NCBI GenBank assembly: GCA_016930085.1
Contig: JAFGHO010000008.1
Span: 96,146 to 160,145 of the forward strand
Direction of reading: 5' to 3'
Source of the DNA: Spirochaetales bacterium
GTDB lineage: Bacteria > Spirochaetota > Spirochaetia > SZUA-6 > JAFGRV01
DNA length: 64,000 nt
In this document: positions 1 through 64,000 of the stretch, one piece after another
Position numbering within the stretch: the stretch's first letter is position 1
How the letters are laid out: every line of letters begins with the position of its first letter
The notes under the pieces: generated by a model
Told to the model about the DNA's origin: nothing
Database searches by the model: none
Seen by the model: only the letters and a program-made list of their open reading frames with translations
Translations under genes and position numbers: made by a program

Positions 1-7
1 AAACGTG

Positions 8-41
8 ATAATGGCGGCTCTCGAAAGAGAGCCGTCATTAT
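8..41 (+). other. 15-bp hairpin with GAAA loop
   Basis: A 15-bp stem (8-22 with 27-41) closes a GAAA tetraloop just upstream of the first gene. One pair is a G-U wobble only if + strand RNA is made (it would be C-A on the other strand), so the structure belongs to a + strand transcript. No run of T follows, so it is either a weak terminator for a gene left of the window or a 5' UTR / processing structure. Confidence 0.6.
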
Positions 42-70
42 AATATTAGGCTTCAGGAAAAGGATTGTCT

Positions 71-1105
71 ATGGGAGAACTTAAATATCAATTTGATACG
101 TTAAGCACGCGGGAAGGGTTTAATCAGTCCCTACGACATTTTAAACTCGTTCTCGAAATTATTAATGATTTTGAAAAAAACTATAATCTTGCCGATATAA
201 TGAATGAATTGATTACAGCAAAAAGAATTATTCCCACACAGATAAAACCGATTATCTTTTCCCTCCTCGTCGATAAATACGGGTATGCGTATTCATCGTA
301 CAATGTCGAAGATTCTATTGAAAAATTCGACGCTTTTGTCGATGAAGTTTCAAAATGGAAAGCAGTGGATATCGTGCTTGCCTATTTTCATCCGGAACTT
401 GATGTCGTACCGATAAATCCCAAAAACCCGGCCCATTTTGAAGCAGTTCGGACATTAAAGAAAAACGAACTCGTCACTATTTTTGTCGGAGAGTTCAAGA
501 AAACGGAAAAAAAGAAATTTTATGATGAAGTAATCGAATCGATAAAAAAGCTGCTTAAAGGAAAAACGTTGAAAGCGCCGCCTTCATTCAAGAAAGGTTC
601 ATATACATTCAAAAAATACAGAAAAATTGAGGAGATTGAAGAGGCAGAAGCTCCACCCCAACGAGCACCGAAAATCAAAAAAACAACCCGGTCAACCTAT
701 AAACCGGAACAAAAACAGGCCGTACAAAAAACCGCAGCGGAACAGGTGCAGCAAAAAGAGGGACCTCCCAAGCGGATGCGAATGACACCGATGTACGGCA
801 TTATTGTCACCAACGAACTCTTTCATAATGGAAACGTGGAAGCGTGGAAAAAAATAATCACCAGCTATGAACATACATATACCCAAAACAGGGTACTGGT
901 TTTCTACGATGGTGAAAGGATCAATGACATCAACACACTTTTTAAATGGGGTAAAGTAAAGCGCGGTACGGCAATCATGATTTCCGTTGTCGGTGAAGCG
1001 ATCGCCGATGTTGCTAAACTAAAGCGCTATCTCATGCAGGGTGCAAGCCACAGGTTCGAAGATTTTCTGCATGGACCGCCCAATCAGATACTCAAACTTT
1101 TCTGA
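71..1105 (+). CDS. Protein with C-terminal HPr-like domain
   Basis: A 344-residue protein of no family I recognise over its first 230 residues: an alpha-helical N-terminal part, then a charged, Pro/Gln/Lys-rich linker (about 190-235). Residues about 236-323 align by eye with the phosphocarrier HPr: strand, His252 in an LFH motif where HPr has GLH with its phosphorylated His, then TLFKW...KRGTAIMISVVGE matching the HPr segment SLFKL...TQGTVVTISAEGE. The Arg that follows the His in HPr is not conserved. ATG 71 is chosen because AGGA lies 6 nt upstream; a TTG at 65 is possible. It is 36 bp from a PEP-utilising enzyme gene on the same strand, so a phosphorelay pair is inferred, not shown. Confidence 0.6.
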   Translation: MGELKYQFDTLSTREGFNQSLRHFKLVLEIINDFEKNYNLADIMNELITAKRIIPTQIKPIIFSLLVDKYGYAYSSYNVEDSIEKFDAFVDEVSKWKAVDIVLAYFHPELDVVPINPKNPAHFEAVRTLKKNELVTIFVGEFKKTEKKKFYDEVIESIKKLLKGKTLKAPPSFKKGSYTFKKYRKIEEIEEAEAPPQRAPKIKKTTRSTYKPEQKQAVQKTAAEQVQQKEGPPKRMRMTPMYGIIVTNELFHNGNVEAWKKIITSYEHTYTQNRVLVFYDGERINDINTLFKWGKVKRGTAIMISVVGEAIADVAKLKRYLMQGASHRFEDFLHGPPNQILKLF

Positions 1106-1141
1106 TGGTTTTTATTCAAATTGAAAGAAGAGAGGGTCATT

Positions 1142-3784
1142 ATGAAAGAACATATCCATTTTTTTAAGAAAGGTGAATATATCAAGGACGATGCCATTCT
1201 GGATAAAATTGGCATCAGGGGAAGAAGGGCGATGGAACTTGCTTCATTATCGCTTCCTATTCTTCCCGGTTTTATTATTGATTCGGAAATTGCCTCACAT
1301 CTAAAAAACGATTCTCTGGAAAAACATCTGATACCGTATCTGGACAGATTGAAAAAGGAACGGGGGCGGGCATTCGGCGATCCTGAAAATCCAATGCTGC
1401 TGAAAATTGTTATCAGCCCGAATCTTGCCGTCGCCCACTATCCGACGCTTCATAATTACGGTTTGACGGCGAAAACAATCGAAGGGTTCAATAAGTTTGT
1501 CGGAGCGCATTTCGGATTTCATGAAGTGCAGTTTTTGATAAAGGGAAATCTCGAACTTGAATTACGGATTGCAGAACTTGAAAAGCGGACGAACGATTAC
1601 AAAGATATTCAGAAACTTATATCACAACTCAAAAAAGAGTTGTCGTCATCGGAGAGTACCTCAAAAGAAAAGAAAAATCTGGAGAATTATCTGGCATATC
1701 TTCCGAAAGGTTTTTTTGACGATCCGATTCATCAGCTGGCGATTGCCATCAAGCGGATCAGTCATATGTTCGATATCGATGAAATGGACGATGACGATAC
1801 TGCAATCCTGATTCAACCGATGGTGTACGGGAATTACGGCGAAGACTCATCGAGCGGTAATTTTTTCACCCGCAATGTCGTCACCGGGGACAAAGTCCTT
1901 CAGGGTGATTTTTACCAGAACGAGTTCGATACGATCGGATCAAAGGGGAAGGACATCAATAATATCGGGGTCAAATATCTCAAAGAACTCCAGAAAATAG
2001 CTGAAGCGATCGAAGACCATTTCAAGGAAATCAGACATATCAGATTCACCATCGAGGATAAAGTCCTCTGGCTTATCGAACAGCGAGCCGTCGTCGATAA
2101 ATCGACTCAAGCGGATCTCCAGCTTCTTCTTCAGCTGCTCAATAAAAAGGTCATCGACGATAAATATGTCATATCGAATATAAAAACTCACCAGCTTTAC
2201 GAAATACTTCATCCGGTCGTCGATATAAACTCGACAAAGAAACTCAAGAAATTAAAGGGAGGCATTTCAGGCGCTCCGGGAGCGGCGATCGGGAAGGTTT
2301 ATTTTTCGACGGACGAACTCCTTGATGCGTATAAAATGGCCCAGCAATGCGGTGAAGATACACGCTTTATTTTATGTCTCGAAGCTTCGTTTGCCGAGGA
2401 CGTCAAGGCGATTGAAGTGGGAACGGGAGTCCTCTCCTCGGAAGGAGGATATGCCGCGCATGCATCGGTTGTCGCACGGCAATACGGAAAGATATCCCTT
2501 GTCAAGCCGGAGATGAAAATAAGCGGCAAAAAAGCGACGATCGGAAATACGGTCATTAAACAGGGAGATTACGTTACCCTGAGTGTGCCGAATTACGGGG
2601 AACCGACACTCTATCTCGGTAAGGCCGAACTAATCGAACCCGACCCCAAAAAATCGGGATTGCTCGATTTGATCGGGATTGTGAAGGGAGGCATCAAGGA
2701 TTTTCATGTGAGGGCGAATGCCGATTCGCCGAGGGATGCGGAACTCGCGCGCACGTTCGGTGCAACCGGTATCGGTCTCTGCAGAACGGAGCATATGTTC
2801 TTTCATGAAAAAAGGATAAACGAGTTCAGGTCAATGATCATCTCCGATTCGAAAAAAGAGCGTATAAAAGCATTATTACGACTCAAATCGATGCAGCAGA
2901 CTGATTTCTATAAACTGTTCAAAATCATGGAAGGATACCCGGTGACGATACGTCTTCTCGATGCACCGTTGCATGAGTTCCTTCCACATAACCCCGCGGA
3001 AATGAGTGATTTTATCGCTTTCCTTAATGTGGGAAAGACGCCCGCTCAGCGTATTTCCGAAAAAGAGGTCCGTTCGCGATGTGACGGTTTGAGTGAGTTC
3101 AATCCGATGCTCGGTCACAGGGGATGCCGAATCGCGATTTCATATCCCGAAATATATGAAATGCAGGTCACGGCCATTTTCGAGGCGGTATACAAACTCC
3201 AGAAAGAAAAAATCAAGGTCGAACCTGAAATTATGGTTCCGCTAATCATGAACGAGAGGGAATTGAAGATTATTATGTACGGCAAGAATATCGAGGGACA
3301 GTCCATCAAGGGCCTTATCGATATCGAAAAAGAGGTGAGAAAAAACATGGACGCCCGCCCGATCGATTATAAAATCGGGACGATGATCGAGCTTCCGTGC
3401 GCCGCCCTGAGTGCAGATGAAATCGCCCGCTATGCCGAGTTCTTTTCTTTCGGGACGAACGACCTTACGCAGACGACGATCGGTCTTTCACGAGACGATT
3501 TCAATACGTTTATGCCCGACTATACCCTGTTCGACATCCTGGACGGAAATCCATTCCAGATGCTGAACAGAAGCGTAAAGGAACTCGTCAGTACGGCGGC
3601 AAAACGAGGCAAGATGACGCGGCCGAATCTCAAACTGGGACTTTGCGGCGAGCACGGCGCGATTCCGGAAAATATCAGGTTCTGTATGGAGACAGGTCTG
3701 AGTTATGTATCGTGTTCCGCCTATTCCGTCCCGGTAGCCAGTCTTGCCGTCGCTCAGCTTAATATTGAAAAGGAACGTGGATAG
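1142..3784 (+). CDS. Pyruvate phosphate dikinase-like PEP-utilising enzyme
   Basis: An 880-residue protein colinear with pyruvate phosphate dikinase (PPDK). The central phosphohistidine domain has the swivelling His (His440 in GGYAAHASVVARQ). The C-terminal PEP/pyruvate barrel keeps GIGLCRTEHMFF, NPMLGHRGCR, the FSFGTNDLTQ metal region and the catalytic Cys in GLCGEHG. The N-terminal ATP-grasp part is eroded: the GGKGANL loop reads GIRGRRAM, the usual RSGA segment reads VISPN, and a Lys/Glu-rich coiled coil (about 135-185) replaces part of the fold. ATG 1142 follows GAGAGG; a TTG at 1121 is the alternative. It may be a real PPDK or an enzyme-I-like protein that phosphorylates the HPr-like neighbour. 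A terminator follows. Confidence 0.8.
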   Translation: MKEHIHFFKKGEYIKDDAILDKIGIRGRRAMELASLSLPILPGFIIDSEIASHLKNDSLEKHLIPYLDRLKKERGRAFGDPENPMLLKIVISPNLAVAHYPTLHNYGLTAKTIEGFNKFVGAHFGFHEVQFLIKGNLELELRIAELEKRTNDYKDIQKLISQLKKELSSSESTSKEKKNLENYLAYLPKGFFDDPIHQLAIAIKRISHMFDIDEMDDDDTAILIQPMVYGNYGEDSSSGNFFTRNVVTGDKVLQGDFYQNEFDTIGSKGKDINNIGVKYLKELQKIAEAIEDHFKEIRHIRFTIEDKVLWLIEQRAVVDKSTQADLQLLLQLLNKKVIDDKYVISNIKTHQLYEILHPVVDINSTKKLKKLKGGISGAPGAAIGKVYFSTDELLDAYKMAQQCGEDTRFILCLEASFAEDVKAIEVGTGVLSSEGGYAAHASVVARQYGKISLVKPEMKISGKKATIGNTVIKQGDYVTLSVPNYGEPTLYLGKAELIEPDPKKSGLLDLIGIVKGGIKDFHVRANADSPRDAELARTFGATGIGLCRTEHMFFHEKRINEFRSMIISDSKKERIKALLRLKSMQQTDFYKLFKIMEGYPVTIRLLDAPLHEFLPHNPAEMSDFIAFLNVGKTPAQRISEKEVRSRCDGLSEFNPMLGHRGCRIAISYPEIYEMQVTAIFEAVYKLQKEKIKVEPEIMVPLIMNERELKIIMYGKNIEGQSIKGLIDIEKEVRKNMDARPIDYKIGTMIELPCAALSADEIARYAEFFSFGTNDLTQTTIGLSRDDFNTFMPDYTLFDILDGNPFQMLNRSVKELVSTAAKRGKMTRPNLKLGLCGEHGAIPENIRFCMETGLSYVSCSAYSVPVASLAVAQLNIEKERG

Positions 3785-3807
3785 CAACACGAAATCACTG
3801 TCATCAT

Positions 3808-3839
3808 AAGGCCGTTTAATTAAAGACGGCCTTTTTTTT
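3808..3839 (+). terminator. Intrinsic terminator after the PPDK-like gene
   Basis: A GC-rich stem (AAGGCCGT paired with ACGGCCTT) around an AT loop is followed at once by eight T residues. It ends the two-gene unit at 71-3784. Confidence 0.88.
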
Positions 3840-3881
3840 CGGAAGCGAACGTTTTGGTCGGGTATGCTCATCAACCTGCCG

Positions 3882-4433
3882 CTAATAGTTCCATTCCCTG
3901 CAGTCTTCGAGTAACGGTTGGATAGCCTGGACCGCTCTTTGAGCATCATCAGACGGGATAAGTGATTCATGGATGAGTGTTTTTTCGATAAACTGCCGCA
4001 ATACAAACGAGATATTATCGGTATCGAAAAAGATAAAGGCACAATCTTCCCCGTTCGATCTATTGATAGAAAAAGATGAATATTCGAGGACGGGTTTGGA
4101 GCTGATCATTATGCGCGCGTTCGTTTTTGCCTTTATTGCGGTCAATTCGTCAAAACGATGCGGTATTCGTTCATGATCATCCCGTGAAACGGGTTCACGT
4201 GTTTTGTGTTCGTATGTTTCCGGTTCGACAAGGATGAATATCTTTTTAGCGTGTGCCATGAACGTAAGTCCTTTTTCAGAGTGGTATATGTTTGTCGCAT
4301 TATAATAAGAGATGATCTGAATGCGGGAATAATGCGTAAATGAGTTCACCTGAACGATGATAATTGTTCCTTTTTCGGCCGGAATATTGTTTTCACTATA
4401 TGCCTGAAAAAGATCACTCGCCTTGATACTCAC
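3882..4433 (-). CDS. Hypothetical protein
   Basis: A 183-residue soluble protein that I do not recognise. No signal peptide or membrane segment is visible. The middle part (MAHAKKIFILVEPET...) reads like alternating strands and helices. The start is GTG at 4433, preceded by AAAGGAGAG at 8-nt spacing, which clearly fixes it. It lies alone between the PPDK terminator and the TPR gene, on the same strand as the TPR gene but 122 bp downstream of it. Confidence 0.7.
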   Translation of the reverse strand: MSIKASDLFQAYSENNIPAEKGTIIIVQVNSFTHYSRIQIISYYNATNIYHSEKGLTFMAHAKKIFILVEPETYEHKTREPVSRDDHERIPHRFDELTAIKAKTNARIMISSKPVLEYSSFSINRSNGEDCAFIFFDTDNISFVLRQFIEKTLIHESLIPSDDAQRAVQAIQPLLEDCREWNY

Positions 4434-4555
4434 CGGTTATCTCTCCTTTTCGTCCACTAAAGAATTATAATTTTTTACTTATTTTCTTTCAAGTTCCTAA
4501 AACATTCGTCACTTTCGGTAAAAAAAGGCAACACAACCAAGAATACAAAGCGACC

Positions 4556-6460
4556 TCAATTATTGTTCCTGTATTCTTCAGCGCGTCTGAAGAATTTTTC
4601 CGCAAACGCCCTGTTACCCATCTTCCGATATATCGTCCCTAGATTTTTATACGCCTGCCAGTGTTTGGGGTATTTCGCGATGACCTCGCGGAATGAGGCA
4701 ATTGCAGGTTCATAATCCTTGTTTCTGCCGTAAAGGACCCCGAGTATGAGATGTATATTCGTGTTATCCTTAAAAAAACGCAGCGCCTTTTTAAGAAGCT
4801 CGATTGCGTATTTACGCCTGTTTGTGTTTTCAAGACAAAAAATAAGGGCTCTGAGATATTCGAGTGAGTCGGGTTTCCCGCGAAGTAGCTCACGAAAGAG
4901 AAGGGTCGCTTCCTCGAATTTCTCCATTTTTATATAACAATTGCCGAGAGTTTTTTTCAAGCCTTCATTGTTTTTTACAAGCGGGATGAGGCATAGAAGT
5001 TCCTTGATCGCCATTCCATTGTTGTTCAATTTTAACAGCAGTTTTACATATTCTTTTCTCGTTTCGATGTCATCGGGAAAGACCTTACAATAAGCGGCGA
5101 ATGCCTTTTTTGCTTTTTTGTTCTCATTGAGACGTTGATAGACATCGATGAGTAATTCCAAGGCCAATTTATCTTCCGGTTCCAATTTCAGAATGCGAAG
5201 AAGCCAGCTTTCGGCAAGATCGGGAAGATCAACTTCGAGGTAGGCCATACTCAAAGCCTTCATGAGATTGATATCGGGACCATGAATCCGTATTTGATCC
5301 TGAAGAAGCTTCAGAATATCCTGGGAATTCTCGCCGATTTCCGAAAGGCATAGTGCATAGAAATAGGAAGCGATCCTGTCTTCGGGATTGATCCGCTGTA
5401 TTCTTTTAATGATATGCAGCAGTTCTTCATGTTCTTCGAGTTCCCATAGAATCGAGGCGAGTCCGTAGTATAATTCACTTTTGTTTTTTTCGCGTTCGAT
5501 GGCGCGAAGGTAATGGTTTTTCGCTTTGCCAAGGTCTCCTAGTTTTTTATAGCTTTCTGCAATCACCGCGTGAATTTCGATGTCACCGTAATTTTCCTTG
5601 AGGATTTCCTTCCCGTAATCAATCGCTTTCCGGAACTCTCCTTTTTTAAAATGACTCATAGTGATAAACCGGAGAAGCCGATGGGGATCATTCGTCAGAA
5701 CGTTACCTTGATCGAAATGAAGCTGAAAGTTCGCCATTTCTTTCTGCGCATCCGATCTGTTGCCGATTTTCAGCAGCGTGACGGCTTTTTGGAGTTTGAG
5801 AAACTCATCATCCGGAGACATCCTGGACGCGATATCGTAGTGATACAGCGCCTGTTTGTTATCGCCCAGAAAACGGTAAATTCGTGCGAGATAGATGTGA
5901 GGAAGAATATTGCCCTGTTTATGCTTGATGAGATATTCGAATATTTCGGCGGCATCGTGTAATGCATTACGCTGAAAAAGTTTGATCGCCTTTATAAGGA
6001 GGGCATTGAGGTAACCGTTCATAATATTACGGTTTTGAGGATCGTATTTAAGGGCATCCTCAAAATAAGTGACCGCGATTTCAGGTTTACGCGCTTTGAG
6101 AAACGCCAGTCCGATAAAACTGAGTGCGGGGAAATAGTACGGCGAATTCTTGATATCCAAAACGGGTTTGAGGTACTGGACGGCTCGTTTGAAAAGACCG
6201 AGTGCGAGGTAGGTTCTCCCCAAGAAGAAATGCCCGCTCAGTGAATCGGGATTCACTTTCAGGAAAAACTCGTATACCGCTATCGCCCTGTTGAAATCGC
6301 CCAGGGCATGATAACTTCTGCCGAGATAAAGGAGGACTTTCGGGGGGTAGTCATAGTTGGTGATAATCTCAGTGAGTACGGCAACGGCGGTATTGTAATC
6401 CCGCTTTCGTCCGGCTTCGAGGGCGTCCTTGAATAACTGGTCGATCGGCTTTATTGCCAT
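4556..6460 (-). CDS. Large tetratricopeptide-repeat protein
   Basis: A 634-residue protein made almost wholly of TPR units (for example LGRSYHALGDFNRAIAVYEFFLKVNP near residue 46 and NLGTIYRKMGNRAFAEKFFRRAEE at the end), about 15-17 repeats. No signal peptide or membrane helix, so a cytoplasmic scaffold is likely; the partner is unknown. ATG 6460 is preceded by GGAAAG. Its start lies about 130 bp from the purB promoter on the opposite strand, so the two genes are divergent. Confidence 0.88.
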   Translation of the reverse strand: MAIKPIDQLFKDALEAGRKRDYNTAVAVLTEIITNYDYPPKVLLYLGRSYHALGDFNRAIAVYEFFLKVNPDSLSGHFFLGRTYLALGLFKRAVQYLKPVLDIKNSPYYFPALSFIGLAFLKARKPEIAVTYFEDALKYDPQNRNIMNGYLNALLIKAIKLFQRNALHDAAEIFEYLIKHKQGNILPHIYLARIYRFLGDNKQALYHYDIASRMSPDDEFLKLQKAVTLLKIGNRSDAQKEMANFQLHFDQGNVLTNDPHRLLRFITMSHFKKGEFRKAIDYGKEILKENYGDIEIHAVIAESYKKLGDLGKAKNHYLRAIEREKNKSELYYGLASILWELEEHEELLHIIKRIQRINPEDRIASYFYALCLSEIGENSQDILKLLQDQIRIHGPDINLMKALSMAYLEVDLPDLAESWLLRILKLEPEDKLALELLIDVYQRLNENKKAKKAFAAYCKVFPDDIETRKEYVKLLLKLNNNGMAIKELLCLIPLVKNNEGLKKTLGNCYIKMEKFEEATLLFRELLRGKPDSLEYLRALIFCLENTNRRKYAIELLKKALRFFKDNTNIHLILGVLYGRNKDYEPAIASFREVIAKYPKHWQAYKNLGTIYRKMGNRAFAEKFFRRAEEYRNNN

Positions 6461-6587
6461 ATGCTTTCCACTATATCGTTGGTATCGAACAAAACGAAAT
6501 CATACATCAGTATAAATGATTGTCGTATGGATATACAATCACTTTTTTGGAAGAAGCGGGATAAAGTGAATGATGATAAAAAAGGCT

Positions 6588-6616
6588 TTGACAAAACCCG
6601 TTCTTTTTTGTTTTAT
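6588..6616 (+). promoter_or_regulatory. purB promoter, leaderless
   Basis: TTGACA (6588-6593), 17-bp spacer, TTTTAT (6611-6616); an overlapping TATATT at 6614 is also possible. The predicted transcription start, about 7 nt after the -10, coincides with the purB ATG at 6623. No Shine-Dalgarno sequence precedes that ATG. Confidence 0.6.
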
Positions 6617-6622
6617 ATTCAC

Positions 6623-8056
6623 ATGGAAACACGTAACATTTTTCTGAATATCTCACCGCTCGATCACCGGTATTCTCTTTCAGAGAAAACGGCATTTGAC
6701 GAACTGTCACGCTACCTGAGTGAGGAAGCGGGGATCCGGTATTGCATCTTTGTCGAATGCGCCCTTCTCAAGGCCCTGATCAACCTCGATAACGGATTGA
6801 ATGATAAACCGCGGCTTGCCGAAGAAATAGGGGATATCGTCAAAAAAATCGATCCGCAGGAGGTCTATGACGAAGAGGCACGGACCCATCATAATATCAG
6901 GGCGCTTGTCAATGTGATAAAGAATAAAGTACCTGAAAAAGTAAGGCACCTGGTACATTTGGGAGCGACCTCACAGGATATTCTCGATACAGCTCACTCG
7001 ATGAGGATCAGGGATACCCTCAGAAAAGTGGTCCTTCCGCTTCTGGTCAGAGTCGAGGAAACGCTTATCGGACTTACGGAAAAAAATGCCGAAACACCGC
7101 AGATAGGTCGTACCCACGGTCAGTATGCGGTCCCGATTACCTTTGGATTCGCACTTTCCTCGTTTGTGTCACGGCTGGGAAAATCAATAGAGAAGATGTT
7201 TTCCCTTTCAAATGATCTTCGGGGAAAGCTGTCGGGGGCGGTCGGCGCCTATAATGCGACAAGTTTGATCACGGGAGAACCGGAAACCCTGGAATCACGG
7301 GTTTTAGAAGAATGCGGTCTCAAACCATCGGAACACGCCACACAAATTATCGAAAGTGAATATCTTCTTCGCCTGCTTCTTGAAATGAATATCGCTTTCG
7401 GGATTGTCGCGAATCTGGCGGATGATCTCAGAAACCTTCAGCGTTCGGAAATAGGGGAGATCAGGGAAGCTTTTACAAAAGACCAGGTCGGTTCGTCGAC
7501 CATGCCGCAGAAAAGGAACCCTTGGAACTCCGAGCATATAAAAAGCTTGTGGAAGGCGTTCGCGCCCCGGGTCATGACCTTTTTTATGGATCAGATTTCG
7601 GAGCATCAACGGGATCTGACCAATTCGGCATCGGCCCGTTTTATTGCGGATTTTATTGCGGGCTTTACCGCTGCCGCGCAAAGGCTGTTGAAAGTGTTAT
7701 CTTCTCTGTCCGTTAACCCGGAAATAATGAAAGACAACCTCGAGAAAGCGGGAGAAATGGCGCTCGCCGAACCGGTATACATTCTCCTTTCACTTGGCGG
7801 TGAACCGGATGCGCATGAGATTGTCAGAAAGCTGACATTGGCATGTGAAAAAGAGGGGAAACGGCTTGTCGAACTTCTCGAATCGGATGAACATGTATGG
7901 GAAATCATAAAATCTCAACTGGCATATGTGGGCATTAGCGATCCGCATACATTTTTCTCAGAAACACAGAGGTACAGGGGCAAAGCCGTTGAAAAAGCAA
8001 TAACCCTGGCGCACTTCTATCGAAGCAAGATGGAATCAATAAATAAGGCGCTGTAA
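6623..8056 (+). CDS. purB: Adenylosuccinate lyase
   Basis: Lyase that removes fumarate from SAICAR and from adenylosuccinate in purine synthesis. The 477-residue protein starts with the ISPLDHRY motif typical of the N-terminus of the E. coli-type enzyme, has GRTHGQYAVPITFG in the middle and the fumarase/lyase superfamily signature GSSTMPQKRNP at about 290-300. The frame is open further upstream to 6461, but that extension matches nothing in the family; ATG 6623 fits the family length and sits at the predicted transcription start. It is followed 14 bp later by guaA, giving a small purine operon. Confidence 0.93.
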   Translation: METRNIFLNISPLDHRYSLSEKTAFDELSRYLSEEAGIRYCIFVECALLKALINLDNGLNDKPRLAEEIGDIVKKIDPQEVYDEEARTHHNIRALVNVIKNKVPEKVRHLVHLGATSQDILDTAHSMRIRDTLRKVVLPLLVRVEETLIGLTEKNAETPQIGRTHGQYAVPITFGFALSSFVSRLGKSIEKMFSLSNDLRGKLSGAVGAYNATSLITGEPETLESRVLEECGLKPSEHATQIIESEYLLRLLLEMNIAFGIVANLADDLRNLQRSEIGEIREAFTKDQVGSSTMPQKRNPWNSEHIKSLWKAFAPRVMTFFMDQISEHQRDLTNSASARFIADFIAGFTAAAQRLLKVLSSLSVNPEIMKDNLEKAGEMALAEPVYILLSLGGEPDAHEIVRKLTLACEKEGKRLVELLESDEHVWEIIKSQLAYVGISDPHTFFSETQRYRGKAVEKAITLAHFYRSKMESINKAL

Positions 8057-8070
8057 AGCAAGGAAACGTT

Positions 8071-9933
8071 ATGGACAACATAGACAGTGTGGCAATACTC
8101 GATTGCGGCGGCCAGTACACTAAAGTGATCGATAGAAAAGTCCGAGAGCATTCGGTCAAATCGGATATTTTCCCCCTTGATGTGGAATCGGAAAAACTTG
8201 GATCATACCGTGGTATTATCATTTCAGGCGGACCGGAAAGCGTCTGGTCCGATACGAGCCTTTCGTATGATGCAGGTATATTCGGACTCGGCATTCCCGT
8301 CCTCGGTATCTGTTATGGTATGCACCTAATCAACAATCATTTTCATGGTGTCGTCAAACCGGGTATAAAAAACGAATACGGCCAGACGACGATCAAAGTA
8401 GATACGGCATGCCCCCTGTTTTCCGGACTAAAAAAAGAACAAACCGTCCTGATGAGTCACGGCGATTCGGTGTTGACCCTTGCGCCTGATTTTATTTCGT
8501 GCGCCACCTCGGAGCATGTCATTGCCGCCATGTATAACAGCCGGTTATCGATTTACGGCGTACAGTTTCATCCCGAAGTCGATCTGACGGCATCGGGAAA
8601 AGAAATGATGAGTAATTTCCTTCATACCATATGCGGATTAAGCGGCAATTACATTCTTGAAGACCGTATCAGGCAGGCGATCGGAAAAATCAGGGAACAG
8701 GTGGGAAAGAACAAGGTGCTCGTTCTGGTAAGCGGCGGTGTCGATTCGGCAGTCAGCGCGGCACTTCTCGTCAAGGCATTGAAGCCGGAGAAGGTTTACG
8801 GGATTCATATCGACCACGGTTTTATGAGGAAGAACGAAAGTGATCTTATTTGCAGAAGCCTGAGCAGTCTCGGATTGAGGCATCTCGACCGTGTCGATGC
8901 GCATGAACTATTTCTCGACACCCCTGTACAGATCGAAGGGAAAACGTACGGACCGCTTAAAACGGTTACCGATCCTGAAATAAAGCGGAACATAATCGGA
9001 CATCTTTTTATCGAAGTATTGAAAAAGGAAATAGAAAAACTCGGTCTCGATCCCTCGGATACCTTTATCGCGCAGGGGACCCTCCGTCCCGATCTTATCG
9101 AAAGCGGAAACCCGATGGTCTCGAGTTATGCCCATAAAATCAAAACCCATCACAATGATGTTCAGATTATCAGGCGAGCCCGTGAAAAGGGACTCGTCGT
9201 GGAGACTAACTGGGACTGGCACAAGGATGAGGTGAGGGAAGTGGCGAGGAGACTCGGTATAAGCGAAACAATCGCCGGGCGGCAGCCGTTTCCCGGTCCG
9301 GGTCTTGCCATCCGCTATCTCTGTTACGAACATGAAGGACAAGGCGTTAGTGATAAAGAAAACGACCGGTTCTTTCGATTACTCGGGGAGGAGGGGTGGT
9401 CTTCCGGGGGATGTATCGTCCCGTTACGTACCGTGGGCGTTCAGGGCGATTGCAGAAGCTACCGCTATCTCGCCGTTTTATCGGGAAACACCGAAAAACC
9501 GGATTGGGGAACGCTGTATCGACTCGGTACGATTATTCCCAATAAACTCGAGTTTATCAACAGGGTCGCGTTTTCACTCAACAAGAAGGTTTCGGCATCC
9601 GATATAAGGTGCCGGCCGGTCTATCTATCGAAGGAGAATCTCGATCTCTTGCGTGAAATCGATATTATCGTCCGGAAGTATCTTGAAAGGGAACCAATAA
9701 GCCAGGTATTCGCCGTCCTTCTTCCGGCAGGTGTTAAGAAACCGTTTTCGGCTGCCATAAGAGCATTCGTGACCAACGATTATATGACGGGCCGTTCAGC
9801 CGTCATCGATCGTGATATCCCGTCCGATGTCATAAACGCAGCGGTAAAGGAAATCGAAAGCGCTTTCCCGGAAATCGATCTGGTTCTTTATGACGTGACG
9901 GGCAAACCCCCGGCGACGGTCGAATGGGAATAG
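8071..9933 (+). CDS. guaA: GMP synthase, long eukaryote-like form
   Basis: Glutamine-hydrolysing GMP synthase converting XMP to GMP. The class I amidotransferase domain has Cys81 (GICYGMHL), His167 and Glu169 (FHPEV); the ATP-pyrophosphatase P-loop is SGGVDSAV at 221-228; the C-terminus ends in KPPATVEWE. At 620 residues it is about 100 longer than the usual bacterial enzyme. The extra segment follows GPGLAIR and contains TVGVQGDCRSY and a FVTNDYMTG stretch, which resemble the human GMPS C-terminal region rather than the short bacterial one. AAGGAAA precedes ATG 8071. Probably transcribed with purB. Confidence 0.95.
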   Translation: MDNIDSVAILDCGGQYTKVIDRKVREHSVKSDIFPLDVESEKLGSYRGIIISGGPESVWSDTSLSYDAGIFGLGIPVLGICYGMHLINNHFHGVVKPGIKNEYGQTTIKVDTACPLFSGLKKEQTVLMSHGDSVLTLAPDFISCATSEHVIAAMYNSRLSIYGVQFHPEVDLTASGKEMMSNFLHTICGLSGNYILEDRIRQAIGKIREQVGKNKVLVLVSGGVDSAVSAALLVKALKPEKVYGIHIDHGFMRKNESDLICRSLSSLGLRHLDRVDAHELFLDTPVQIEGKTYGPLKTVTDPEIKRNIIGHLFIEVLKKEIEKLGLDPSDTFIAQGTLRPDLIESGNPMVSSYAHKIKTHHNDVQIIRRAREKGLVVETNWDWHKDEVREVARRLGISETIAGRQPFPGPGLAIRYLCYEHEGQGVSDKENDRFFRLLGEEGWSSGGCIVPLRTVGVQGDCRSYRYLAVLSGNTEKPDWGTLYRLGTIIPNKLEFINRVAFSLNKKVSASDIRCRPVYLSKENLDLLREIDIIVRKYLEREPISQVFAVLLPAGVKKPFSAAIRAFVTNDYMTGRSAVIDRDIPSDVINAAVKEIESAFPEIDLVLYDVTGKPPATVEWE

Positions 9934-9945
9934 GGGAATAATCAT

Positions 9946-9974
9946 TTGACAAATCTACTTCGGGTTTTTAAAAT
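9946..9974 (+). promoter_or_regulatory. Promoter with start at the ATG of the 9981 gene
   Basis: TTGACA (9946-9951), exactly 17 bp, TAAAAT (9969-9974). The predicted transcription start is 9981, the A of the start codon. This near-consensus promoter lies in the 47-bp gap after guaA. Confidence 0.75.
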
Positions 9975-9980
9975 ACATGT

Positions 9981-10916
9981 ATGATACACAGACAAAATTT
10001 CATAGTGATGATTATAGTCCTTTGTTTCATAAGTGCGTTTGCTTTATGTGAAGAGACCATGTCCGTGAAATACATCATTACCGTTTTGGAACTCGAGAGT
10101 GAGAACCTATCCAAGACGGAAAGAACCATTATCGAGGATTTCATTACGACGAAAATTATAAATTCCGCTATGTTCACCGTCATTGACAGAAAACAACGGA
10201 ACGTACTCCTCGATGAAATAGAGTTCTCTTTGAGTGAATGTTCGGATGAATCATGTCAGATCCAGCTCGGCAAACTACTTTCGGCGGACAAGATTATCGT
10301 GGGAAACCTCAATAAAATAGAGGAAATATATATTCTCAACCTCAAACAGATCGACGTTGAAACCGGTATAACCATCAGTTCATTTTCCGAACAATACGCC
10401 TCGATAAGTGAAATTATCGAGAAAACGGATAATATCATTTATACCTTTCTGCTGAAAACGGGCCAGTTCGAGAATCCGGCGGATAAACAGGATGAGGCTG
10501 TCGTGAAAATAATCAATGAATTATCGCATCTCACGCTCTCTCAAATGGTTAAAAAGGATATATCGGAAATGGATTTATATTCCATCGGGATAACGAGCAG
10601 AATGTATATTTATAAAGAAGTCAAGAAAAACAACGCGTGGCTTTTTTGTCTGGGGAATATTATCCCGGGTCTGGGAAGCGCCCTCCAGGGAGATCATCTC
10701 TGGGCCCTGTACCAGGGCGGTTCTTTTCTTATCATGATCGTGGCTGCCATGATCGATATAAATAACGATACTCCGACCGAAACTACCGGCCCAGAGCCGT
10801 GGAGACTGGCACTCATGCTAAACGGGGGCTTTGCCGCCCTTTCGGGATTCATCACCCCATGGCTTTATGAAAATAATTACAACAACCGGCTAAAGAAAAA
10901 GCTGGGTATCCCCTGA
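9981..10916 (+). CDS. Secreted CsgG-like protein with C-terminal membrane helices
   Basis: A 311-residue protein with an N-terminal signal peptide (hydrophobic core about 8-22). Residues 28-160 look like the CsgG/TolB-type fold often found in spirochaete envelope proteins: VLELESENLSK, TKIINSAMFTVIDRKQRN, a paired-Cys CSDESCQIQLGKLLSADKIIVGNL, then a strand-rich segment. The C-terminal third has two hydrophobic segments (about 215-255 and 270-295) linked by a glycine-rich turn. Function unknown; envelope location is inferred. The gene has its own promoter and probably a leaderless mRNA. Confidence 0.75.
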   Translation: MIHRQNFIVMIIVLCFISAFALCEETMSVKYIITVLELESENLSKTERTIIEDFITTKIINSAMFTVIDRKQRNVLLDEIEFSLSECSDESCQIQLGKLLSADKIIVGNLNKIEEIYILNLKQIDVETGITISSFSEQYASISEIIEKTDNIIYTFLLKTGQFENPADKQDEAVVKIINELSHLTLSQMVKKDISEMDLYSIGITSRMYIYKEVKKNNAWLFCLGNIIPGLGSALQGDHLWALYQGGSFLIMIVAAMIDINNDTPTETTGPEPWRLALMLNGGFAALSGFITPWLYENNYNNRLKKKLGIP

Positions 10917-11157
10917 GCGACGGCAGATGGCTGAACAATAGTATCATCTTCAAGCGCCTTTGATGGATCGGCAATGGCTATTTGGTGATGTGAAGCGAAT
11001 AATCGATTGTTCCATCGATCAGCAGAGCATTTATGATCAGATCATTTATACCCGCAATGACATACTTTGAAGGGATCAGATGAATAAATCTTACGGAACA
11101 TTACTCTTTTTCCATACGGAATATATGGTAAGCAGGAAAATAAAGCATTCGATGATA

Positions 11158-11523
11158 TCAGCGGTTGAGAATCGCGTTAATTTTATTAACGATTTTGTCC
11201 GCATCAAGCGGTTTTGCGGCATACGCCTCGATCGCCATACCGGAAGTATCGTTCGAAAATGTCGCCGCGACAGCGACATTTTCGAGGAGAATGATCGGCG
11301 TCGTGTTTCCCTTTGAAAACAATTCTTTGCCAAGGAGAATACCGTCTTCCGGTGCTTTGAGTGTGACATCCAAAAGGATTATATCAGGCTTTTCCGACGA
11401 AGCCGCAGCAAGTCCGTCCTCTTTCGTCTGCGCCCCTATAACCTCGAAGCCGGCTTTTTTTAAAAATGCACCTGTTGTATCGATAAAGCCCTGATCGTCG
11501 TCAACTATTAGCACTTTTGCCAT
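11158..11523 (-). CDS. Stand-alone response-regulator receiver domain
   Basis: A 121-residue CheY-like protein with no output domain. It has the acidic pocket (Asp8-Asp9), phosphorylatable Asp52 in IILLDVTL and Lys104 in AKPLD. The Ser/Thr normally found at the end of strand 4 appears replaced by Glu (Glu81), which is unusual and could affect switching. ATG 11523 follows GAGGAGA. No histidine kinase lies nearby, so its partner is unknown. Confidence 0.9.
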   Translation of the reverse strand: MAKVLIVDDDQGFIDTTGAFLKKAGFEVIGAQTKEDGLAAASSEKPDIILLDVTLKAPEDGILLGKELFSKGNTTPIILLENVAVAATFSNDTSGMAIEAYAAKPLDADKIVNKINAILNR

Positions 11524-11594
11524 AAGATTCTCCTCATGAACTTGTTTGTCACCTCAACCCCTCCTTAATGTCTTCTGTCTGTGAGGTATATGGA

Positions 11595-11624
11595 GTTATA
11601 TCACGCATACACCTTCTGTGTCAA
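11595..11624 (-). promoter_or_regulatory. Promoter of the receiver-domain gene
   Basis: On the minus strand, TTGACA (11619-11624), 18-bp spacer, TATAAC (11595-11600), giving a leader of about 65 nt before ATG 11523. Confidence 0.65.
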
Positions 11625-11753
11625 GTTACTTTCCCTAATTTAAATCATTATAACAGAAAGGATTAGGAGAGAAGAGGGGGGGATTTTATTTGATTTTTTT
11701 TGAATATCAATATACTTTGAACAGACAGGTAATTTCAATAGAACATCGCATGA

Positions 11754-13958
11754 TTACCGAGTAAGTCCGGAGAGATTCGTGCGGTATTCCTTTATACGCC
11801 GGACCCCCTCTTCCATTTTTGCTTTCTCGAAAAACCCGATTGCGTTTTCGAGTTCATTTTCCGCTTCCCGAAGCTTTCCCTGTTCGATATACACCGAAAC
11901 AAGTAAAAGCCGGATATCCGGATCATACGCATCGATTGTCTTCGCCCTCGAAAACATTACAGCTGCGGCCCCATAATCTCCCGTATACGCAAGGGCATTC
12001 CCGAGTTTTGAAAGAAGATCGATCGAACCGGGATTTTTTTCCATCAGGATATTATATCCCGCGATCGCCTTTTTCAAATGGTCGAAACTTTCCCGGTAGT
12101 TTCCCTCATTGAAAAGTATCACTCCGATATTGTAATGGATATCGGAGACATCGATGTGCACATCGGCTTGTTCATTATAGGCGATCGCCGATTTTCCAGC
12201 CCGGACGACTCCGTCCCATTCTTCGATTTCCGCATAGATTTCGCCGATCCGGTCGTATATCGGTATCGATAATTCGGGGCACCTGCTGATTGCCGCATTT
12301 AATGCCGCAATGGAGGAGGTGATATTGCCGGTTTCCTTTAATCGATCGGCCTTACGGATCATTTCACCCGCTGCCGCGGTCCGCGAACGAACCATAAAAA
12401 AGGGGCCCTCAAGCATATCGACCGGTGCATAATCATCCGTCAGGATAAGATTACCGTATCTGGTACGCGCGATCTCGTCGTTAGCCAGTATCCAGAGATC
12501 GACATCATCGAGTTCCTGATCGGTTTTCAGACGAATAATGTCGAGTTTTTGTCCGCTTCCGATAACGACAAAATTTCGGCCGGTAAAATAAGTTTTGTAT
12601 TCCGATACGACATATACATACGGGAACGTCTGCCGCATTGTGTGAACGTAACTTCCCAAAAGCCTTCCTTTCGGATAAACATCGGGAATATTTACGACAT
12701 AAAGGCCTTGTGGCGAAAGAATATCCGCTAAAGCATCGTTACATTCTTTGGTGACGAGTTGAAAAGGAATAAAAGAAGCGCCGAAAGCATCGCCGAATAC
12801 GACATCATAGCTTACATGGGTATTGGCTAATACTGCTCCTTCTAACAGGGCATTTATATAATGACGGGCGTCCATGGTGACGGTCGCGATACCGGATCCT
12901 TCCGAAAAGCCGAACGCGGTTTTCGCTGCCTTCGTTACCGCCGGATCGATTTCAACGACATCGATTCGCGAGCCGGGATAACGGGCAGCCAGATAGCGGG
13001 GAAAGACATACCCGCCGCCGCCGATCGAGAGAAAGGAAAGGGGAGTGCGGCTGTTTGAAACCATGCTCGCTGCGGCGGCGAAAATTTTCGTGTAAACAAA
13101 TTGAAGATCATCCGGAGCATCCATATTGATTTTACTGTGTGTTTTTAAATCATCCTGTGTAAACGTACGGATATCCGGATTTTCCGAAATCCGTTCGACC
13201 GCGATATAACAATAATCGCTTTCATCCTCGTAAAGAATGTTGTCGTTTTTTACCTCACGCAGGGAAAGAAAAATCCCGGCAGCGGCCCATGAACTCCCCG
13301 TATTACCGAAAAATAAAAAAATGAAAAAAACACCGGCCCAGACGTATAAACCCCAGAACTTGTACCAGTATAAAATGCCGGCTGCAAGAAGCACGCCGCC
13401 GGTCATCCAGACAATGGTATGCGTCCCCAGCCAGGAAATAAGGAAAAATCCGGCGAGGAAGGTCCCGATAATACTCCCACCGGCACTCCAGGCATAGACA
13501 ATCCCGAGGGTTCTCCCTTTCGGATGTCCCCGATCCAGGGCCGTTTTAGCGACAACCGGGCTGATTGTTCCAAGCAGAGCGGACGGAATGAAAAAAACGC
13601 CTGCGACATGGAGAAAAACACGTAACGGCCATGGAAATTGCCAGAGCCACCGCCATGCCCCGATTCCCGCGTTGGCCGCGATAATGAGAACACAGGCCGC
13701 GGATGAAAAAGCGAAAAGAACGGCAAGCGTCTTTTGGGGCGGGTATTTATCCGCAAGCCGTCCGCCTATATAATTGCCCAAGGTAATACCCCCCAAAACA
13801 ACGCCGATTACCGAGGTCCAAACATATAATGTCGCACCGAGGTATCGGGCGAGGAGCCTGCCGGCGACAATTTCCATGATCATGATACAGGCACTCGAAA
13901 GACATACGGTGATGCAGGGAATGACAAGCGAGCGTGACTGTTCTTTCTTTTTTTTCAT
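11754..13958 (-). CDS. Membrane/spermidine-synthase-like/TPR fusion protein
   Basis: A 734-residue protein in three parts: about seven hydrophobic helices (10-230) like a truncated MFS transporter; a spermidine-synthase-type methyltransferase fold (about 250-480) with LSIGGGGYVFPRYLA, an acidic VVEIDPAV and YDVVFGDAFGA; and C-terminal TPR units (about 530-730). Such fused MFS/spermidine-synthase proteins are widespread, but their substrate is generally unknown, so polyamine synthesis should not be assumed. Start taken as ATG 13958 (MKKKKEQ), which sits 9 nt after a -10 hexamer; an upstream in-frame ATG at 13979 would lie on the promoter. Confidence 0.82.
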   Translation of the reverse strand: MKKKKEQSRSLVIPCITVCLSSACIMIMEIVAGRLLARYLGATLYVWTSVIGVVLGGITLGNYIGGRLADKYPPQKTLAVLFAFSSAACVLIIAANAGIGAWRWLWQFPWPLRVFLHVAGVFFIPSALLGTISPVVAKTALDRGHPKGRTLGIVYAWSAGGSIIGTFLAGFFLISWLGTHTIVWMTGGVLLAAGILYWYKFWGLYVWAGVFFIFLFFGNTGSSWAAAGIFLSLREVKNDNILYEDESDYCYIAVERISENPDIRTFTQDDLKTHSKINMDAPDDLQFVYTKIFAAAASMVSNSRTPLSFLSIGGGGYVFPRYLAARYPGSRIDVVEIDPAVTKAAKTAFGFSEGSGIATVTMDARHYINALLEGAVLANTHVSYDVVFGDAFGASFIPFQLVTKECNDALADILSPQGLYVVNIPDVYPKGRLLGSYVHTMRQTFPYVYVVSEYKTYFTGRNFVVIGSGQKLDIIRLKTDQELDDVDLWILANDEIARTRYGNLILTDDYAPVDMLEGPFFMVRSRTAAAGEMIRKADRLKETGNITSSIAALNAAISRCPELSIPIYDRIGEIYAEIEEWDGVVRAGKSAIAYNEQADVHIDVSDIHYNIGVILFNEGNYRESFDHLKKAIAGYNILMEKNPGSIDLLSKLGNALAYTGDYGAAAVMFSRAKTIDAYDPDIRLLLVSVYIEQGKLREAENELENAIGFFEKAKMEEGVRRIKEYRTNLSGLTR

Positions 13959-13967
13959 AGGGATATA

Positions 13968-13996
13968 AGTATAGCGCAATTATGGTTTCGGGGCAA
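13968..13996 (-). promoter_or_regulatory. Promoter of the spermidine-synthase-like gene
   Basis: Minus strand: TTGCCC (13991-13996), 17-bp spacer, TATACT (13968-13973). The predicted start leaves only about 3 nt before ATG 13958, with no ribosome-binding site. Confidence 0.55.
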
Positions 13997-14046
13997 GAAT
14001 CTCGGTAACGGCGAACATCCCGGCGTTCAGGGATCGAGATATCCGG

Positions 14047-14946
14047 TTATGGGAGTGACGCCACGTAGTCACGCACGAATTTCTTATATGTATCATAGGC
14101 GGGAATTTCTTCGAGCGCCTTCATTAACCCGATATCGAAGTTTTTCCGTTCGGATTCATACCATTTATATTCGTCGATAAAATGCCCAAAAGCCCGGTTG
14201 GTAAAATCGAGAAACCTACTGTCACGTTCCCCATTGTCGGGAATCGCTTCAAACACACCGGTAAACAATTCAAGCCACAAAAGCTTCGCCCGAGCCAGAA
14301 AAATATGCTTTTCAAGTCCGCCGATTAAAAACCACTCGATGATGATCCATTTGTTGAAAAGATCGTTTTTATTCCGGAGGAGGTCCTTGTTCGAGTGTTC
14401 GGAATCCACCATCGATTTATTGATGCCGATAAAACCACCACGCAGCGCCTCATTCATTTTTTTGACGATCGCAAGCTGATCGACGGGACTTACCGATCCA
14501 TCGATGACGCCGATATCCATGACGGGCGATGTTTTTCTGACGGGACCCCTCGCAAACGACACCGCCTTGTTCACGAGAATCTCTTCGGCGCACAGCACAT
14601 TTTCCGCGGTAACGGCGGGCGGCACATCGGTCCTCAGACTGATACTCGAATAGGAGAAGTACCGGCCGTCTTCCGAAAGCGGTCCGAGGGCGATAATCGA
14701 ACCTGAGAGGGTGATACCGATACATGCCGATGGATTATCGCATGAAACGGAATGAACCTTTTTAAGGTTGTATCGGTCGAGAAGTTTATCGAACAGCCCG
14801 CGTTTGGTAAGCCATGCCTCGACGATTTTCAAAAGCGAGGCTTCCGTGTCGGGCAGCGACGATTCATGAATCAGGTACCGCAACTGTAAAAACACTTTTT
14901 CGGGAATTGTCTCCTTGAACTCATCGATCCTGAAAAAACTTTTCAT
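14047..14946 (-). CDS. Hypothetical protein
   Basis: A 299-residue protein I do not recognise. The first half has alternating hydrophobic and charged segments, with a CIGITLSGSIIALGPL strand region at about 75-90; the second half is helical and rich in Trp and Phe. No signal peptide. ATG 14946 follows AAGGAGGAG, a strong ribosome-binding site. It is 88 bp upstream of the spermidine-synthase-like gene on the same strand, but that gene has its own promoter. Confidence 0.75.
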   Translation of the reverse strand: MKSFFRIDEFKETIPEKVFLQLRYLIHESSLPDTEASLLKIVEAWLTKRGLFDKLLDRYNLKKVHSVSCDNPSACIGITLSGSIIALGPLSEDGRYFSYSSISLRTDVPPAVTAENVLCAEEILVNKAVSFARGPVRKTSPVMDIGVIDGSVSPVDQLAIVKKMNEALRGGFIGINKSMVDSEHSNKDLLRNKNDLFNKWIIIEWFLIGGLEKHIFLARAKLLWLELFTGVFEAIPDNGERDSRFLDFTNRAFGHFIDEYKWYESERKNFDIGLMKALEEIPAYDTYKKFVRDYVASLP

Positions 14947-15054
14947 ATACCCGCTCCTCCTTTACCGACGCCCGTTCATTTTACTTTATTTTTATTCGAT
15001 GTTCAAGAAGAAAAGAGTAACCGGTCACAATGCTTTTTAGAAAAAGTAAATTAT

Positions 15055-15090
15055 AAAAAAAGGGTGCCCGTTATGCAACGGCACCCCTCT
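15055..15090 (-). terminator. Intrinsic terminator after the esterase gene
   Basis: Read on the minus strand, GGGTGC-CGTT pairs with AACG-GGCACCC around a short loop and is followed by seven T. It lies about 85 bp past the stop of the CE3-type gene. Confidence 0.85.
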
Positions 15091-15175
15091 ATTTTTATAC
15101 GTATATCAGTGTCATTTCAAGCCGGTAGTAAAAAATATCGATAACCGGCTTAATGATTATCCTGCCGACAACCGG

Positions 15176-16129
15176 TCAGAAATCGCATGAAACAATACCC
15201 ACATAACACTGGGCAATCCGCAGGGCGTCGACGATATTGACGTTACCGTCGCGGGTGACATCCGCGGCAGCCGGATTAAAATTGGAGGGATTGAGACCGA
15301 CGGAGTACTGTGCGACCATGAGTGCATCCACGATATCGATACTCCCGCTCGAGTTCACGTCCCCGAGGGTGACGGATGGGGGATTCGTTACCGACGGCGG
15401 GTTTGTCTGTGCCGGGGGATTGGTCGGGCTGCTTCCCGAAAGAATCTGACTCAGCGCCGCGTACCATTTATCGGCTATTTTCCGGTCACCGGAATCGTTC
15501 GGATGAACGCCGTCATAGGTGTCGGCGGTCACCGAAAATCCCGTCCACTGGTCGACGATCGTGATCGGTGATTGCGAGGTCGACTTCCCGCTTGCCCAGC
15601 CGGGAAGCGAATTGTTCAGGGTAATCACCCGCTGGTCGCAATCGGAACAGGATCTCGACGGATCCATGGGGATAATTTTTGCAACGAGGATTTTCATATT
15701 CGGATTATTCGATCTCATCTGGTCCACCATTTTGCCGAATGCTGCCAGTATGACCGAATTGTCACGCGCACTCCAGCAGTCGTTTGTCCCGAAATGCATG
15801 AGAACGATATCGGGGTTTGTCGACGAAAGCCAGCCCACAAGCTGGTTCTGGTCCGCCACATTGGTGGCAAGCGCCCCGCCGTGTCCTTCATTATCGCCGT
15901 CGTGTTCGATTCCGCACCCCTGCGGGGGGAGTGTCCCGACAAAGTCGATGTCGGTGTAGCCGTTATTCTGAAGCTCCTGCCACAATCTGGCGCGCCAGCA
16001 CCCGGGTGAACCGGTAATCGAATCCCCGAGGGGCATAATCCGCGTCGGCGCAGCGGAAATCATCGTTATCGAGAAAAGAAAGAAGCAGACGATAAGCAAC
16101 ATTGTCCTGATACGTTTTTTTTGATTCAT
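15176..16129 (-). CDS. Secreted SGNH/CE3-type esterase with C-terminal dockerin
   Basis: A 317-residue secreted protein. Signal peptide 1-27; SGNH hydrolase domain about 29-230 with Ser37 (GDS), Asn116 (GTND) and Asp206/His209 (DGVHPN), and a pattern close to family CE3 acetylxylan esterases; Pro/Thr linker 231-255; type I dockerin 256-312 with two calcium loops (DVNSSGSIDIVD and DVTRDGNVNIVD). Likely removes acetyl groups from xylan outside the cell; the substrate is inferred from the family. ATG 16129 follows AAGGAGA. It is one of three dockerin proteins in the window. Confidence 0.85.
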   Translation of the reverse strand: MNQKKRIRTMLLIVCFFLFSITMISAAPTRIMPLGDSITGSPGCWRARLWQELQNNGYTDIDFVGTLPPQGCGIEHDGDNEGHGGALATNVADQNQLVGWLSSTNPDIVLMHFGTNDCWSARDNSVILAAFGKMVDQMRSNNPNMKILVAKIIPMDPSRSCSDCDQRVITLNNSLPGWASGKSTSQSPITIVDQWTGFSVTADTYDGVHPNDSGDRKIADKWYAALSQILSGSSPTNPPAQTNPPSVTNPPSVTLGDVNSSGSIDIVDALMVAQYSVGLNPSNFNPAAADVTRDGNVNIVDALRIAQCYVGIVSCDF

Positions 16130-16182
16130 ATATTTCTCCTTGTTTCATTTTTTTATTGAATATACCCTGATGATACACGGAT

Positions 16183-16211
16183 ATCATATCACAGAAGGCC
16201 TCTCATGTAAA
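16183..16211 (-). promoter_or_regulatory. Promoter of the CE3-type esterase
   Basis: Minus strand: TTTACA (16206-16211), 17-bp spacer, TATGAT (16183-16188). Leader of roughly 45 nt to ATG 16129, which has a ribosome-binding site. Confidence 0.6.
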
Positions 16212-16295
16212 GTAAATAAACCGGTTTATTAGAGAAGCCATTGCAGGGGGCCTGGTTATTCAAACCGGTATTCGCAGGTCCGGTTTCCGCTTCGC

Positions 16296-16574
16296 TCATT
16301 CTTCCGATTCACTCATACGTGAAATTCTATAGGTCACCTTGCCGTGGGGGCATGTAATATCGAAATAATCATTCTCTTCCCATGACATTTTCTTGGTCAG
16401 CATAAAGGCGAGTTTCATCGGGGCGAGCGACGTAAATGCCTGGCAGCACATCCCCGTCGATGCGGGCGTGCGCGCGCCGATAATAAAGGTCTCTCCCTGT
16501 TTTGTCTGCGCGATGCCGGGGCATATCCCCGAATCCGTATTCACCTTCACGGCGACACATTTTATACGGTTCAT
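16296..16574 (-). CDS. Small TIGR04076-like protein
   Basis: A 92-residue protein resembling the small TIGR04076 family: opening strand KCVAVKVNTDSGICPGIA, a GETFIIG strand, a Cys-Cys pair (MCCQAF) in the middle and a final Cys in FDITCPHG. The role of the family is unknown; the conserved Cys residues suggest metal or redox chemistry. The start is ATG 16574, fixed by GGAGGT 7 nt upstream, although the frame is open further. It follows the ArsR gene by 71 bp and is probably in the same operon, so ArsR is its likely regulator. Confidence 0.65.
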   Translation of the reverse strand: MNRIKCVAVKVNTDSGICPGIAQTKQGETFIIGARTPASTGMCCQAFTSLAPMKLAFMLTKKMSWEENDYFDITCPHGKVTYRISRMSESEE

Positions 16575-16645
16575 TCCGATACCTCCATTATAAAAATTTA
16601 ATATAACTAAATTAGCATATACTAATATATATACCAAAAAAATAT

Positions 16646-16981
16646 TCATGGACATTCATCACATTTACAGGCGTCCGTATCGTTTCCGCAAACCTTTTTT
16701 ATCATATCGAGCATTTTTTCAATCGCATTTCTATCGATCCGGTAATGAACATAAACACCTTCCTTATCCGCCTCAAGTATTCCCGCATGTTTCAAAATCT
16801 TCAGGTGCTGCGACACGGCCGGCTGGGTTATCTTCATGCGTATCGCGATGCCGTTGACACAAAGCATGCCCGAAGCAGCGAGAATCGAAATGATCTTCAA
16901 GCGCGTCGGATCTCCGAGCGCCTTGAAAAAATCGGATAGTGCCGACACCTCTCTGGCTGACATATCGTTTAAAGTATTCAT
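16646..16981 (-). CDS. ArsR/SmtB-family repressor with Cys-rich tail
   Basis: A 111-residue winged-helix regulator: FKALGDPTRLKIISIL, then the recognition helix QPAVSQHLKIL and wing GVYVHYRID. The last 15 residues hold four Cys (pattern C-x6-C-K-C-x2-C), a likely metal-sensing site; the classic ELCVCDL box is reduced to LCVNGI with one Cys. ATG 16981 is chosen because it lies directly after its promoter and inside its operator; an open extension to 17062 would run through the promoter. Probably autoregulated, and controls the downstream small Cys protein. Confidence 0.9.
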   Translation of the reverse strand: MNTLNDMSAREVSALSDFFKALGDPTRLKIISILAASGMLCVNGIAIRMKITQPAVSQHLKILKHAGILEADKEGVYVHYRIDRNAIEKMLDMIKKVCGNDTDACKCDECP

Positions 16982-17010
16982 ATATAATAATATAAATATA
17001 TTGTTATATA
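16981..17010 (-). promoter_or_regulatory. ArsR-type 12-2-12-like operator
   Basis: An inverted repeat, TATATAATAATATA-AA-TATATTGTTATATA, with one mismatch in 14 per half. It covers the -10 region, the transcription start and the first base of the arsR-like gene, so bound repressor would block RNA polymerase. Size and AT-rich form match SmtB/ArsR operators. Confidence 0.7.
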
Positions 17011-17017
17011 ATGTCAA
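16989..17017 (-). promoter_or_regulatory. Promoter of the ArsR gene
   Basis: Minus strand: TTGACA (17012-17017), 17-bp spacer, TATATT (16989-16994). The predicted start is at 16982-16981, the A of ATG, so the mRNA is probably leaderless. Confidence 0.75.
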
Positions 17018-17048
17018 GGGATATTTCAATTTTCGTAACGATTTTCGG

Positions 17049-17402
17049 CTATTGCAGTTCATAAGAACAATGTTGGCAGAAAAATGTCGTATTGGGATTC
17101 ACATTGCCGCATTTCGGGCACTTCCATGTTTTTTCAGGTTCTTCCGCCCCGTAGTGCTTTTTATTCAAAGCATAGATAAGGGAATAATCATTCAATCGCC
17201 ATTGCCTGAATCCTCGAATAATCTGAATAAATCCGAATCCGATCGCACCATAGAGGAGATAGAGCGTTCCTCCGGTTTTATAAGCCGTGATAAAAGTCGC
17301 AGCAGTTATTGCGGTCCCCAGCAAAAATAGAACAAAACCCATAATCAAATTCTTTTTACCGATCTTTTTTGACAATGCCCTGATATCCTCTTTTATTTCC
17401 AT
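17049..17402 (-). CDS. Small membrane protein with C-terminal zinc ribbon
   Basis: A 117-residue protein with two hydrophobic helices (about 22-40 and 48-66) and a C-terminal four-Cys zinc ribbon (CPKCG...CQHC). Function unknown. Start taken as ATG 17402 (MEIKEDI) with GGAAAGGAA upstream; a GTG at 17411 is too close to that site. Confidence 0.7.
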   Translation of the reverse strand: MEIKEDIRALSKKIGKKNLIMGFVLFLLGTAITAATFITAYKTGGTLYLLYGAIGFGFIQIIRGFRQWRLNDYSLIYALNKKHYGAEEPEKTWKCPKCGNVNPNTTFFCQHCSYELQ

Positions 17403-17530
17403 AAACGGCACACTTCCTTTCCATATCGATAGTATTAGGGTATTAGCGTTTCGATGTCAATAACATGATCCGTCTGCCCGGCAGACGATTGAAGGAAACA
17501 ACACATATGGATATAGCTGTTGCCCCGGCG

Positions 17531-17914
17531 TCAGAATACAGGCCCGGGTATTACGGGAGGATTCGTGTTCGTTGTCGCGATATCCGTATCGTCGTCCGTA
17601 TCCCGGAACGAGTCGTCTTCAAACGGCGCGTCCTTCCCTTTTACCATCCGGTGGATTTTAGGATCGACAATGATTCCCGTCCGGTACACGGTTTGGAGAA
17701 TTCCATTCGCGTACTGCAGCACCACGAGTTCATTGTTGGCAAGATCGATCACGGTCTGATACAGCGAATCGGCATCGCAGGATTGCGACAAAAACTGAAC
17801 GTTTTTCGGCAGGTTGACATGTTCCGGCACATCGACCGTGACCTGGTATGTCTCGCAATCGAATAAAAGACCTCCTATCGCAACGATAAGAGCGGATAAA
17901 ATAATCTTTCTCAT
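17531..17914 (-). CDS. Small secreted protein, possible lipoprotein
   Basis: A 127-residue protein with a signal peptide (about 1-19) ending in LLFDC, a relaxed lipobox of the kind spirochaetes tolerate. The mature part is short, with one possible disulphide, and ends in a Thr/Asn/Pro-rich tail. AGGAGGA precedes ATG 17914. Not recognised. Confidence 0.65.
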   Translation of the reverse strand: MRKIILSALIVAIGGLLFDCETYQVTVDVPEHVNLPKNVQFLSQSCDADSLYQTVIDLANNELVVLQYANGILQTVYRTGIIVDPKIHRMVKGKDAPFEDDSFRDTDDDTDIATTNTNPPVIPGPVF

Positions 17915-18259
17915 GTATCCTCCTGTATATTAAGTATAGGAAACGCAACATTGCGGATCAAGTAAAAATGTGACAGGACGCACACTTCCGTGGCTGCGGG
18001 AGACGCAAACGATTCCTTTCCGATTCACGATCAAACTGTAGGTCAGTTACAGGGGACGGAGACGGCGGGGAGGGGCAGGTGAGTGCCGGCTGGAAGAAGG
18101 GAGTGCGGAGACTTGGCTCTATGACTGTTTGTTTTCGCAAATAAGAAAAGAGATTAACACGAAGGAGGTCTACCGAAAAAAAACCGGCCCTTATTGCAAG
18201 ACAATAAAGGCCGGTTGAGGTCGAAACCAATGACCGGTTTTTAAAACGTATCGAAATGA
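17915..18259. other. Intergenic region with terminator
   Basis: 345 bp between the small secreted protein and the beta-helix dockerin gene. It holds the terminator at 18176-18217. A purine-rich stretch at about 18050-18110 has no open frame or repeat that I can support. Confidence 0.6.
18176..18217 (-). terminator. Intrinsic terminator after the beta-helix dockerin gene
   Basis: Minus strand: AACCGGCCTTTATTG pairs with CAATAAGGGCCGGTT around a short loop, then eight T. It lies just past the stop at 18260. Confidence 0.9.
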
Positions 18260-20212
18260 TTAGAAGCCGCCCGGAGGAAAACCGCCGCCGCCTCCGATCG
18301 TCGTTACCCTGCCGTTTACCGTAAAACTCGTCGATTGACTGCCCGGGGAATAGCTTCCGTTCTGATACAGGCCGTCCTTCGCTGTTCCGGAACAACTCCC
18401 GCCGAAGTAGATGTTGTAGGTGGTGCCGTTAGTAAGATTCGGGGATGAAAAGGCGATCGACGCGTATTGCTTGTTGGGCGCGAAGGTGAGGATGCTGCTG
18501 CCGCTTGAGGTTTGAATATTCACGAGGCTGTTCGACTGCTGCGTGGTGAAATTATAAAGCAGCGCATTCTGAGCAGAGGAATTCCCCCCCGGGGCCATGG
18601 CCATGCTGGAAGTACCCGATCCGACAATCAAACCGCCGTTCATTGTAAACGTGCCGTTATAATCGAGGGCGCTGTCGACATTATTGCTGTTTCCATGGAC
18701 GACAACAGTCCCGTTCGTCATCGTGATATATCCGTTACTATCGAGGCCGTCACCGCCGGTGCTGCCCTGAGGCGTCACATCGGTAATATTCACGTAAATG
18801 TAGCCGCCGTTGATATTTATGTAGTAGTCACCGGGCTCGAACATACCCATCCCGCCTTCTCCGCCTTCCGTGTCCGCCGCATTAATGCCGTCATCATCGG
18901 CAACGACACGGATATCGCCGCCGTTCAAGTTTACCACCTTGCTTTCAAGCCCCTCATACGATTTTGTGATATTAATTGCACCGCCGTTCACGTCCAGGAC
19001 CAGATCGGCATGAACGCCGTCGTCTCCCGTGGCAATGTCGAGTGTCCCCCCGCTGATCGTTATCGTGTCGTTCGAGTGGATCGCATCGTCGGATGAATTG
19101 ACATTGACATAGCCCGCTTCGACAAGAACGTTGAGGACCCCCTTGATTCCCTTGGTTGAAACCGAATCGTTCGGCCTTGTGTTGCTTCCGCCCCCCGCAG
19201 TGACTCTGACATTGGACTCTTCATGGGTAATCGTCACGGCGATTTCCGCCTCCATCCCGTCCGCCCCCGAGGACGTCAGGTTCAGGGTGCATTTTTTAAT
19301 CTCGATCAATCCGTCTTCTTCATCATCGGATTTCAGACAATCGCCTTGCGAGGTAACGGTGATATTCGCGCCGCTTTTTATTTCAAGGGAATTTTTACCC
19401 CTGATCCCGTCATCGACGGAGGTGACCGTTATCGTGCAATCCTTGATATTCAGATCGTCTTTACACGCGATACCGTCATTGTAATTTGCGTCGACGGTCA
19501 ACGACCCGTCACCGGAGATGGTAAGGTCGTCCTTTGAAAAAAGCGCTGCGTTCGGTTCATCGTCGTCGGGGTTGTCGAATACGTAATTCGACGGATCAGT
19601 TATGTAATTTTGCGTGTTTTCAACCAGAACGATCTCCGTATCTTCGGCGTTCATGATACTCAAGGGTGAATTGACTGAACTGCTGATATTGATACCGTTC
19701 AAATTAAGGGTGACGAGCAATTCATCCTGTGAATCGACGATAATCCGCCCGTCATTGAGCGTTCCGCTTATGGTGTAGGTACCCCCCGATGTAATGGTCA
19801 CATTCCTGCCGTTCACCACGGTACCGCCGCCATTGACGGTAATCGAGGATCCGTTCAGCTGGATAAGTGTTTCCGCACCGGGTTCCTGCGTGATTCCCGG
19901 TGTCGGTTCGGGCGTCTGGACCGAACCCGCGGGAAACTCCGTAATAAGTCCCACGTAATACTGGGCGATCAAAAGGGCATCGACGATGGAAATCGAACCG
20001 TTTCCATCCACATCCGCGTAAGCGGACTGGAAGTTCGCGGGATTAAGCCCCACATAATACTGGGCCGTCAATAACGCGTCCACGATATCGATGGAACCGC
20101 TCGCATTGACATCGCCAAGGCTTTGTCCCCATAATGCCGCAGGGAAAATAACGGAAGCCAGTAACGCAAAAAAGAACATCACCTTCATTTTTTTTAACCG
20201 TTGTATAATCAT
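18260..20212 (-). CDS. Secreted Cthe_2159-like beta-helix protein with N-terminal dockerin
   Basis: A 650-residue secreted protein. Signal peptide about 1-30; dockerin at 33-90 with two loops (DVNASGSIDIVD and DVDGNGSISIVD); Pro/Thr linker to about 115; then a long repetitive right-handed beta-helix resembling the Cthe_2159 family of polysaccharide-binding proteins (rungs such as DDGIRGKNSLEIKSGANITV, SSDDAIHSNDTITISGG, GDDGVHADLVLDVNGG). Asp-rich turns suggest calcium binding. Having the dockerin at the N-terminus is less usual. ATG 20212 follows AAGGAGGG. Likely binds acidic polysaccharide outside the cell; inferred from the family. Confidence 0.85.
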   Translation of the reverse strand: MIIQRLKKMKVMFFFALLASVIFPAALWGQSLGDVNASGSIDIVDALLTAQYYVGLNPANFQSAYADVDGNGSISIVDALLIAQYYVGLITEFPAGSVQTPEPTPGITQEPGAETLIQLNGSSITVNGGGTVVNGRNVTITSGGTYTISGTLNDGRIIVDSQDELLVTLNLNGINISSSVNSPLSIMNAEDTEIVLVENTQNYITDPSNYVFDNPDDDEPNAALFSKDDLTISGDGSLTVDANYNDGIACKDDLNIKDCTITVTSVDDGIRGKNSLEIKSGANITVTSQGDCLKSDDEEDGLIEIKKCTLNLTSSGADGMEAEIAVTITHEESNVRVTAGGGSNTRPNDSVSTKGIKGVLNVLVEAGYVNVNSSDDAIHSNDTITISGGTLDIATGDDGVHADLVLDVNGGAINITKSYEGLESKVVNLNGGDIRVVADDDGINAADTEGGEGGMGMFEPGDYYININGGYIYVNITDVTPQGSTGGDGLDSNGYITMTNGTVVVHGNSNNVDSALDYNGTFTMNGGLIVGSGTSSMAMAPGGNSSAQNALLYNFTTQQSNSLVNIQTSSGSSILTFAPNKQYASIAFSSPNLTNGTTYNIYFGGSCSGTAKDGLYQNGSYSPGSQSTSFTVNGRVTTIGGGGGFPPGGF

Positions 20213-20677
20213 AAACCCTCCTTTTTTATACCAGGTTACTATTAAACTCCACGTGCAGACCGGTATCTTTAACATATATATACTATGCTTTGGCGGGTAC
20301 ATCGTACCTCACGACGATCCTGTATGAGAGACAATTCACCCGTCCTCTTTAAAATGCACAAATTTTATAATTTAGATCGATATTCCGTAACTCTACAGAA
20401 AAACGCCTTAACAGGTCTGTGCTTTTGATTTTTCATAGTAACATGTCAACGTGCATGAATTGTGACAATTGTGTGAACATTATATGGTTATTTTTTGTGG
20501 TACTCCCTTTGGTAATCGCAATAGTCATTATACATGGGTTATGAAGGATTTCTCGATGAAAAACGGATAATATGCTCCCGTTTATCCCTGTTGTTATCGG
20601 TTTTGGCTGCTTATTTTACCGATTAAAATTTTAATGTAAATAGACACAATTTTATTTAATCAATATACTTATAAATC
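20213..20677. other. Divergent intergenic region
   Basis: 465 bp of AT-rich sequence between the dockerin gene (minus) and the NTF2-like gene (plus). It contains the promoter of the latter and a short palindrome, AATTGTGACAATT, near 20458-20470, whose role is unknown. No open frame that I can support. Confidence 0.6.
20641..20669 (+). promoter_or_regulatory. Promoter of the NTF2/SDR/oxidoreductase operon
   Basis: TAGACA (20641-20646), 17-bp spacer, TATACT (20664-20669). The predicted start is about 20676, 2 nt before ATG 20678; no ribosome-binding site is visible. Confidence 0.65.
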
Positions 20678-21118
20678 ATGGAAAATACAATTGTCAACCT
20701 GGAACAATTCAAAAAGTTGTGGACAAGCATTTATGATGCGGGCGGCAAACCCGACTGGTCCCATATTCTCCCGTATTACGATGAGCATATTTATTTCCGT
20801 GATTCGATCCAGGAAATCCGGGGTATCGGAGAATTCAAGAAAATGACGGAACGCCTGACAAAGCGTTCCCGAAAACTTGAGTTTCATATACATAACCAGA
20901 TGATGGGAAAAAACATCATTTTTATCGAATGGGAAATGAGATTGAGTTTCAAAAAATCACCCACATCTTCCATTTACGGCTCAAGCCGTATAACATTATC
21001 CGAAAAAGGGAAAATCGTCGAACAAAGGGACTATTATGATTTATGGGGTGATATTTTCGACAATATCCCCGTGTTCGGAAAACAGTACAGAAAATTTATA
21101 AGGAAAATGTTTGGTTAA
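20678..21118 (+). CDS. NTF2/SnoaL-like protein
   Basis: A 146-residue protein with the size and pattern of the NTF2/SnoaL-like fold: an N-terminal helix (LEQFKKLWTSIYDAGGKPDW), a cone lined by HIYFRDSI, and C-terminal strands ending KIVEQRDYYDLWGD. Such proteins bind small hydrophobic ligands or act as isomerases. It opens a tight three-gene operon with the SDR (stop followed directly by the next ATG) and a CrtI-like oxidoreductase, so a shared lipid or isoprenoid substrate is likely but unproven. Confidence 0.75.
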   Translation: MENTIVNLEQFKKLWTSIYDAGGKPDWSHILPYYDEHIYFRDSIQEIRGIGEFKKMTERLTKRSRKLEFHIHNQMMGKNIIFIEWEMRLSFKKSPTSSIYGSSRITLSEKGKIVEQRDYYDLWGDIFDNIPVFGKQYRKFIRKMFG

Positions 21119-22078
21119 ATGATGGCACCGGTACGCGGAATTTCCAGATATTTCAATCAATACAGACTTTCCAATATCTCAGCAATGATTAAAAACAATA
21201 AACGTGATCCCGAAGAATGCAAGACCAGGTTTGATAAGAAACTCGTTGTCATTACCGGATCGACGTCGGGTATTGGATTGTATACCGCAAGAAAATATGC
21301 AGCCATGGGCGCCGACCTTCTCTGTATAAACCGGAACCGGGAAAAATCCGAACAGGTGTGTAACGAATTGAAAGAAAATTACGATATTGAATGCTCGTAT
21401 ATAATAGCGGATTTATCTTCGATGACGGAAACCAAAAAAATCGGCACTGAACTCGCCAACATTGTCCGGCCGATTGACGTAATGATACTGAACGCGGGAA
21501 TTTATATGACCAGACGACGCATTACACGAGAAGGTCTGGAATTAGTCTTTGCCGTGAATTTTATGTCGGCGTTCATTTTGACATATCTGCTTAAGGAAAA
21601 ATTCATACGTCAAAAAAAAGGACGTATTCTTTATGTCAATTCCGAAGGCCATCGTTTTTGTCCATGGGGATTACGCGTCGACGACCTTGATTTTACAAAA
21701 AGGACTTACTCCGGTCTTTCCGCATACGGATCGGCCAAACTCGCACAGTTGTTGTGTTTGTTGATTTTTGCTGAAGAATTTGAAGGTTCCGGAGTCACTG
21801 TTAACGCAATGCACCCGGGAGCGGTTAAAACCTCAACAGGTAAAGATAACGGAAAATTTTATACATGGTATAAAAAAAATATATTGGAACGGGGTTTCAG
21901 ATCCGCACGCATATCGGCAGAAGCACTGTATTATCTTGGAGTATCAGGCAAGGTGTCTGAGATAAACGGCAAGTTTTTCAATCTCACGACTGTTGAGGAG
22001 CCTGCTCCACCCGCGCGAGACAGGGAAGCTGCGGATAAGATCTGGAAAACCGTTAAGGAGCTGGCCCATTTTGTCTGA
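21119..22078 (+). CDS. Short-chain dehydrogenase/reductase
   Basis: A 319-residue SDR with the cofactor loop TGSTSGIG (46-53), NAG in LNAGIY, catalytic Ser175, Tyr203 and Lys207 (YGSAK). The overall pattern resembles retinol-dehydrogenase-like SDRs (HPGAVKT after the active site). An N-terminal extension of about 40 basic residues may be a membrane contact. It follows the NTF2-like stop without a gap and overlaps the next gene by 8 bp, so translation is coupled. The substrate is not known. Confidence 0.88.
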   Translation: MMAPVRGISRYFNQYRLSNISAMIKNNKRDPEECKTRFDKKLVVITGSTSGIGLYTARKYAAMGADLLCINRNREKSEQVCNELKENYDIECSYIIADLSSMTETKKIGTELANIVRPIDVMILNAGIYMTRRRITREGLELVFAVNFMSAFILTYLLKEKFIRQKKGRILYVNSEGHRFCPWGLRVDDLDFTKRTYSGLSAYGSAKLAQLLCLLIFAEEFEGSGVTVNAMHPGAVKTSTGKDNGKFYTWYKKNILERGFRSARISAEALYYLGVSGKVSEINGKFFNLTTVEEPAPPARDREAADKIWKTVKELAHFV

Positions 22079-23684
22079 AAAAACGGTTTACGATGTCATT
22101 ATTTGCGGTGCAGGTATGGCCGGGCTCACTGCTGCTGCATATGCCGGCCGGGCGGGCAAAAAAGTGCTCGTCTTGGAGAAAAATGAATATTGCGGCGGAT
22201 TGGTCAATTCCTTTAAAAGAGACGGATTCCTTTTTGACGCCGGGCTCCGCGCGCTTGAGGATGCCGGAATAATTTCTCCCATGCTTCATGATCTTGGAAT
22301 CAATATGGAAATGATGAGAAGCTTTGTATCAATCGGTATCGAAAATAAAATAATCAAGATAGAAACCGGGGATGATATTTTCCGATACAAAAAGCTTCTG
22401 GAATGTTTTTATCCCGCAGAAAAAGACAATATTGCGCAGATTATAAACATCATTAAAAATATAATGAAAGATATGGATATACTCTACGGTATCGAAAATC
22501 CCTTTTTCAAGAATATTGTATCCGACTTGCACTATACGCTCAAAGTATTATTACCCTGGTTCTTTAAATTTATTTTTACCTATCGTAAAATTAATCTGCT
22601 GAACGGACCGGTAGAGAACTTTATCGATACGATTACCGGCAACAGGTCGCTTCGGGACATCATATGCCAGCACTTCTTTAAAAATACACCGGCATTTTTT
22701 GCGTTAAGCTATTTTTCGCTGTATCTGGATTATCAATATCCCAGAGGAGGTACCGGCCGGCTGGCTACCTGTCTCGAGAAAAAGGCCAGACAGTTTGGTG
22801 TGGAAATAAAAATCAAGACTGCTGTCCGTGAGGTACGGCCCGACGGGAAAAAGGTAAAAGATCACAATGGAAATATATATTTTTATAAAAAACTGATCTG
22901 GGCGGCAGACCTGAAATACTTTTATGCCATAGTGAAAACCGAAAACCTGCCGGTTAAGGTCCGTAACGGAGTATTGAAACAGGCTGAAAAAATTAATTCG
23001 AAACGCGGAGGAGATTCAGTCTTTACCTTATTTCTTGAAACCGGCGTCGAACCGGAGCAATTGGCCGGTATTTCGCATGGCCATTTTTTCTATACACCGT
23101 CGTCGCGGGGGCTCAATGGTATTCTCGATGATCGATTACCGGAGATCCTGAAAGGCTGGCCCACTATATCGCGTTCCGTTTTTTTACAATGGTTAAAGGA
23201 TTTTTGTTATTATACGACCTACGAAATTTCGGTTCCGGTTTTAAAAGACGAGGATGCTGCTCCCGCAGGTAAATCAGGAATTATTGTCAGCCTGTTATTT
23301 AGCTATGACCTCTGTTTTCTGATCAAGACTGACGGTTGGTACGAGGAATTTAAAAAAGAAATGCAGGAAAATATTATTAATGTCCTCAATGATACGGTGT
23401 TTCCTTTTCTGCGTGACAATATCATAAAAGCTTTTTCATATACACCTCTCTCCATTCAACGTATAGCAGGGGCAAGTGACGGTGCTCTTACCGGTTGGTC
23501 GTTTGAACGGCCGGTCCCTGCGGTGAATAAAATGTTGCAGGCAAAAAAGGCTGTTCTGACGCCCGTACCCGATATATATCAGGCAGGACAATGGACATAT
23601 AGTCCGGGAGGTGTGCCGATGGCGATTTTGACCGGTAAAATAGCATCGGATGCTGTTTTAAAGGGATTAAAAAAGAATAAATAA
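22071..23684 (+). CDS. CrtI/RetSat-like FAD oxidoreductase
   Basis: A 537-residue FAD-dependent amine-oxidase/phytoene-desaturase-type protein: dinucleotide loop CGAGMAGLTAA near residue 13, LEKNEYCGG, the conserved YPRGGTGRLA segment in the middle, and the closing YQAGQWTYSPGGVPMAILTGKIAS typical of carotene desaturases and isomerases. TTG 22071 is chosen as start: it has AAGGAG 10 nt upstream and begins 15 bp before the FAD motif, whereas the open frame upstream lies inside the SDR gene. Likely acts on a polyene or other lipid made or modified with the SDR. Confidence 0.83.
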   Translation: MSEKTVYDVIICGAGMAGLTAAAYAGRAGKKVLVLEKNEYCGGLVNSFKRDGFLFDAGLRALEDAGIISPMLHDLGINMEMMRSFVSIGIENKIIKIETGDDIFRYKKLLECFYPAEKDNIAQIINIIKNIMKDMDILYGIENPFFKNIVSDLHYTLKVLLPWFFKFIFTYRKINLLNGPVENFIDTITGNRSLRDIICQHFFKNTPAFFALSYFSLYLDYQYPRGGTGRLATCLEKKARQFGVEIKIKTAVREVRPDGKKVKDHNGNIYFYKKLIWAADLKYFYAIVKTENLPVKVRNGVLKQAEKINSKRGGDSVFTLFLETGVEPEQLAGISHGHFFYTPSSRGLNGILDDRLPEILKGWPTISRSVFLQWLKDFCYYTTYEISVPVLKDEDAAPAGKSGIIVSLLFSYDLCFLIKTDGWYEEFKKEMQENIINVLNDTVFPFLRDNIIKAFSYTPLSIQRIAGASDGALTGWSFERPVPAVNKMLQAKKAVLTPVPDIYQAGQWTYSPGGVPMAILTGKIASDAVLKGLKKNK

Positions 23685-23691
23685 TGGCGCT

Positions 23692-24549
23692 TTACTTAAA
23701 ATCGGGTTCAGCGGGAAATAATTCATTCCGGACCGCCTGCAACTCCTCCCATGTATCGATCTCTTCCCGAATGCGCTTGAGTAAAATAAGACTCATATTT
23801 TTATCCGGATGCTGCAGGGCTTTCGTTGATTCCGTCAACTCCTTCATTGTCGCACCGATAATGTGCTGCTCGGAGTTGTCAATGACGGTACCAAACATGG
23901 TGTTATTATCAAGAATTTCCATATTGTATTCGAAAATTTCCCTTCTGATAATATACAACCGGGCTTTATACCATCCAAAAAGCGTTATATGTACCGTTAC
24001 CCCCGGATGACCGTCGGTATCCGGGTCCGTAAAACGTGCCGGATCCTTGATTTCCGGCAAGGATTTTGTACTATCGCCTTCAATACCCAAGAGGGCGGGG
24101 GTGGCGTGCCGATATACATGCCATGCGTTGCCGGAATACGACAATTGCACGTTGGCTGTCCGCGCTTCGATTGCTCTTGTCGCTTTATCTGACAATCGTG
24201 AGGAGACGGAGCTCTGGTTCAATTTATTTTTCGCATGCAGAAAGGTGTCTTTTTCATACAGTTCCCCGTTTTCGACAAAAAAATCAGTAAAGCCATAGGT
24301 AATAACAAAGGATCTCAAGGGTTCTCTTCCCGAATTATCTTCATACGATACAATATCATAATGTGCGTAATGTCCTGCAATGTTATCGATTAAAGCTTTT
24401 TTTGATTCGGGAGGTAAATAATCCGACTGGGGGATCGGTGCTGTAATAACCGGAGGATCAGGCCACCGCATGACCCGGTTACAGCCGGACAAGTTCAGCA
24501 GTATCGAACCGACAAAACATAAAAAAAACGGGTTTCTGATGCTTTTCAT
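23692..24549 (-). CDS. Lipoprotein
   Basis: A 285-residue protein with a signal peptide and lipobox LSGC (Cys23). The mature part has no family I recognise. It is convergent with the oxidoreductase gene, with only 7 bp between the stops. ATG 24549 lies 9 nt after a -10 hexamer, with no ribosome-binding site. Confidence 0.75.
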   Translation of the reverse strand: MKSIRNPFFLCFVGSILLNLSGCNRVMRWPDPPVITAPIPQSDYLPPESKKALIDNIAGHYAHYDIVSYEDNSGREPLRSFVITYGFTDFFVENGELYEKDTFLHAKNKLNQSSVSSRLSDKATRAIEARTANVQLSYSGNAWHVYRHATPALLGIEGDSTKSLPEIKDPARFTDPDTDGHPGVTVHITLFGWYKARLYIIRREIFEYNMEILDNNTMFGTVIDNSEQHIIGATMKELTESTKALQHPDKNMSLILLKRIREEIDTWEELQAVRNELFPAEPDFK

Positions 24550-24558
24550 GATCTACAA

Positions 24559-24587
24559 AATTTAATAAAAAAAACATGTTTTGTAAA
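24559..24587 (-). promoter_or_regulatory. Promoter of the lipoprotein gene
   Basis: Minus strand: TTTACA (24582-24587), 17-bp spacer, TAAATT (24559-24564). The leader is about 3 nt at most before ATG 24549. Confidence 0.6.
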
Positions 24588-24610
24588 TTCCTTTTTCTCG
24601 TACATTGATT

Positions 24611-24640
24611 TTGACAAAATATATTGATTCAAAGTAAATT
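24611..24640 (+). promoter_or_regulatory. Promoter of the 24683 gene
   Basis: TTGACA (24611-24616), 18-bp spacer, TAAATT (24635-24640), giving a leader of about 36 nt. It is back to back with the lipoprotein promoter. Confidence 0.55.
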
Positions 24641-24682
24641 ATTTGGAGTTTCCAATCTTTATAAAAATATGAGAGAAACAAA

Positions 24683-25693
24683 ATGAGAATAGTAAATGAT
24701 GAAAAATTTATTCAATGTGTCGAGGCGCTTATTAATCCGGTAGCGGTCGGAAAACTGCATTTTTTTCAATCATTCAAAAAAATACTGCCTTCTTTTGTTT
24801 TTAAACGATTATTGAGACATACGTCAAAAAAATATCCCTATATCGGTTTTGTCATTGAACCATACAGTTTGTTTCTTTTTTTCAGGCTCAAGAATATTGA
24901 TAAAGCAAAATCATTGCTGCCGGACCGTTTTGTTCTGAAAAAGACAAAACTGTTTGACGATGACGAGCCGGAATATTACTTTGGGATAGGGAATTTAAGT
25001 ACACGCGCCAGCACGTTCTGGGGTGTGAGGCTTGAATCGTACCTGATTGCAGAAGATAAGAAAACCGGATTGCCGTCATGGATTTTTATCGATATTTTAA
25101 GCAATACCCTCATTGCTCTGCCATCGAAAGGGGTCGTCGATCCGAATTGCAAAAACGCCCTTTTTACAACAAACTCCAGGGGAGAACTATTTCTGGACAT
25201 AAAGGAAGACAGGACCGGCAGGCGGCTTTCTTTGAAAGGCACAATAAATAATGGGAAAATGCGGAAGCTGGATCAAAGCATTTGGGTGATGGGCAATACT
25301 TCCATTGGATACGGCAAAAACATCGCCGATTGCGATCATGCTCCCTTTGCCGTCATATTCGATCCGGCCGAAGTCGACCGGGCTATCGATATTCCGATTA
25401 ATGATGTTCTCATAAATAAAAATACCCTTTTCCCCGGTTTGGCGGAAGATGAACTTTGCAAAGTCATATGTTTTCCTTTTGCCCAGCATTACATCGCCGA
25501 CAGTCCCGGCAACCACACCATGGTAAAAAACATCGATGAGATGATTAAAAAATACAATACACTGGGTGACTCAACATTAAAAACCTTTTCTACCAGAGCA
25601 ATAGAAAAACTGTTTTTTATCGGAATAACCGTTTCTGCATTAATATCCGTTAGTTTTCTTGTTTTACTCCTGTTAAAAATCGTTAAATTTTGA
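24683..25693 (+). CDS. Hypothetical protein with C-terminal membrane anchor
   Basis: A 336-residue protein I do not recognise. The bulk is a strand-rich globular domain (for example YYFGIGNLSTRASTFWGVRL, SWIFIDILSNTLIALPS), and the last 30 residues form one clear transmembrane helix with a basic end, suggesting a tail-anchored protein. It has its own promoter and is the last gene before the duplicated tmRNA end. Confidence 0.7.
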   Translation: MRIVNDEKFIQCVEALINPVAVGKLHFFQSFKKILPSFVFKRLLRHTSKKYPYIGFVIEPYSLFLFFRLKNIDKAKSLLPDRFVLKKTKLFDDDEPEYYFGIGNLSTRASTFWGVRLESYLIAEDKKTGLPSWIFIDILSNTLIALPSKGVVDPNCKNALFTTNSRGELFLDIKEDRTGRRLSLKGTINNGKMRKLDQSIWVMGNTSIGYGKNIADCDHAPFAVIFDPAEVDRAIDIPINDVLINKNTLFPGLAEDELCKVICFPFAQHYIADSPGNHTMVKNIDEMIKKYNTLGDSTLKTFSTRAIEKLFFIGITVSALISVSFLVLLLLKIVKF

Positions 25694-25757
25694 AGATATC
25701 CCGGTCCCGCAGTATAAAATAACAAGCAGTTTTTTAAACTATCGGTTTATATTGTTT

Positions 25758-25777
25758 TGGAGGTGGCGGGAGTCGAA
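25758..25777 (-). repeat. Duplicate of the ssrA 3' end (attachment-site scar)
   Basis: The 20-bp sequence TGGAGGTGGCGGGAGTCGAA is identical to 25837-25856, the discriminator, acceptor and T-loop end of the tmRNA gene. It lies 79 bp away in the same orientation, just beyond the ssrA terminator. Tyrosine recombinases often use exactly this end of ssrA as attB, so this looks like one end of an integrated or partly deleted element. No integrase is present in the window. Confidence 0.65.
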
Positions 25778-25789
25778 TTCTATCGGGCT

Positions 25790-25823
25790 AAAAAAAATTC
25801 CCTTGCTTCTTTCCGCAAGGGAA
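25790..25823 (-). terminator. Intrinsic terminator of ssrA
   Basis: Minus strand: TTCCCTTGC paired with GCAAGGGAA around an 8-nt loop, followed by eight T. It is 14 bp after the 3' end of the tmRNA. Confidence 0.92.
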
Positions 25824-25836
25824 CCTGTTGTTGAAA

Positions 25837-26183
25837 TGGAGGTGGCGGGAGTCGAACCCGCGTCCTGAAGTGAAACACAAAAACGTCTACAGGTGTAGCT
25901 TCTTGTTATTGTTTTCGTCCGGAACAAAGGGAAGAAGCACCCCGCATTCCGGCTTATTCCGCGTTAATGTCCCCGATAGCGTGCGGACCCGCTATCGGGT
26001 AAGTCCCGGTTTGTGACAGGCTTTACCGGGGCTCGGAACAGCGTCCCGGGAGCCCGTGACCGCTTATTAAGCAGCCATTAATTGTGCATCGTTGGCACTT
26101 ATCAATGGTGCCGGGTTAAGGAGTCCGGCGCTCCACCTGCTGTCTTTGCGTTAAACAGCCCCAGTCGAATCCGTTACACCCCC
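25837..26183 (-). ncRNA. ssrA: tmRNA
   Basis: A 347-nt transfer-messenger RNA that rescues stalled ribosomes with SmpB. The 5' end GGGGGUG pairs with CACCUCC at the 3' end (one G-U pair) to form the acceptor stem; the T-arm GCGGGTTCGACTCCCGC is intact; the 3' CCA is not encoded and must be added. The tag frame at 26096-26064 reads ANDAQLMAA followed by two TAA stops, ending in the usual hydrophobic-Ala-Ala degron. The first base lies one nucleotide past the smpB stop codon. Confidence 0.95.
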
Positions 26184-26184
26184 T

Positions 26185-26646
26185 CTATATTTTATATTCA
26201 CGTTCGACGATACGCTTTAAGTCCCGTTTCTTGATATCCTCCCGTTTGTCGTAGGTCTTTTTCCCTTTGCATATCCCTATTTCCACTTTCAGGAGTCCTT
26301 TTACAAGATAAAACCGCAAGGGGATGAGCGTCAAGCCCTTTTCCATGATTTTCCGCTTCAGCCGTTTGATTTCCTGTTTATGGGCGAGGAGTTTTCGTAT
26401 TCTGTCGGGATCGTGATTATGTATGTTACCGAAATCGTACGGTGAAATATGGAGTCCCACAAGCCAGAGTTCGTCGTTTTCCACCTTCGCGTATGAATCG
26501 GTATAGGACAATTTTCCCGCCTTGACGGATTTGACTTCCGTTCCCTTGAGTTCGATGCCGCATTCGAGGGAGTCTTCTACTGTGTAGTTGAACCGGGCCT
26601 TGCGGTTGACCGCGACATTTTTATATTGCCCCGATTTTTCAGGCAT
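26185..26646 (-). CDS. smpB: SsrA-binding protein SmpB
   Basis: A 153-residue SmpB, which binds tmRNA and delivers it to stalled ribosomes. It has NRKARFNYTVEDSLECGIELKGTEVKS, the LHISPYDFGNIHNHDP region, LLAHKQEIKRL and the basic tail GKKTYDKREDIKKRD that enters the decoding centre. The ATG lies 3 nt after the stop of the upstream PEGA/FGE-like gene, with GGAGCGG as ribosome-binding site, so the two are cotranscribed. ssrA begins directly after its stop. Confidence 0.96.
   Translation of the reverse strand: MPEKSGQYKNVAVNRKARFNYTVEDSLECGIELKGTEVKSVKAGKLSYTDSYAKVENDELWLVGLHISPYDFGNIHNHDPDRIRKLLAHKQEIKRLKRKIMEKGLTLIPLRFYLVKGLLKVEIGICKGKKTYDKREDIKKRDLKRIVEREYKI
26191..26196 (-). promoter_or_regulatory. 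Probable ssrA -10 element inside smpB
   Basis: TATAAA is formed by the last sense codons of smpB (Tyr-Lys-Ile) and ends 7 nt before the mature tmRNA 5' G. No good -35 is visible, so ssrA may also be processed from an smpB transcript. Confidence 0.45.
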
Positions 26647-26649
26647 ACA

Positions 26650-28308
26650 TTACCGCTCCGATATCACGACACGAAAACCGCAAAATTCGGTACACCATGA
26701 CGGCGGCTGGGCTCCCCGTGTAAAGGAAAAGATATTTTCTTTGCGCGTGTTCGCCCACGATCCCCCGCGAACGACCTTTTCAACTCCCTGAAGTGTATCG
26801 GAAGGTTGGGCACCGACGGTTTCGTCCCTTTCTGTAAAAAAATATCCCGCGGGGAAAAACCAGTCGCCGCACCATTCCCACACATTGCCAAAGAGATCAC
26901 GCAACCCCAATGAGTCCCTGCGTCCGGCAGAATGCGGCCCGGTCGCCGTAATATTCTCTTCAAAATAATCCCTCGCCGTCCCGGTGAGCTCCGATTTTTT
27001 CGCGCACCATTCCCATTCGGTTTCAAGGGGAAGCCGTGCCCTGAGCGATCCCCCGATTTTATCTGAAAGCCAATCGCAGTAAGCCGCCGCCGCATACCAG
27101 GACACGTGTGTCACCGGGATATCCTCAAGGCGGCCGGAAGGAGAACCACCCTGCCAGTGTTCGAGATAGTGCTCCGTCGCCTTTTCTTCACGGACAAGGA
27201 TATCCCTGTTCGACGGGGCCCATTCGGGCCTTTCATCGATAAATCGCTTGAACTGGGCATTGGTGATTTCGGCTTCGGAGATGTAAAAAGGATTCGCGTG
27301 TGCCTCATGGGGAATGTCACCCGCATCCGTTTCGAATCCGGATGCCAACCGTTCGGTATTGCCCGCAAGATAATCCCCGCCGGAAAAAGCGATAAACCCG
27401 ATTCCGCCGGCGGATATTGCAGCGCGCCCGGGCGAGCTTCCCCGAGATTCTTTGAAAGCGTTCAGTCTGCCTGCAAGCGAGGCGACATTCGATGTAAACC
27501 ATGTCGAACCGGTCAATTGATCGAAAAGCGAGGTATATGCGGAGTCGGGATGAGGTTTGAATTTTCGCTTTGACAGGCAGCGGGAAAGCCAGCACGGGAA
27601 ATATTCATGCGCTTCTTTACGTTGTATGATTTTACGAATCAATGTAATAAAGGAATACTGATTCATGGGCTTGCCGCCCGTCTCGATCATCGCCGCTCCG
27701 GCCAGCGCCTGGTGCAGTTCGGATTCCGAATCGACAAACAGCAAAGCGTTAAAAAGCATCGCTTCAAGGTCGTTTGTTACCTCATTATCACCGGTTTTGA
27801 CGGCCTCAGCGGCATCGGTAAGAATCGGTGGAAGCTGGTAATCGAGGGTAAACTCCCTGAGCATCCCGAACCCTGCAAAATCTATCGCGGCGGCGGCGGC
27901 GAGTCCAGCGCCGTCATCGACGGAAAGGCTGAATGACAAATCGGTTTTAAGCGGGAAAAAAAGCGTACCGAATACGCCGCCGTCGATGTTTTCCTTTACC
28001 GTTTGCGTCGAATAGAAGGGTTTGCGTATCTCGATCTCACGCGGGCCGCTCTTTACAAAAACGGTGATCGGTGTCGAACCGATATATTTTCCGTCGACCG
28101 ACACTATCGCCTTTGAAGGAACGGAAGAAAAGGTGACAAGCGATCCGTGTGATACAAGACCGGGAAGAATGAGGATCACGAAAATCAGAAGAATGAGAAT
28201 GCCGGCATAGACGACCGGAAGATAGGTCTCCGGCCGGATGCCGAATATCGGTTTGAGTGTCACCGTCACATCGGAAAAATCAGGTAATGGTTCTTTTTCT
28301 TTTGCCAT
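26650..28308 (-). CDS. Membrane protein with PEGA and formylglycine-enzyme-like domains
   Basis: A 552-residue protein: a short cytoplasmic N-terminus, one membrane helix (about 33-52), a PEGA-type domain (about 58-110, with SVDGKYIGSTPITVFVKSG), a helical middle region, and a C-terminal FGE-sulfatase/SUMF1-type domain (about 330-552) with THVSWYAAAAYCDWLS, RLPLETEWEWCAK, LFGNVWEWCGDW and VVRGGSW. Family members range from formylglycine makers to structural C-type-lectin folds; catalysis cannot be claimed. Likely exposed outside the inner membrane. It has a perfect consensus promoter and probably a leaderless mRNA. Confidence 0.85.
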   Translation of the reverse strand: MAKEKEPLPDFSDVTVTLKPIFGIRPETYLPVVYAGILILLIFVILILPGLVSHGSLVTFSSVPSKAIVSVDGKYIGSTPITVFVKSGPREIEIRKPFYSTQTVKENIDGGVFGTLFFPLKTDLSFSLSVDDGAGLAAAAAIDFAGFGMLREFTLDYQLPPILTDAAEAVKTGDNEVTNDLEAMLFNALLFVDSESELHQALAGAAMIETGGKPMNQYSFITLIRKIIQRKEAHEYFPCWLSRCLSKRKFKPHPDSAYTSLFDQLTGSTWFTSNVASLAGRLNAFKESRGSSPGRAAISAGGIGFIAFSGGDYLAGNTERLASGFETDAGDIPHEAHANPFYISEAEITNAQFKRFIDERPEWAPSNRDILVREEKATEHYLEHWQGGSPSGRLEDIPVTHVSWYAAAAYCDWLSDKIGGSLRARLPLETEWEWCAKKSELTGTARDYFEENITATGPHSAGRRDSLGLRDLFGNVWEWCGDWFFPAGYFFTERDETVGAQPSDTLQGVEKVVRGGSWANTRKENIFSFTRGAQPPSWCTEFCGFRVVISER

Positions 28309-28313
28309 GACGT

Positions 28314-28342
28314 ATTATAGAGACGAATATACTGCTTGTCAA
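28314..28342 (-). promoter_or_regulatory. Perfect consensus promoter of the PEGA/FGE-smpB unit
   Basis: Minus strand: TTGACA (28337-28342), 17-bp spacer, TATAAT (28314-28319). ATG 28308 follows after only 5 nt, so transcription should start on or beside the start codon. Confidence 0.85.
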
Positions 28343-28431
28343 TGATTCCGCAAACATGTTAGACTCAAAAAGAGGCGTGAATGAGTGAATCCCGTATTTT
28401 AATTATTTCCTTGAAAAAACAGGAGTAGCAC

Positions 28432-29451
28432 ATGGACAACTTCCTTTCGGTACTCCGGAAGAAAACGGAAGCGTTTCTTACCTGGAGAAAAAGAAGAAAA
28501 CTCATAAAAAGGGAGAAATTACGGAGAAAGAACGTTGTCGCGGACTGGGTCGAGGCATTTCTCTCCGCCGTGGTGATTGTTTTTTTTATCAATCAGTACA
28601 TTCTCCAGGCATATCAGATACCGACCGGTTCCATGATCGCGACGTTGATGGAAGGGGACCGGATCTTCGTCGACAAGCTTTCATACGGCCCGGAGCTTCT
28701 CCCCGGTCTTTTCAAACTTCCCGGCCTGAAAAAAATCGAACGGGCCGAAATCGCCATATTCGAAAGTCCTGAATACGAATCGAAAGGGACACTCACCGAC
28801 ATTATCACCCGAATCGTTTACATGATGACCTTTTCCCTTGTCGATCTCGACAGGGATGAATACGGCAATCCCGCAAAACACTTTCTTATCAAACGTGTCA
28901 TGGGGGTTCCGGGCGATTTGCTCCGTATGCGAAAGGGACTTCTCCAGATCCGGCCGGAAGGAGAACAGGAGTGGTACAAAGAGGATGCGCTTAAAGAAAA
29001 GATGAAGTTGAACTATAACCTCAACAAGCGATTCTATTCGGAAAGGGATTACTCGCTTTTTGAACTTGCCGCGCCATTGACGGTCTTTCACGAGGAATCG
29101 ATTCCGTATTCGCAGGAAACGAAAGAAAAAGTCGACGATTTGATTTTTCTTGGCACGAACAACGAAGGAAAGAATGTCTGGGGTCCCAGTAAAAATCTTG
29201 ATTTCACCTATGTCGATATGGTACGGTTCAGAACAAAGAGTGAAATTCGTCCGTATGATACGGTGAATAAACGTGAATGGAGAAAAAATCATATCGGCCG
29301 TTTTATTCCTCCCGGCTCGATCTTTCCCATGGGAGACAATCGGGACGATTCGCGTGATGCCCGTTTTTTTGGTCCGGTCATGAAAAAAAAGGTGCTGGGA
29401 AAATCCCTTTTCAGGTTCTGGCCCCTGAACCGGTTTGGCGGTATCAGGTAA
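28432..29451 (+). CDS. lepB: Signal peptidase I, first copy
   Basis: A 339-residue type I signal peptidase: basic N-terminus, one membrane helix (about 42-60), catalytic Ser67 (IPTGSMIATL), Lys154 (FLIKRVMGVPGD) and the box GDNRDDSRDARFFGPV. About 120 residues are inserted between Lys154 and that box. AGGAG precedes ATG 28432. It overlaps the second signal peptidase gene by one base (TAATG), so the two are coupled. Confidence 0.93.
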   Translation: MDNFLSVLRKKTEAFLTWRKRRKLIKREKLRRKNVVADWVEAFLSAVVIVFFINQYILQAYQIPTGSMIATLMEGDRIFVDKLSYGPELLPGLFKLPGLKKIERAEIAIFESPEYESKGTLTDIITRIVYMMTFSLVDLDRDEYGNPAKHFLIKRVMGVPGDLLRMRKGLLQIRPEGEQEWYKEDALKEKMKLNYNLNKRFYSERDYSLFELAAPLTVFHEESIPYSQETKEKVDDLIFLGTNNEGKNVWGPSKNLDFTYVDMVRFRTKSEIRPYDTVNKREWRKNHIGRFIPPGSIFPMGDNRDDSRDARFFGPVMKKKVLGKSLFRFWPLNRFGGIR

Positions 29452-30203
29452 TGAGACATATTCACGGCGTCGAAGTCTACTGGCGAAGAAAAAAGAAGAA
29501 TACCGTTGTTTCGGGGATAATCAAGGTCGTTCTTCTTTTTATCGTTTTTTATCTTTTTATCACACACTTTTTCATCTCTTCCTGTATCGTCGAATCCTCT
29601 TCAATGCATCCCGCATTACAAAAAGGAGACAGAATTTTCTCGAGCCCGATCCTCTATGGTCCTGCGATCCCCTTCATACCGCAGCGGATCGCGGGCATTC
29701 AAAAACCGCATCGTGGTGATGTTGTGGTGATAATCCCCCCTTATTACACAAACGATAATATCTTCCTCCAATGCATTGCGCCGTTCATCCGTTTTTTTAC
29801 CTTTCAGCGGGCGAGTATCGTCAATACGCCTGGCGGCAGGCGTATAAGCCGTCATACGGTAAAACGGATCATCGGTCTTCCCGGTGATGTGGTGATGATG
29901 CGGCAGTTCAAGGCGTATATCAAACCGGCCGGCTCATCCGACTTTACACCAGAAACGTCACTCATCAAAAAGAATTATGCCGTTACTATCGATAAGGATT
30001 ATTTTGTCGAGGGATGGAACGACTCGCTTCCTTTTTCCGGAGACACGGAACCCATGTTTCTCGGAGAGGACCAATACTTTGTTCTCGGTGACAATAGAAC
30101 CTCATCCAGCGATTCACGCTCATGGGGTCCCATTTCCTTTTTCGATATTTCTGCAAAAACAATCCTCCGCTACTGGCCTCTGAACAAATTTGGACCTCCG
30201 TAA
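29451..30203 (+). CDS. Signal peptidase I, second copy
   Basis: A 250-residue type I signal peptidase: membrane helix about 22-42, Ser51 (ESSSMHPAL), Lys138 (TVKRIIGLPGD), and GDNRTSSSDSRSWGPI. Shorter than and clearly different from the first copy, so the pair is old rather than a recent duplication. Two enzymes may divide the cell's many secreted substrates. Confidence 0.92.
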   Translation: MRHIHGVEVYWRRKKKNTVVSGIIKVVLLFIVFYLFITHFFISSCIVESSSMHPALQKGDRIFSSPILYGPAIPFIPQRIAGIQKPHRGDVVVIIPPYYTNDNIFLQCIAPFIRFFTFQRASIVNTPGGRRISRHTVKRIIGLPGDVVMMRQFKAYIKPAGSSDFTPETSLIKKNYAVTIDKDYFVEGWNDSLPFSGDTEPMFLGEDQYFVLGDNRTSSSDSRSWGPISFFDISAKTILRYWPLNKFGPP

Positions 30204-31404
30204 CATATCGATCGCCAAATCACCCGCATTGATTTCTCTTTACGTCCATATCCCCTTTTGCAGGAAAAAATGCCGGTACTGTCATTTTTATTCCGTCTCC
30301 GATAATGATCCCGTATTGCAGCGAAGGGTGATCGACGGGATAATCGACGAACTAAAGTTTTTTCTCGACCGGCTGTCCGGTGTCCGTTTCAAAACCGTCT
30401 ATATCGGTGGCGGCACTCCCTCCATGCTCGAACGCCCGGTACTCGAACAGCTTCTCTCATCGATACGCGGTGCGGCTTTAGATTTACCTGAAGAATGGAC
30501 AATAGAGGCGAATCCGGACAGCATCGATACGGCGTTTCTCCGTCTCTGTCATGAGTATGGCGTTTCCAGAATCAGTGTGGGGGTACAGACCTTCTCCGAT
30601 CCGCTGCTTCGAATCCTCGGAAGAGTATGTGAAAACAAGGATATCGTAAAAGCGGCGGAACTGCTTCGCACCGGTTGGAACCATTTGGTCAATATCGATC
30701 TTCTATGCGGGATCCCGGGCCAGACGAGACGGTTATTGAAAGAAGATATCGAAATGTGTGTGAATCTTTTTTCACCACACCACATCTCGTTCTATTCACT
30801 GACGGTCGAGGAGCAGACAATACTGAAGCGGCTTGTTGATGAAAACAAAATCAGACTGCCTGAAATAAAAACACAGGACGGATTATGGTTTTACGGGTAC
30901 CGCCTTCTCGAAGACAGAGGTTTGAGCAATTATGAAATATCCAATTTTTCCCTCCCCGGACGTGAATGCCGTCATAACATGGGCTACTGGCTGCTCGAAC
31001 CGTATATCGGTATCGGACCTTCGGCGGTATCCACCCTTTATGACCCGAAAGGCGGAGTGCTGCGTATCAGTCACGCGCACGACATAGCATTGTTCCTCCC
31101 GGGTAAAGCGTCGGACTGGGGTATGGCGCACGAAAAGATATCCGCAAACGATCACCTTTTCGAACGCTGCCTGATGGGATTCAGGTTGAAAGACGGATTC
31201 CCCGAGGACGGTATCCTTTGCAGATATAAAAAATCCCTTCCCGATCTCGTGCCGGAATTGTGGTATCGATGGAAAGCCCGCCGGTATGTCAAGGAGATAA
31301 CGGGAAGATACGCTCTCACGAACAGGGGACGGTTCATTCTCGATTCCCTCCTCCTCGAACTCGCCGACGCACTCGACGATACCGCGTCGAACATCTTACA
31401 CTGA
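30190..31404 (+). CDS. hemW: HemW-type radical SAM protein
   Basis: A 404-residue radical SAM protein with the cluster motif C24-x3-C28-x2-C31 followed by HF, the HemW pattern rather than the CxC of HemN; also VYIGGGTPSML and the ANPDSID segment. HemW is thought to be a haem chaperone, not coproporphyrinogen oxidase. The start is uncertain: TTG 30190 overlaps the signal-peptidase gene by 14 bp; TTG 30229, nearer the conserved LYVHIPFC, is also possible. No ribosome-binding site is seen for either, consistent with coupling to the upstream gene. Confidence 0.88.
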   Translation: MDLRNISIAKSPALISLYVHIPFCRKKCRYCHFYSVSDNDPVLQRRVIDGIIDELKFFLDRLSGVRFKTVYIGGGTPSMLERPVLEQLLSSIRGAALDLPEEWTIEANPDSIDTAFLRLCHEYGVSRISVGVQTFSDPLLRILGRVCENKDIVKAAELLRTGWNHLVNIDLLCGIPGQTRRLLKEDIEMCVNLFSPHHISFYSLTVEEQTILKRLVDENKIRLPEIKTQDGLWFYGYRLLEDRGLSNYEISNFSLPGRECRHNMGYWLLEPYIGIGPSAVSTLYDPKGGVLRISHAHDIALFLPGKASDWGMAHEKISANDHLFERCLMGFRLKDGFPEDGILCRYKKSLPDLVPELWYRWKARRYVKEITGRYALTNRGRFILDSLLLELADALDDTASNILH

Positions 31405-32964
31405 AAGGCTTTCCCTCATCGAATCGGCGTTTTCACCGAACAAAACCGCCATTTTTTTATTGGCTGCGATGATGGTCATTAATAGGACAACGGAGAGTAT
31501 TGAATAGACGAGACAGCCGGTTTTAAAATCACCGTCCAGGATCGTATTAATCTGAAACGGAACGGCCCAGCACAGAACGGCAAGTAATGCCGCGCCAGCC
31601 CCCCCGCTTCCTTCATGGCTGAAATTCGCATAATGCCTCGCCTTTGGCAGCATGATCGATATCATATTCCCCGCAAGACAATAAAAAAGCATGATGCAGA
31701 CGGTGATCGCCGTATAATAGAGGGTGAGGATAACGTTTCCTGATTTGAAAAGGTGGAGGATTAAAAGAACAAAAAGCGGTACGCCGCATATGATAAAGGC
31801 CGCCCTGTTTTTGGCTGAGATCACTTCCCCCGGTGTGACGGGAAAAAGAAGGTAACGGCCGAAAGCCGTCCGGTCGTTACCGAACGAATTTAAAAAGAAA
31901 GGGGACGTGATGATCGTAAACAGGGCGACAACGAGGATAAACAATTCATGATTGACGCGGGGCGTTACCGAAAGATAGAGAGCCGTTACCGCGGCAATGA
32001 AAAATCCCGTTCTGAAATCGATCGTGTGAACAAATGAAATGAGTTCCTTTCGCAATAATGTCATGCGGGAGCGGATGAGCGTCTTTCTTAGCCCCGAGAA
32101 TACGGGGATTGCTGTTTTTTTATGAGGTTCTCTTTCAGGGTGAGGGGTGATGCGTGCCGAAAGCAGAAAGGTGAGAGAGAGAACGATAACCGCAAGTGTG
32201 AGGGGAATAAGGTATGAGAGAAGGGAGTCAGGAAACGTGACGTTGGTTTCGGGGGAAAGGAGGGCGTGTAAAAACGAAAGAGATGAAACAAACGAGGAAT
32301 TTCCCTGAGGAGAAAAAAGTGTATACGCCTTTCCGAAAACGAGGACCACGACGTGTTCCCCGCCCCAGAAAAAAGTGAAATTGGCAAAAAGGATGAGACA
32401 GAGGACGGCTTTGAAAAGCAGCGGGAATATACCGGCACTCCCCGATTTTTGTGAAATGAGAATGAACAGGAACGAAAGAAAAACGGATACGGAAGCGAAA
32501 AAGAAGACCCCGCATATGCCGCATGTCACGGGGAACACGGGGTTTGCGAGAAGCGCCATCGGTATCAACCCGGTGATGGAGACGATGCCCAAAAACAGGT
32601 ATACCGGCTGAAAAACAATCCCGTAGAAACAGGAGACAAACACTTCCTTTTGTGAAAGAGGAAAGAGAAAGCACTGCGGTGCCAGAAAAGCCTTTTTTCC
32701 CATCGATCCCGTTACGACGGGAGGAATGAATACCCAGAAAAGAAGGAGGTGGAAAAAGTTGAAAATGACAAAAGAGAGACCGATATCGGTTTTTCCCTCG
32801 AGGAGAACGGTAAAGGCGAACCAGGTATTTGCGCAAAAACGGACGGTGATAACAAACAGCAGCCACGCGACGAAATATTGTTCGGCCTTTCCCGCGGTAT
32901 CGGTTTTATAGAGACGCGAGAAGACGATACGCTGGAAACGGGAAAGGACACTCAGATCAGCCAT
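31396..32964 (-). CDS. ABC transporter permease
   Basis: A 522-residue protein with about 12 hydrophobic helices spread over its whole length and no soluble domain. It overlaps the ABC ATPase gene by 13 bp, so it is the membrane partner; the pattern suits an ABC-2-type exporter. Substrate unknown. Its stop is convergent with hemW, overlapping by 9 bp. Confidence 0.82.
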   Translation of the reverse strand: MADLSVLSRFQRIVFSRLYKTDTAGKAEQYFVAWLLFVITVRFCANTWFAFTVLLEGKTDIGLSFVIFNFFHLLLFWVFIPPVVTGSMGKKAFLAPQCFLFPLSQKEVFVSCFYGIVFQPVYLFLGIVSITGLIPMALLANPVFPVTCGICGVFFFASVSVFLSFLFILISQKSGSAGIFPLLFKAVLCLILFANFTFFWGGEHVVVLVFGKAYTLFSPQGNSSFVSSLSFLHALLSPETNVTFPDSLLSYLIPLTLAVIVLSLTFLLSARITPHPEREPHKKTAIPVFSGLRKTLIRSRMTLLRKELISFVHTIDFRTGFFIAAVTALYLSVTPRVNHELFILVVALFTIITSPFFLNSFGNDRTAFGRYLLFPVTPGEVISAKNRAAFIICGVPLFVLLILHLFKSGNVILTLYYTAITVCIMLFYCLAGNMISIMLPKARHYANFSHEGSGGAGAALLAVLCWAVPFQINTILDGDFKTGCLVYSILSVVLLMTIIAANKKMAVLFGENADSMRESLSV

Positions 32965-33698
32965 GAGACACCGGACAGGTCGGTCGGGGGATTCCCGATA
33001 GTGTTGAAAAAAAGCGATTCCAGGTTTTCCGGGCCTTCTTTTAGTGCAACGGCCCGTATATCTGCGGCAATAGCCCCGCGGTCGATGATGATGATCCTGT
33101 CGGACAGCGTCTCGACAATGGGAAGCGTATGTGATGAAAAGAAAATGATCGTCCCCTTTTCTGCAAGGGTTTCGAAAAGAAGCCTGATATTATGGCTCGA
33201 TACAGGGTCGATACCGTTAAAGAGTTCATCGCATATAAGGACGCGCGGCTTGTGAATAAGGGCCATGGCAAGGGCGCATTTTTTTTTCATGCCGCGGGAA
33301 GCCTTCCCGGACACTGTTTCCCTGTAACCGGATAAACCGAGATATTCGAAAAGACTCCCGCAGCGTTGTTCCGTTTCCCGTTCTGAAATCGAATGGAGTC
33401 TTCCCGCGAGCATGAGGTGTTCGCCGAGGGTCAAGGCATGGAAGAGGAGGGGATTTTCGGGAACGACGCCGCAGTGCCGTTTCCACCACGTCATATCTTC
33501 GTGTATCGGCCGCCCGTGACAGGTAATGCGGCCCGATGTCGGACGGAGCATACCCGCCATCATATTGATCGTCGTCGTTTTTCCCGCCCCGTTCGGTCCG
33601 AGGAACCCGGTGATCTCACCAGGTTCAAGAATGAATGAGAGACCGTCGACCGCGTTACGGGAGCCGTAGCTTTTTACCAGAGATTCAAGACCAACCAT
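32952..33698 (-). CDS. ABC transporter ATP-binding protein
   Basis: A 248-residue ATPase: Walker A GPNGAGKT (34-41), Q-loop region WWKRHCGVVPENPL (Gln replaced), Walker B RVLICDELFNGIDP and the switch His in SSHTL. The signature is unusual, VSGKASRGMKKKCALA, with Arg-Gly in place of Gly-Gln, seen in some export systems. Pairs with the permease at 31396-32964. Confidence 0.92.
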   Translation of the reverse strand: MVGLESLVKSYGSRNAVDGLSFILEPGEITGFLGPNGAGKTTTINMMAGMLRPTSGRITCHGRPIHEDMTWWKRHCGVVPENPLLFHALTLGEHLMLAGRLHSISERETEQRCGSLFEYLGLSGYRETVSGKASRGMKKKCALAMALIHKPRVLICDELFNGIDPVSSHNIRLLFETLAEKGTIIFFSSHTLPIVETLSDRIIIIDRGAIAADIRAVALKEGPENLESLFFNTIGNPPTDLSGVSWLI

Positions 33699-33844
33699 TA
33701 TGTTTCCATTGTGATAAAAGTATAATCGTAAAACAAGAACAAAGAGGATATCGTTACAAAAAAAAGGCGCCTTTGGAAACCGTTTTGCAGGTGTAAAGTA
33801 GCGCCCATCATCTTATCATATAATATGTCACGATTATCGGAAGG

Positions 33845-34657
33845 TTATTCCAGCAGCATCCCGTAATCACCCCAGGAAATCATCACATGGCCGTCGCCAG
33901 AGTTCGAGCCCTCTTCGTCATATTGATTTGTGGTAACGAATGATCCCTGGCCTCCGGTATATGATGAACCGCCGGTTCCAGGCATATTCTCTCCGCCGGC
34001 CGTCCCGCCGTACCAGCCGCCGCCTCCGCCGCCCGAATATCCTGACGGACCGGCTGCACTGCAACCTACTCCTAATAGACCGTATCCGCTGTCGGCCGCT
34101 CCGCCATTGCCGCCGATACCGCCCGGCATTTCGACCGCTCCGCCGCCCCCGCCTGCCACGATAACACGGTCATTCAGCGACTGCCCCCCGATTCTGATAT
34201 CGGTCGCTCCGCCCCCGCCGCCGGCATATATACCGGTGTCGCAGCTGAATCCTGCCCCCCCGCCGTTATAGACAACAGGGCCGCCGGTACCATCGTCAAA
34301 TGCCGGCTGGCCCTGACCCCCAACATAAATATAAACCCTTGCTCCCGGTGAAACGGCGACTTCGGCGAATGCGTATGCCCCGTAACCGCCAGGATATACA
34401 GGTGTCGAATACCCCTGCGCGCCCTGGCATTCGACTGAGATCGAGGTGATGCCGGCGGGAACGGTAAATGACTGAATCCCACCGGTATAATAAAAATGAA
34501 TATCACCCGGTTCCGCGGAAGGACCCGGTGTCGGGGCGGGTTTCGTCGAACTATCGTCGGTGAAATCCTCGAACATCGAAACAACCAGATTACAGTTGAC
34601 GAGTCCCAGGGTTGCCAAAAGAATAATCACCGTCAGCCATATGTGTCTCTTATTCAT
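33845..34657 (-). CDS. Glycine-rich lipoprotein
   Basis: A 270-residue protein with signal peptide and lipobox LVNC (Cys22), a Thr/Pro linker (about 38-50), then a glycine-rich domain resembling the glycine-rich domain of ALK/LTK-type receptors: VECQGAQG, GGQGQPAF, AGGGGGATDIR, VAGGGGGA, GGGGGGWYGGTAGG and the final DGHVMISW. The repeated Gly runs form a polyglycine-helix-type fold in known members. It is probably surface-exposed; the role is unknown. GGAAGGAAC precedes ATG 34657. Confidence 0.8.
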   Translation of the reverse strand: MNKRHIWLTVIILLATLGLVNCNLVVSMFEDFTDDSSTKPAPTPGPSAEPGDIHFYYTGGIQSFTVPAGITSISVECQGAQGYSTPVYPGGYGAYAFAEVAVSPGARVYIYVGGQGQPAFDDGTGGPVVYNGGGAGFSCDTGIYAGGGGGATDIRIGGQSLNDRVIVAGGGGGAVEMPGGIGGNGGAADSGYGLLGVGCSAAGPSGYSGGGGGGWYGGTAGGENMPGTGGSSYTGGQGSFVTTNQYDEEGSNSGDGHVMISWGDYGMLLE

Positions 34658-34863
34658 CGTTGTTCCTTCCGTTACCCTTTATTATCACCGTTCCATGTAT
34701 AATATACTAGCCTTTCGGGGCAAAGATCAAGCACATTTACGGGAAGCGGATACCGGCTTATGCGCCTGAATGACGCGGTATAAAGCAAACGTTCAGCCCA
34801 TGTCAAAAGATGCATTGACTAATTCCTTCAATCGGCATACACTCGGCTTCTCGAGGGAATAAA

Positions 34864-36087
34864 ATGGATATGATCAAAAAATCGCATAAACTGCTCGATG
34901 TCTGCTACGACATACGCGGCCCAGTACTCGAAGAGGCAAAGCGGCTCGAGGAAGAAGGATATCACCTGCTCAAACTCCACATCGGCAACCCGGCACCGTT
35001 CGGGTTCGATACGCCGGACGAAATCCTCCACGATATCGTCATCAACATGAGCAAGGCTCAGGGCTATATCGATTCGAAAGGGCTTTTTGCAGCGAGAAAA
35101 GCGGTCGTGCAGTATTCGCAGGAAAAAAAGATACCCGATGTCGATATCGAAGATGTGTATATCGGCAACGGGGTAAGCGAGTTGATCGTCATGACCATGC
35201 AGGGGCTGCTCAATACGGGCGACGAAGTCCTCATTCCGATGCCGGATTATCCCCTCTGGACCGCCGCAGTCAATTTATCCGGGGGAAAGGCCGTCCATTA
35301 TCTCTGCGACGAACAATCGGAGTGGTATCCCGACTGTAACGATATACGAAATAAAATAACGGATAAAACAAAAGCGATCGTCATCATCAATCCCAACAAT
35401 CCGACCGGCGCCGTCTATCCGCTCGAACTGCTTACCGAAATCGCCGCTATTGCGGAAGAACATAACCTAATTATCTATGCCGATGAAATATACGACAAGA
35501 TTCTCTATGACGGTGTCGTCCATACCTCGATCGCTTCCCTGACGGACAAGGTCCTGTGCGTCACATTCAACGGACTTTCCAAATCCTACCGGGCCGCCGG
35601 ATTCCGCGCCGGCTGGATGGTGATAAGCGGCGACAGGCCTCATGCAAGGGATTATCTCGACGGACTCAATATTCTCGCTTCCATGCGGCTTTGCAGCAAT
35701 GTCCCCGCGCAGTTCGGGATACAGACCGCACTCGGCGGTTATCAGAGTATCAACGAACTGGTCCTTCCCGGCGGAAGACTCTGCGAGCAGCGCGATATCT
35801 GCCACCGCCTTCTTTCCGGTATACCGGGGGTCAGCTGCGTCAGACCGAAAGGCGCGCTTTACCTTTTCCCGCGGCTGGATGTCAAAAAATTCGGCATCAC
35901 CAACGACTACAAGTTTATTCTGGATCTGCTTCTTGAAAAGAAAATACTCGTTGTCCAGGGAACCGGTTTCAACTGGCCGCATCCAGACCATTTCAGGATC
36001 GTCTTTCTTCCGCCCGTAGATCTCCTGAAAAAGGCCATGGAGGAACTGAAGCATTTTCTTGAACATTACATCCAAAACAAGGAATAA
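34864..36087 (+). CDS. alaA: Alanine-type aminotransferase, class I
   Basis: A 407-residue PLP aminotransferase of fold type I, close to AlaA: GNPAPFGFDTPDEI near 41-54, NGVSELI, PNNPTGAVYP (177-186), YADEIYDKI, and the PLP lysine Lys240 in FNGLSKSYRAAGFRAGWM. Probably makes alanine from pyruvate with glutamate as donor. GAGGG precedes ATG 34864; ATG 34870 is an alternative. Confidence 0.88.
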   Translation: MDMIKKSHKLLDVCYDIRGPVLEEAKRLEEEGYHLLKLHIGNPAPFGFDTPDEILHDIVINMSKAQGYIDSKGLFAARKAVVQYSQEKKIPDVDIEDVYIGNGVSELIVMTMQGLLNTGDEVLIPMPDYPLWTAAVNLSGGKAVHYLCDEQSEWYPDCNDIRNKITDKTKAIVIINPNNPTGAVYPLELLTEIAAIAEEHNLIIYADEIYDKILYDGVVHTSIASLTDKVLCVTFNGLSKSYRAAGFRAGWMVISGDRPHARDYLDGLNILASMRLCSNVPAQFGIQTALGGYQSINELVLPGGRLCEQRDICHRLLSGIPGVSCVRPKGALYLFPRLDVKKFGITNDYKFILDLLLEKKILVVQGTGFNWPHPDHFRIVFLPPVDLLKKAMEELKHFLEHYIQNKE

Positions 36088-36117
36088 TCGTTCCGGACGC
36101 CAGCTTTCCGTTATTCC

Positions 36118-38622
36118 TTATTGGCAGAACGCCTCGATAATTCCAACATAATACCGGGCGATAAGCAACGCGTCGACAATATCGATCTTCCCGCTACAAT
36201 CAGCGTCTCCGGATGAAAGCGGCGCGGTAAATGAGGCGGGTTCGAGCCCCACGTAATACTGGGCGACGATAAGCGCGTCCGTGATATCGATACGGTTACT
36301 GCCGTTCACGTCCCCCCTGATACTCTCAAAAACCGTCACATTCCCGCCGATTGCCTCGGGAATACCGACTTCAAGGGTATTTTCGTCGACGATTGAATCG
36401 ATCGTTACCGAAAGCGGGGTGCTTCCCGCTTCCTCTCCGGCAATAAAATAAAGGGTAAGAAGATGGAGATCACGGCCCGGCCCGCTGCCGGTCGTATCGA
36501 ATCCGCTTGTTTTGATGATCCCGGGTTCATTCACGTTTACCGCCGCTATAAATCCGTCGGCCCCCTCAGCGACGCCGCTATCCCCCTGTTCCGTATCCAC
36601 GGAAATGATACCGGGGGTATACGAAATGTCGATCCCGTAAGCGGCAACCTTCTGGGTACCGGAATCAAGACGGACTTCCACGGAGAAATGTTCATTGATG
36701 AAGACCGATGTTTCTTCGGGCGCGATCCGGACGTGCCCTGCCCCGGGCAAAGGGGTTTCGGTCGGGAGGGGGGTGGGGGAGGGGGTCGTTTCAGGCCCGG
36801 CCGTCGGCGCCGGGTAATTTCCGGCAGGAGGGACTCCCCAGAGTAGATCGCCGCCGTAATAGACGGCGATTCGGTTGAAATCCCGATAGGCCGAATACGA
36901 AGGATCGAAGGAATAATCGTTTGTCTGATCGTAACGGCTTCCGTCCGTTTTTTCGATGGTGAGTTCGATGCAGAGCTCCGAATACGGATTGAAAAGGATC
37001 TCCCCCTGTGTATGGGTAAAACCGATATCGAAGTAGCCGTCGGAGAAGACGACAGAGAGGAGCGACGTATCGATATCGGCGTTATCGATACGGTAACGTT
37101 CCTGCTGTGTCCCTTCCTTCGTGTAAAAATAGCGGACCGTGATGTTCTGCAATACCAGTTGTGACGGTTCCATATTGATGATACGTATGTTCGGCCGCAA
37201 TGCCGCGGCAGTCTCGCCGACCTCGCCGCAACGGTATGCCGCTTTCATATCGATTACCGGCTCCGGTGAGTTTTGCGGCGCCGGTTCGGGTACCGGCGTA
37301 TTCACCGGAATCTGGCCGCCGGAAGCAAGCAGTGCCCGTTCGATATTGAGTCTCCCGCCGCTTATTATTTTTCCCGAATACGATGGGACCGGATCGACAT
37401 TATCGAGGATCGCCTCGATTACCTCGCGATACCCCATATCGGGATCGACAGAAAGCAGCAGGGCGACGGCGCCGGTGACGTGGGGGGTGGCGATCGACGT
37501 GCCGTATTTATAGTTGTAGACGCCGCTTCCGAAGGTCGAATAAATCTCCATACCCGGCGCGGCGAGATCCACCGTCTGCAGGCCGTAATTTGAAGAAACA
37601 TCGAGGGCATCGTTTGATGACATCGAGTTCGCGACCGCCAGAATATTGTCATACTCATAAGCCGAGGGGTAAAAGGGCGTTCTGTCATTATCGTCGCCGA
37701 TCGCGTCGCTTCCGCCATTACCCGCCGCCGCCACGACGATAATCCCGGCATTCCTGGCGCGGATGATCGCATTCCGGAATGTCTGATAATCCGTGTACGT
37801 CCCTAAACTCGCATTGATCACGTCACAGCCGGCTGAAATCGCATAATCAATCGCTTCGACCCCGTCGGATAAATAACCTTCCAGGTTGCTGTCCAGTATT
37901 TTGAGGGGCATGATCGTGACATTCCAGTTGATGCCCGCTACCCCTATCACGTTATTACCCCTGGCTGCGATGATCCCCGTAATGTGGGTCCCGTGGTAGC
38001 CCGGGTAGTGATCGTCATACGGATCATCGTCATCATTGACGAAATCATAACCGCTTCCGATATTCTGCCAGAGATCGGGATGGGTATAATCGACACCGGA
38101 ATCGAGTACCGCAACGACAATATTTGAGGAACCGGTCGTATAATCCCACGCCCTGTCTGCCGATACGCGAACCATATTCCACTGCCCGGAGAAATACTCA
38201 TCGTCAGGGGTATAGCATCCCCTGATAATCGCGTCCGGTTCGGCATAAAGAATCTCCGGATCTTTGTTCAAGGTATCGAGGATCAGGTCGAGTTCATCTT
38301 GAGAAAGAAAATTGTCGTATGAAAATACCATCAAATCCGCAAGGGCATCGACGGTACCGGTTTGATTATCATTTTCATCGCCGATTCTTCCCGTGTTTCT
38401 CTTCTTTAATCCGGCAATAATATGATCGCGGACAAGCCGTTCCGTTTTTCCGGGAACCGGAATACCCCGCTGCCTGAAAGAAGTATCGACATGTGATAGA
38501 TAGGATTCCTTTGCGTCTTTTTTGAACTGGACGATGATTCTGTCCGTTTTCTCCGTTGTCGGATGGAGAGACAAACACATAAAAAAACAAATGACACCCA
38601 TTATAATTCGTTTATTTCTCAT
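36118..38622 (-). CDS. Secreted subtilase with CBM3, cohesin-like and dockerin modules
   Basis: An 834-residue multi-domain secreted protein. Signal peptide about 1-20; I9-like propeptide about 25-130; S8 protease domain about 140-430 with Asp174 (VLDSGVD), His210 (YHGTHITG), Asn302 and Ser376 (GTSIATPH); a family 3 carbohydrate-binding module about 458-597 (IRIINMEPSQLVLQNITVRYFY ... NDYSFDPSYSAYRDFNRIAVYYGG); a Thr/Pro linker; a cohesin-like domain about 629-765 (VFINEHFSVEVRLDSG, GIDISYTPGIISV, PGIIKTSGFD); and a dockerin 768-831. Protease, cellulose binding, cohesin and dockerin in one chain is unusual. GAGG precedes ATG 38622. Confidence 0.88.
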   Translation of the reverse strand: MRNKRIIMGVICFFMCLSLHPTTEKTDRIIVQFKKDAKESYLSHVDTSFRQRGIPVPGKTERLVRDHIIAGLKKRNTGRIGDENDNQTGTVDALADLMVFSYDNFLSQDELDLILDTLNKDPEILYAEPDAIIRGCYTPDDEYFSGQWNMVRVSADRAWDYTTGSSNIVVAVLDSGVDYTHPDLWQNIGSGYDFVNDDDDPYDDHYPGYHGTHITGIIAARGNNVIGVAGINWNVTIMPLKILDSNLEGYLSDGVEAIDYAISAGCDVINASLGTYTDYQTFRNAIIRARNAGIIVVAAAGNGGSDAIGDDNDRTPFYPSAYEYDNILAVANSMSSNDALDVSSNYGLQTVDLAAPGMEIYSTFGSGVYNYKYGTSIATPHVTGAVALLLSVDPDMGYREVIEAILDNVDPVPSYSGKIISGGRLNIERALLASGGQIPVNTPVPEPAPQNSPEPVIDMKAAYRCGEVGETAAALRPNIRIINMEPSQLVLQNITVRYFYTKEGTQQERYRIDNADIDTSLLSVVFSDGYFDIGFTHTQGEILFNPYSELCIELTIEKTDGSRYDQTNDYSFDPSYSAYRDFNRIAVYYGGDLLWGVPPAGNYPAPTAGPETTPSPTPLPTETPLPGAGHVRIAPEETSVFINEHFSVEVRLDSGTQKVAAYGIDISYTPGIISVDTEQGDSGVAEGADGFIAAVNVNEPGIIKTSGFDTTGSGPGRDLHLLTLYFIAGEEAGSTPLSVTIDSIVDENTLEVGIPEAIGGNVTVFESIRGDVNGSNRIDITDALIVAQYYVGLEPASFTAPLSSGDADCSGKIDIVDALLIARYYVGIIEAFCQ

Positions 38623-38713
38623 CTGTGCCTCGTCATGGTTTAAACATTTTCGTTTTGTTAACGTTGCGTTATTGTACCGTATTTATGAAAGGAAAAAAGA
38701 GGAGGTTTGTCCA

Positions 38714-38764
38714 ATGACGTTATCAGTGTTTTCTTTGTATGCCGGCCAGATCAAAATTTCATGA
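38714..38764 (+). CDS. Micro-ORF A with strong ribosome-binding site
   Basis: A 16-codon frame, MTLSVFSLYAGQIKIS, preceded by AGAGGAGG at 8-nt spacing, one of the best Shine-Dalgarno sequences in the window. It ends at TGA 15 nt before a second micro-ORF. It could encode a leader peptide or a small hydrophobic protein, or be a decayed gene. Unproven. Confidence 0.4.
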   Translation: MTLSVFSLYAGQIKIS

Positions 38765-38778
38765 GGAGGATTTCAAAC

Positions 38779-38841
38779 ATGTCGGGTATTTTCGACGATA
38801 TGCGATGGAGAAAAATAGTCTTTTTCTTTATTTCAGCGTGA
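38779..38841 (+). CDS. Micro-ORF B with strong ribosome-binding site
   Basis: A 20-codon frame starting MSGIFDDMRWRK and ending in a hydrophobic stretch (VFFFISA), preceded by GAGGAGGA at 9-nt spacing. Its last 14 bases overlap the end of the AbrB-type gene on the other strand. A charged start and hydrophobic end resemble small membrane peptides or type I toxins, but no function can be claimed. Confidence 0.4.
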   Translation: MSGIFDDMRWRKIVFFFISA

Positions 38842-39046
38842 AATAACGGGATTTCCCTTCCGATACGCCCGAGGTGACGATTATACTCGATTTATGTGAG
38901 TTATTGGTCTCTTTTTTTAACGGTGTGAGGAGAATTCCCCCCGCTTCCTGGGTAATAGTAAAGGAATCTCCCGGAAACAATCCGAGATTCTTCTGAATCA
39001 TGTGAGGTATCGTTATTTTCCCGTCATTATCGATGCTTATTTTCAT
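38828..39046 (-). CDS. AbrB/MazE-type DNA-binding protein
   Basis: A 72-residue protein with the SpoVT-AbrB swapped-hairpin motif: KISIDNDGKITIPHMIQKNLGLFPGDSFTI. Typical of antitoxins or transition-state regulators. The start is ATG 39046, after GGAAGGT at 7-nt spacing; the frame is open further upstream. No toxin gene lies next to it on its own strand; two micro-ORFs run against its 3' end. Confidence 0.85.
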   Translation of the reverse strand: MKISIDNDGKITIPHMIQKNLGLFPGDSFTITQEAGGILLTPLKKETNNSHKSSIIVTSGVSEGKSRYFTLK

Positions 39047-39243
39047 ATTACCTTCCCGCCTGAAAAATAATGTCGAATTGTACATTATTATTGAGAAAAA
39101 AGCAATAAAAATATTTATGTATTCTCATTCACATTAAAGCCATATACCGGTAGTCAAAAATACGAGCAATCCGTAAAAGAATTATCCATTTTAGCGCGTT
39201 TCATCCGATAATTGAAATAATAAAGACAACAATGAAAGGGAAA

Positions 39244-39456
39244 ATGATGAAAGCGGTCATTTCAGCACGAATCTATAATTTCTTTTTGGTCAATCATACA
39301 AACGGATTTGTCGTGACGTCGAAACTGTATGAAATGGATAAATTATTTACCTTCCTCTCACATTGCAAAGGACGGCGGATCGAGGTTGAAATCCTCGATG
39401 AATCGATAAATGAACTCGTTCAAAGAAAAAACAAAGAGTTGAAAAACAAACGGTAA
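39244..39456 (+). CDS. Small hypothetical protein
   Basis: A 70-residue protein: VISARIYNFFLVNHTNGFVVTSKLYEMDKLFTFL then a basic tail (RKNKELKNKR). Not recognised. AAAGGG precedes ATG 39244; ATG 39232 would also be in frame. It lies alone between the AbrB-type gene and the OmpA-type gene. Confidence 0.55.
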   Translation: MMKAVISARIYNFFLVNHTNGFVVTSKLYEMDKLFTFLSHCKGRRIEVEILDESINELVQRKNKELKNKR

Positions 39457-39667
39457 AAGGCCCGATATAAATATACATCACCAACCGTCGTTCTAATGGG
39501 GTTTCCATGGCAATACAATGAGTTTTTCCTTTGAATCCGGTCATTCACATCCCCACTTTCCGGAAGCTATATAGGCAATTTGGTATTCTTGCATATTATT
39601 TCATTAATCGATACTATGTCGTACATATAATCATATCCTGACTATTTTAGAAAGTGAGGTTTTAACT

Positions 39668-42451
39668 ATGAAGTGTATTAATCTGATTTTCATCATGGCG
39701 ATATTGTGTCTCTCTCTCCCGCTTTCAGCGCAGAATATCGAAGAGGTGTATTCACCGGTATTGTTTTCGTTCGGGACGGGTCCCGTCTCCTTTGAATCCC
39801 CCGCTTCGGATATCTATAATCCGGCGGCCGCGGCCACGAAACAGCGGATTACGCTGGACCTGAGTTATTTCCACCTCCCCGGATTCGGAGATGAAGAGGG
39901 TTTTGCTTCAGCCGTGAATCTCGGGATAAGCATTCCGTCGAAGTTCGGTGTGTTTTCGACCTCAGGTCATTTTTTCACGTCCCCTTTTCCGAGTCTGAAC
40001 TGGGGTACACTCGGCAGTCTCAATATCAGTTTTTCCAAGGACCTCTTTCCGTATCTGCTTGGAGGAATCGGCCTCGATGTCATATACGGCTCGCAAAACG
40101 ACACGACCGACTGGGCCCTTTGCGCGGACATCGGATTTATCCATATTATTAATGAAGTACTGTTCCTCAAAGATGTCATGTGGGGCGTGAGTTTTCAAAA
40201 CATCGGTAAATGGTACGCGCCGACCTCAGACGATTCATTTTTCCCCCAGCCGTTTACGCCCGCTGCGGCGGTTTACTGCAAACCTTTGAAATTGAAGGAT
40301 TTCAGCATCGGTCTGATGTCTTCACTATCCGCGCCGGCTTTCCGGAACCTTCGATTCGGCCTTGGTACGGACATCACCCTCTTTGATATGGTCTTCCTTT
40401 ACGGCAGTTACACCCTTGATTTGAATGAAACCATCGAGGGGACTTCCTCACGGCCGATTCCCTTTTCCTTTGGATTTTCTCTGAAATTTAAGACCGATAT
40501 AAAAGAAAAGGTCGATTTTCTCGATATTTCGGAGCGCGGCTGGCATCGAAGCGAGATAAAGCCGTCATTTACCCTTCTTCCCCTGAATGACGATATCTGG
40601 GCGATCGGCGCGGGATGTTCGTTAACCCTGGGCGTGACGGACACGAATCCCCCGGAAATCAAGCTCGATACCCCGGATGCCGTCTATTTTTCACCGAATT
40701 ACGACGGCGCGCAGGACTATTGTACAATCCCCCTGGATATTACCGATGAACGGTATGTCAAGGGGTATTCGGTGATAATCACGGATAAGGAAGGCAATGT
40801 CCTCAAAACAATAAATCAGAAGGATGAACGTCCGGAAGACCTCAATGTCAAAAACCTCGGAGAACGGATATTGTATTCGAAAACGGCGATCACGATACCC
40901 CCGTCGGTCATGTGGAACGGGAACAAGGACGACGGTTCACGGGTCGAAGACGGCGACTATTACGTTCGGATCGAAGCGTGGGACGATAACGGGAACAGGG
41001 GAGCGAGCGAGACAAAAAAAATTGTCGTCGACACGACCGCCCCCCGGATCGAAACTGAATGTCCTCATCTCGTGTTCGCGCCGTCGGCTTCGACGGAAGC
41101 CGAAAACGGCACCCCGGATACGGCGGCAGCGGGCGACAAACGCGGTGAGACGATCACGATATATCAGTCGTCGAGCAGGGAAGACAGCTGGAAAGCGGAA
41201 ATAACGGACAGCGTGGGAAAGGTCGTTAAAACGATGGAATGGGAGGGCGCCGTCGAAAATGTCACCTGGGACGGAAGGGACGAAAGCGGTAACATACTCC
41301 CCGACGGCAGATATACATATACACTCTCATCTCAGGACGCGGCCGGCAATATGGTCACGACAACGGTTTCAGGTATCGAAATCGATACGCGACAGACCCC
41401 CGTTTTCATCAGGGTCGACTCTGAGGGGTTTTCACCCAATAACGACGGTTTCATGGACACGATCTCCTTCAGTATGGGTGTCGAAGAAAAACAGGGGATT
41501 AAAAACTGGAAACTCGAGGTGATCCATGAAACTGAAGGGGTAAAACGGACATATACCGGGACACCCCCTTTGAAAGAGACAATAGCATGGGACGGAAAGG
41601 AAGCGGACGGAAAAGCCTGTCCGGAAGGTAAATATTATTCATTGTTTTCCGTCGAATATAACAAGGAGAATATCCCTAACAGGAAATCCAATACCTTCCT
41701 ACTCGACAATTCCCCACCACAGCTTTCTCTTTCACATACTCCCGAGTTCTTTTCCCCCGATAATGACGGGGAGGACGATGAGTTGACCATCATTCCGAAT
41801 GTCACCGATGCCGGCGCCGTCTCCGAATGGCGGATACGGATCCTTGAGCCGAACAGCAACAAACTTTTCAAGGAGTTCGGCGGAACGGGTGCTCCGGCAA
41901 AAGAAATAATCTGGGACGGTATTTCAAATGACGGGGCACTGGTCGAAGCCGCCGAGGATTACACGGTCGAGTTCGAGGCGACCGATATCTTCGGAAACAC
42001 CGCAGCATCGAAGGGTACTATTCCGATCGATGTTCTTGTCATGAGAGACGGCGACAGGTTGAAAATCCGGATCGCGTCGATCGTTTTTGTTCCGGATACG
42101 GCCGACTACAAGAATGTTTCCCCGGAAAAAAGCGATAAAAACCTGTGGGTATTGAAAAGACTGGCTAAAATCTTCAACAAATTCAGATCATATAAAATCA
42201 CCATCGAAGGCCACGCGGTCAGTGTGTATTGGGAGAATCCCGAGCGTGCCGAACGGGAAGACGTCGAGGATTGTATACCCCTTTCGAAAAAGCGGGCTGA
42301 CGCGATCAAGGAAGGTCTTGTCGCCTCCGGTGTGGAGAAAAACAGAATCGAAACGATCGGCAAGGGCTGTAAATACCCCGTGGTTCCCCACGGCGATCTC
42401 GAAAACCGGTGGAAAAACAGAAGGGTGGAGTTTTATCTCACCAAGAAATAA
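39668..42451 (+). CDS. UPF0164-like barrel / FlgD-Ig repeats / OmpA-domain protein
   Basis: A 927-residue outer-membrane protein. Signal peptide 1-21; an N-terminal part (about 25-290) with the alternating strands of the treponemal UPF0164 / PorV-like barrels (PASDIYNPAAAATKQRITLDLSYFHLPGFG); about four FlgD-type Ig repeats (about 300-780), each with a FSPNNDG-type calcium motif and a VxWDGxDxxG turn; and a C-terminal OmpA peptidoglycan-binding domain (about 800-927, ITIEGHAVSVYWEN ... LSKKRADAIKEGLVASGV). It probably links the outer membrane to the cell wall. GAGG precedes ATG 39668. Confidence 0.85.
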   Translation: MKCINLIFIMAILCLSLPLSAQNIEEVYSPVLFSFGTGPVSFESPASDIYNPAAAATKQRITLDLSYFHLPGFGDEEGFASAVNLGISIPSKFGVFSTSGHFFTSPFPSLNWGTLGSLNISFSKDLFPYLLGGIGLDVIYGSQNDTTDWALCADIGFIHIINEVLFLKDVMWGVSFQNIGKWYAPTSDDSFFPQPFTPAAAVYCKPLKLKDFSIGLMSSLSAPAFRNLRFGLGTDITLFDMVFLYGSYTLDLNETIEGTSSRPIPFSFGFSLKFKTDIKEKVDFLDISERGWHRSEIKPSFTLLPLNDDIWAIGAGCSLTLGVTDTNPPEIKLDTPDAVYFSPNYDGAQDYCTIPLDITDERYVKGYSVIITDKEGNVLKTINQKDERPEDLNVKNLGERILYSKTAITIPPSVMWNGNKDDGSRVEDGDYYVRIEAWDDNGNRGASETKKIVVDTTAPRIETECPHLVFAPSASTEAENGTPDTAAAGDKRGETITIYQSSSREDSWKAEITDSVGKVVKTMEWEGAVENVTWDGRDESGNILPDGRYTYTLSSQDAAGNMVTTTVSGIEIDTRQTPVFIRVDSEGFSPNNDGFMDTISFSMGVEEKQGIKNWKLEVIHETEGVKRTYTGTPPLKETIAWDGKEADGKACPEGKYYSLFSVEYNKENIPNRKSNTFLLDNSPPQLSLSHTPEFFSPDNDGEDDELTIIPNVTDAGAVSEWRIRILEPNSNKLFKEFGGTGAPAKEIIWDGISNDGALVEAAEDYTVEFEATDIFGNTAASKGTIPIDVLVMRDGDRLKIRIASIVFVPDTADYKNVSPEKSDKNLWVLKRLAKIFNKFRSYKITIEGHAVSVYWENPERAEREDVEDCIPLSKKRADAIKEGLVASGVEKNRIETIGKGCKYPVVPHGDLENRWKNRRVEFYLTKK

Positions 42452-42460
42452 CAAATACGA

Positions 42461-42498
42461 ACGTGAGGATGTGTCGATTCGATGACACATCCTCACGT
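42461..42498 (+). other. 15-bp hairpin after the OmpA-type gene
   Basis: Perfect inverted repeat ACGTGAGGATGTGTC (42461-42475) with 42484-42498, 8-nt loop, 9 nt after the stop codon. No T-run follows on either strand, so it is a stabilising or Rho-linked 3' structure rather than a standard terminator. Confidence 0.6.
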
Positions 42499-42578
42499 GA
42501 GGAATGTGCCGTGATGGTAGATCCCGTTTTTTATCTCTCAGATATTGAAGATGCTACATGAAGACGGAATATAATTTT

Positions 42579-43382
42579 CTACCGCTTTTTTATTTCGTTC
42601 CAGAGCCTGTCCATCAGCGCAAGCCCCGCTTCCTCGAGGGGAATCCCTTTTTCAATCAGTCTTTTTTCGATCTCCATAAAGCGCGCCGTAAACTTGTTGT
42701 TTGTCCTGTTCAGTGCGAGTGAAGGATCGATCTTCATGAGGCGGGCGAGGTTGACGACGGTAAAGAGGATATCGCCGATTTCTTCTTCCGTCTGCCTGAT
42801 ACCTCCCGTTTTTACCGCCCGATGCAGTTCATCGATTTCCTCTTCGAGTTTTCCGAAGACCGGTGCCGTTTCGGTCCAGTCGAACCCGACCTTTGATACT
42901 TTCTTCTGTATCGCCGCTGCCTTTTCAAGCGGCGGCAATGCCCGGGGAATCGAATCAAGCAGATGCGGCGTCCTGTTTTTACCTTCGACCGTCGTTTTAA
43001 TCTCTTCCCATTTGACGATAACCTCATCGGCACTCCCGACCTTTTCATCGCCGAAAACATGGGGGTGGCGCCGAATCAGCTTTTCCGATATGTCTCCAAG
43101 CACATCGGTCAGGGTGAACTTCCGGTTTTCCTCCTTTATCCGTATCATCATGAGAATGACCAGAAAAAGATCCCCGAGTTCTTCCTTGAGGTTTTCATCA
43201 TCGTCACACTCGATCGCATCGATCGATTCGTATGCTTCTTCGATAAGGCTTTTCCGTAATGTCGAAGCAGACTGCTTTCTATCCCACGGACACCCGTCCG
43301 GTCCCCGAAGCCGTTTGACAATGCCATACAATCGCATAAAAGCCTCCTGTGCCGTTATACGATTATTGTTTTCATCGACCAT
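42579..43382 (-). CDS. mazG: Nucleoside triphosphate pyrophosphohydrolase MazG
   Basis: A 267-residue protein with two MazG repeats: GCPWDRKQSASTLRKSL, EEAYESIDAIE and EELGDLFLVILM in the first half, and the second repeat from about 165 (FDWTETAPVFGKLEEEIDEL, EEIGDILFTVVNLAR). It hydrolyses (d)NTPs to the monophosphate and pyrophosphate, cleaning the nucleotide pool. ATG 43382 has no ribosome-binding site and lies 6 nt after a weak -10 (TATGAC), so it may be leaderless too. Divergent from rpe. Confidence 0.93.
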   Translation of the reverse strand: MVDENNNRITAQEAFMRLYGIVKRLRGPDGCPWDRKQSASTLRKSLIEEAYESIDAIECDDDENLKEELGDLFLVILMMIRIKEENRKFTLTDVLGDISEKLIRRHPHVFGDEKVGSADEVIVKWEEIKTTVEGKNRTPHLLDSIPRALPPLEKAAAIQKKVSKVGFDWTETAPVFGKLEEEIDELHRAVKTGGIRQTEEEIGDILFTVVNLARLMKIDPSLALNRTNNKFTARFMEIEKRLIEKGIPLEEAGLALMDRLWNEIKKR

Positions 43383-43514
43383 ACTACCGTCATACCACAG
43401 AAACCGTTTCTCTGCAAGGCTGCCTCTCCCTGTCCGTTATAAAACGGTGAAAATACAGACGTTATATGAGAAAACCGCACTGAATACTATCCGGCCGCCG
43501 GATGTCATTCGTAC

Positions 43515-43544
43515 TTGATTGACGCGTTGCGTTTCTGGTATATT
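43515..43544 (+). promoter_or_regulatory. rpe promoter, leaderless
   Basis: TTGATT (43515-43520), 18-bp spacer, TATATT (43539-43544). The predicted start falls on ATG 43550; the bases before it (GAGTT) are not a ribosome-binding site. Confidence 0.55.
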
Positions 43545-43549
43545 GAGTT

Positions 43550-44218
43550 ATGGGAAAAGAAAAACCGGTAATTATCGCCCCGTCATTGCTCGCTTCGAGC
43601 TTCAGTTGTATCGGAGAAGCGGTTAAAAAAATAGAGGCCGCCGGCGGTGACTGGGTCCACTTCGACGTGATGGACGGTGTGTTCGTACCGGATATTACAT
43701 TCGGCCATAAAATGGTAAAAGATGCACGGCCCTTGTCTCAATTGCCCTTTGATGTGCACCTCATGGTCACCAATCCCGAAGCGTATATCGGGCGGTTTGC
43801 TGAAGCGGGCGCCGACTATATTACTTTTCATTATGAGGCGGTGGTTCATATTCACAGAATTATCATGGAAATACATGGGGTCAAGAAAAAAGCGGGTATT
43901 TCGATCGTTCCCTCGACCCCCGCTTCTCACCTCTCCGAAGTGTTACCCTTCATCGATATGGTGCTCGTCATGACGGTAAATCCCGGCTACGGCGGACAGA
44001 CATTGATTCCGGAAACACTCGGAAAAGTATCCTTTTTAAAAGAATATAGAGAAAAAATGGGGTATAATTATCATATAGAGGTCGACGGCGGTATCGATAC
44101 CGACAATGCGCGAAGCGTTATCGAAGCAGGCGCCGATGTCATCGTCTCGGGAACGGGTTTTTTTACCGCTCAGGCTCCCCGTGAATATGTCCGTTTTTTT
44201 AAGCAAGGGGGTAAGTAA
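43550..44218 (+). CDS. rpe: Ribulose-phosphate 3-epimerase
   Basis: A 222-residue TIM-barrel enzyme that interconverts ribulose 5-phosphate and xylulose 5-phosphate in the pentose phosphate pathway. It has SLLASSF, FDVMDGVFVPDITFG, DVHLMVTNPEAYI, TVNPGYGGQTLI and the phosphate site VDGGIDTDNA. Full length for the family. Confidence 0.95.
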   Translation: MGKEKPVIIAPSLLASSFSCIGEAVKKIEAAGGDWVHFDVMDGVFVPDITFGHKMVKDARPLSQLPFDVHLMVTNPEAYIGRFAEAGADYITFHYEAVVHIHRIIMEIHGVKKKAGISIVPSTPASHLSEVLPFIDMVLVMTVNPGYGGQTLIPETLGKVSFLKEYREKMGYNYHIEVDGGIDTDNARSVIEAGADVIVSGTGFFTAQAPREYVRFFKQGGK

Positions 44219-44278
44219 AGTTTTCTTTGATTTTATGTTTTCGCCCGTTCGGTCGAAAATTTTATAGGAGACTATGCA

Positions 44279-45316
44279 TTGAACAAAAGACATGTATCGC
44301 TGTTTTTCAGTATCGTCGTTTTTCTGATTCCCCAGACCTATCTTTCAGCCGGCTTCAGCGAGGAGGGAGATCGGCTTCTGAATGAGGGGATCGAGTTGTT
44401 CAGTAAAGGGCTTTACGAACAATCACTCGCTGATTTTCGCGCCATCATCGTCGATCCTTCTCTGGATTTTTATCATGGAGACGCCTATTTCTGGATCGGA
44501 AAGTGCCATATGATACTGGGAAGACTCGACGATGCCGAAAAAAATCTCGAGCATTTTCTCGCATCATACCCCGCTCATGTTAATTATCCGGAAGCGTACT
44601 ACCAGAAGGGGAGGTTGCTTTTCCTTCAGAATCAGTACGAAAACTCGATCAGGATTCTCGAGGATTTTATCCGGCAATACCCTTCATCCGTCTTTGTCCC
44701 GAATGCATATTTCTGGGTCGGTGAATCTCTTTTCATTATGGGACAGCTGGAAAAATCATCGAAAATTTTCAGACATATCATCGCCAACTATCCCTCGAGC
44801 TACAAGTTCGAGTCCGCCAAATACCGGCTGTCGATCATCGAATTCAAGAAGCGCGAAAATGAGTTACTCAAACTCCTCAAATGGAGTCATATGGAAGCCA
44901 TAAAAACCCTGGACGATTACGAACAGCGGGAAAAAACATATGAACAGGCAATTGCCGCCTATCAGAAAAAACTCGCGCAGGCCGGGATCGATGTGACGCT
45001 GGAAAAACAGAAAGATTATACCAAAGCGGAAATACTCGATCTCCAGGAAGAACTGAAAGCAAAAAATGAAGAACTTGAAAAATTGAAAAAAGAGAGTATC
45101 GATTGTAAAAATCGTGTCGCATACCTTGAAAAAAAACTGAGCGCCATCGATGAGGAGATGGCCGCAGCAGCGGCAACGGAAGCAGCAAAAGAAACCATGG
45201 AGGAAGTGCCGGTCAAATCAAACGAAGAACGGCTGTACGATCTCAAAGAGGAAGCCGTCAAATTAAAGGAACTGCTTCTCCAATTGCTCGAATACATGGA
45301 AGGCGGCGGCTCATGA
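44279..45316 (+). CDS. Secreted TPR / coiled-coil protein
   Basis: A 345-residue protein with a signal peptide (about 1-22), TPR units (about 28-200; GDAYFWIGKCHMILGRLDDAEKNLEHFLASYP and PNAYFWVGESLFIMGQLEKSS), then a coiled coil (about 210-300). Overall like CpoB/YbgF of the Tol-Pal system. The start is TTG 44279, with AGGAG 8 nt upstream; the nearby ATG 44274 reads ATG-CAT-TGA and stops at once. First gene of a three-gene envelope operon. Confidence 0.82.
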   Translation: MNKRHVSLFFSIVVFLIPQTYLSAGFSEEGDRLLNEGIELFSKGLYEQSLADFRAIIVDPSLDFYHGDAYFWIGKCHMILGRLDDAEKNLEHFLASYPAHVNYPEAYYQKGRLLFLQNQYENSIRILEDFIRQYPSSVFVPNAYFWVGESLFIMGQLEKSSKIFRHIIANYPSSYKFESAKYRLSIIEFKKRENELLKLLKWSHMEAIKTLDDYEQREKTYEQAIAAYQKKLAQAGIDVTLEKQKDYTKAEILDLQEELKAKNEELEKLKKESIDCKNRVAYLEKKLSAIDEEMAAAAATEAAKETMEEVPVKSNEERLYDLKEEAVKLKELLLQLLEYMEGGGS

Positions 45317-46452
45317 AAATGAAATCTTTTTTTGCGTTGATACTTTTATTGTGCACCACTCTCTGCTTTACACTTGAAATCAACAACGGCAGAATCAGAC
45401 TCGTGCTTCATAAAAATCTCGGCAGATTTTCGATGTACTATTTATCGAACCCGGAGAAAAAAAAATATACCTCCTTTTTACTCGATCAGGATATACGGAC
45501 ATCGACCCTTTCCGTCGCCGTCGATAATAACGTCTTTCGTCTCGGCGACACCGGGTCTTTCAAGGAGAAAATCGAGGAAACGAGTATCGGCGCGCGTTTT
45601 ATCTGGAACTCCAAACAGCTTGAAATCATCGAGGATTTTGTTTTTACCAAAACGCCCTCTGCCTCAGAAACAAACGGGGTGATCATCACCCTTACGATAG
45701 CCAATATCAGCAACAAGGAACTCACAGTCGGCGCCCGATATGTTTTCGATACATTTCTTGGGGAATCCTCGAATCATCATTTCAGGACTGATAAGCACGA
45801 TAACATTTCGAATGAGATCATTGTCGAGAAAGACAGAATGATACGCTACTGGGTTTCACCCCTGCCCAAAAGCGATCCGTTTGTCGGATTGCAGGTCTCA
45901 ACCAATGGAGGGGGTGTCACAATTCCCGATAAAATCATTTTCGCGAACTGGAAGCGTCTCAACGACACCCCGTGGACATACGACGAATCGGCCGGCCGCA
46001 ATTTCAATCTTCGTCCTTATTCGATCAATGATTCGGCCGTCTGTCATTATTACTACCCGAAGACACTCGAAGCCGGATCGAGAATGAGAATCGTGATAGC
46101 GATGCATAATTATGACGAAAGCAGCGCTTCAGTCACTGAAGAACCCGACGAACAGGAGGTCAAGGATATACTCGAAGAGGTAGCGGCAACTCCGACTCCA
46201 GCCCCGGCCGGGAAAGGGGAAACCGATGCAACCCCGACGCCTGTGATGCCGGTGGAAACCGCAGATGAATCATCGAAACCGGAAACCGTCAACGATCAGA
46301 TTATCGCCGATATTCATACACTCGAATACCTGCTCAAAATGATCGATGACAGGATAAAAACAAAAGAAATCACCGATAAAGATCTGTCGACGATGGAAAA
46401 AATACTGTTCGAAATCAAAGATCATATCACGGCAATTATGAAATCGTATTAG
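45313..46452 (+). CDS. Secreted protein of unknown function
   Basis: A 379-residue protein with signal peptide (1-20), a strand-rich domain (about 22-285) with repeated hydrophobic strands such as IRLVLHKNLGRFSMYYLS and IITLTIANISN, a Pro/Thr linker, and a C-terminal helical segment. Not recognised. It overlaps the upstream gene by ATGA and is followed 13 bp later by the TPR membrane protein, so the three are probably one envelope complex. Confidence 0.72.
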   Translation: MKMKSFFALILLLCTTLCFTLEINNGRIRLVLHKNLGRFSMYYLSNPEKKKYTSFLLDQDIRTSTLSVAVDNNVFRLGDTGSFKEKIEETSIGARFIWNSKQLEIIEDFVFTKTPSASETNGVIITLTIANISNKELTVGARYVFDTFLGESSNHHFRTDKHDNISNEIIVEKDRMIRYWVSPLPKSDPFVGLQVSTNGGGVTIPDKIIFANWKRLNDTPWTYDESAGRNFNLRPYSINDSAVCHYYYPKTLEAGSRMRIVIAMHNYDESSASVTEEPDEQEVKDILEEVAATPTPAPAGKGETDATPTPVMPVETADESSKPETVNDQIIADIHTLEYLLKMIDDRIKTKEITDKDLSTMEKILFEIKDHITAIMKSY

Positions 46453-46465
46453 GGATGTCCGACAT

Positions 46466-47530
46466 ATGCCAGCAGGAAGCCTGAAAAAGGCTAAACGATT
46501 CTTTGCATCCGGAAAATTCAGCCATGTCATTCGACTCCTTGAACCAGAGATATTCAGGTACCGGGAGAGTTTTATCTTTTACTCCCTGCTGGGCACTTCA
46601 TGTCTCTATACCGATGAGACCGGCGGCGCGCTTTCATATTTGAGCAGGGCGCATCAACTCAATGACCGGGATATTTCGACATTACTCGGTATCGCCGTTA
46701 TTCATCTTAAAAAACTCAACAGGGAAGAGGCGATCAAGACATGGCTCCTGGTACTTGAAATCGATCCGAAGAACAAGACCGCACAACGCGGACTCAATAT
46801 CATACGTAAAATTCCCGAACACGAAGATCTTGTCGAGTTTGTCGATTCGAAAAAAATATATTCACTGTACCCGAAAAGAAAATCCCGCGGATTCGCCAAT
46901 ACCGTGCTGATATCGACCATACTCCTTGTTGTGTCGTTTACCGGCATTATCGTGGTCAGATATGTGAAGCTCCCGGAAAAAAAGACGAGACCTGAAATCG
47001 AACAGTTCATTCTTCCCGACTCACGCTCTTCCCTCATCCAGCTGAACGATGATTTCCCGTTTATTTTCACCGATGCGGAGGTTCGTACCGTTTTTAACAG
47101 GGCAAAGTCCTTATTTATCGAATACCGTGACAACAGGGCGCTCGTTGAAATCAACCGTCTGCTTAATTCGAACGCGGCACCCGAGGTGAAAGTCACTGCC
47201 GGAGCGATGAAAGATCATGTTATCGAGCCGGATTTTTCCACGATCAGGGATTCCTATTCACTTGAAGTGGTGCTTAAGCAGCCGTATCTTTACGACAATT
47301 GTTTCGTCCGCTGGAAGGGAAAGGTCGGTGGTCTCGAAATCGGTGACGAGGCGATACGATTCGACTTCTGGGTCGGGGATACGCACACCTTCGAGGGGGT
47401 CATCCCCGTTCTTCTCGATTTCGGCGCGCTTCTTGAAAACGGACAGACGATCGAGGTGTTGGGCTCGATCGAGACTATCGACAGGCAAAACTTCATTCTC
47501 AAAGGCAGGGCGATCCACCGTCTGGAGTAA
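46466..47530 (+). CDS. TPR membrane protein with C-terminal OB-like domain
   Basis: A 354-residue protein: TPR-like helices (about 1-120), one membrane helix (about 146-166), then a periplasmic part that ends in a strand-rich region (about 275-350, FVRWKGKVGGLEIGDEAIRF ... TIEVLGSIETID) resembling an OB fold. Function unknown. Cotranscribed with the two upstream envelope genes; convergent with prs, 21 bp away. Confidence 0.75.
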   Translation: MPAGSLKKAKRFFASGKFSHVIRLLEPEIFRYRESFIFYSLLGTSCLYTDETGGALSYLSRAHQLNDRDISTLLGIAVIHLKKLNREEAIKTWLLVLEIDPKNKTAQRGLNIIRKIPEHEDLVEFVDSKKIYSLYPKRKSRGFANTVLISTILLVVSFTGIIVVRYVKLPEKKTRPEIEQFILPDSRSSLIQLNDDFPFIFTDAEVRTVFNRAKSLFIEYRDNRALVEINRLLNSNAAPEVKVTAGAMKDHVIEPDFSTIRDSYSLEVVLKQPYLYDNCFVRWKGKVGGLEIGDEAIRFDFWVGDTHTFEGVIPVLLDFGALLENGQTIEVLGSIETIDRQNFILKGRAIHRLE

Positions 47531-47551
47531 TCGATACGCGGAACCGTCATG

Positions 47552-48634
47552 TCACTTATTCAGGTACTCATACACATTAAATGGTCCGAAAAACTCCGAA
47601 AGCGTCATTTCCTGATTCAGCCGGCTTATGATATCCGAAGCGACTTTGTGCGACGAGACGACCGTCACGTTTTTCAATGTATCGACAAGTTCCTGCGGGC
47701 AGTAGAGGGTATCGGCGAAGACGATATCCTTTAAAATCCCTTTATCGATAAGCTCTTTCATGCGGTCGATCGACGGGGGCGAGAAAACGGGATGAACAAC
47801 CGCGATATTGACGCACGCGACTTCGCGTTTCCTGAGTTCGAGTGCGAGTTTGTAAATAGAACCGCCGGTGTCGATCATGTCGTCGATTATCCAGACGGTT
47901 TTGTTTTTAAGGGCCGTGCTCGATAAAATATCCACGGACAACACGCGGTTCACGCATGAATAGTCGCGCTGCTTGTGCGAAATGACGAGCGGGGTGCAGA
48001 ATGAATCGGCGAACTCCTTTGCCAGCACCTCGCCGCCTGCATCGACGGAACAGAATACCCACTCCTTTCTTATTTTCTTTTCCAGGTTTTCGACGGTTTT
48101 GATATAGGTATCCGCGATATAGCGCTTGAGGAGAAAGAGAATGGGAATGTCGTCGATCGCGCAGACGGCCGGATCGATCATCGTCCTGGACTTGTCCGAA
48201 TGCAGATTGAAGGTGATGATGTGATCCACGCCGAGGCTGATCAGTATCTTGAAATGCATCCAGAGACCCACCGAGTTTCTTCTCGTGGTCCGGTCGGACC
48301 TGCCCGGGCTGCAGTACGGCTCGAAAAGTGTGATACGGCCCGCCTGGGCACGCCGTAATGCGTCCACCGCGTTATATATCTCTATCTTGTTTTCTTCGAC
48401 GGAAATGCCGGATGAGTTCTTACTCGCGTTCGCAAAGAGAAACACATCATGACCGCGAACGGAACTCGTGATTTCCACTTCCATTTCCCCGTCCGCGAAA
48501 CGGGAGACAGAGAGATTGCCCTTTAAGTCATAAAGGGGCTTGTTGTAGGCAAAATAGGTTGAAATGCCCTCGACGACCTTATCGGTATAGTCCTGCATCG
48601 ATCGTGTGGCGAATATCTGAAGTTTCCCTCTCAT
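47552..48634 (-). CDS. prs: Ribose-phosphate pyrophosphokinase
   Basis: A 360-residue PRPP synthase, making PRPP for nucleotides and some amino acids. It has FADGEMEVEI, the ATP loop segment ending in PGRSDRTTRR, the His-containing FNLHSD, and the PRPP loop VWIIDDMIDTGGSI. Longer and more divergent than the usual 315-residue bacterial enzyme. AGGAGGT precedes ATG 48634. Confidence 0.9.
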   Translation of the reverse strand: MRGKLQIFATRSMQDYTDKVVEGISTYFAYNKPLYDLKGNLSVSRFADGEMEVEITSSVRGHDVFLFANASKNSSGISVEENKIEIYNAVDALRRAQAGRITLFEPYCSPGRSDRTTRRNSVGLWMHFKILISLGVDHIITFNLHSDKSRTMIDPAVCAIDDIPILFLLKRYIADTYIKTVENLEKKIRKEWVFCSVDAGGEVLAKEFADSFCTPLVISHKQRDYSCVNRVLSVDILSSTALKNKTVWIIDDMIDTGGSIYKLALELRKREVACVNIAVVHPVFSPPSIDRMKELIDKGILKDIVFADTLYCPQELVDTLKNVTVVSSHKVASDIISRLNQEMTLSEFFGPFNVYEYLNK

Positions 48635-48786
48635 GATCGTTACCTCCTGAATGCGGCAAACGGATGTAAGTACGGGTGAAAGTATAGCATAAGGAAACGG
48701 TGAGTTAAAAGTATCAAGGCAGCTTTTTCGGCTTCCGTCCGTATAGAATTCCGCCTGACTGGCGGTGTTGGTAAATTTTTCTCCGG

Positions 48787-49482
48787 TTATTTACCCGCAA
48801 TGACTTTTGATGTTTCATTCGCTTTTTTTGAAACACGCTTAGAGCGCGAGCAGTATCTGAATGAAAGGCAGATGTCCAGAAAATCGTCCGTCCCGACGAT
48901 CGCGGCAATATCGAGGAATACTTCTATTTCGTAATCGATGAGGGTACCGGGCATTCCGTTTTCAGCCCGGCATATGGATAAAAGCCGCTGTCCTTCGGAC
49001 ATAAGAAGAGCATTCAACGATGCGTCATGGAAATAAGGGATAATCCTGAGGAGATGCGATCTGAGCATGGGGTCATCGAAGATATGAATCCGGTAGAGCA
49101 TTGATACGAGGACGTCTCTGTTTGCCAGCAGTCTGCTGAGCAGGATTTCTTCGGGTAACCCGGGATCGAACATATTGTGAACGAGAACGCGTATAAGGTA
49201 TTCGACTTCCTCTTTTCTTTTTCCCGAACAACGGGATATAAGCGATGAAAGAATGTCGGCGATATACGGATCGTCACGTTTTCCGAGTGCTCTCACTATC
49301 TCTATCCGCTCATTCAATCCGACCGACCCAAGCACCCTGATGATAAACGGGTTGTTTTCCCTGTCGGTGGACCCGATGATATCTGTATAATCGATACCAT
49401 GGAGAGGAAACACCGAGTACAGACATATGATCAGGCAATACAAGCTTTTTTTCATGGTGACGGTCTTATTCATTATCGGCAT
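48787..49482 (-). CDS. Secreted helical-repeat protein
   Basis: A protein of up to 231 residues with a signal peptide beginning at MKKSLYCLIICLYSVF and a mature part of short amphipathic helices (NERIEIVRALGKRDDPYIADILSSLI) that resemble HEAT repeats. The start is uncertain: ATG 49482, 49473 or 49455; none has a clear ribosome-binding site. Not recognised further. Confidence 0.65.
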   Translation of the reverse strand: MPIMNKTVTMKKSLYCLIICLYSVFPLHGIDYTDIIGSTDRENNPFIIRVLGSVGLNERIEIVRALGKRDDPYIADILSSLISRCSGKRKEEVEYLIRVLVHNMFDPGLPEEILLSRLLANRDVLVSMLYRIHIFDDPMLRSHLLRIIPYFHDASLNALLMSEGQRLLSICRAENGMPGTLIDYEIEVFLDIAAIVGTDDFLDICLSFRYCSRSKRVSKKANETSKVIAGK

Positions 49483-49676
49483 ATTTAAATTAATTCAATT
49501 CATACCTCTCATTGATTAAAGGGAAAACGCAGAAATGATTCGGCCGGCATCGCATGAAAAACAAGATTTTATCGAAAACCACTATTATTTATGCATTTTT
49601 TTCTGTAAAATAAAAAAAAAATTAAAGCAGGAGAACAAAATTCCCATTTATATATTAGTGGAAAGGGGATATTAAT

Positions 49677-50816
49677 ATGGCGAAAAGCGAATTCTCAAAA
49701 ACATTTAAACCGGCCGAAAATATCGAGGAACGGCTCAAGGCACTCGAATCCGCAAAACTTCAGATCGAAAAACAGTTCGGCAAGGGCTCGATTATGAAAC
49801 TCGGTGAAAGCCCGCAGAAAGCGGAATCGGGAGTGATCCCGTCCGGTTCGATTCTTCTCGATGCCGCGCTTGGTATAGGGGGGTATCCCCGTGGAAGGAT
49901 CATCGAAATATACGGACCGGAATCATCCGGTAAAACGACATTGGCCCTTCACGCGATCGCTGAAGCACAGAAAAAAAACGGCATCGCCGCATTTGTCGAC
50001 GCGGAACACGCGCTCGATCCCACGTACGCCCGGAACCTCGGCGTCAATATCGACGAACTCTGGGTATCGCAGCCCGATACGGGCGAACAGGCTCTGGATA
50101 TCACCGAATCCCTGGTCAGGTCCGGGGCGGTGGACATTATCGTCCTCGATTCGGTCGCGGCCCTGACACCTCGTGCGGAAATCGAAGGGGTGATGGGGGA
50201 TTCCCACATGGGCCTTCAGGCCCGGCTGATGAGCCAGGCGCTTCGAAAATTGACCGGGATTATATCGAAATCGAACACCTGTCTTATTTTTATCAACCAG
50301 ATACGGATGAAAATCGGCGTGATGTTCGGCAATCCCGAAACGACCACGGGCGGCAAGGCGCTTAAGTTTTACTCCACCATCAGACTCGAGGTACGAAAGA
50401 TCGAAAGCATTTCACAGGGCACCGACAATATAATAGGGAACAGGATACGGGTCAAGGTTGTCAAGAACAAGATAGCGCCCCCGTTCAAGAAAGTCGAACT
50501 CGAACTCATGTTCGGAAAAGGTATTTCGGGAAGCGCGAGTCTCCTCGATCTGGCGATCGAACACAATCTGATTGTTAAAACCGGTTCCTGGTATTCGTTC
50601 GGAACGGAAAAAATTGGTCAGGGGAGGGAAAACGCAAAACTCTTTCTCGAGAAAAATCCCGACATCGCAGTGGAAATAGAAAATAAATTGAAAAAAACAC
50701 TCTATCCCGATAAACCATCCCGGGAAGAACCGGGACAAAAAGAAATCAAAAAAGATAAAAACACTCAAGCCGCGCCGCAAAAACCTGAAACCGGCATGGA
50801 AAAGGAATTGTTTTGA
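49677..50816 (+). CDS. recA: Recombinase RecA
   Basis: A 379-residue RecA, the strand-exchange and SOS co-protease protein. Walker A GPESSGKT at 80-87, [10 protein letters not shown], the L1/L2 loops and the [20 protein letters not shown] segment are intact; the acidic/basic C-tail is longer than in E. coli. AAAGGGG precedes ATG 49677. I see no clear LexA box in the 194 bp upstream. Confidence 0.97.
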
Positions 50817-50850
50817 TCGCTATGCCGCGGAACAAGGGGAGGGGGCAGGC

Positions 50851-51366
50851 ATGAAGAAAAAAAAGGGGACAGAGGTGTTTCTGTCTCTCGGTTCCAACAT
50901 CGAAAACAGGCGCGTTCATATCCAGGAAGCCGTCAGCCTCATTCAATACTATGTTTCTGACATCAGGTTTTCGAGTATGTATGAAACACTTCCCCTGTAT
51001 GTTCATGATCAGCCGAAGTTTCTCAACCTTGTCATTTCGGGAATGACGAAACTCTCATGTCCCGATCTTCTCGAACGTGTCCTCGAAACAGAGGCGGCGT
51101 GCGGACGCAGCCGGGACAATCAGCGCGAGAAGGGCCCCAGGGTGATCGATATCGACATACTCCTCTACGGCGACCTCAGTTTTCATTCCGAACGGCTGAC
51201 GGTTCCTCATCCCGGAATCAAGGAACGGCAATTCGTTCTCATTCCTCTGATCGAACTCGAACCGGATCTCAGGGATCCCGTTACCGGGAAAAAATATACG
51301 GAATTCCTTAAAGATATGGACGATCAGGGTGTTTTTTATTATGATGCACTGTCGCACCAGAACTGA
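50851..51366 (+). CDS. folK: 6-hydroxymethyl-dihydropterin pyrophosphokinase
   Basis: A 171-residue HPPK, an early step of folate synthesis. SLGSNIENR, the family signature around RDNQREKGPRVIDIDILLYG and the C-terminal PHPGIKERQFVLIPLIEL are all present. 34 bp after recA and probably cotranscribed. Confidence 0.93.
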   Translation: MKKKKGTEVFLSLGSNIENRRVHIQEAVSLIQYYVSDIRFSSMYETLPLYVHDQPKFLNLVISGMTKLSCPDLLERVLETEAACGRSRDNQREKGPRVIDIDILLYGDLSFHSERLTVPHPGIKERQFVLIPLIELEPDLRDPVTGKKYTEFLKDMDDQGVFYYDALSHQN

Positions 51367-51443
51367 TATGCCATTTGATACGGATAAGGAGTTGTCTGAA
51401 CATATACCGTATGGTAATGTAATCACGTACTGAATGTCGAACC

Positions 51444-52178
51444 ATGATGAGTGAACAAACAAACATCGCACACATACCCCAATTCAAACTCGGTGATTTT
51501 GAGGGCCCGCTCGATCTATTGCTTTTTCTCATAAAAAAAGCGGAGGTCAATATCTACGATATTCCGATCGCACAAATCACCGAGCAATACCTCCGGTACC
51601 TCGATTACGCGACAAAGGTAGATCTGGAGGATATTACCGAGTTTTATATGCTTGCCGCAACACTTCTCTATATCAAATCGAGAATGCTTCTGCCCGTTGA
51701 AACGAATATCGATGATGAAATCGAAGACCCCAGGAAAGTGCTGGTTGAAAAACTCATCGAATACCAGAAATTCAAGAAACTCACGGAAATTATCACGGAA
51801 AAGGAAACCGAATGGCTGATCGAACGAAAAAAGAACCAGAAAATACTCCCTTTCCCTGAAAACGATTTTTGGGAACAGGCGCAGATATGGGACCTCCTCA
51901 AAATTTTTTCGTCGATCATTACTTCTCTTACCACCGAAAGGGTCGTCGATCTTTATGAAGAGGTGACCATCAATGAAAAGATAACCCTTATCGGCGAGTA
52001 TATAGAGACAAGAGGGGAGTTTCTTTTTACCGAGTTGATCAAAAAAACGAATTCGATCAGCGAGGTAATCTGTTCTTTACTGGCCGTCCTCGAAGTGACA
52101 AAAATGAGGCGTATCGTGGTATATCAGAACAAGCTGTTCGGCGATATAAGAATCAAAGCCCGATCAGAGACGAGGTAA
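51444..52178 (+). CDS. scpA: Segregation and condensation protein A
   Basis: A 244-residue kleisin that bridges the SMC heads with ScpB during chromosome segregation. FEGPLDLLLFLIKKAEVNIYDIPIAQITEQYL and LAATLLYIKSRMLLP are the family hallmarks. No ribosome-binding site is obvious before ATG 51444. ScpB follows after 2 bp. Confidence 0.95.
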   Translation: MMSEQTNIAHIPQFKLGDFEGPLDLLLFLIKKAEVNIYDIPIAQITEQYLRYLDYATKVDLEDITEFYMLAATLLYIKSRMLLPVETNIDDEIEDPRKVLVEKLIEYQKFKKLTEIITEKETEWLIERKKNQKILPFPENDFWEQAQIWDLLKIFSSIITSLTTERVVDLYEEVTINEKITLIGEYIETRGEFLFTELIKKTNSISEVICSLLAVLEVTKMRRIVVYQNKLFGDIRIKARSETR

Positions 52179-52180
52179 TC

Positions 52181-52720
52181 ATGGAGTTCAAAGCAGAAGC
52201 AAAACTTGTCGAAGCCATTATGTTTTTGGAGAGTGAACCGCTCGATATCAATACGCTGTCCAGGATAACGAAACTTTCACGGGATATTGTCCTCAAATCG
52301 CTGCTCATACTCAAAGAAGAATATAATCGCGACCATCACGGACTCGAAGTGATCGAAATCGGCGGCGGTTTCTCGTTTTCACCGAAAAAGGAACTCTGGC
52401 CGTCCCTCAAAGACCGCTACGGAAAGCAGAATGAGAATAAACTTTCCCGCGCCGCCCTCGAAACCCTTTCGATCATCGCATATTCACAACCCATAACGCG
52501 CGGTGAAATCGAAGGAATCCGTGGTGTCGCGGCGGACGGCATGATCAAACTCCTTTTGAGTAAATCCCTTATCCGGGAGTTGGGTAAAAAGGATGTACCC
52601 GGAAGACCGATACAATACGGCACGACAAAAGAATTTCTGAAGCTGTTCAGGCTCAAAAGCATTTCCGATCTACCCAAACTTGATGAAGTGGACAGCGAAA
52701 AGTTTGAAACCGATGAATGA
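52181..52720 (+). CDS. scpB: Segregation and condensation protein B
   Basis: A 179-residue winged-helix partner of ScpA and SMC: KLVEAIMFLESEPLDINTL, the ALETLSIIAYSQPITRGEIEGIRG signature and PGRPIQYGTTKEFL near the end. It overlaps rluB by 8 bp. Confidence 0.95.
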   Translation: MEFKAEAKLVEAIMFLESEPLDINTLSRITKLSRDIVLKSLLILKEEYNRDHHGLEVIEIGGGFSFSPKKELWPSLKDRYGKQNENKLSRAALETLSIIAYSQPITRGEIEGIRGVAADGMIKLLLSKSLIRELGKKDVPGRPIQYGTTKEFLKLFRLKSISDLPKLDEVDSEKFETDE

Positions 52721-53432
52721 AGACAATGTTCGCCTTCACGTCTATATGTCCCGCTGCGGAATCGGGTCACGAAGGACCTGTGAACGTTATATCGATGAAA
52801 AAAGGGTCCGTGTGAATGGTGCGGTTGTCACCACACAGGGGATGAAAGTATCTGACCGGGATACGATCCTCTTTGACGGAAAACCTATCGTTCCCGTAAG
52901 CAAAAAGGTGTACATCGCTCTCAACAAGCCGGAAGGATATCTCTGTACCGGGAAAGATCCCGAAAACAGATTATGCGCCCATGTACTCTTTGAAAATGCT
53001 TTGCCGGAAACGCTCTTCCATGCAGGCAGGCTCGATATGAACTCGAGCGGTATCATTTTTTACACGAACGACGGGGCGTTCGCACATATTGTCAGCCATC
53101 CGTCATTCGGGATACAAAAGGAATACGTTGTCATTACCTCGACAAGGATTGAAGAAGAGCAGCTCCTCGAATACAAACGGGGCCTTGAGGTAAGCGGCGT
53201 TCACTATAGGTGCGAGCATTATACATTAATCAATAACTACAAAGTCCTTCTCACGCTTGTTCAGGGGAAAAACAGGGAAATACGGCGCGTTTTCAGCCAC
53301 TACGGTATCCGTATAAAACGGATTCACCGGGTGAGAATCGGCTGTGTCAACCTCGGAAAACTTTCATCGGGCGAGTTCCGGTATCTTAAAAAAAAAGAGA
53401 TAGAATGGTTTTTCGAGAGGAGAAAAGTATAA
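52713..53432 (+). CDS. rluB: 23S rRNA pseudouridine synthase, RluB type
   Basis: A 239-residue enzyme with an N-terminal S4 domain (LHVYMSRCGIGSRRTCERYI) and the RsuA/RluB catalytic motif GRLDMNSSGIIF with its Asp. The start is ATG 52713, inside the scpB stop, since the S4 domain begins directly after it; the frame is open 33 bp upstream. Modifies 23S rRNA; the exact site is inferred from the family. Confidence 0.92.
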   Translation: MNEDNVRLHVYMSRCGIGSRRTCERYIDEKRVRVNGAVVTTQGMKVSDRDTILFDGKPIVPVSKKVYIALNKPEGYLCTGKDPENRLCAHVLFENALPETLFHAGRLDMNSSGIIFYTNDGAFAHIVSHPSFGIQKEYVVITSTRIEEEQLLEYKRGLEVSGVHYRCEHYTLINNYKVLLTLVQGKNREIRRVFSHYGIRIKRIHRVRIGCVNLGKLSSGEFRYLKKKEIEWFFERRKV

Positions 53433-53551
53433 AAAACAATACATTTTTACATTTTCGTATATGATCGGTCTTGACCATTCGCTTTGTTTATGAGAGATTA
53501 TAGAGAGTTTTTACAAACTGTCATTGTTACAATCAGGAGAAAAAGATAGGT

Positions 53552-55264
53552 ATGGATTCTGAAACGAATATAAATCAAGAAAAAAAGAAATCTGAACAAA
53601 CCGAACTTCAGGAGCAATATCTTCAATCCTTCCAGCCTATCAAAGAAGGTGAACTGGTAAGCGGAAAGATTGTCGAGATCACCACCGACTTTATTTTTGT
53701 CGATGTGGGCTATAAATCGGAAGGCAAAATCAAAATCGAGGAATTTGAGGCTCCACCGAGAATCGGTGATATCGTCGATGTCATCATTGTTCGGAAGGAA
53801 AGTTCGGACGGTTCGGTCATTGTCTCGAAGAAGAAAGCGGACGAGAAGGTATTCTGGAAAACACTGAAAGTATCGTTTAACGAGCAAAGTCCGGTTGAAG
53901 GGAAAATCGTCCGGAGTATAAAGGGCGGTTATGAGGTCGATCTGGGCTATGATGTCCGCGCGTTCATGCCCCTCTCGAAATCGGATGTTCAGCATGTCGT
54001 CGATATCGAATCGCTTATCGGCAAGGAATCGCTTTTTAAAATCGAACGTCTTTATTCCGAAGGAAAACTCAATATAGTCGTTTCCCGCCGCGCCTGGCTC
54101 GAAGAGGAAATCACCAAAAGAAAAGACAAATTCTTCGATACCGTCCAGATCGGCGATGTTATCAAGGGTAATGTGAAGAGTTTCACCGCTTTTGGAGCGT
54201 TTATCGATATCGGAGGTTTCGACGGACTTCTTCACATCAACGATATGAGTTGGGGACATGTCACCAAACCAAAGGACCTTATAAAAAAGGGCCAGGAACT
54301 CGAATTGAAGGTGATAAAGGTCGATCCTGAAGAAAAAAGAATCAACCTCAGTCTCAAACACATGAAAGACGATCCGTGGGATAATTTCGAAGACAAATAC
54401 TCGGTCGGCGATATAGTAAGCGGGAGAGTGACAAAACTCACCAATTTCGGCGCCTTTATCGAAATCGAAGAGGGGATTGAAGGACTTGCCCATATTTCAG
54501 AGCTTTCCTGGGTGAAGAAAATCAGACATCCTAAAGAAGTACTGAGAGAAGGCGATAATGTCGATGTCAAAATACTCTCTTTTGACCTCGAAATGGGTAA
54601 AGTCTCCCTTGGTTTGAAACAGGTCAATGACAATCCATGGGACGATATCGAAGACCGCTATCCGGTGGGTATGAGAATCAAGCGGAAAGTCAAAAATATT
54701 TCCAATTTCGGTGCGTTTTTGGAGATCGAAGAGGGGATCGACGGATTGCTGCACCTCGATGATTTCTCGTGGACAACCAAATACAATCATCCCTCGGAAC
54801 TTCTTAATCCCGGAGATGAAATCGAGGTCATGGTCATCGATCTCGACAAAAAAAACCAGAAGATAAAGCTGGGACTGAAACAGCTTTCCGAAGATCCGTG
54901 GGACTCGCTTACCAAGGCTTTTTCAAGGGGAAGCATTATCGAAGGGACCATTACCACGATCAATGAATACGGTATTTTTCTCAAAGTACAGGGTGATATT
55001 GAAGGACTTATTCCTCAACAACATGTTTTCGATCAAAAAACAGAGACCTATGAAGAGGCGGTCGCGAAATTCAATATCGGCGATACCTTGAAAGCGCTTA
55101 TTATCGATATCAAATCGTCGCGGCAAAAACTTACCCTTTCGCTTCGCGATTATTACAGAATGCTTCAGAAGGAAGAAATCGCCAAATACATTCATGATGA
55201 AGAGGACGAGGACAAGGTGTCAATCGCGGATTTCATTAAAAAGTCCGGTAGCGATGAAGAATAG
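53552..55264 (+). CDS. rpsA: Ribosomal protein S1
   Basis: A 570-residue protein with six S1 RNA-binding domains (about 35-105, 120-190, 204-273, 290-360, 377-447 and 463-535); the later ones carry FGAFIDIGGFDGLLHINDMSW-type repeats. It helps load mRNA on the 30S subunit, which is of interest given the many leaderless starts in this window. AGGAGA precedes ATG 53552. In some treponemes cmk lies next to or fused with rpsA; it is absent here. Confidence 0.93.
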   Translation: MDSETNINQEKKKSEQTELQEQYLQSFQPIKEGELVSGKIVEITTDFIFVDVGYKSEGKIKIEEFEAPPRIGDIVDVIIVRKESSDGSVIVSKKKADEKVFWKTLKVSFNEQSPVEGKIVRSIKGGYEVDLGYDVRAFMPLSKSDVQHVVDIESLIGKESLFKIERLYSEGKLNIVVSRRAWLEEEITKRKDKFFDTVQIGDVIKGNVKSFTAFGAFIDIGGFDGLLHINDMSWGHVTKPKDLIKKGQELELKVIKVDPEEKRINLSLKHMKDDPWDNFEDKYSVGDIVSGRVTKLTNFGAFIEIEEGIEGLAHISELSWVKKIRHPKEVLREGDNVDVKILSFDLEMGKVSLGLKQVNDNPWDDIEDRYPVGMRIKRKVKNISNFGAFLEIEEGIDGLLHLDDFSWTTKYNHPSELLNPGDEIEVMVIDLDKKNQKIKLGLKQLSEDPWDSLTKAFSRGSIIEGTITTINEYGIFLKVQGDIEGLIPQQHVFDQKTETYEEAVAKFNIGDTLKALIIDIKSSRQKLTLSLRDYYRMLQKEEIAKYIHDEEDEDKVSIADFIKKSGSDEE

Positions 55265-55287
55265 ATTCCCGGAGAATTTTCTCTTGC

Positions 55288-56814
55288 ATGAAGAATAAAT
55301 CCGTCATGGTTAACGTACAGATCGATCAGAAGAAATTCGACACACTCATCCATATTAACAATGAAATCAATTCCCATTACCAGGACATCAAAACCCTTCT
55401 CGAAAAAATCATTGATACCGCCGCAGGCCTTTCTGAAGGAGAGGCCGCCTCCCTTATGCTGCTCAATCCCGAAAACAATAAACTTTATTTTGAAGTCGCA
55501 CTCGGTTCGAAAAGCGAGGAGCTGAAGAAATTTTCTCTCTCTCTCGGTGAAGGGATCGCCGGCTGGGTCGCCCTCCATAACACCTCTCTCATCGTCAATG
55601 ATGCTGAAAGCGATTACCGGTTCAAGTCCGATATCAGCCGGGCGATCGGATTTCCGACGCACTCGATTCTCGCGGCCCCGATGCGGGTAAAGGGGAAATG
55701 TATCGGCGTTATCGAAATCCTCAATAAAAAAGACAACAAAGGATTCGATGAAGAAGATCTTTCGTGGCTCGAAATATTCACGACACAGGCGGCGATCGCC
55801 CTCCAGAATGCCCATACCTATCAGCACATCAGGGAGGAAATGTATATCCTCAAGGACCAGATCCTCTCGGACAAGGGGTATCATACGTTTATCGGCAAAA
55901 GCAAGGCGATAACGGAAAAACTGAATATCGCATACAGGGCTGCGGAAACGGATTCGTCGATCCTTCTGCTTGGCGAAAGCGGTGTGGGGAAGGAACTTTT
56001 TGCCGAACAGATACACTTGCGAAGCAAACGGGCGGACAGGGCGTTTATCCGGATAAATTGCGCCGCTATTCCCGAGAATCTGCTCGAAAGCGAACTCTTC
56101 GGACACGTGAAAGGGGCGTTTACCGGCGCCATCGGCACCAGGCGAGGCAAGTTCGAACTCGCCGATAAAGGAACCATTTTCCTCGACGAGATAGGGGACC
56201 TTCCGCTCAATCTTCAGATAAAGCTTCTCCGTGTCATCCAGCATAAAAGCTTTGAGAAAATCGGTAGTAATGAAACCATCAAGGTTGACGTGAGAATTAT
56301 CGCGGCGACCAACAAGGACATCGAACGCGAGGTGCAGGAAAAGCGTTTTCGCGCTGACCTTTTCTACCGGCTGAATGTTCTGCCCATCTATATCCCCCCA
56401 TTGCGGGAGAGAAAAGAAGATATTCCGCTTCTTGCAGAACATTTTCTTTCCAGATTCAAGGCGGAAGTAAAAAAACCGATAAAGGGATTTTCTCCCGGGG
56501 CGATAGAGACGCTCCTTGTTTATTCATGGCCGGGGAATGTCAGGGAACTCGAAAACGCGATCGAACGCTCCGTGGTGATTTCGAGGTCCGAGTATATCAC
56601 ACCTGATACCTTTATTTTTACGGGTTTTTCATCGCATCAAGAGGATGAATATACTTCTCTGACGTTGAAGGAAGCAATCACGATGTTCAAAAAAAAGTTT
56701 ATCGAGCAGGTACTCAAACTCAATGACTGGAAACAGACAAAAACAGCCAAAATACTTGGAATTCAACGAACATATCTTTCGAAACTTATTAAAGAACTAA
56801 ATATTATGAGATGA
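55288..56814 (+). CDS. Sigma-54-dependent activator with GAF domain
   Basis: A 508-residue enhancer-binding protein: GAF domain about 20-175 instead of a receiver; AAA+ domain about 205-440 with Walker A GESGVGKE (about 228), the sigma-54 contact GAFTGA (about 276) and Walker B GTIFLDEIGD; C-terminal Fis-type helix-turn-helix (KTAKILGIQRTYLSKLIKEL). It senses a small ligand or redox state rather than a kinase signal. Its targets are unknown; I saw no convincing -24/-12 promoter in the window. Confidence 0.93.
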   Translation: MKNKSVMVNVQIDQKKFDTLIHINNEINSHYQDIKTLLEKIIDTAAGLSEGEAASLMLLNPENNKLYFEVALGSKSEELKKFSLSLGEGIAGWVALHNTSLIVNDAESDYRFKSDISRAIGFPTHSILAAPMRVKGKCIGVIEILNKKDNKGFDEEDLSWLEIFTTQAAIALQNAHTYQHIREEMYILKDQILSDKGYHTFIGKSKAITEKLNIAYRAAETDSSILLLGESGVGKELFAEQIHLRSKRADRAFIRINCAAIPENLLESELFGHVKGAFTGAIGTRRGKFELADKGTIFLDEIGDLPLNLQIKLLRVIQHKSFEKIGSNETIKVDVRIIAATNKDIEREVQEKRFRADLFYRLNVLPIYIPPLRERKEDIPLLAEHFLSRFKAEVKKPIKGFSPGAIETLLVYSWPGNVRELENAIERSVVISRSEYITPDTFIFTGFSSHQEDEYTSLTLKEAITMFKKKFIEQVLKLNDWKQTKTAKILGIQRTYLSKLIKELNIMR

Positions 56815-56827
56815 GAGGGTTTAACAA

Positions 56828-57517
56828 ATGAAAGAGAAAATATCTTTCAAAGATCGGATTCTGGACATTATCGATAATTTCTTTCGAAAACGGGGAATGC
56901 TGATCTGGATCATACTCGGAATCGTACTGGTTGTCATTATCGGTATTTTTATCTGGGTCGAAATAGAAAAATCGATCAGGGAGACATCGACCATAGAGAT
57001 AGAAAAAGCCGAAAAACTGTTTTCCGATTGGCGTTATGAAAACGACGAAAATAAAAAGGAAAAGTTTGAAGAGAATTTTATGGAAAGCATTTCAGACATC
57101 ATAAAAAAATATCCCGACCGGTACGCTGCACAACGTGGACTTTTTATCCGAGCGCAATTCTATTCGCAAAAAGAAGAATGGGACAAAGCGGCGCGCGATT
57201 ATCTGGACTGCGCCGAATCGTTTCCAAAGGCTTATTATGCAGCCGATTGTTTGTATAACGCCGGTGTCTGTTATGAAAACAGGGGGGAACCGGAAGAGGC
57301 CTTGAAAATTTATGCCGATTGCGAAGAAAAGTATCCCGAATCGCATATCGTCGGGCGAGCCCTTTTTTCAATGGGTCGTATTTATGAGGTTTCGGGCAAG
57401 TATCGGGAAGCGGAGGACATATATACGAAGCTGGAAAACGATCATTCACTCAGCAACTGGTCAAGCCTGGCCCAAAACAGAAAAATTTATCTGAAAACAA
57501 TCGATCGGAATGAATAA
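56828..57517 (+). CDS. Membrane-anchored TPR protein
   Basis: A 229-residue protein with one membrane helix (about 24-46) and a periplasmic TPR domain (about 95-225; ADCLYNAGVCYENRGEPEEALKIYADCEEKYP, ALFSMGRIYEVSGKYREAEDIY). Similar in layout to YfgM-type proteins. 13 bp after the sigma-54 activator, so probably in the same operon. Confidence 0.82.
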   Translation: MKEKISFKDRILDIIDNFFRKRGMLIWIILGIVLVVIIGIFIWVEIEKSIRETSTIEIEKAEKLFSDWRYENDENKKEKFEENFMESISDIIKKYPDRYAAQRGLFIRAQFYSQKEEWDKAARDYLDCAESFPKAYYAADCLYNAGVCYENRGEPEEALKIYADCEEKYPESHIVGRALFSMGRIYEVSGKYREAEDIYTKLENDHSLSNWSSLAQNRKIYLKTIDRNE

Positions 57518-57628
57518 ACCGGATCGGGCCGGTCTAAAAATGTGTGGTAAAATGATGCTTTCGAATTATAATTAGGTATATCGGGCATTTCCTGTCTGGT
57601 GATGCGAGAATGAGACGAGGAGGAGAGA

Positions 57629-60235
57629 ATGGGGAAGACGGATATCGCCAAAAAAATACTCCAGACCAAAAATTTTGGATTTATCATCGGGTTTATCATA
57701 TTTATTCTTCTTCTCATTCTTACCTACAGACTCGTTGTGATCGATTTTTTCGAACGTTCGATTCTGGATTTTCATTTCAACTTCCGAAAAGACATCCTCT
57801 CGGGAGATTACGGCGTTAAAAAAACCCGGGAAGGCCTGACTACCATCACCTATAACCCGAATGTTTCCGAAGATATCGTCCTTATCGGGATCGACACCAG
57901 AAGTCTCGACGAATTCGGGAAATGGCCTTTTCCGAGATCGGTTGAAGCAAATCTCATCAACACGTTGACACGAATATCGGACCAATCGCAGCGTGAATTG
58001 TGCACATTTCTCGATATCAATTTTATTGAACGGGACATGGAATTACCGGTCAATGATATTCTCCTGATAGACAGCATCAGGGAAAACGGTCGGATATTTC
58101 TCGAGGCTTTTTTCCATTCGACCGAACTCAAGCAACAGATCGCGGAAAACCATCTCGAACGCCTCAGACAATTTATCGATCAATTCGGTGTCGTCGCCAA
58201 AAACAACATCAACGGGGACTGGAAAAATCTCATTCCCTATAGGGGAGTGGAATGTCCCCTCAAACCGTATATAGAGGTCGCCCACGCATACGGGAATGTT
58301 TCATACTATCCGGATCCCGACCGTATATTCAGACGCCAGCCGCTCGTCGCGCGCTTCTGCGAAGTCGTCAAGGAAATCAATCTGGATACCTTGACCCCCG
58401 ACGAACCGATATCACCGGACGCATTCGAATATATCGGGTGGGTCGATCAGGAGGACATCGTCCACTACATACCTTCCCCCCTGACACAGGAAATCGTCGA
58501 TAATCTCAAGAAACAACTCGAGGACGCCGGGGCACCGAAAAAAGAAGAGGATACCGACGGTGACGGAAAGATCGATTACAGCTATTTCATCATTCGAAAA
58601 TACAGGGATTTTATTATCCCTTCGATAACCCTCACCCTGGCCCTGAAATATTTCAACAAACGTCTCGATGATATTGAAATCGATCTCGACAATTATATAC
58701 GGATTCCTTTCCCCCAGCGGTACAATCCGATCACACAGGCGTGGGAACGCCTCGTCGAAACCGAAGCCGTCTACAAATATCCCGAAGTCCTTACCGAAAG
58801 CGAACTGGTCGATCTCCTGAGGCGCGCCGATCCCGCTCAGAAGAATATTCTCGGGGAGAGCTATGAAAAGAATTCCCTTTTCGAAAAATATATGCTGAAA
58901 AATACGCTTGATCAAACTCAGCTTTTCAATCTTCGAAAAACCCTTACCACACTCGGAAACGAAGAGATGAAACTCGTTCGTGAAGCGACCTACAAAGACG
59001 AAATAAAAATCCCGATCGATAAACACGGAAGAATGCTAATTAATTTTATGGGTAAACCCTCGACAAGTGAAGGCGTGCAGACATTCAGGGTAAAACCGTT
59101 CCATCGGTATGTGAGGGATCCGGGACCCGATCCCGAAAACTGGAGAAGAACCAATTACTTCGAAAACAAAATTCTTGTCATCGGCATGTTCGCAACCGGA
59201 CTGGCGGATGAAAAACCCACACCATACGGCCTGATGTTCGGCCCGGAAGTGAACGCGAACTCCCTCAACACGATCATCATGGATAATTTTCTCGTTCAAT
59301 CGCCCGATTATCTCAATATCATCATTCTTTTCGTCATCATCATGCTCGTGAGCCTAATTACCTCGCGTCTTCCAACCCCGCTCGCCCTTGCATTCGTGTT
59401 CCTTCTCCTTCTCGTATTTTTTATTGCGGGCAACACCATCTTCGATCAGTTGAATTATATCATCACGATTTCCGCCTCGTTGTTCGGCGGTGTTTTGACA
59501 TTCGTGTCGATCGTCGTTTACCGGGTCATTACCGAAGAGCGGGACAAGAAAAAAATAAAAAATACATTCGGTAAATACGTGAGTCCGACGGTCGTTGAAA
59601 GCCTTCTCATCGACCCGCCGGAACTCGGGGGTGTGGACAAGGACCTCACCGTCCTGTTTTCGGACATAAGGGGATTTACCTCCATCTCCGAACGGATGAC
59701 GCCCCAGGGACTGGTCAATCACCTGAACGAATACCTGACCGCCATGACCGATCTGATTCTCGAATATCGAGGGACGCTCGATAAATACATAGGCGATGCG
59801 ATTATGTGTTTCTGGGGAGCACCGCTCGCCGAACCGGAACACGCGCTCATCGCCTGTATGTGTGCACTGAAACAAATGGAAATTCTGAACTCCCTGAACG
59901 CCCACTGGCCCGAAGAAAAAAACATCAATATCGGGATCGGACTCAATTCCGGTACCATGACCGTCGGGAACATGGGTTCTCCGATCAGGATGAACTATAC
60001 CCTTATGGGCGATAACGTCAATCTCGGTTCCAGACTCGAGGCGATCAACAAGGAATACTCCACGAATATCGTCATCAGCGAATATACATACGGCCGGGTC
60101 AAAGACAAGGTCGTGGTGCGCGAACTCGACAATATCCGGGTGAAGGGAAAGAACAAGCCGGTCATTATCTATGAACTCATCGATATGATCGATACCTACG
60201 AAATTCCCGCTGTAAAAAAGGTAAAATCGCCATGA
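57629..60235 (+). CDS. CHASE2 adenylate cyclase
   Basis: An 868-residue class III cyclase: N-terminal membrane helix (about 23-45), a long extracytoplasmic CHASE2-type sensor (about 60-555), two or three membrane helices (about 560-635), then the catalytic domain (about 665-850) with both metal-binding Asp (LFSDIRGFTSISERM and LDKYIGDAIMCFWG), the conserved Lys of the latter, and NYTLMGDNVNLGSRLE with the Thr typical of adenylate cyclases. It makes cAMP in response to an external signal. GAGGAGAG precedes ATG 57629; its stop overlaps the next start. Confidence 0.93.
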   Translation: MGKTDIAKKILQTKNFGFIIGFIIFILLLILTYRLVVIDFFERSILDFHFNFRKDILSGDYGVKKTREGLTTITYNPNVSEDIVLIGIDTRSLDEFGKWPFPRSVEANLINTLTRISDQSQRELCTFLDINFIERDMELPVNDILLIDSIRENGRIFLEAFFHSTELKQQIAENHLERLRQFIDQFGVVAKNNINGDWKNLIPYRGVECPLKPYIEVAHAYGNVSYYPDPDRIFRRQPLVARFCEVVKEINLDTLTPDEPISPDAFEYIGWVDQEDIVHYIPSPLTQEIVDNLKKQLEDAGAPKKEEDTDGDGKIDYSYFIIRKYRDFIIPSITLTLALKYFNKRLDDIEIDLDNYIRIPFPQRYNPITQAWERLVETEAVYKYPEVLTESELVDLLRRADPAQKNILGESYEKNSLFEKYMLKNTLDQTQLFNLRKTLTTLGNEEMKLVREATYKDEIKIPIDKHGRMLINFMGKPSTSEGVQTFRVKPFHRYVRDPGPDPENWRRTNYFENKILVIGMFATGLADEKPTPYGLMFGPEVNANSLNTIIMDNFLVQSPDYLNIIILFVIIMLVSLITSRLPTPLALAFVFLLLLVFFIAGNTIFDQLNYIITISASLFGGVLTFVSIVVYRVITEERDKKKIKNTFGKYVSPTVVESLLIDPPELGGVDKDLTVLFSDIRGFTSISERMTPQGLVNHLNEYLTAMTDLILEYRGTLDKYIGDAIMCFWGAPLAEPEHALIACMCALKQMEILNSLNAHWPEEKNINIGIGLNSGTMTVGNMGSPIRMNYTLMGDNVNLGSRLEAINKEYSTNIVISEYTYGRVKDKVVVRELDNIRVKGKNKPVIIYELIDMIDTYEIPAVKKVKSP

Positions 60236-60936
60236 AAGCGCCCCCCGTCCTGTTACTGTTTCCCCTGTTATGCAGTATCTCGTGCGGTATCGATGAATAC
60301 CCGGTGCTCAATCCGCCGGTCGACGGATATTCATCGACAATCGATAAATACTTCGAGTTCAGGTCGACCGAAGACAACGGCGGGGCGGAGGAAGGGGATT
60401 ACTTCCGCGGTTTTGAAATCTATTACCGGTTTTACAATAACGAAGGCGACGTTGTCTCGTCGCTCGTCAATGCCGAAGACCTTTCCTCATACGGATTCTG
60501 GCGGCTGACGTATTATATCGATTCCGATGACTGCGATACAGTAACGGGCTATATTCTCCCCCTTATAAAGATTTCAGATGCAGAAAAGGGCAAGGGATCG
60601 CTATTTACAATAGATTTTTTGGGAATCTCAGACGGTGATGTGTTTCTGACAGCGGAGGAGTTTCCCGAAGGAAGCGGCGGTATTGTGATCGATGCATTGC
60701 CGCTTCGACGCGGCATCGAGGACAGTGAGAATGATGGATTCTATAAATCCTTTGAATATTTCGATATCGGAGAAGGCGGGGACGCGGATGTGACGCATAT
60801 CGAGGATGCAGACGTCTATATCGCCTTATATGCGTACAGTTTCGGTAGATACGGCATTACCAAATCTAAAAAACTGTACAGCGAACTCGAGTATCTGGGA
60901 TATATCGAAATAACACTACCATTGGAAGCAGGATAG
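60232..60936 (+). CDS. Lipoprotein cotranscribed with the cyclase
   Basis: A 234-residue protein with a signal peptide and lipobox SISC (Cys18). The mature part is rich in Asp, Tyr and Gly, with calcium-like Asp turns; no family recognised. ATGA overlap with the cyclase gene suggests a functional link, for example a periplasmic partner of the CHASE2 sensor (inference). Confidence 0.75.
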   Translation: MKAPPVLLLFPLLCSISCGIDEYPVLNPPVDGYSSTIDKYFEFRSTEDNGGAEEGDYFRGFEIYYRFYNNEGDVVSSLVNAEDLSSYGFWRLTYYIDSDDCDTVTGYILPLIKISDAEKGKGSLFTIDFLGISDGDVFLTAEEFPEGSGGIVIDALPLRRGIEDSENDGFYKSFEYFDIGEGGDADVTHIEDADVYIALYAYSFGRYGITKSKKLYSELEYLGYIEITLPLEAG

Positions 60937-60940
60937 GTGT

Positions 60941-61216
60941 ATGTGGTTTATACTAAAAGTCGGGTTGACATACCTCGTTATCGGATTTGCTTCGGCACTT
61001 CTCGTTTATTATGTCATGAAAAAACAGGTGCCCGGCAACTTTGTCGGCGCCTTCATTATCGGTCTGATCGGATCGTTTCTGGGGGGACTCATATACCGAT
61101 TGATTCCCGATATATTCAATTTTCTTTCCGATTTCAATGATGTGAATGTGTATGCCGCCTTCGGTTTTTCTTTTCTCCTGATATGGCTGCTTTCGAAACT
61201 GAGCACGAAACTGTAA
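60941..61216 (+). CDS. Small membrane protein, GlsB/YeaQ-like
   Basis: A 91-residue protein with three hydrophobic helices and the glycine pattern NFVGAFIIGLIGSFLGGLIY of the GlsB/YeaQ/YmgE (transglycosylase-associated) stress proteins. Four bp after the lipoprotein gene, so the third gene of the cyclase operon. Confidence 0.6.
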   Translation: MWFILKVGLTYLVIGFASALLVYYVMKKQVPGNFVGAFIIGLIGSFLGGLIYRLIPDIFNFLSDFNDVNVYAAFGFSFLLIWLLSKLSTKL

Positions 61217-61226
61217 GCGGCAGATA

Positions 61227-61403
61227 TCAGTATTTCTTTAGGAGTTCGAGCATTTTCCGGTCCAGCAAGTGATCGCGGTACCGCTCATAGTCGACGTCGG
61301 TTCTTACGCTGTCCGGAAGTACATTCGTTTCCACGCACCCTTTACTTCCGATAATATATATTCTGTCTACTCGCTTGTTATAGGGATTGATGTTTATCCC
61401 CAA
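61227..61403 (-). CDS. Possible small protein or gene remnant
   Basis: A 58-codon frame starting at TTG 61403, with AAGGCGG 9 nt upstream, encoding a balanced, protein-like sequence (NPYNKRVDRIYIIGSKG ... YERYRDHLLDRKMLELLKKY). The open frame extends about 14 codons further upstream without an ATG. It could be a short gene with an unusual start or the C-terminal end of a lost gene. No family recognised. Confidence 0.4.
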   Translation of the reverse strand: MGININPYNKRVDRIYIIGSKGCVETNVLPDSVRTDVDYERYRDHLLDRKMLELLKKY

Positions 61404-61557
61404 TAATAATGACCGCCTTTTCCCGTTACGCGCTCCTGCTTCTGATTATACAAATCAATAAACACCTATATTGTTTTCTTACAAATAACCTTAAAATGTA
61501 TATTTTTTAATACTGTAACGTATATTCATCTGGTCCTTTGCAGTAATGTATAGATAT

Positions 61558-61591
61558 AAAAAAACCGCCCGATTTTAACAGGCGGTTTTTT
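61558..61591 (-). terminator. Bidirectional terminator after the superoxide reductase gene
   Basis: AAACCGCC and GGCGGTTT flank an 11-nt loop, with seven A before and six T after, so it can work on both strands. It ends the superoxide reductase transcript 17 bp past its stop. Confidence 0.88.
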
Positions 61592-61607
61592 GCACGAAAA
61601 CATTTTC

Positions 61608-62015
61608 TCATGCGACGCTGATTTTCTTCGAACCCTGCCATAATCCGTGAATATTACAATAGCTTGCCGCATAAAGGGTTCCCGGTTTTTCGGTCATAAA
61701 GCTGAATACCGCATCGGGTGCACAGTAGACGGTACTCGTATCCGGCCCCTGTACCGATTCGCCGTGGGCTGTAAACTCCGCTTTCCCGATCTGAACAGGA
61801 AACTTTTCTCCTTCGGGATGAAAATAAAGCGCTATCCACGCGATATGGTGTTCGGTCTTGTTCGGGTGCGGAATTCCCTTACCCACCGAAACGGATACGG
61901 TCGTTTTTTCACCTTTTTTGAGTGCATCCGGTCCTTCTATGGCCGGCACATGTTTTTCCGATTTCCAGTCGGCGGTTTGATACAGATCACCAATGTTTCC
62001 GGATGATTGATTCAT
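61608..62015 (-). CDS. Superoxide reductase (neelaredoxin type)
   Basis: A 135-residue 1Fe superoxide reductase that reduces superoxide to peroxide without making oxygen, typical of anaerobes. The SOR centre ligands are visible: His22 (SEKHVP), His50 and His56 (GIPHPNKTEHH), Cys120 and His123 (YCNIHGLW); Glu20-Lys21 match the active-site EK pair. No N-terminal desulforedoxin domain. GGAGGT precedes ATG 62015. Confidence 0.93.
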   Translation of the reverse strand: MNQSSGNIGDLYQTADWKSEKHVPAIEGPDALKKGEKTTVSVSVGKGIPHPNKTEHHIAWIALYFHPEGEKFPVQIGKAEFTAHGESVQGPDTSTVYCAPDAVFSFMTEKPGTLYAASYCNIHGLWQGSKKISVA

Positions 62016-62182
62016 ATATTACCTCCGTATAAAGTTTCGATAAATGCTACGTTATAAAGCGAACTTGTTCATGTACCCGAATCCTTTTAATATTATCCAA
62101 ATTCCCGAATTCGGTTCATGATACGGCATGTTATCCCCCGTTCGCTATTGTATCGACGTAAAGCGCGGCCGATTGTCTATCA

Positions 62183-64000
62183 TCATTCATCATACTCCAC
62201 ATTGACGCACCGCGAGGAACTTTCGTCACTGTATATACGGGCACTCGATGCGTAGGCGATGATGTAATAGCAATTTGTTCCTTCGGGCGCGCTCGTATGG
62301 GTATAAATCGATAAAATGGTTCTTCCCAATTTCCTGCCATTGCAGTAAACGTCATAGTCCGTCGCGCCATCAACATCGTACCAGCTGAGGCGTACCTCAT
62401 GGAATATCTCGTATATGGTGACGGAAGCCATACTCGGCCTGCTCAGGTCAGCATAGCCTTCATCCTGATCATAACTCAAATCGCTCGTGGAATCCGACGA
62501 TTCCGAGTATGCCATGACCTTGTAGGTATAGAGGAGTCCCGGGGTACAGTCGTCATCGATAAACGATGTCGTCCCGCTATCATCATATTCCCTGAAAGAT
62601 GAACTCTCCGATTTCCTGTAGATGATGTAGCTGTCGGCGCCGTCCACCCTGTTCCAGGTTACTCTTATGCTGTAAGTGGTGTCCCCGCGGGATGCGGTGA
62701 TATGGCCGGGTTCCTCGAGTTTGCGGTATCCGGTATCGTCAGGACTGAAATCGCTTTCCGATCCCGAGCTGCTCGCATACGCCTTGACCTTATAGTAGTA
62801 CAGGATGCCGGGACTGCATGAAGTGTCGGTATAACGTTCGGCCGTCAACCTGTCGGCGATTTTCGCATATGACCCATTGCGGCTTGCGGAACGGTAGAGG
62901 ATATATTGATCGGCACCGTACACATCGTCCCACTCGACACCGATATTGAAAAGGCTTGTTCCGTCCGCCGCCTCGACGGACGAAGGACATTCGAGTTTTC
63001 TGTGACCGGGATCATAACCGCTGTATTTCCCGTTCCCGGTTCCCGTGTTGTATCCCCTTGCACGGTAATAATACTGCTTCCCCGGCTGGGCCTGGGTGTC
63101 CCTGTAGCTTGTCGATGTCGACCTGCCGATTTCGGAATACGAGCCGCCTGTTGATGTGCTTCGTTCGACCTCGTACCTGTCCGCGTTGTCGATGCTTTTC
63201 CAGCTAATCTCGACATAATCTTCCGATGTCCCGTCCGATGCCCGGATATCATCCGGTGAAGCGAGAAGCAAAAAAACCCTTTCCGATCTGATAAAATCGC
63301 CGTAAGACCGCGATGAATCGGCATAGGCGCGAACACGGTAATAATAGGCTTGTCCGTTTTCAGCCGACTCGTCGTTATAGCGCGTTCCGGTTGTCATGGT
63401 GACATCCGAAAAGCTGGAACCGTTCGTGGAACGTTCGATCTCGTACCTGTCCGCCCCATCGACGCCGTCGAAAGTAACGGTAATCCGGTCGTTATCATCA
63501 TCTGCTTCGACGCTACATCTCGCCGGGGCATCGAGTACCCGATAGCCGGATACAGCGGGACTCAAATCACTGTCGCCCGCGGCCGCATGGGCCATGATCT
63601 TGTAGTAATAGAGTTTTCCCGGCACTGCCTTTGCATCAGAATAGACCGTTTCACCGATCGTTCCGCTTATATCCGTATAGCTTCCTGCCGTCGATTCACT
63701 CCGGTATACCGAATATCCGTCTGCTTCGGGAATCGAGTCCCATCTGATGACGACAGCAGAGACCGAACCGCCCAACGTATTGATGTCCGAAGGGATTTTC
63801 AATCCGGTGACAATGGAAGAGGTTTCCACAAAGGCCGAGTCTCCCGTATCGTTGAAAGCGCAGATCCTGTACGTATAGACGGTAAAGCTTTCGAGGCCTT
63901 CATCACGATAGGCAGTCGTATCCGGACCCAAAACGGTAATCACCTCAAAATCGGCGTTTCCCCCACTCCGGCGGAAAATCCTGAATCCTTCTTCGATATC
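62183..64000 (-). CDS. Fibronectin type III array, partial
   Basis: The C-terminal 605 residues of a larger protein whose start lies beyond the right edge: the frame stays open to base 64000, and the residues before the first possible start (EEGFRIFRRSG ... FEVITVLGPD) continue a fibronectin type III domain. At least six tandem domains of about 90 residues share the pattern W-x-VDGADRYEIERS ... Y-D ... GQAYYYRVRAY. Such arrays are common in secreted surface or polysaccharide-degrading proteins. No anchor is visible at its end. Confidence 0.85.
   Translation of the reverse strand, partial: DIEEGFRIFRRSGGNADFEVITVLGPDTTAYRDEGLESFTVYTYRICAFNDTGDSAFVETSSIVTGLKIPSDINTLGGSVSAVVIRWDSIPEADGYSVYRSESTAGSYTDISGTIGETVYSDAKAVPGKLYYYKIMAHAAAGDSDLSPAVSGYRVLDAPARCSVEADDDNDRITVTFDGVDGADRYEIERSTNGSSFSDVTMTTGTRYNDESAENGQAYYYRVRAYADSSRSYGDFIRSERVFLLLASPDDIRASDGTSEDYVEISWKSIDNADRYEVERSTSTGGSYSEIGRSTSTSYRDTQAQPGKQYYYRARGYNTGTGNGKYSGYDPGHRKLECPSSVEAADGTSLFNIGVEWDDVYGADQYILYRSASRNGSYAKIADRLTAERYTDTSCSPGILYYYKVKAYASSSGSESDFSPDDTGYRKLEEPGHITASRGDTTYSIRVTWNRVDGADSYIIYRKSESSSFREYDDSGTTSFIDDDCTPGLLYTYKVMAYSESSDSTSDLSYDQDEGYADLSRPSMASVTIYEIFHEVRLSWYDVDGATDYDVYCNGRKLGRTILSIYTHTSAPEGTNCYYIIAYASSARIYSDESSSRCVNVEYDE

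Follow-up and report, generated by a model that had tools for sequence, protein, structure and literature searches.

A repeated tmRNA 3' end in a spirochaete genome and the tail units behind tRNA and tmRNA genes of Spirochaetota

Why would the 3' end of a tmRNA gene recur, in direct orientation, just past the gene's own terminator? The question arose from a 64,000-nt stretch of the genome of a Spirochaetales bacterium (assembly GCA_016930085.1, contig JAFGHO010000008.1), hereafter called the window; its genome is G000 in our comparisons. Here ssrA, the gene for a tmRNA with the tag ANDAQLMAA, occupies 25837..26183 on the minus strand according to ARAGORN (Rfam RF00023, 170.6 bits, Rfam extent 25834-26183) and is adjoined by smpB (26185-26646). 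An earlier note on this DNA had reported that 20 bases of the ssrA end recur 79 bp away beyond the terminator, and our analysis confirmed it. The 3'-terminal 20 nt of the gene (T; 25837..25856, minus strand), which extend from the T-loop to the last base called by ARAGORN, read TTCGACTCCCGCCACCTCCA on the minus strand. The second copy (T'; 25758..25777, minus strand), located at +60, is identical over 20/20 nt and lies in direct orientation, 79 bp away from start to start. Between the copies is a 59-nt spacer (25778..25836, minus strand) made up of the intrinsic terminator of ssrA (25795..25826, minus strand; a 12-pair stem with a U run, identified by folding) and a short remainder. The terminator has no second copy beyond T', and the predicted fold of the tmRNA 3' region retains the gene's own T-arm.

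Within the 5,363,805-bp assembly (135 contigs, 95.95% complete), T and T' were the only matches to the 20-mer at up to three mismatches, with ~7e-6 chance copies expected genome-wide; the third copy that the earlier note had proposed to look for across the genome was not encountered. Its remark that no second copy lies near 20.4 kb agrees with our search of 15.0-25.74 kb, which contained no recognizable far copy (best other match with 7 mismatches versus 6-7 in shuffled sequences). We also searched the ssrA tail for an inverted T-arm copy, termed antiT, and for the three-way-junction RNA R1, both introduced below. Neither was found in the window: the longest inverted match in the tail was 6 nt, the R1 model had no match, and the duplex between spacer and T' was no stronger than chance (236 of 500 shuffles reached its value). 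RF00023 was the sole Rfam family at gathering threshold.

Copies of the tmRNA end are not confined to this genome. When the genomes of the class were searched with an exact 17-mer of the ssrA end, 90 of 394 contained it. Direct copies on the same contig occurred within 300 bp in 13 of them, with the 79-bp spacing of the window falling below the 162-292 bp of the 12 others, and at a longer range of 1.8-42 kb in five genomes, where they look like islands. G004 carries an inverted copy. The earlier note had named the same arrangement in distant relatives, with no variable DNA beside it, as telling against an integration scar; with short-range copies in 12 other genomes of the class, this was largely borne out. 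As a separate observation, G018 contains a longer tmRNA 3'-end copy 1,831 bp downstream of ssrA with open stretches in between, which looks like a small integrated element.

For quantitative comparison, we scored 97 loci of 91 genomes, comprising 87 of the 90 17-mer genomes (without G026, G530 and G536) and four others. ARAGORN called no tmRNA in 13 loci, leaving 83 genomes, 76 with at least 300 nt downstream. In 12 of the 83, the first 400 nt downstream contained a direct tail copy 12 nt or longer, and R1 accompanied it in 11 of these 12 versus 2 of the 71 others (Fisher p 5.7e-11), with the window as the sole scored direct-copy case lacking R1. Among the 12 other short-range genomes, the 10 that were scored as direct copies all contained R1 at the locus (10/10); G503 and G249, short-range by exact pattern, were not scored as such and were found with and without R1 matches, respectively. 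At the G249 ssrA locus, where the copy lies at 245 bp, direct and long inverted 3'-end copies surround a stretch unmatched by R1, perhaps another type of tail unit.

Inspection of these and further loci revealed a shared layout: the gene's own 3' end, a terminator, antiT, R1 and finally T', the direct copy of the gene's own end. Such units are common behind tRNA and tmRNA genes in Spirochaetota and are sometimes arranged in tandem, with extra units adding further T' copies. The upstream part of a complete unit consists of the 3' half of the T-arm and the acceptor strand. In the predicted fold, antiT and T' pair and thereby close a three-way junction, and most units fold in this way on their own. 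In G003, for example, the ssrA terminator is succeeded by an inverted T-arm copy, then by a stretch rich in hairpins and then by 19 nt that directly repeat the end of ssrA; a second unit comes next, and both units contain antiT and R1. The same layout was detected behind G003 tRNA-Met, tRNA-Glu, tRNA-Leu and tRNA-Gly and behind G007 tRNA-Leu, where the copies match the gene that they follow (T' match of at least 11 nt). Inverted copies also occur behind ssrA in G004, G012 and G007, and partial units with an antiT of at least 10 nt and no T' were seen in G004, G007, G214 and G453, among others. In family f1, to which the window's genome belongs, three of the four genomes with intact ssrA carry T-arm copies in the ssrA tail: T' alone in G000, two full units in G003 and an 18-nt antiT in G004. 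An imperfect T-arm-like stretch, recognized by eye and falling under the 12-nt cut-off, was noted in G002 of the same family. The relatives compared here lie outside the window's genus, and no intermediate state was seen among them.

The R1 model was built from 16 aligned units, seven from G003 and G007 and nine from a further set of loci; the longest of 17 excised units, from L269, was omitted from the alignment. For that set, 80 of 120 stretches were taken up as loci. By title, 10 of these 80 belong to Spirochaetota, and a same-strand tRNA lies upstream in 7 of the 10 versus 0 of the 70 others. In the alignment, 92.7% of cells are paired and 19 of 25 pairs changed on both sides, a level reached by 0 of 500 shuffles, although slid controls favor the structure because it was derived from the same alignment. 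The phylum survey, with eight candidates scored per genome, detected R1 in 84 of 392 genomes. At gathering threshold, Rfam assigned no family besides tRNA and tmRNA to six carrier loci, and at four further R1 loci the units were covered by sub-threshold Rfam matches alone. None of 20 pattern stretches from viral contigs matched the model, and R1-like spirochaete elements were not recognized in the literature searched (open-licence PMC text).

The ends of R1 units match the gene that they follow. Of 54 matches, a set that includes the 16 training units, 47 lie at most 450 nt downstream of a same-strand tRNA or tmRNA gene. Across these 47, the 3' end of the unit matches the end of its own upstream gene over a mean of 16.6 nt versus 5.2 nt for other genes, and matches of at least 12 nt were found for 83% of own genes versus 0.9% of other genes. 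The set comprises 53 of the 59 matches of one search plus one more, omitting L207 and L247, which repeat other loci, and four weak second units. Because helix P1 of R1 looks like a T-arm, T' itself contributes part of the R1 score. Independent loci (L325-L354) contributed 36 of the 54 matches; 33 of these 36 have a tRNA or tmRNA gene upstream, and T' reaches at least 12 nt in 29 of the 33. A further set, from which 25 of 26 R1 matches were used after omission of the weakest, gave 16 with a tRNA gene upstream within 450 nt, 14 of which have a T' reaching 12 nt or more; by eye, the other nine include later tandem units and truncated tRNAs. Exceptions were L342, where the unit does not match the upstream tRNA-Asp, and L337 and L340, with no whole tRNA upstream; L268 and L328 lie near contig ends. 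In a separate survey, the PF01797 Y1 transposase was detected in seven of nine chosen R1-bearing genomes versus none of five chosen genomes without R1, and also in G000; G003 and G249 are among the other genomes noted with it. We rejected it as a candidate mobilizer, since the association is confounded by genome choice and genome size and G000 carries the transposase without R1.

Among known systems, the closest layout is that of the Escherichia coli tyrT locus. There the tRNA-Tyr 3' end recurs, like the spirochaete T', in three exact copies of 19 nt at 178-bp spacing, and, like the unit layout, an inverted GGGGAAGGAT precedes each core; four matches to RtT (RF00391) cover the locus. RtT is described with a tandem GA motif in part of PMC7657543, and by eye R1 likewise has tandem G.A steps. 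Passages of PMC2965389 place RtT-like sequences among the interspersed repeats of enterobacteria; RtT is recorded in enterobacteria and in Pasteurellaceae, where it is called upstream of tRNA genes, in excerpts of PMC2965389 and PMC4986893. The latter text also states that tRNA transcripts release RtT RNAs, which modulate the stringent response. RF00391 had no match over cut-off and one below it in 296 Spirochaetota genomes, with no match in G000, and a search of five loci, four of which carry R1, gave no RtT match at E values up to 3. In G251, another genome of this phylum, a sub-threshold RtT match of 34.6 bits falls in a stretch that contains a repeated sequence. In layout, the spirochaete units resemble the tyrT repeats, but the sequence of R1 places it outside RF00391. 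The copy in the window belongs to neither.

A second resemblance is to CsrA sponges of the CsrB/RsmZ type. R1 has GGA in the P2b loop in 49 and in the P3 loop in 34 of 57 distinct sequences, and sub-threshold matches to rsmX and PrrB_RsmZ were also obtained. Unlike these sponges, R1 often has CGA in the P3 loop. Of 10 genomes, 9 yielded a CsrA match; the exception, G385, carries R1. A CsrA sponge role for R1 is, on these sequence features, a weak lead.

The tRNA genes of the window's own genome were surveyed as well. ARAGORN called 42 tRNAs in the fetched loci of G000 and 35 in those of G003, compared with 46 and 39 in another count. In the G000 survey, T' within 350 nt was found behind tRNA-Asn: a 19-nt copy at +134, accompanied by two hairpins and a degenerate antiT. 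This antiT pairs with T' at -24.8 kcal/mol, a value that 0 of 500 shuffles equaled, with an exact inverted match of 5 nt; the core is not R1. R1 was not found in G000, for which eight candidates were scored in the phylum survey together with 30 tRNA loci from the genome. A 17-nt match behind tRNA-Ser was not counted as T' since it falls in neighboring tRNA-Ser genes. Behind tRNA-Val, where the region of interest extends over ~700 bp of downstream sequence, the gene's 3' end recurs after ~660 bp, over 25 nt according to the script and ~32 by eye, and the copies enclose two small open reading frames (ORFs) that are HicB/HicA-like by eye, possibly a mini element with a toxin-antitoxin pair.

Taking these data together, we lean towards T' in the window being the downstream end of a former tRNA/tmRNA tail unit, left behind when antiT and core were lost, a reading that we judge the most likely of the explanations considered and somewhat better than an even proposition. 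The ancestral ssrA tail would have held T, terminator, antiT, core and T', and deletion of antiT and core would leave T' alone. Such units would be transcribed by read-through past the terminator and may have spread between genes. We favor this reading because R1 is present at 11 of the 12 scored direct-copy tmRNA loci, with the window excepted, because ssrA tails of family f1 carry T-arm copies and partial units exist elsewhere, and because a T' lies behind tRNA-Asn of the same genome, together with two hairpins and a degenerate antiT. Against it, the window contains neither antiT nor R1, its 79-bp spacing is short and R1 was not found in the genome; moreover, the core behind G000 tRNA-Asn is not R1, and the short-range copy of G249 has no R1 match.

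Site-specific integration at ssrA offers a different account, in which T and T' are att sites and either an island, perhaps the 20.6-25.7 kb block, or a neighboring element was later deleted, or the integrase and the far att site were lost. The 20-bp repeat begins in the T-loop, as with the Dehalococcoides ssrA islands, which insert at this position according to passages of PMC3146451; the same passages describe several repeats downstream of ssrA and repeats bounding islands, of which sixteen possess an integration module. Island-like long-range copies in five genomes of the class also fit integration. So does the block beyond T', whose proteins were absent from the ssrA-flanking stretches of 25 relatives save for weak SDR matches (22-27% identity) in three; these stretches, several of which end within a few kb on the block side, contained SmpB in 21 of 25 relatives. 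Variable DNA therefore abuts the repeat of the window, yet nothing links the block to it: the block sits beyond T', not between the copies, which enclose 59 nt and no kb-sized element. The GC content per kb is 39-44% in the block and 44-45% in 16-18 kb. As a side observation, two dockerin type I proteins, a GDSL lipase and a Cthe_2159-type protein, are encoded at 15176-16129 and 18260-20302 of this spirochaete genome.

The earlier note had called for a search for an integrase; PF00589, searched genome-wide, gave five matches, all on other contigs than that of ssrA. Pfam identified no recombinase in the 13 proteins scanned near ssrA (ORFs between 15.2 and 28.3 kb), nor did PHROGs in the five proteins of the block. 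Compared with the Dehalococcoides islands, the window has 59 nt between copies and no recombinase in the proteins scanned. Precise excision of an integrated element restores a single copy. We consider an integration scar unlikely because precise excision would leave one copy, the contig has no PF00589 match and there is no far copy, in keeping with the lack of a third copy in the assembly. Of what the earlier note proposed, the end of a short or lost element comes close to the eroded tail unit that we prefer, and no support was found for an integration scar or for the 20.6-25.7 kb block having left attB/attP remains.

A further possibility involves no element, the ssrA 3' end having simply been duplicated in tandem when replication slipped or switched template at the terminator hairpin. 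This would account for a copy that lacks antiT and core, and the hairpin lies between the copies. We nevertheless regard this account as improbable, given that the repeat, like those of tail units, runs from the T-loop to the gene's last base, that the terminator was not duplicated after T' and that R1 occurs at 11 of 12 scored direct-copy tmRNA loci, the window being the twelfth. A role for T' in its own right, such as that of a decoy or alternative tmRNA partner in a putative read-through transcript, could explain a 20-nt identity outside the gene but seems very improbable, as the identity may only reflect youth and the predicted fold retains the gene's own T-arm.

Beyond the window, the data leave us evenly divided on a broader proposition: that Spirochaetota carry widespread tail elements, small RNAs with a three-way junction located behind tRNA and tmRNA genes, which would spread between genes and acquire direct and inverted T-arm copies at each site, with E. 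coli tyrT/RtT as a distant and the window as an eroded instance. The tyrT repeats have long been regarded as an oddity of one locus. With a large spirochaete family of the tyrT layout behind many tRNA genes and tmRNA, their origin and function become a comparative question. Finding the 3' end of a tRNA or tmRNA gene repeated in direct orientation is, furthermore, not by itself evidence of an integrated island. The feature of the window alone is modest; the interesting result is the family of spirochaete tail units.
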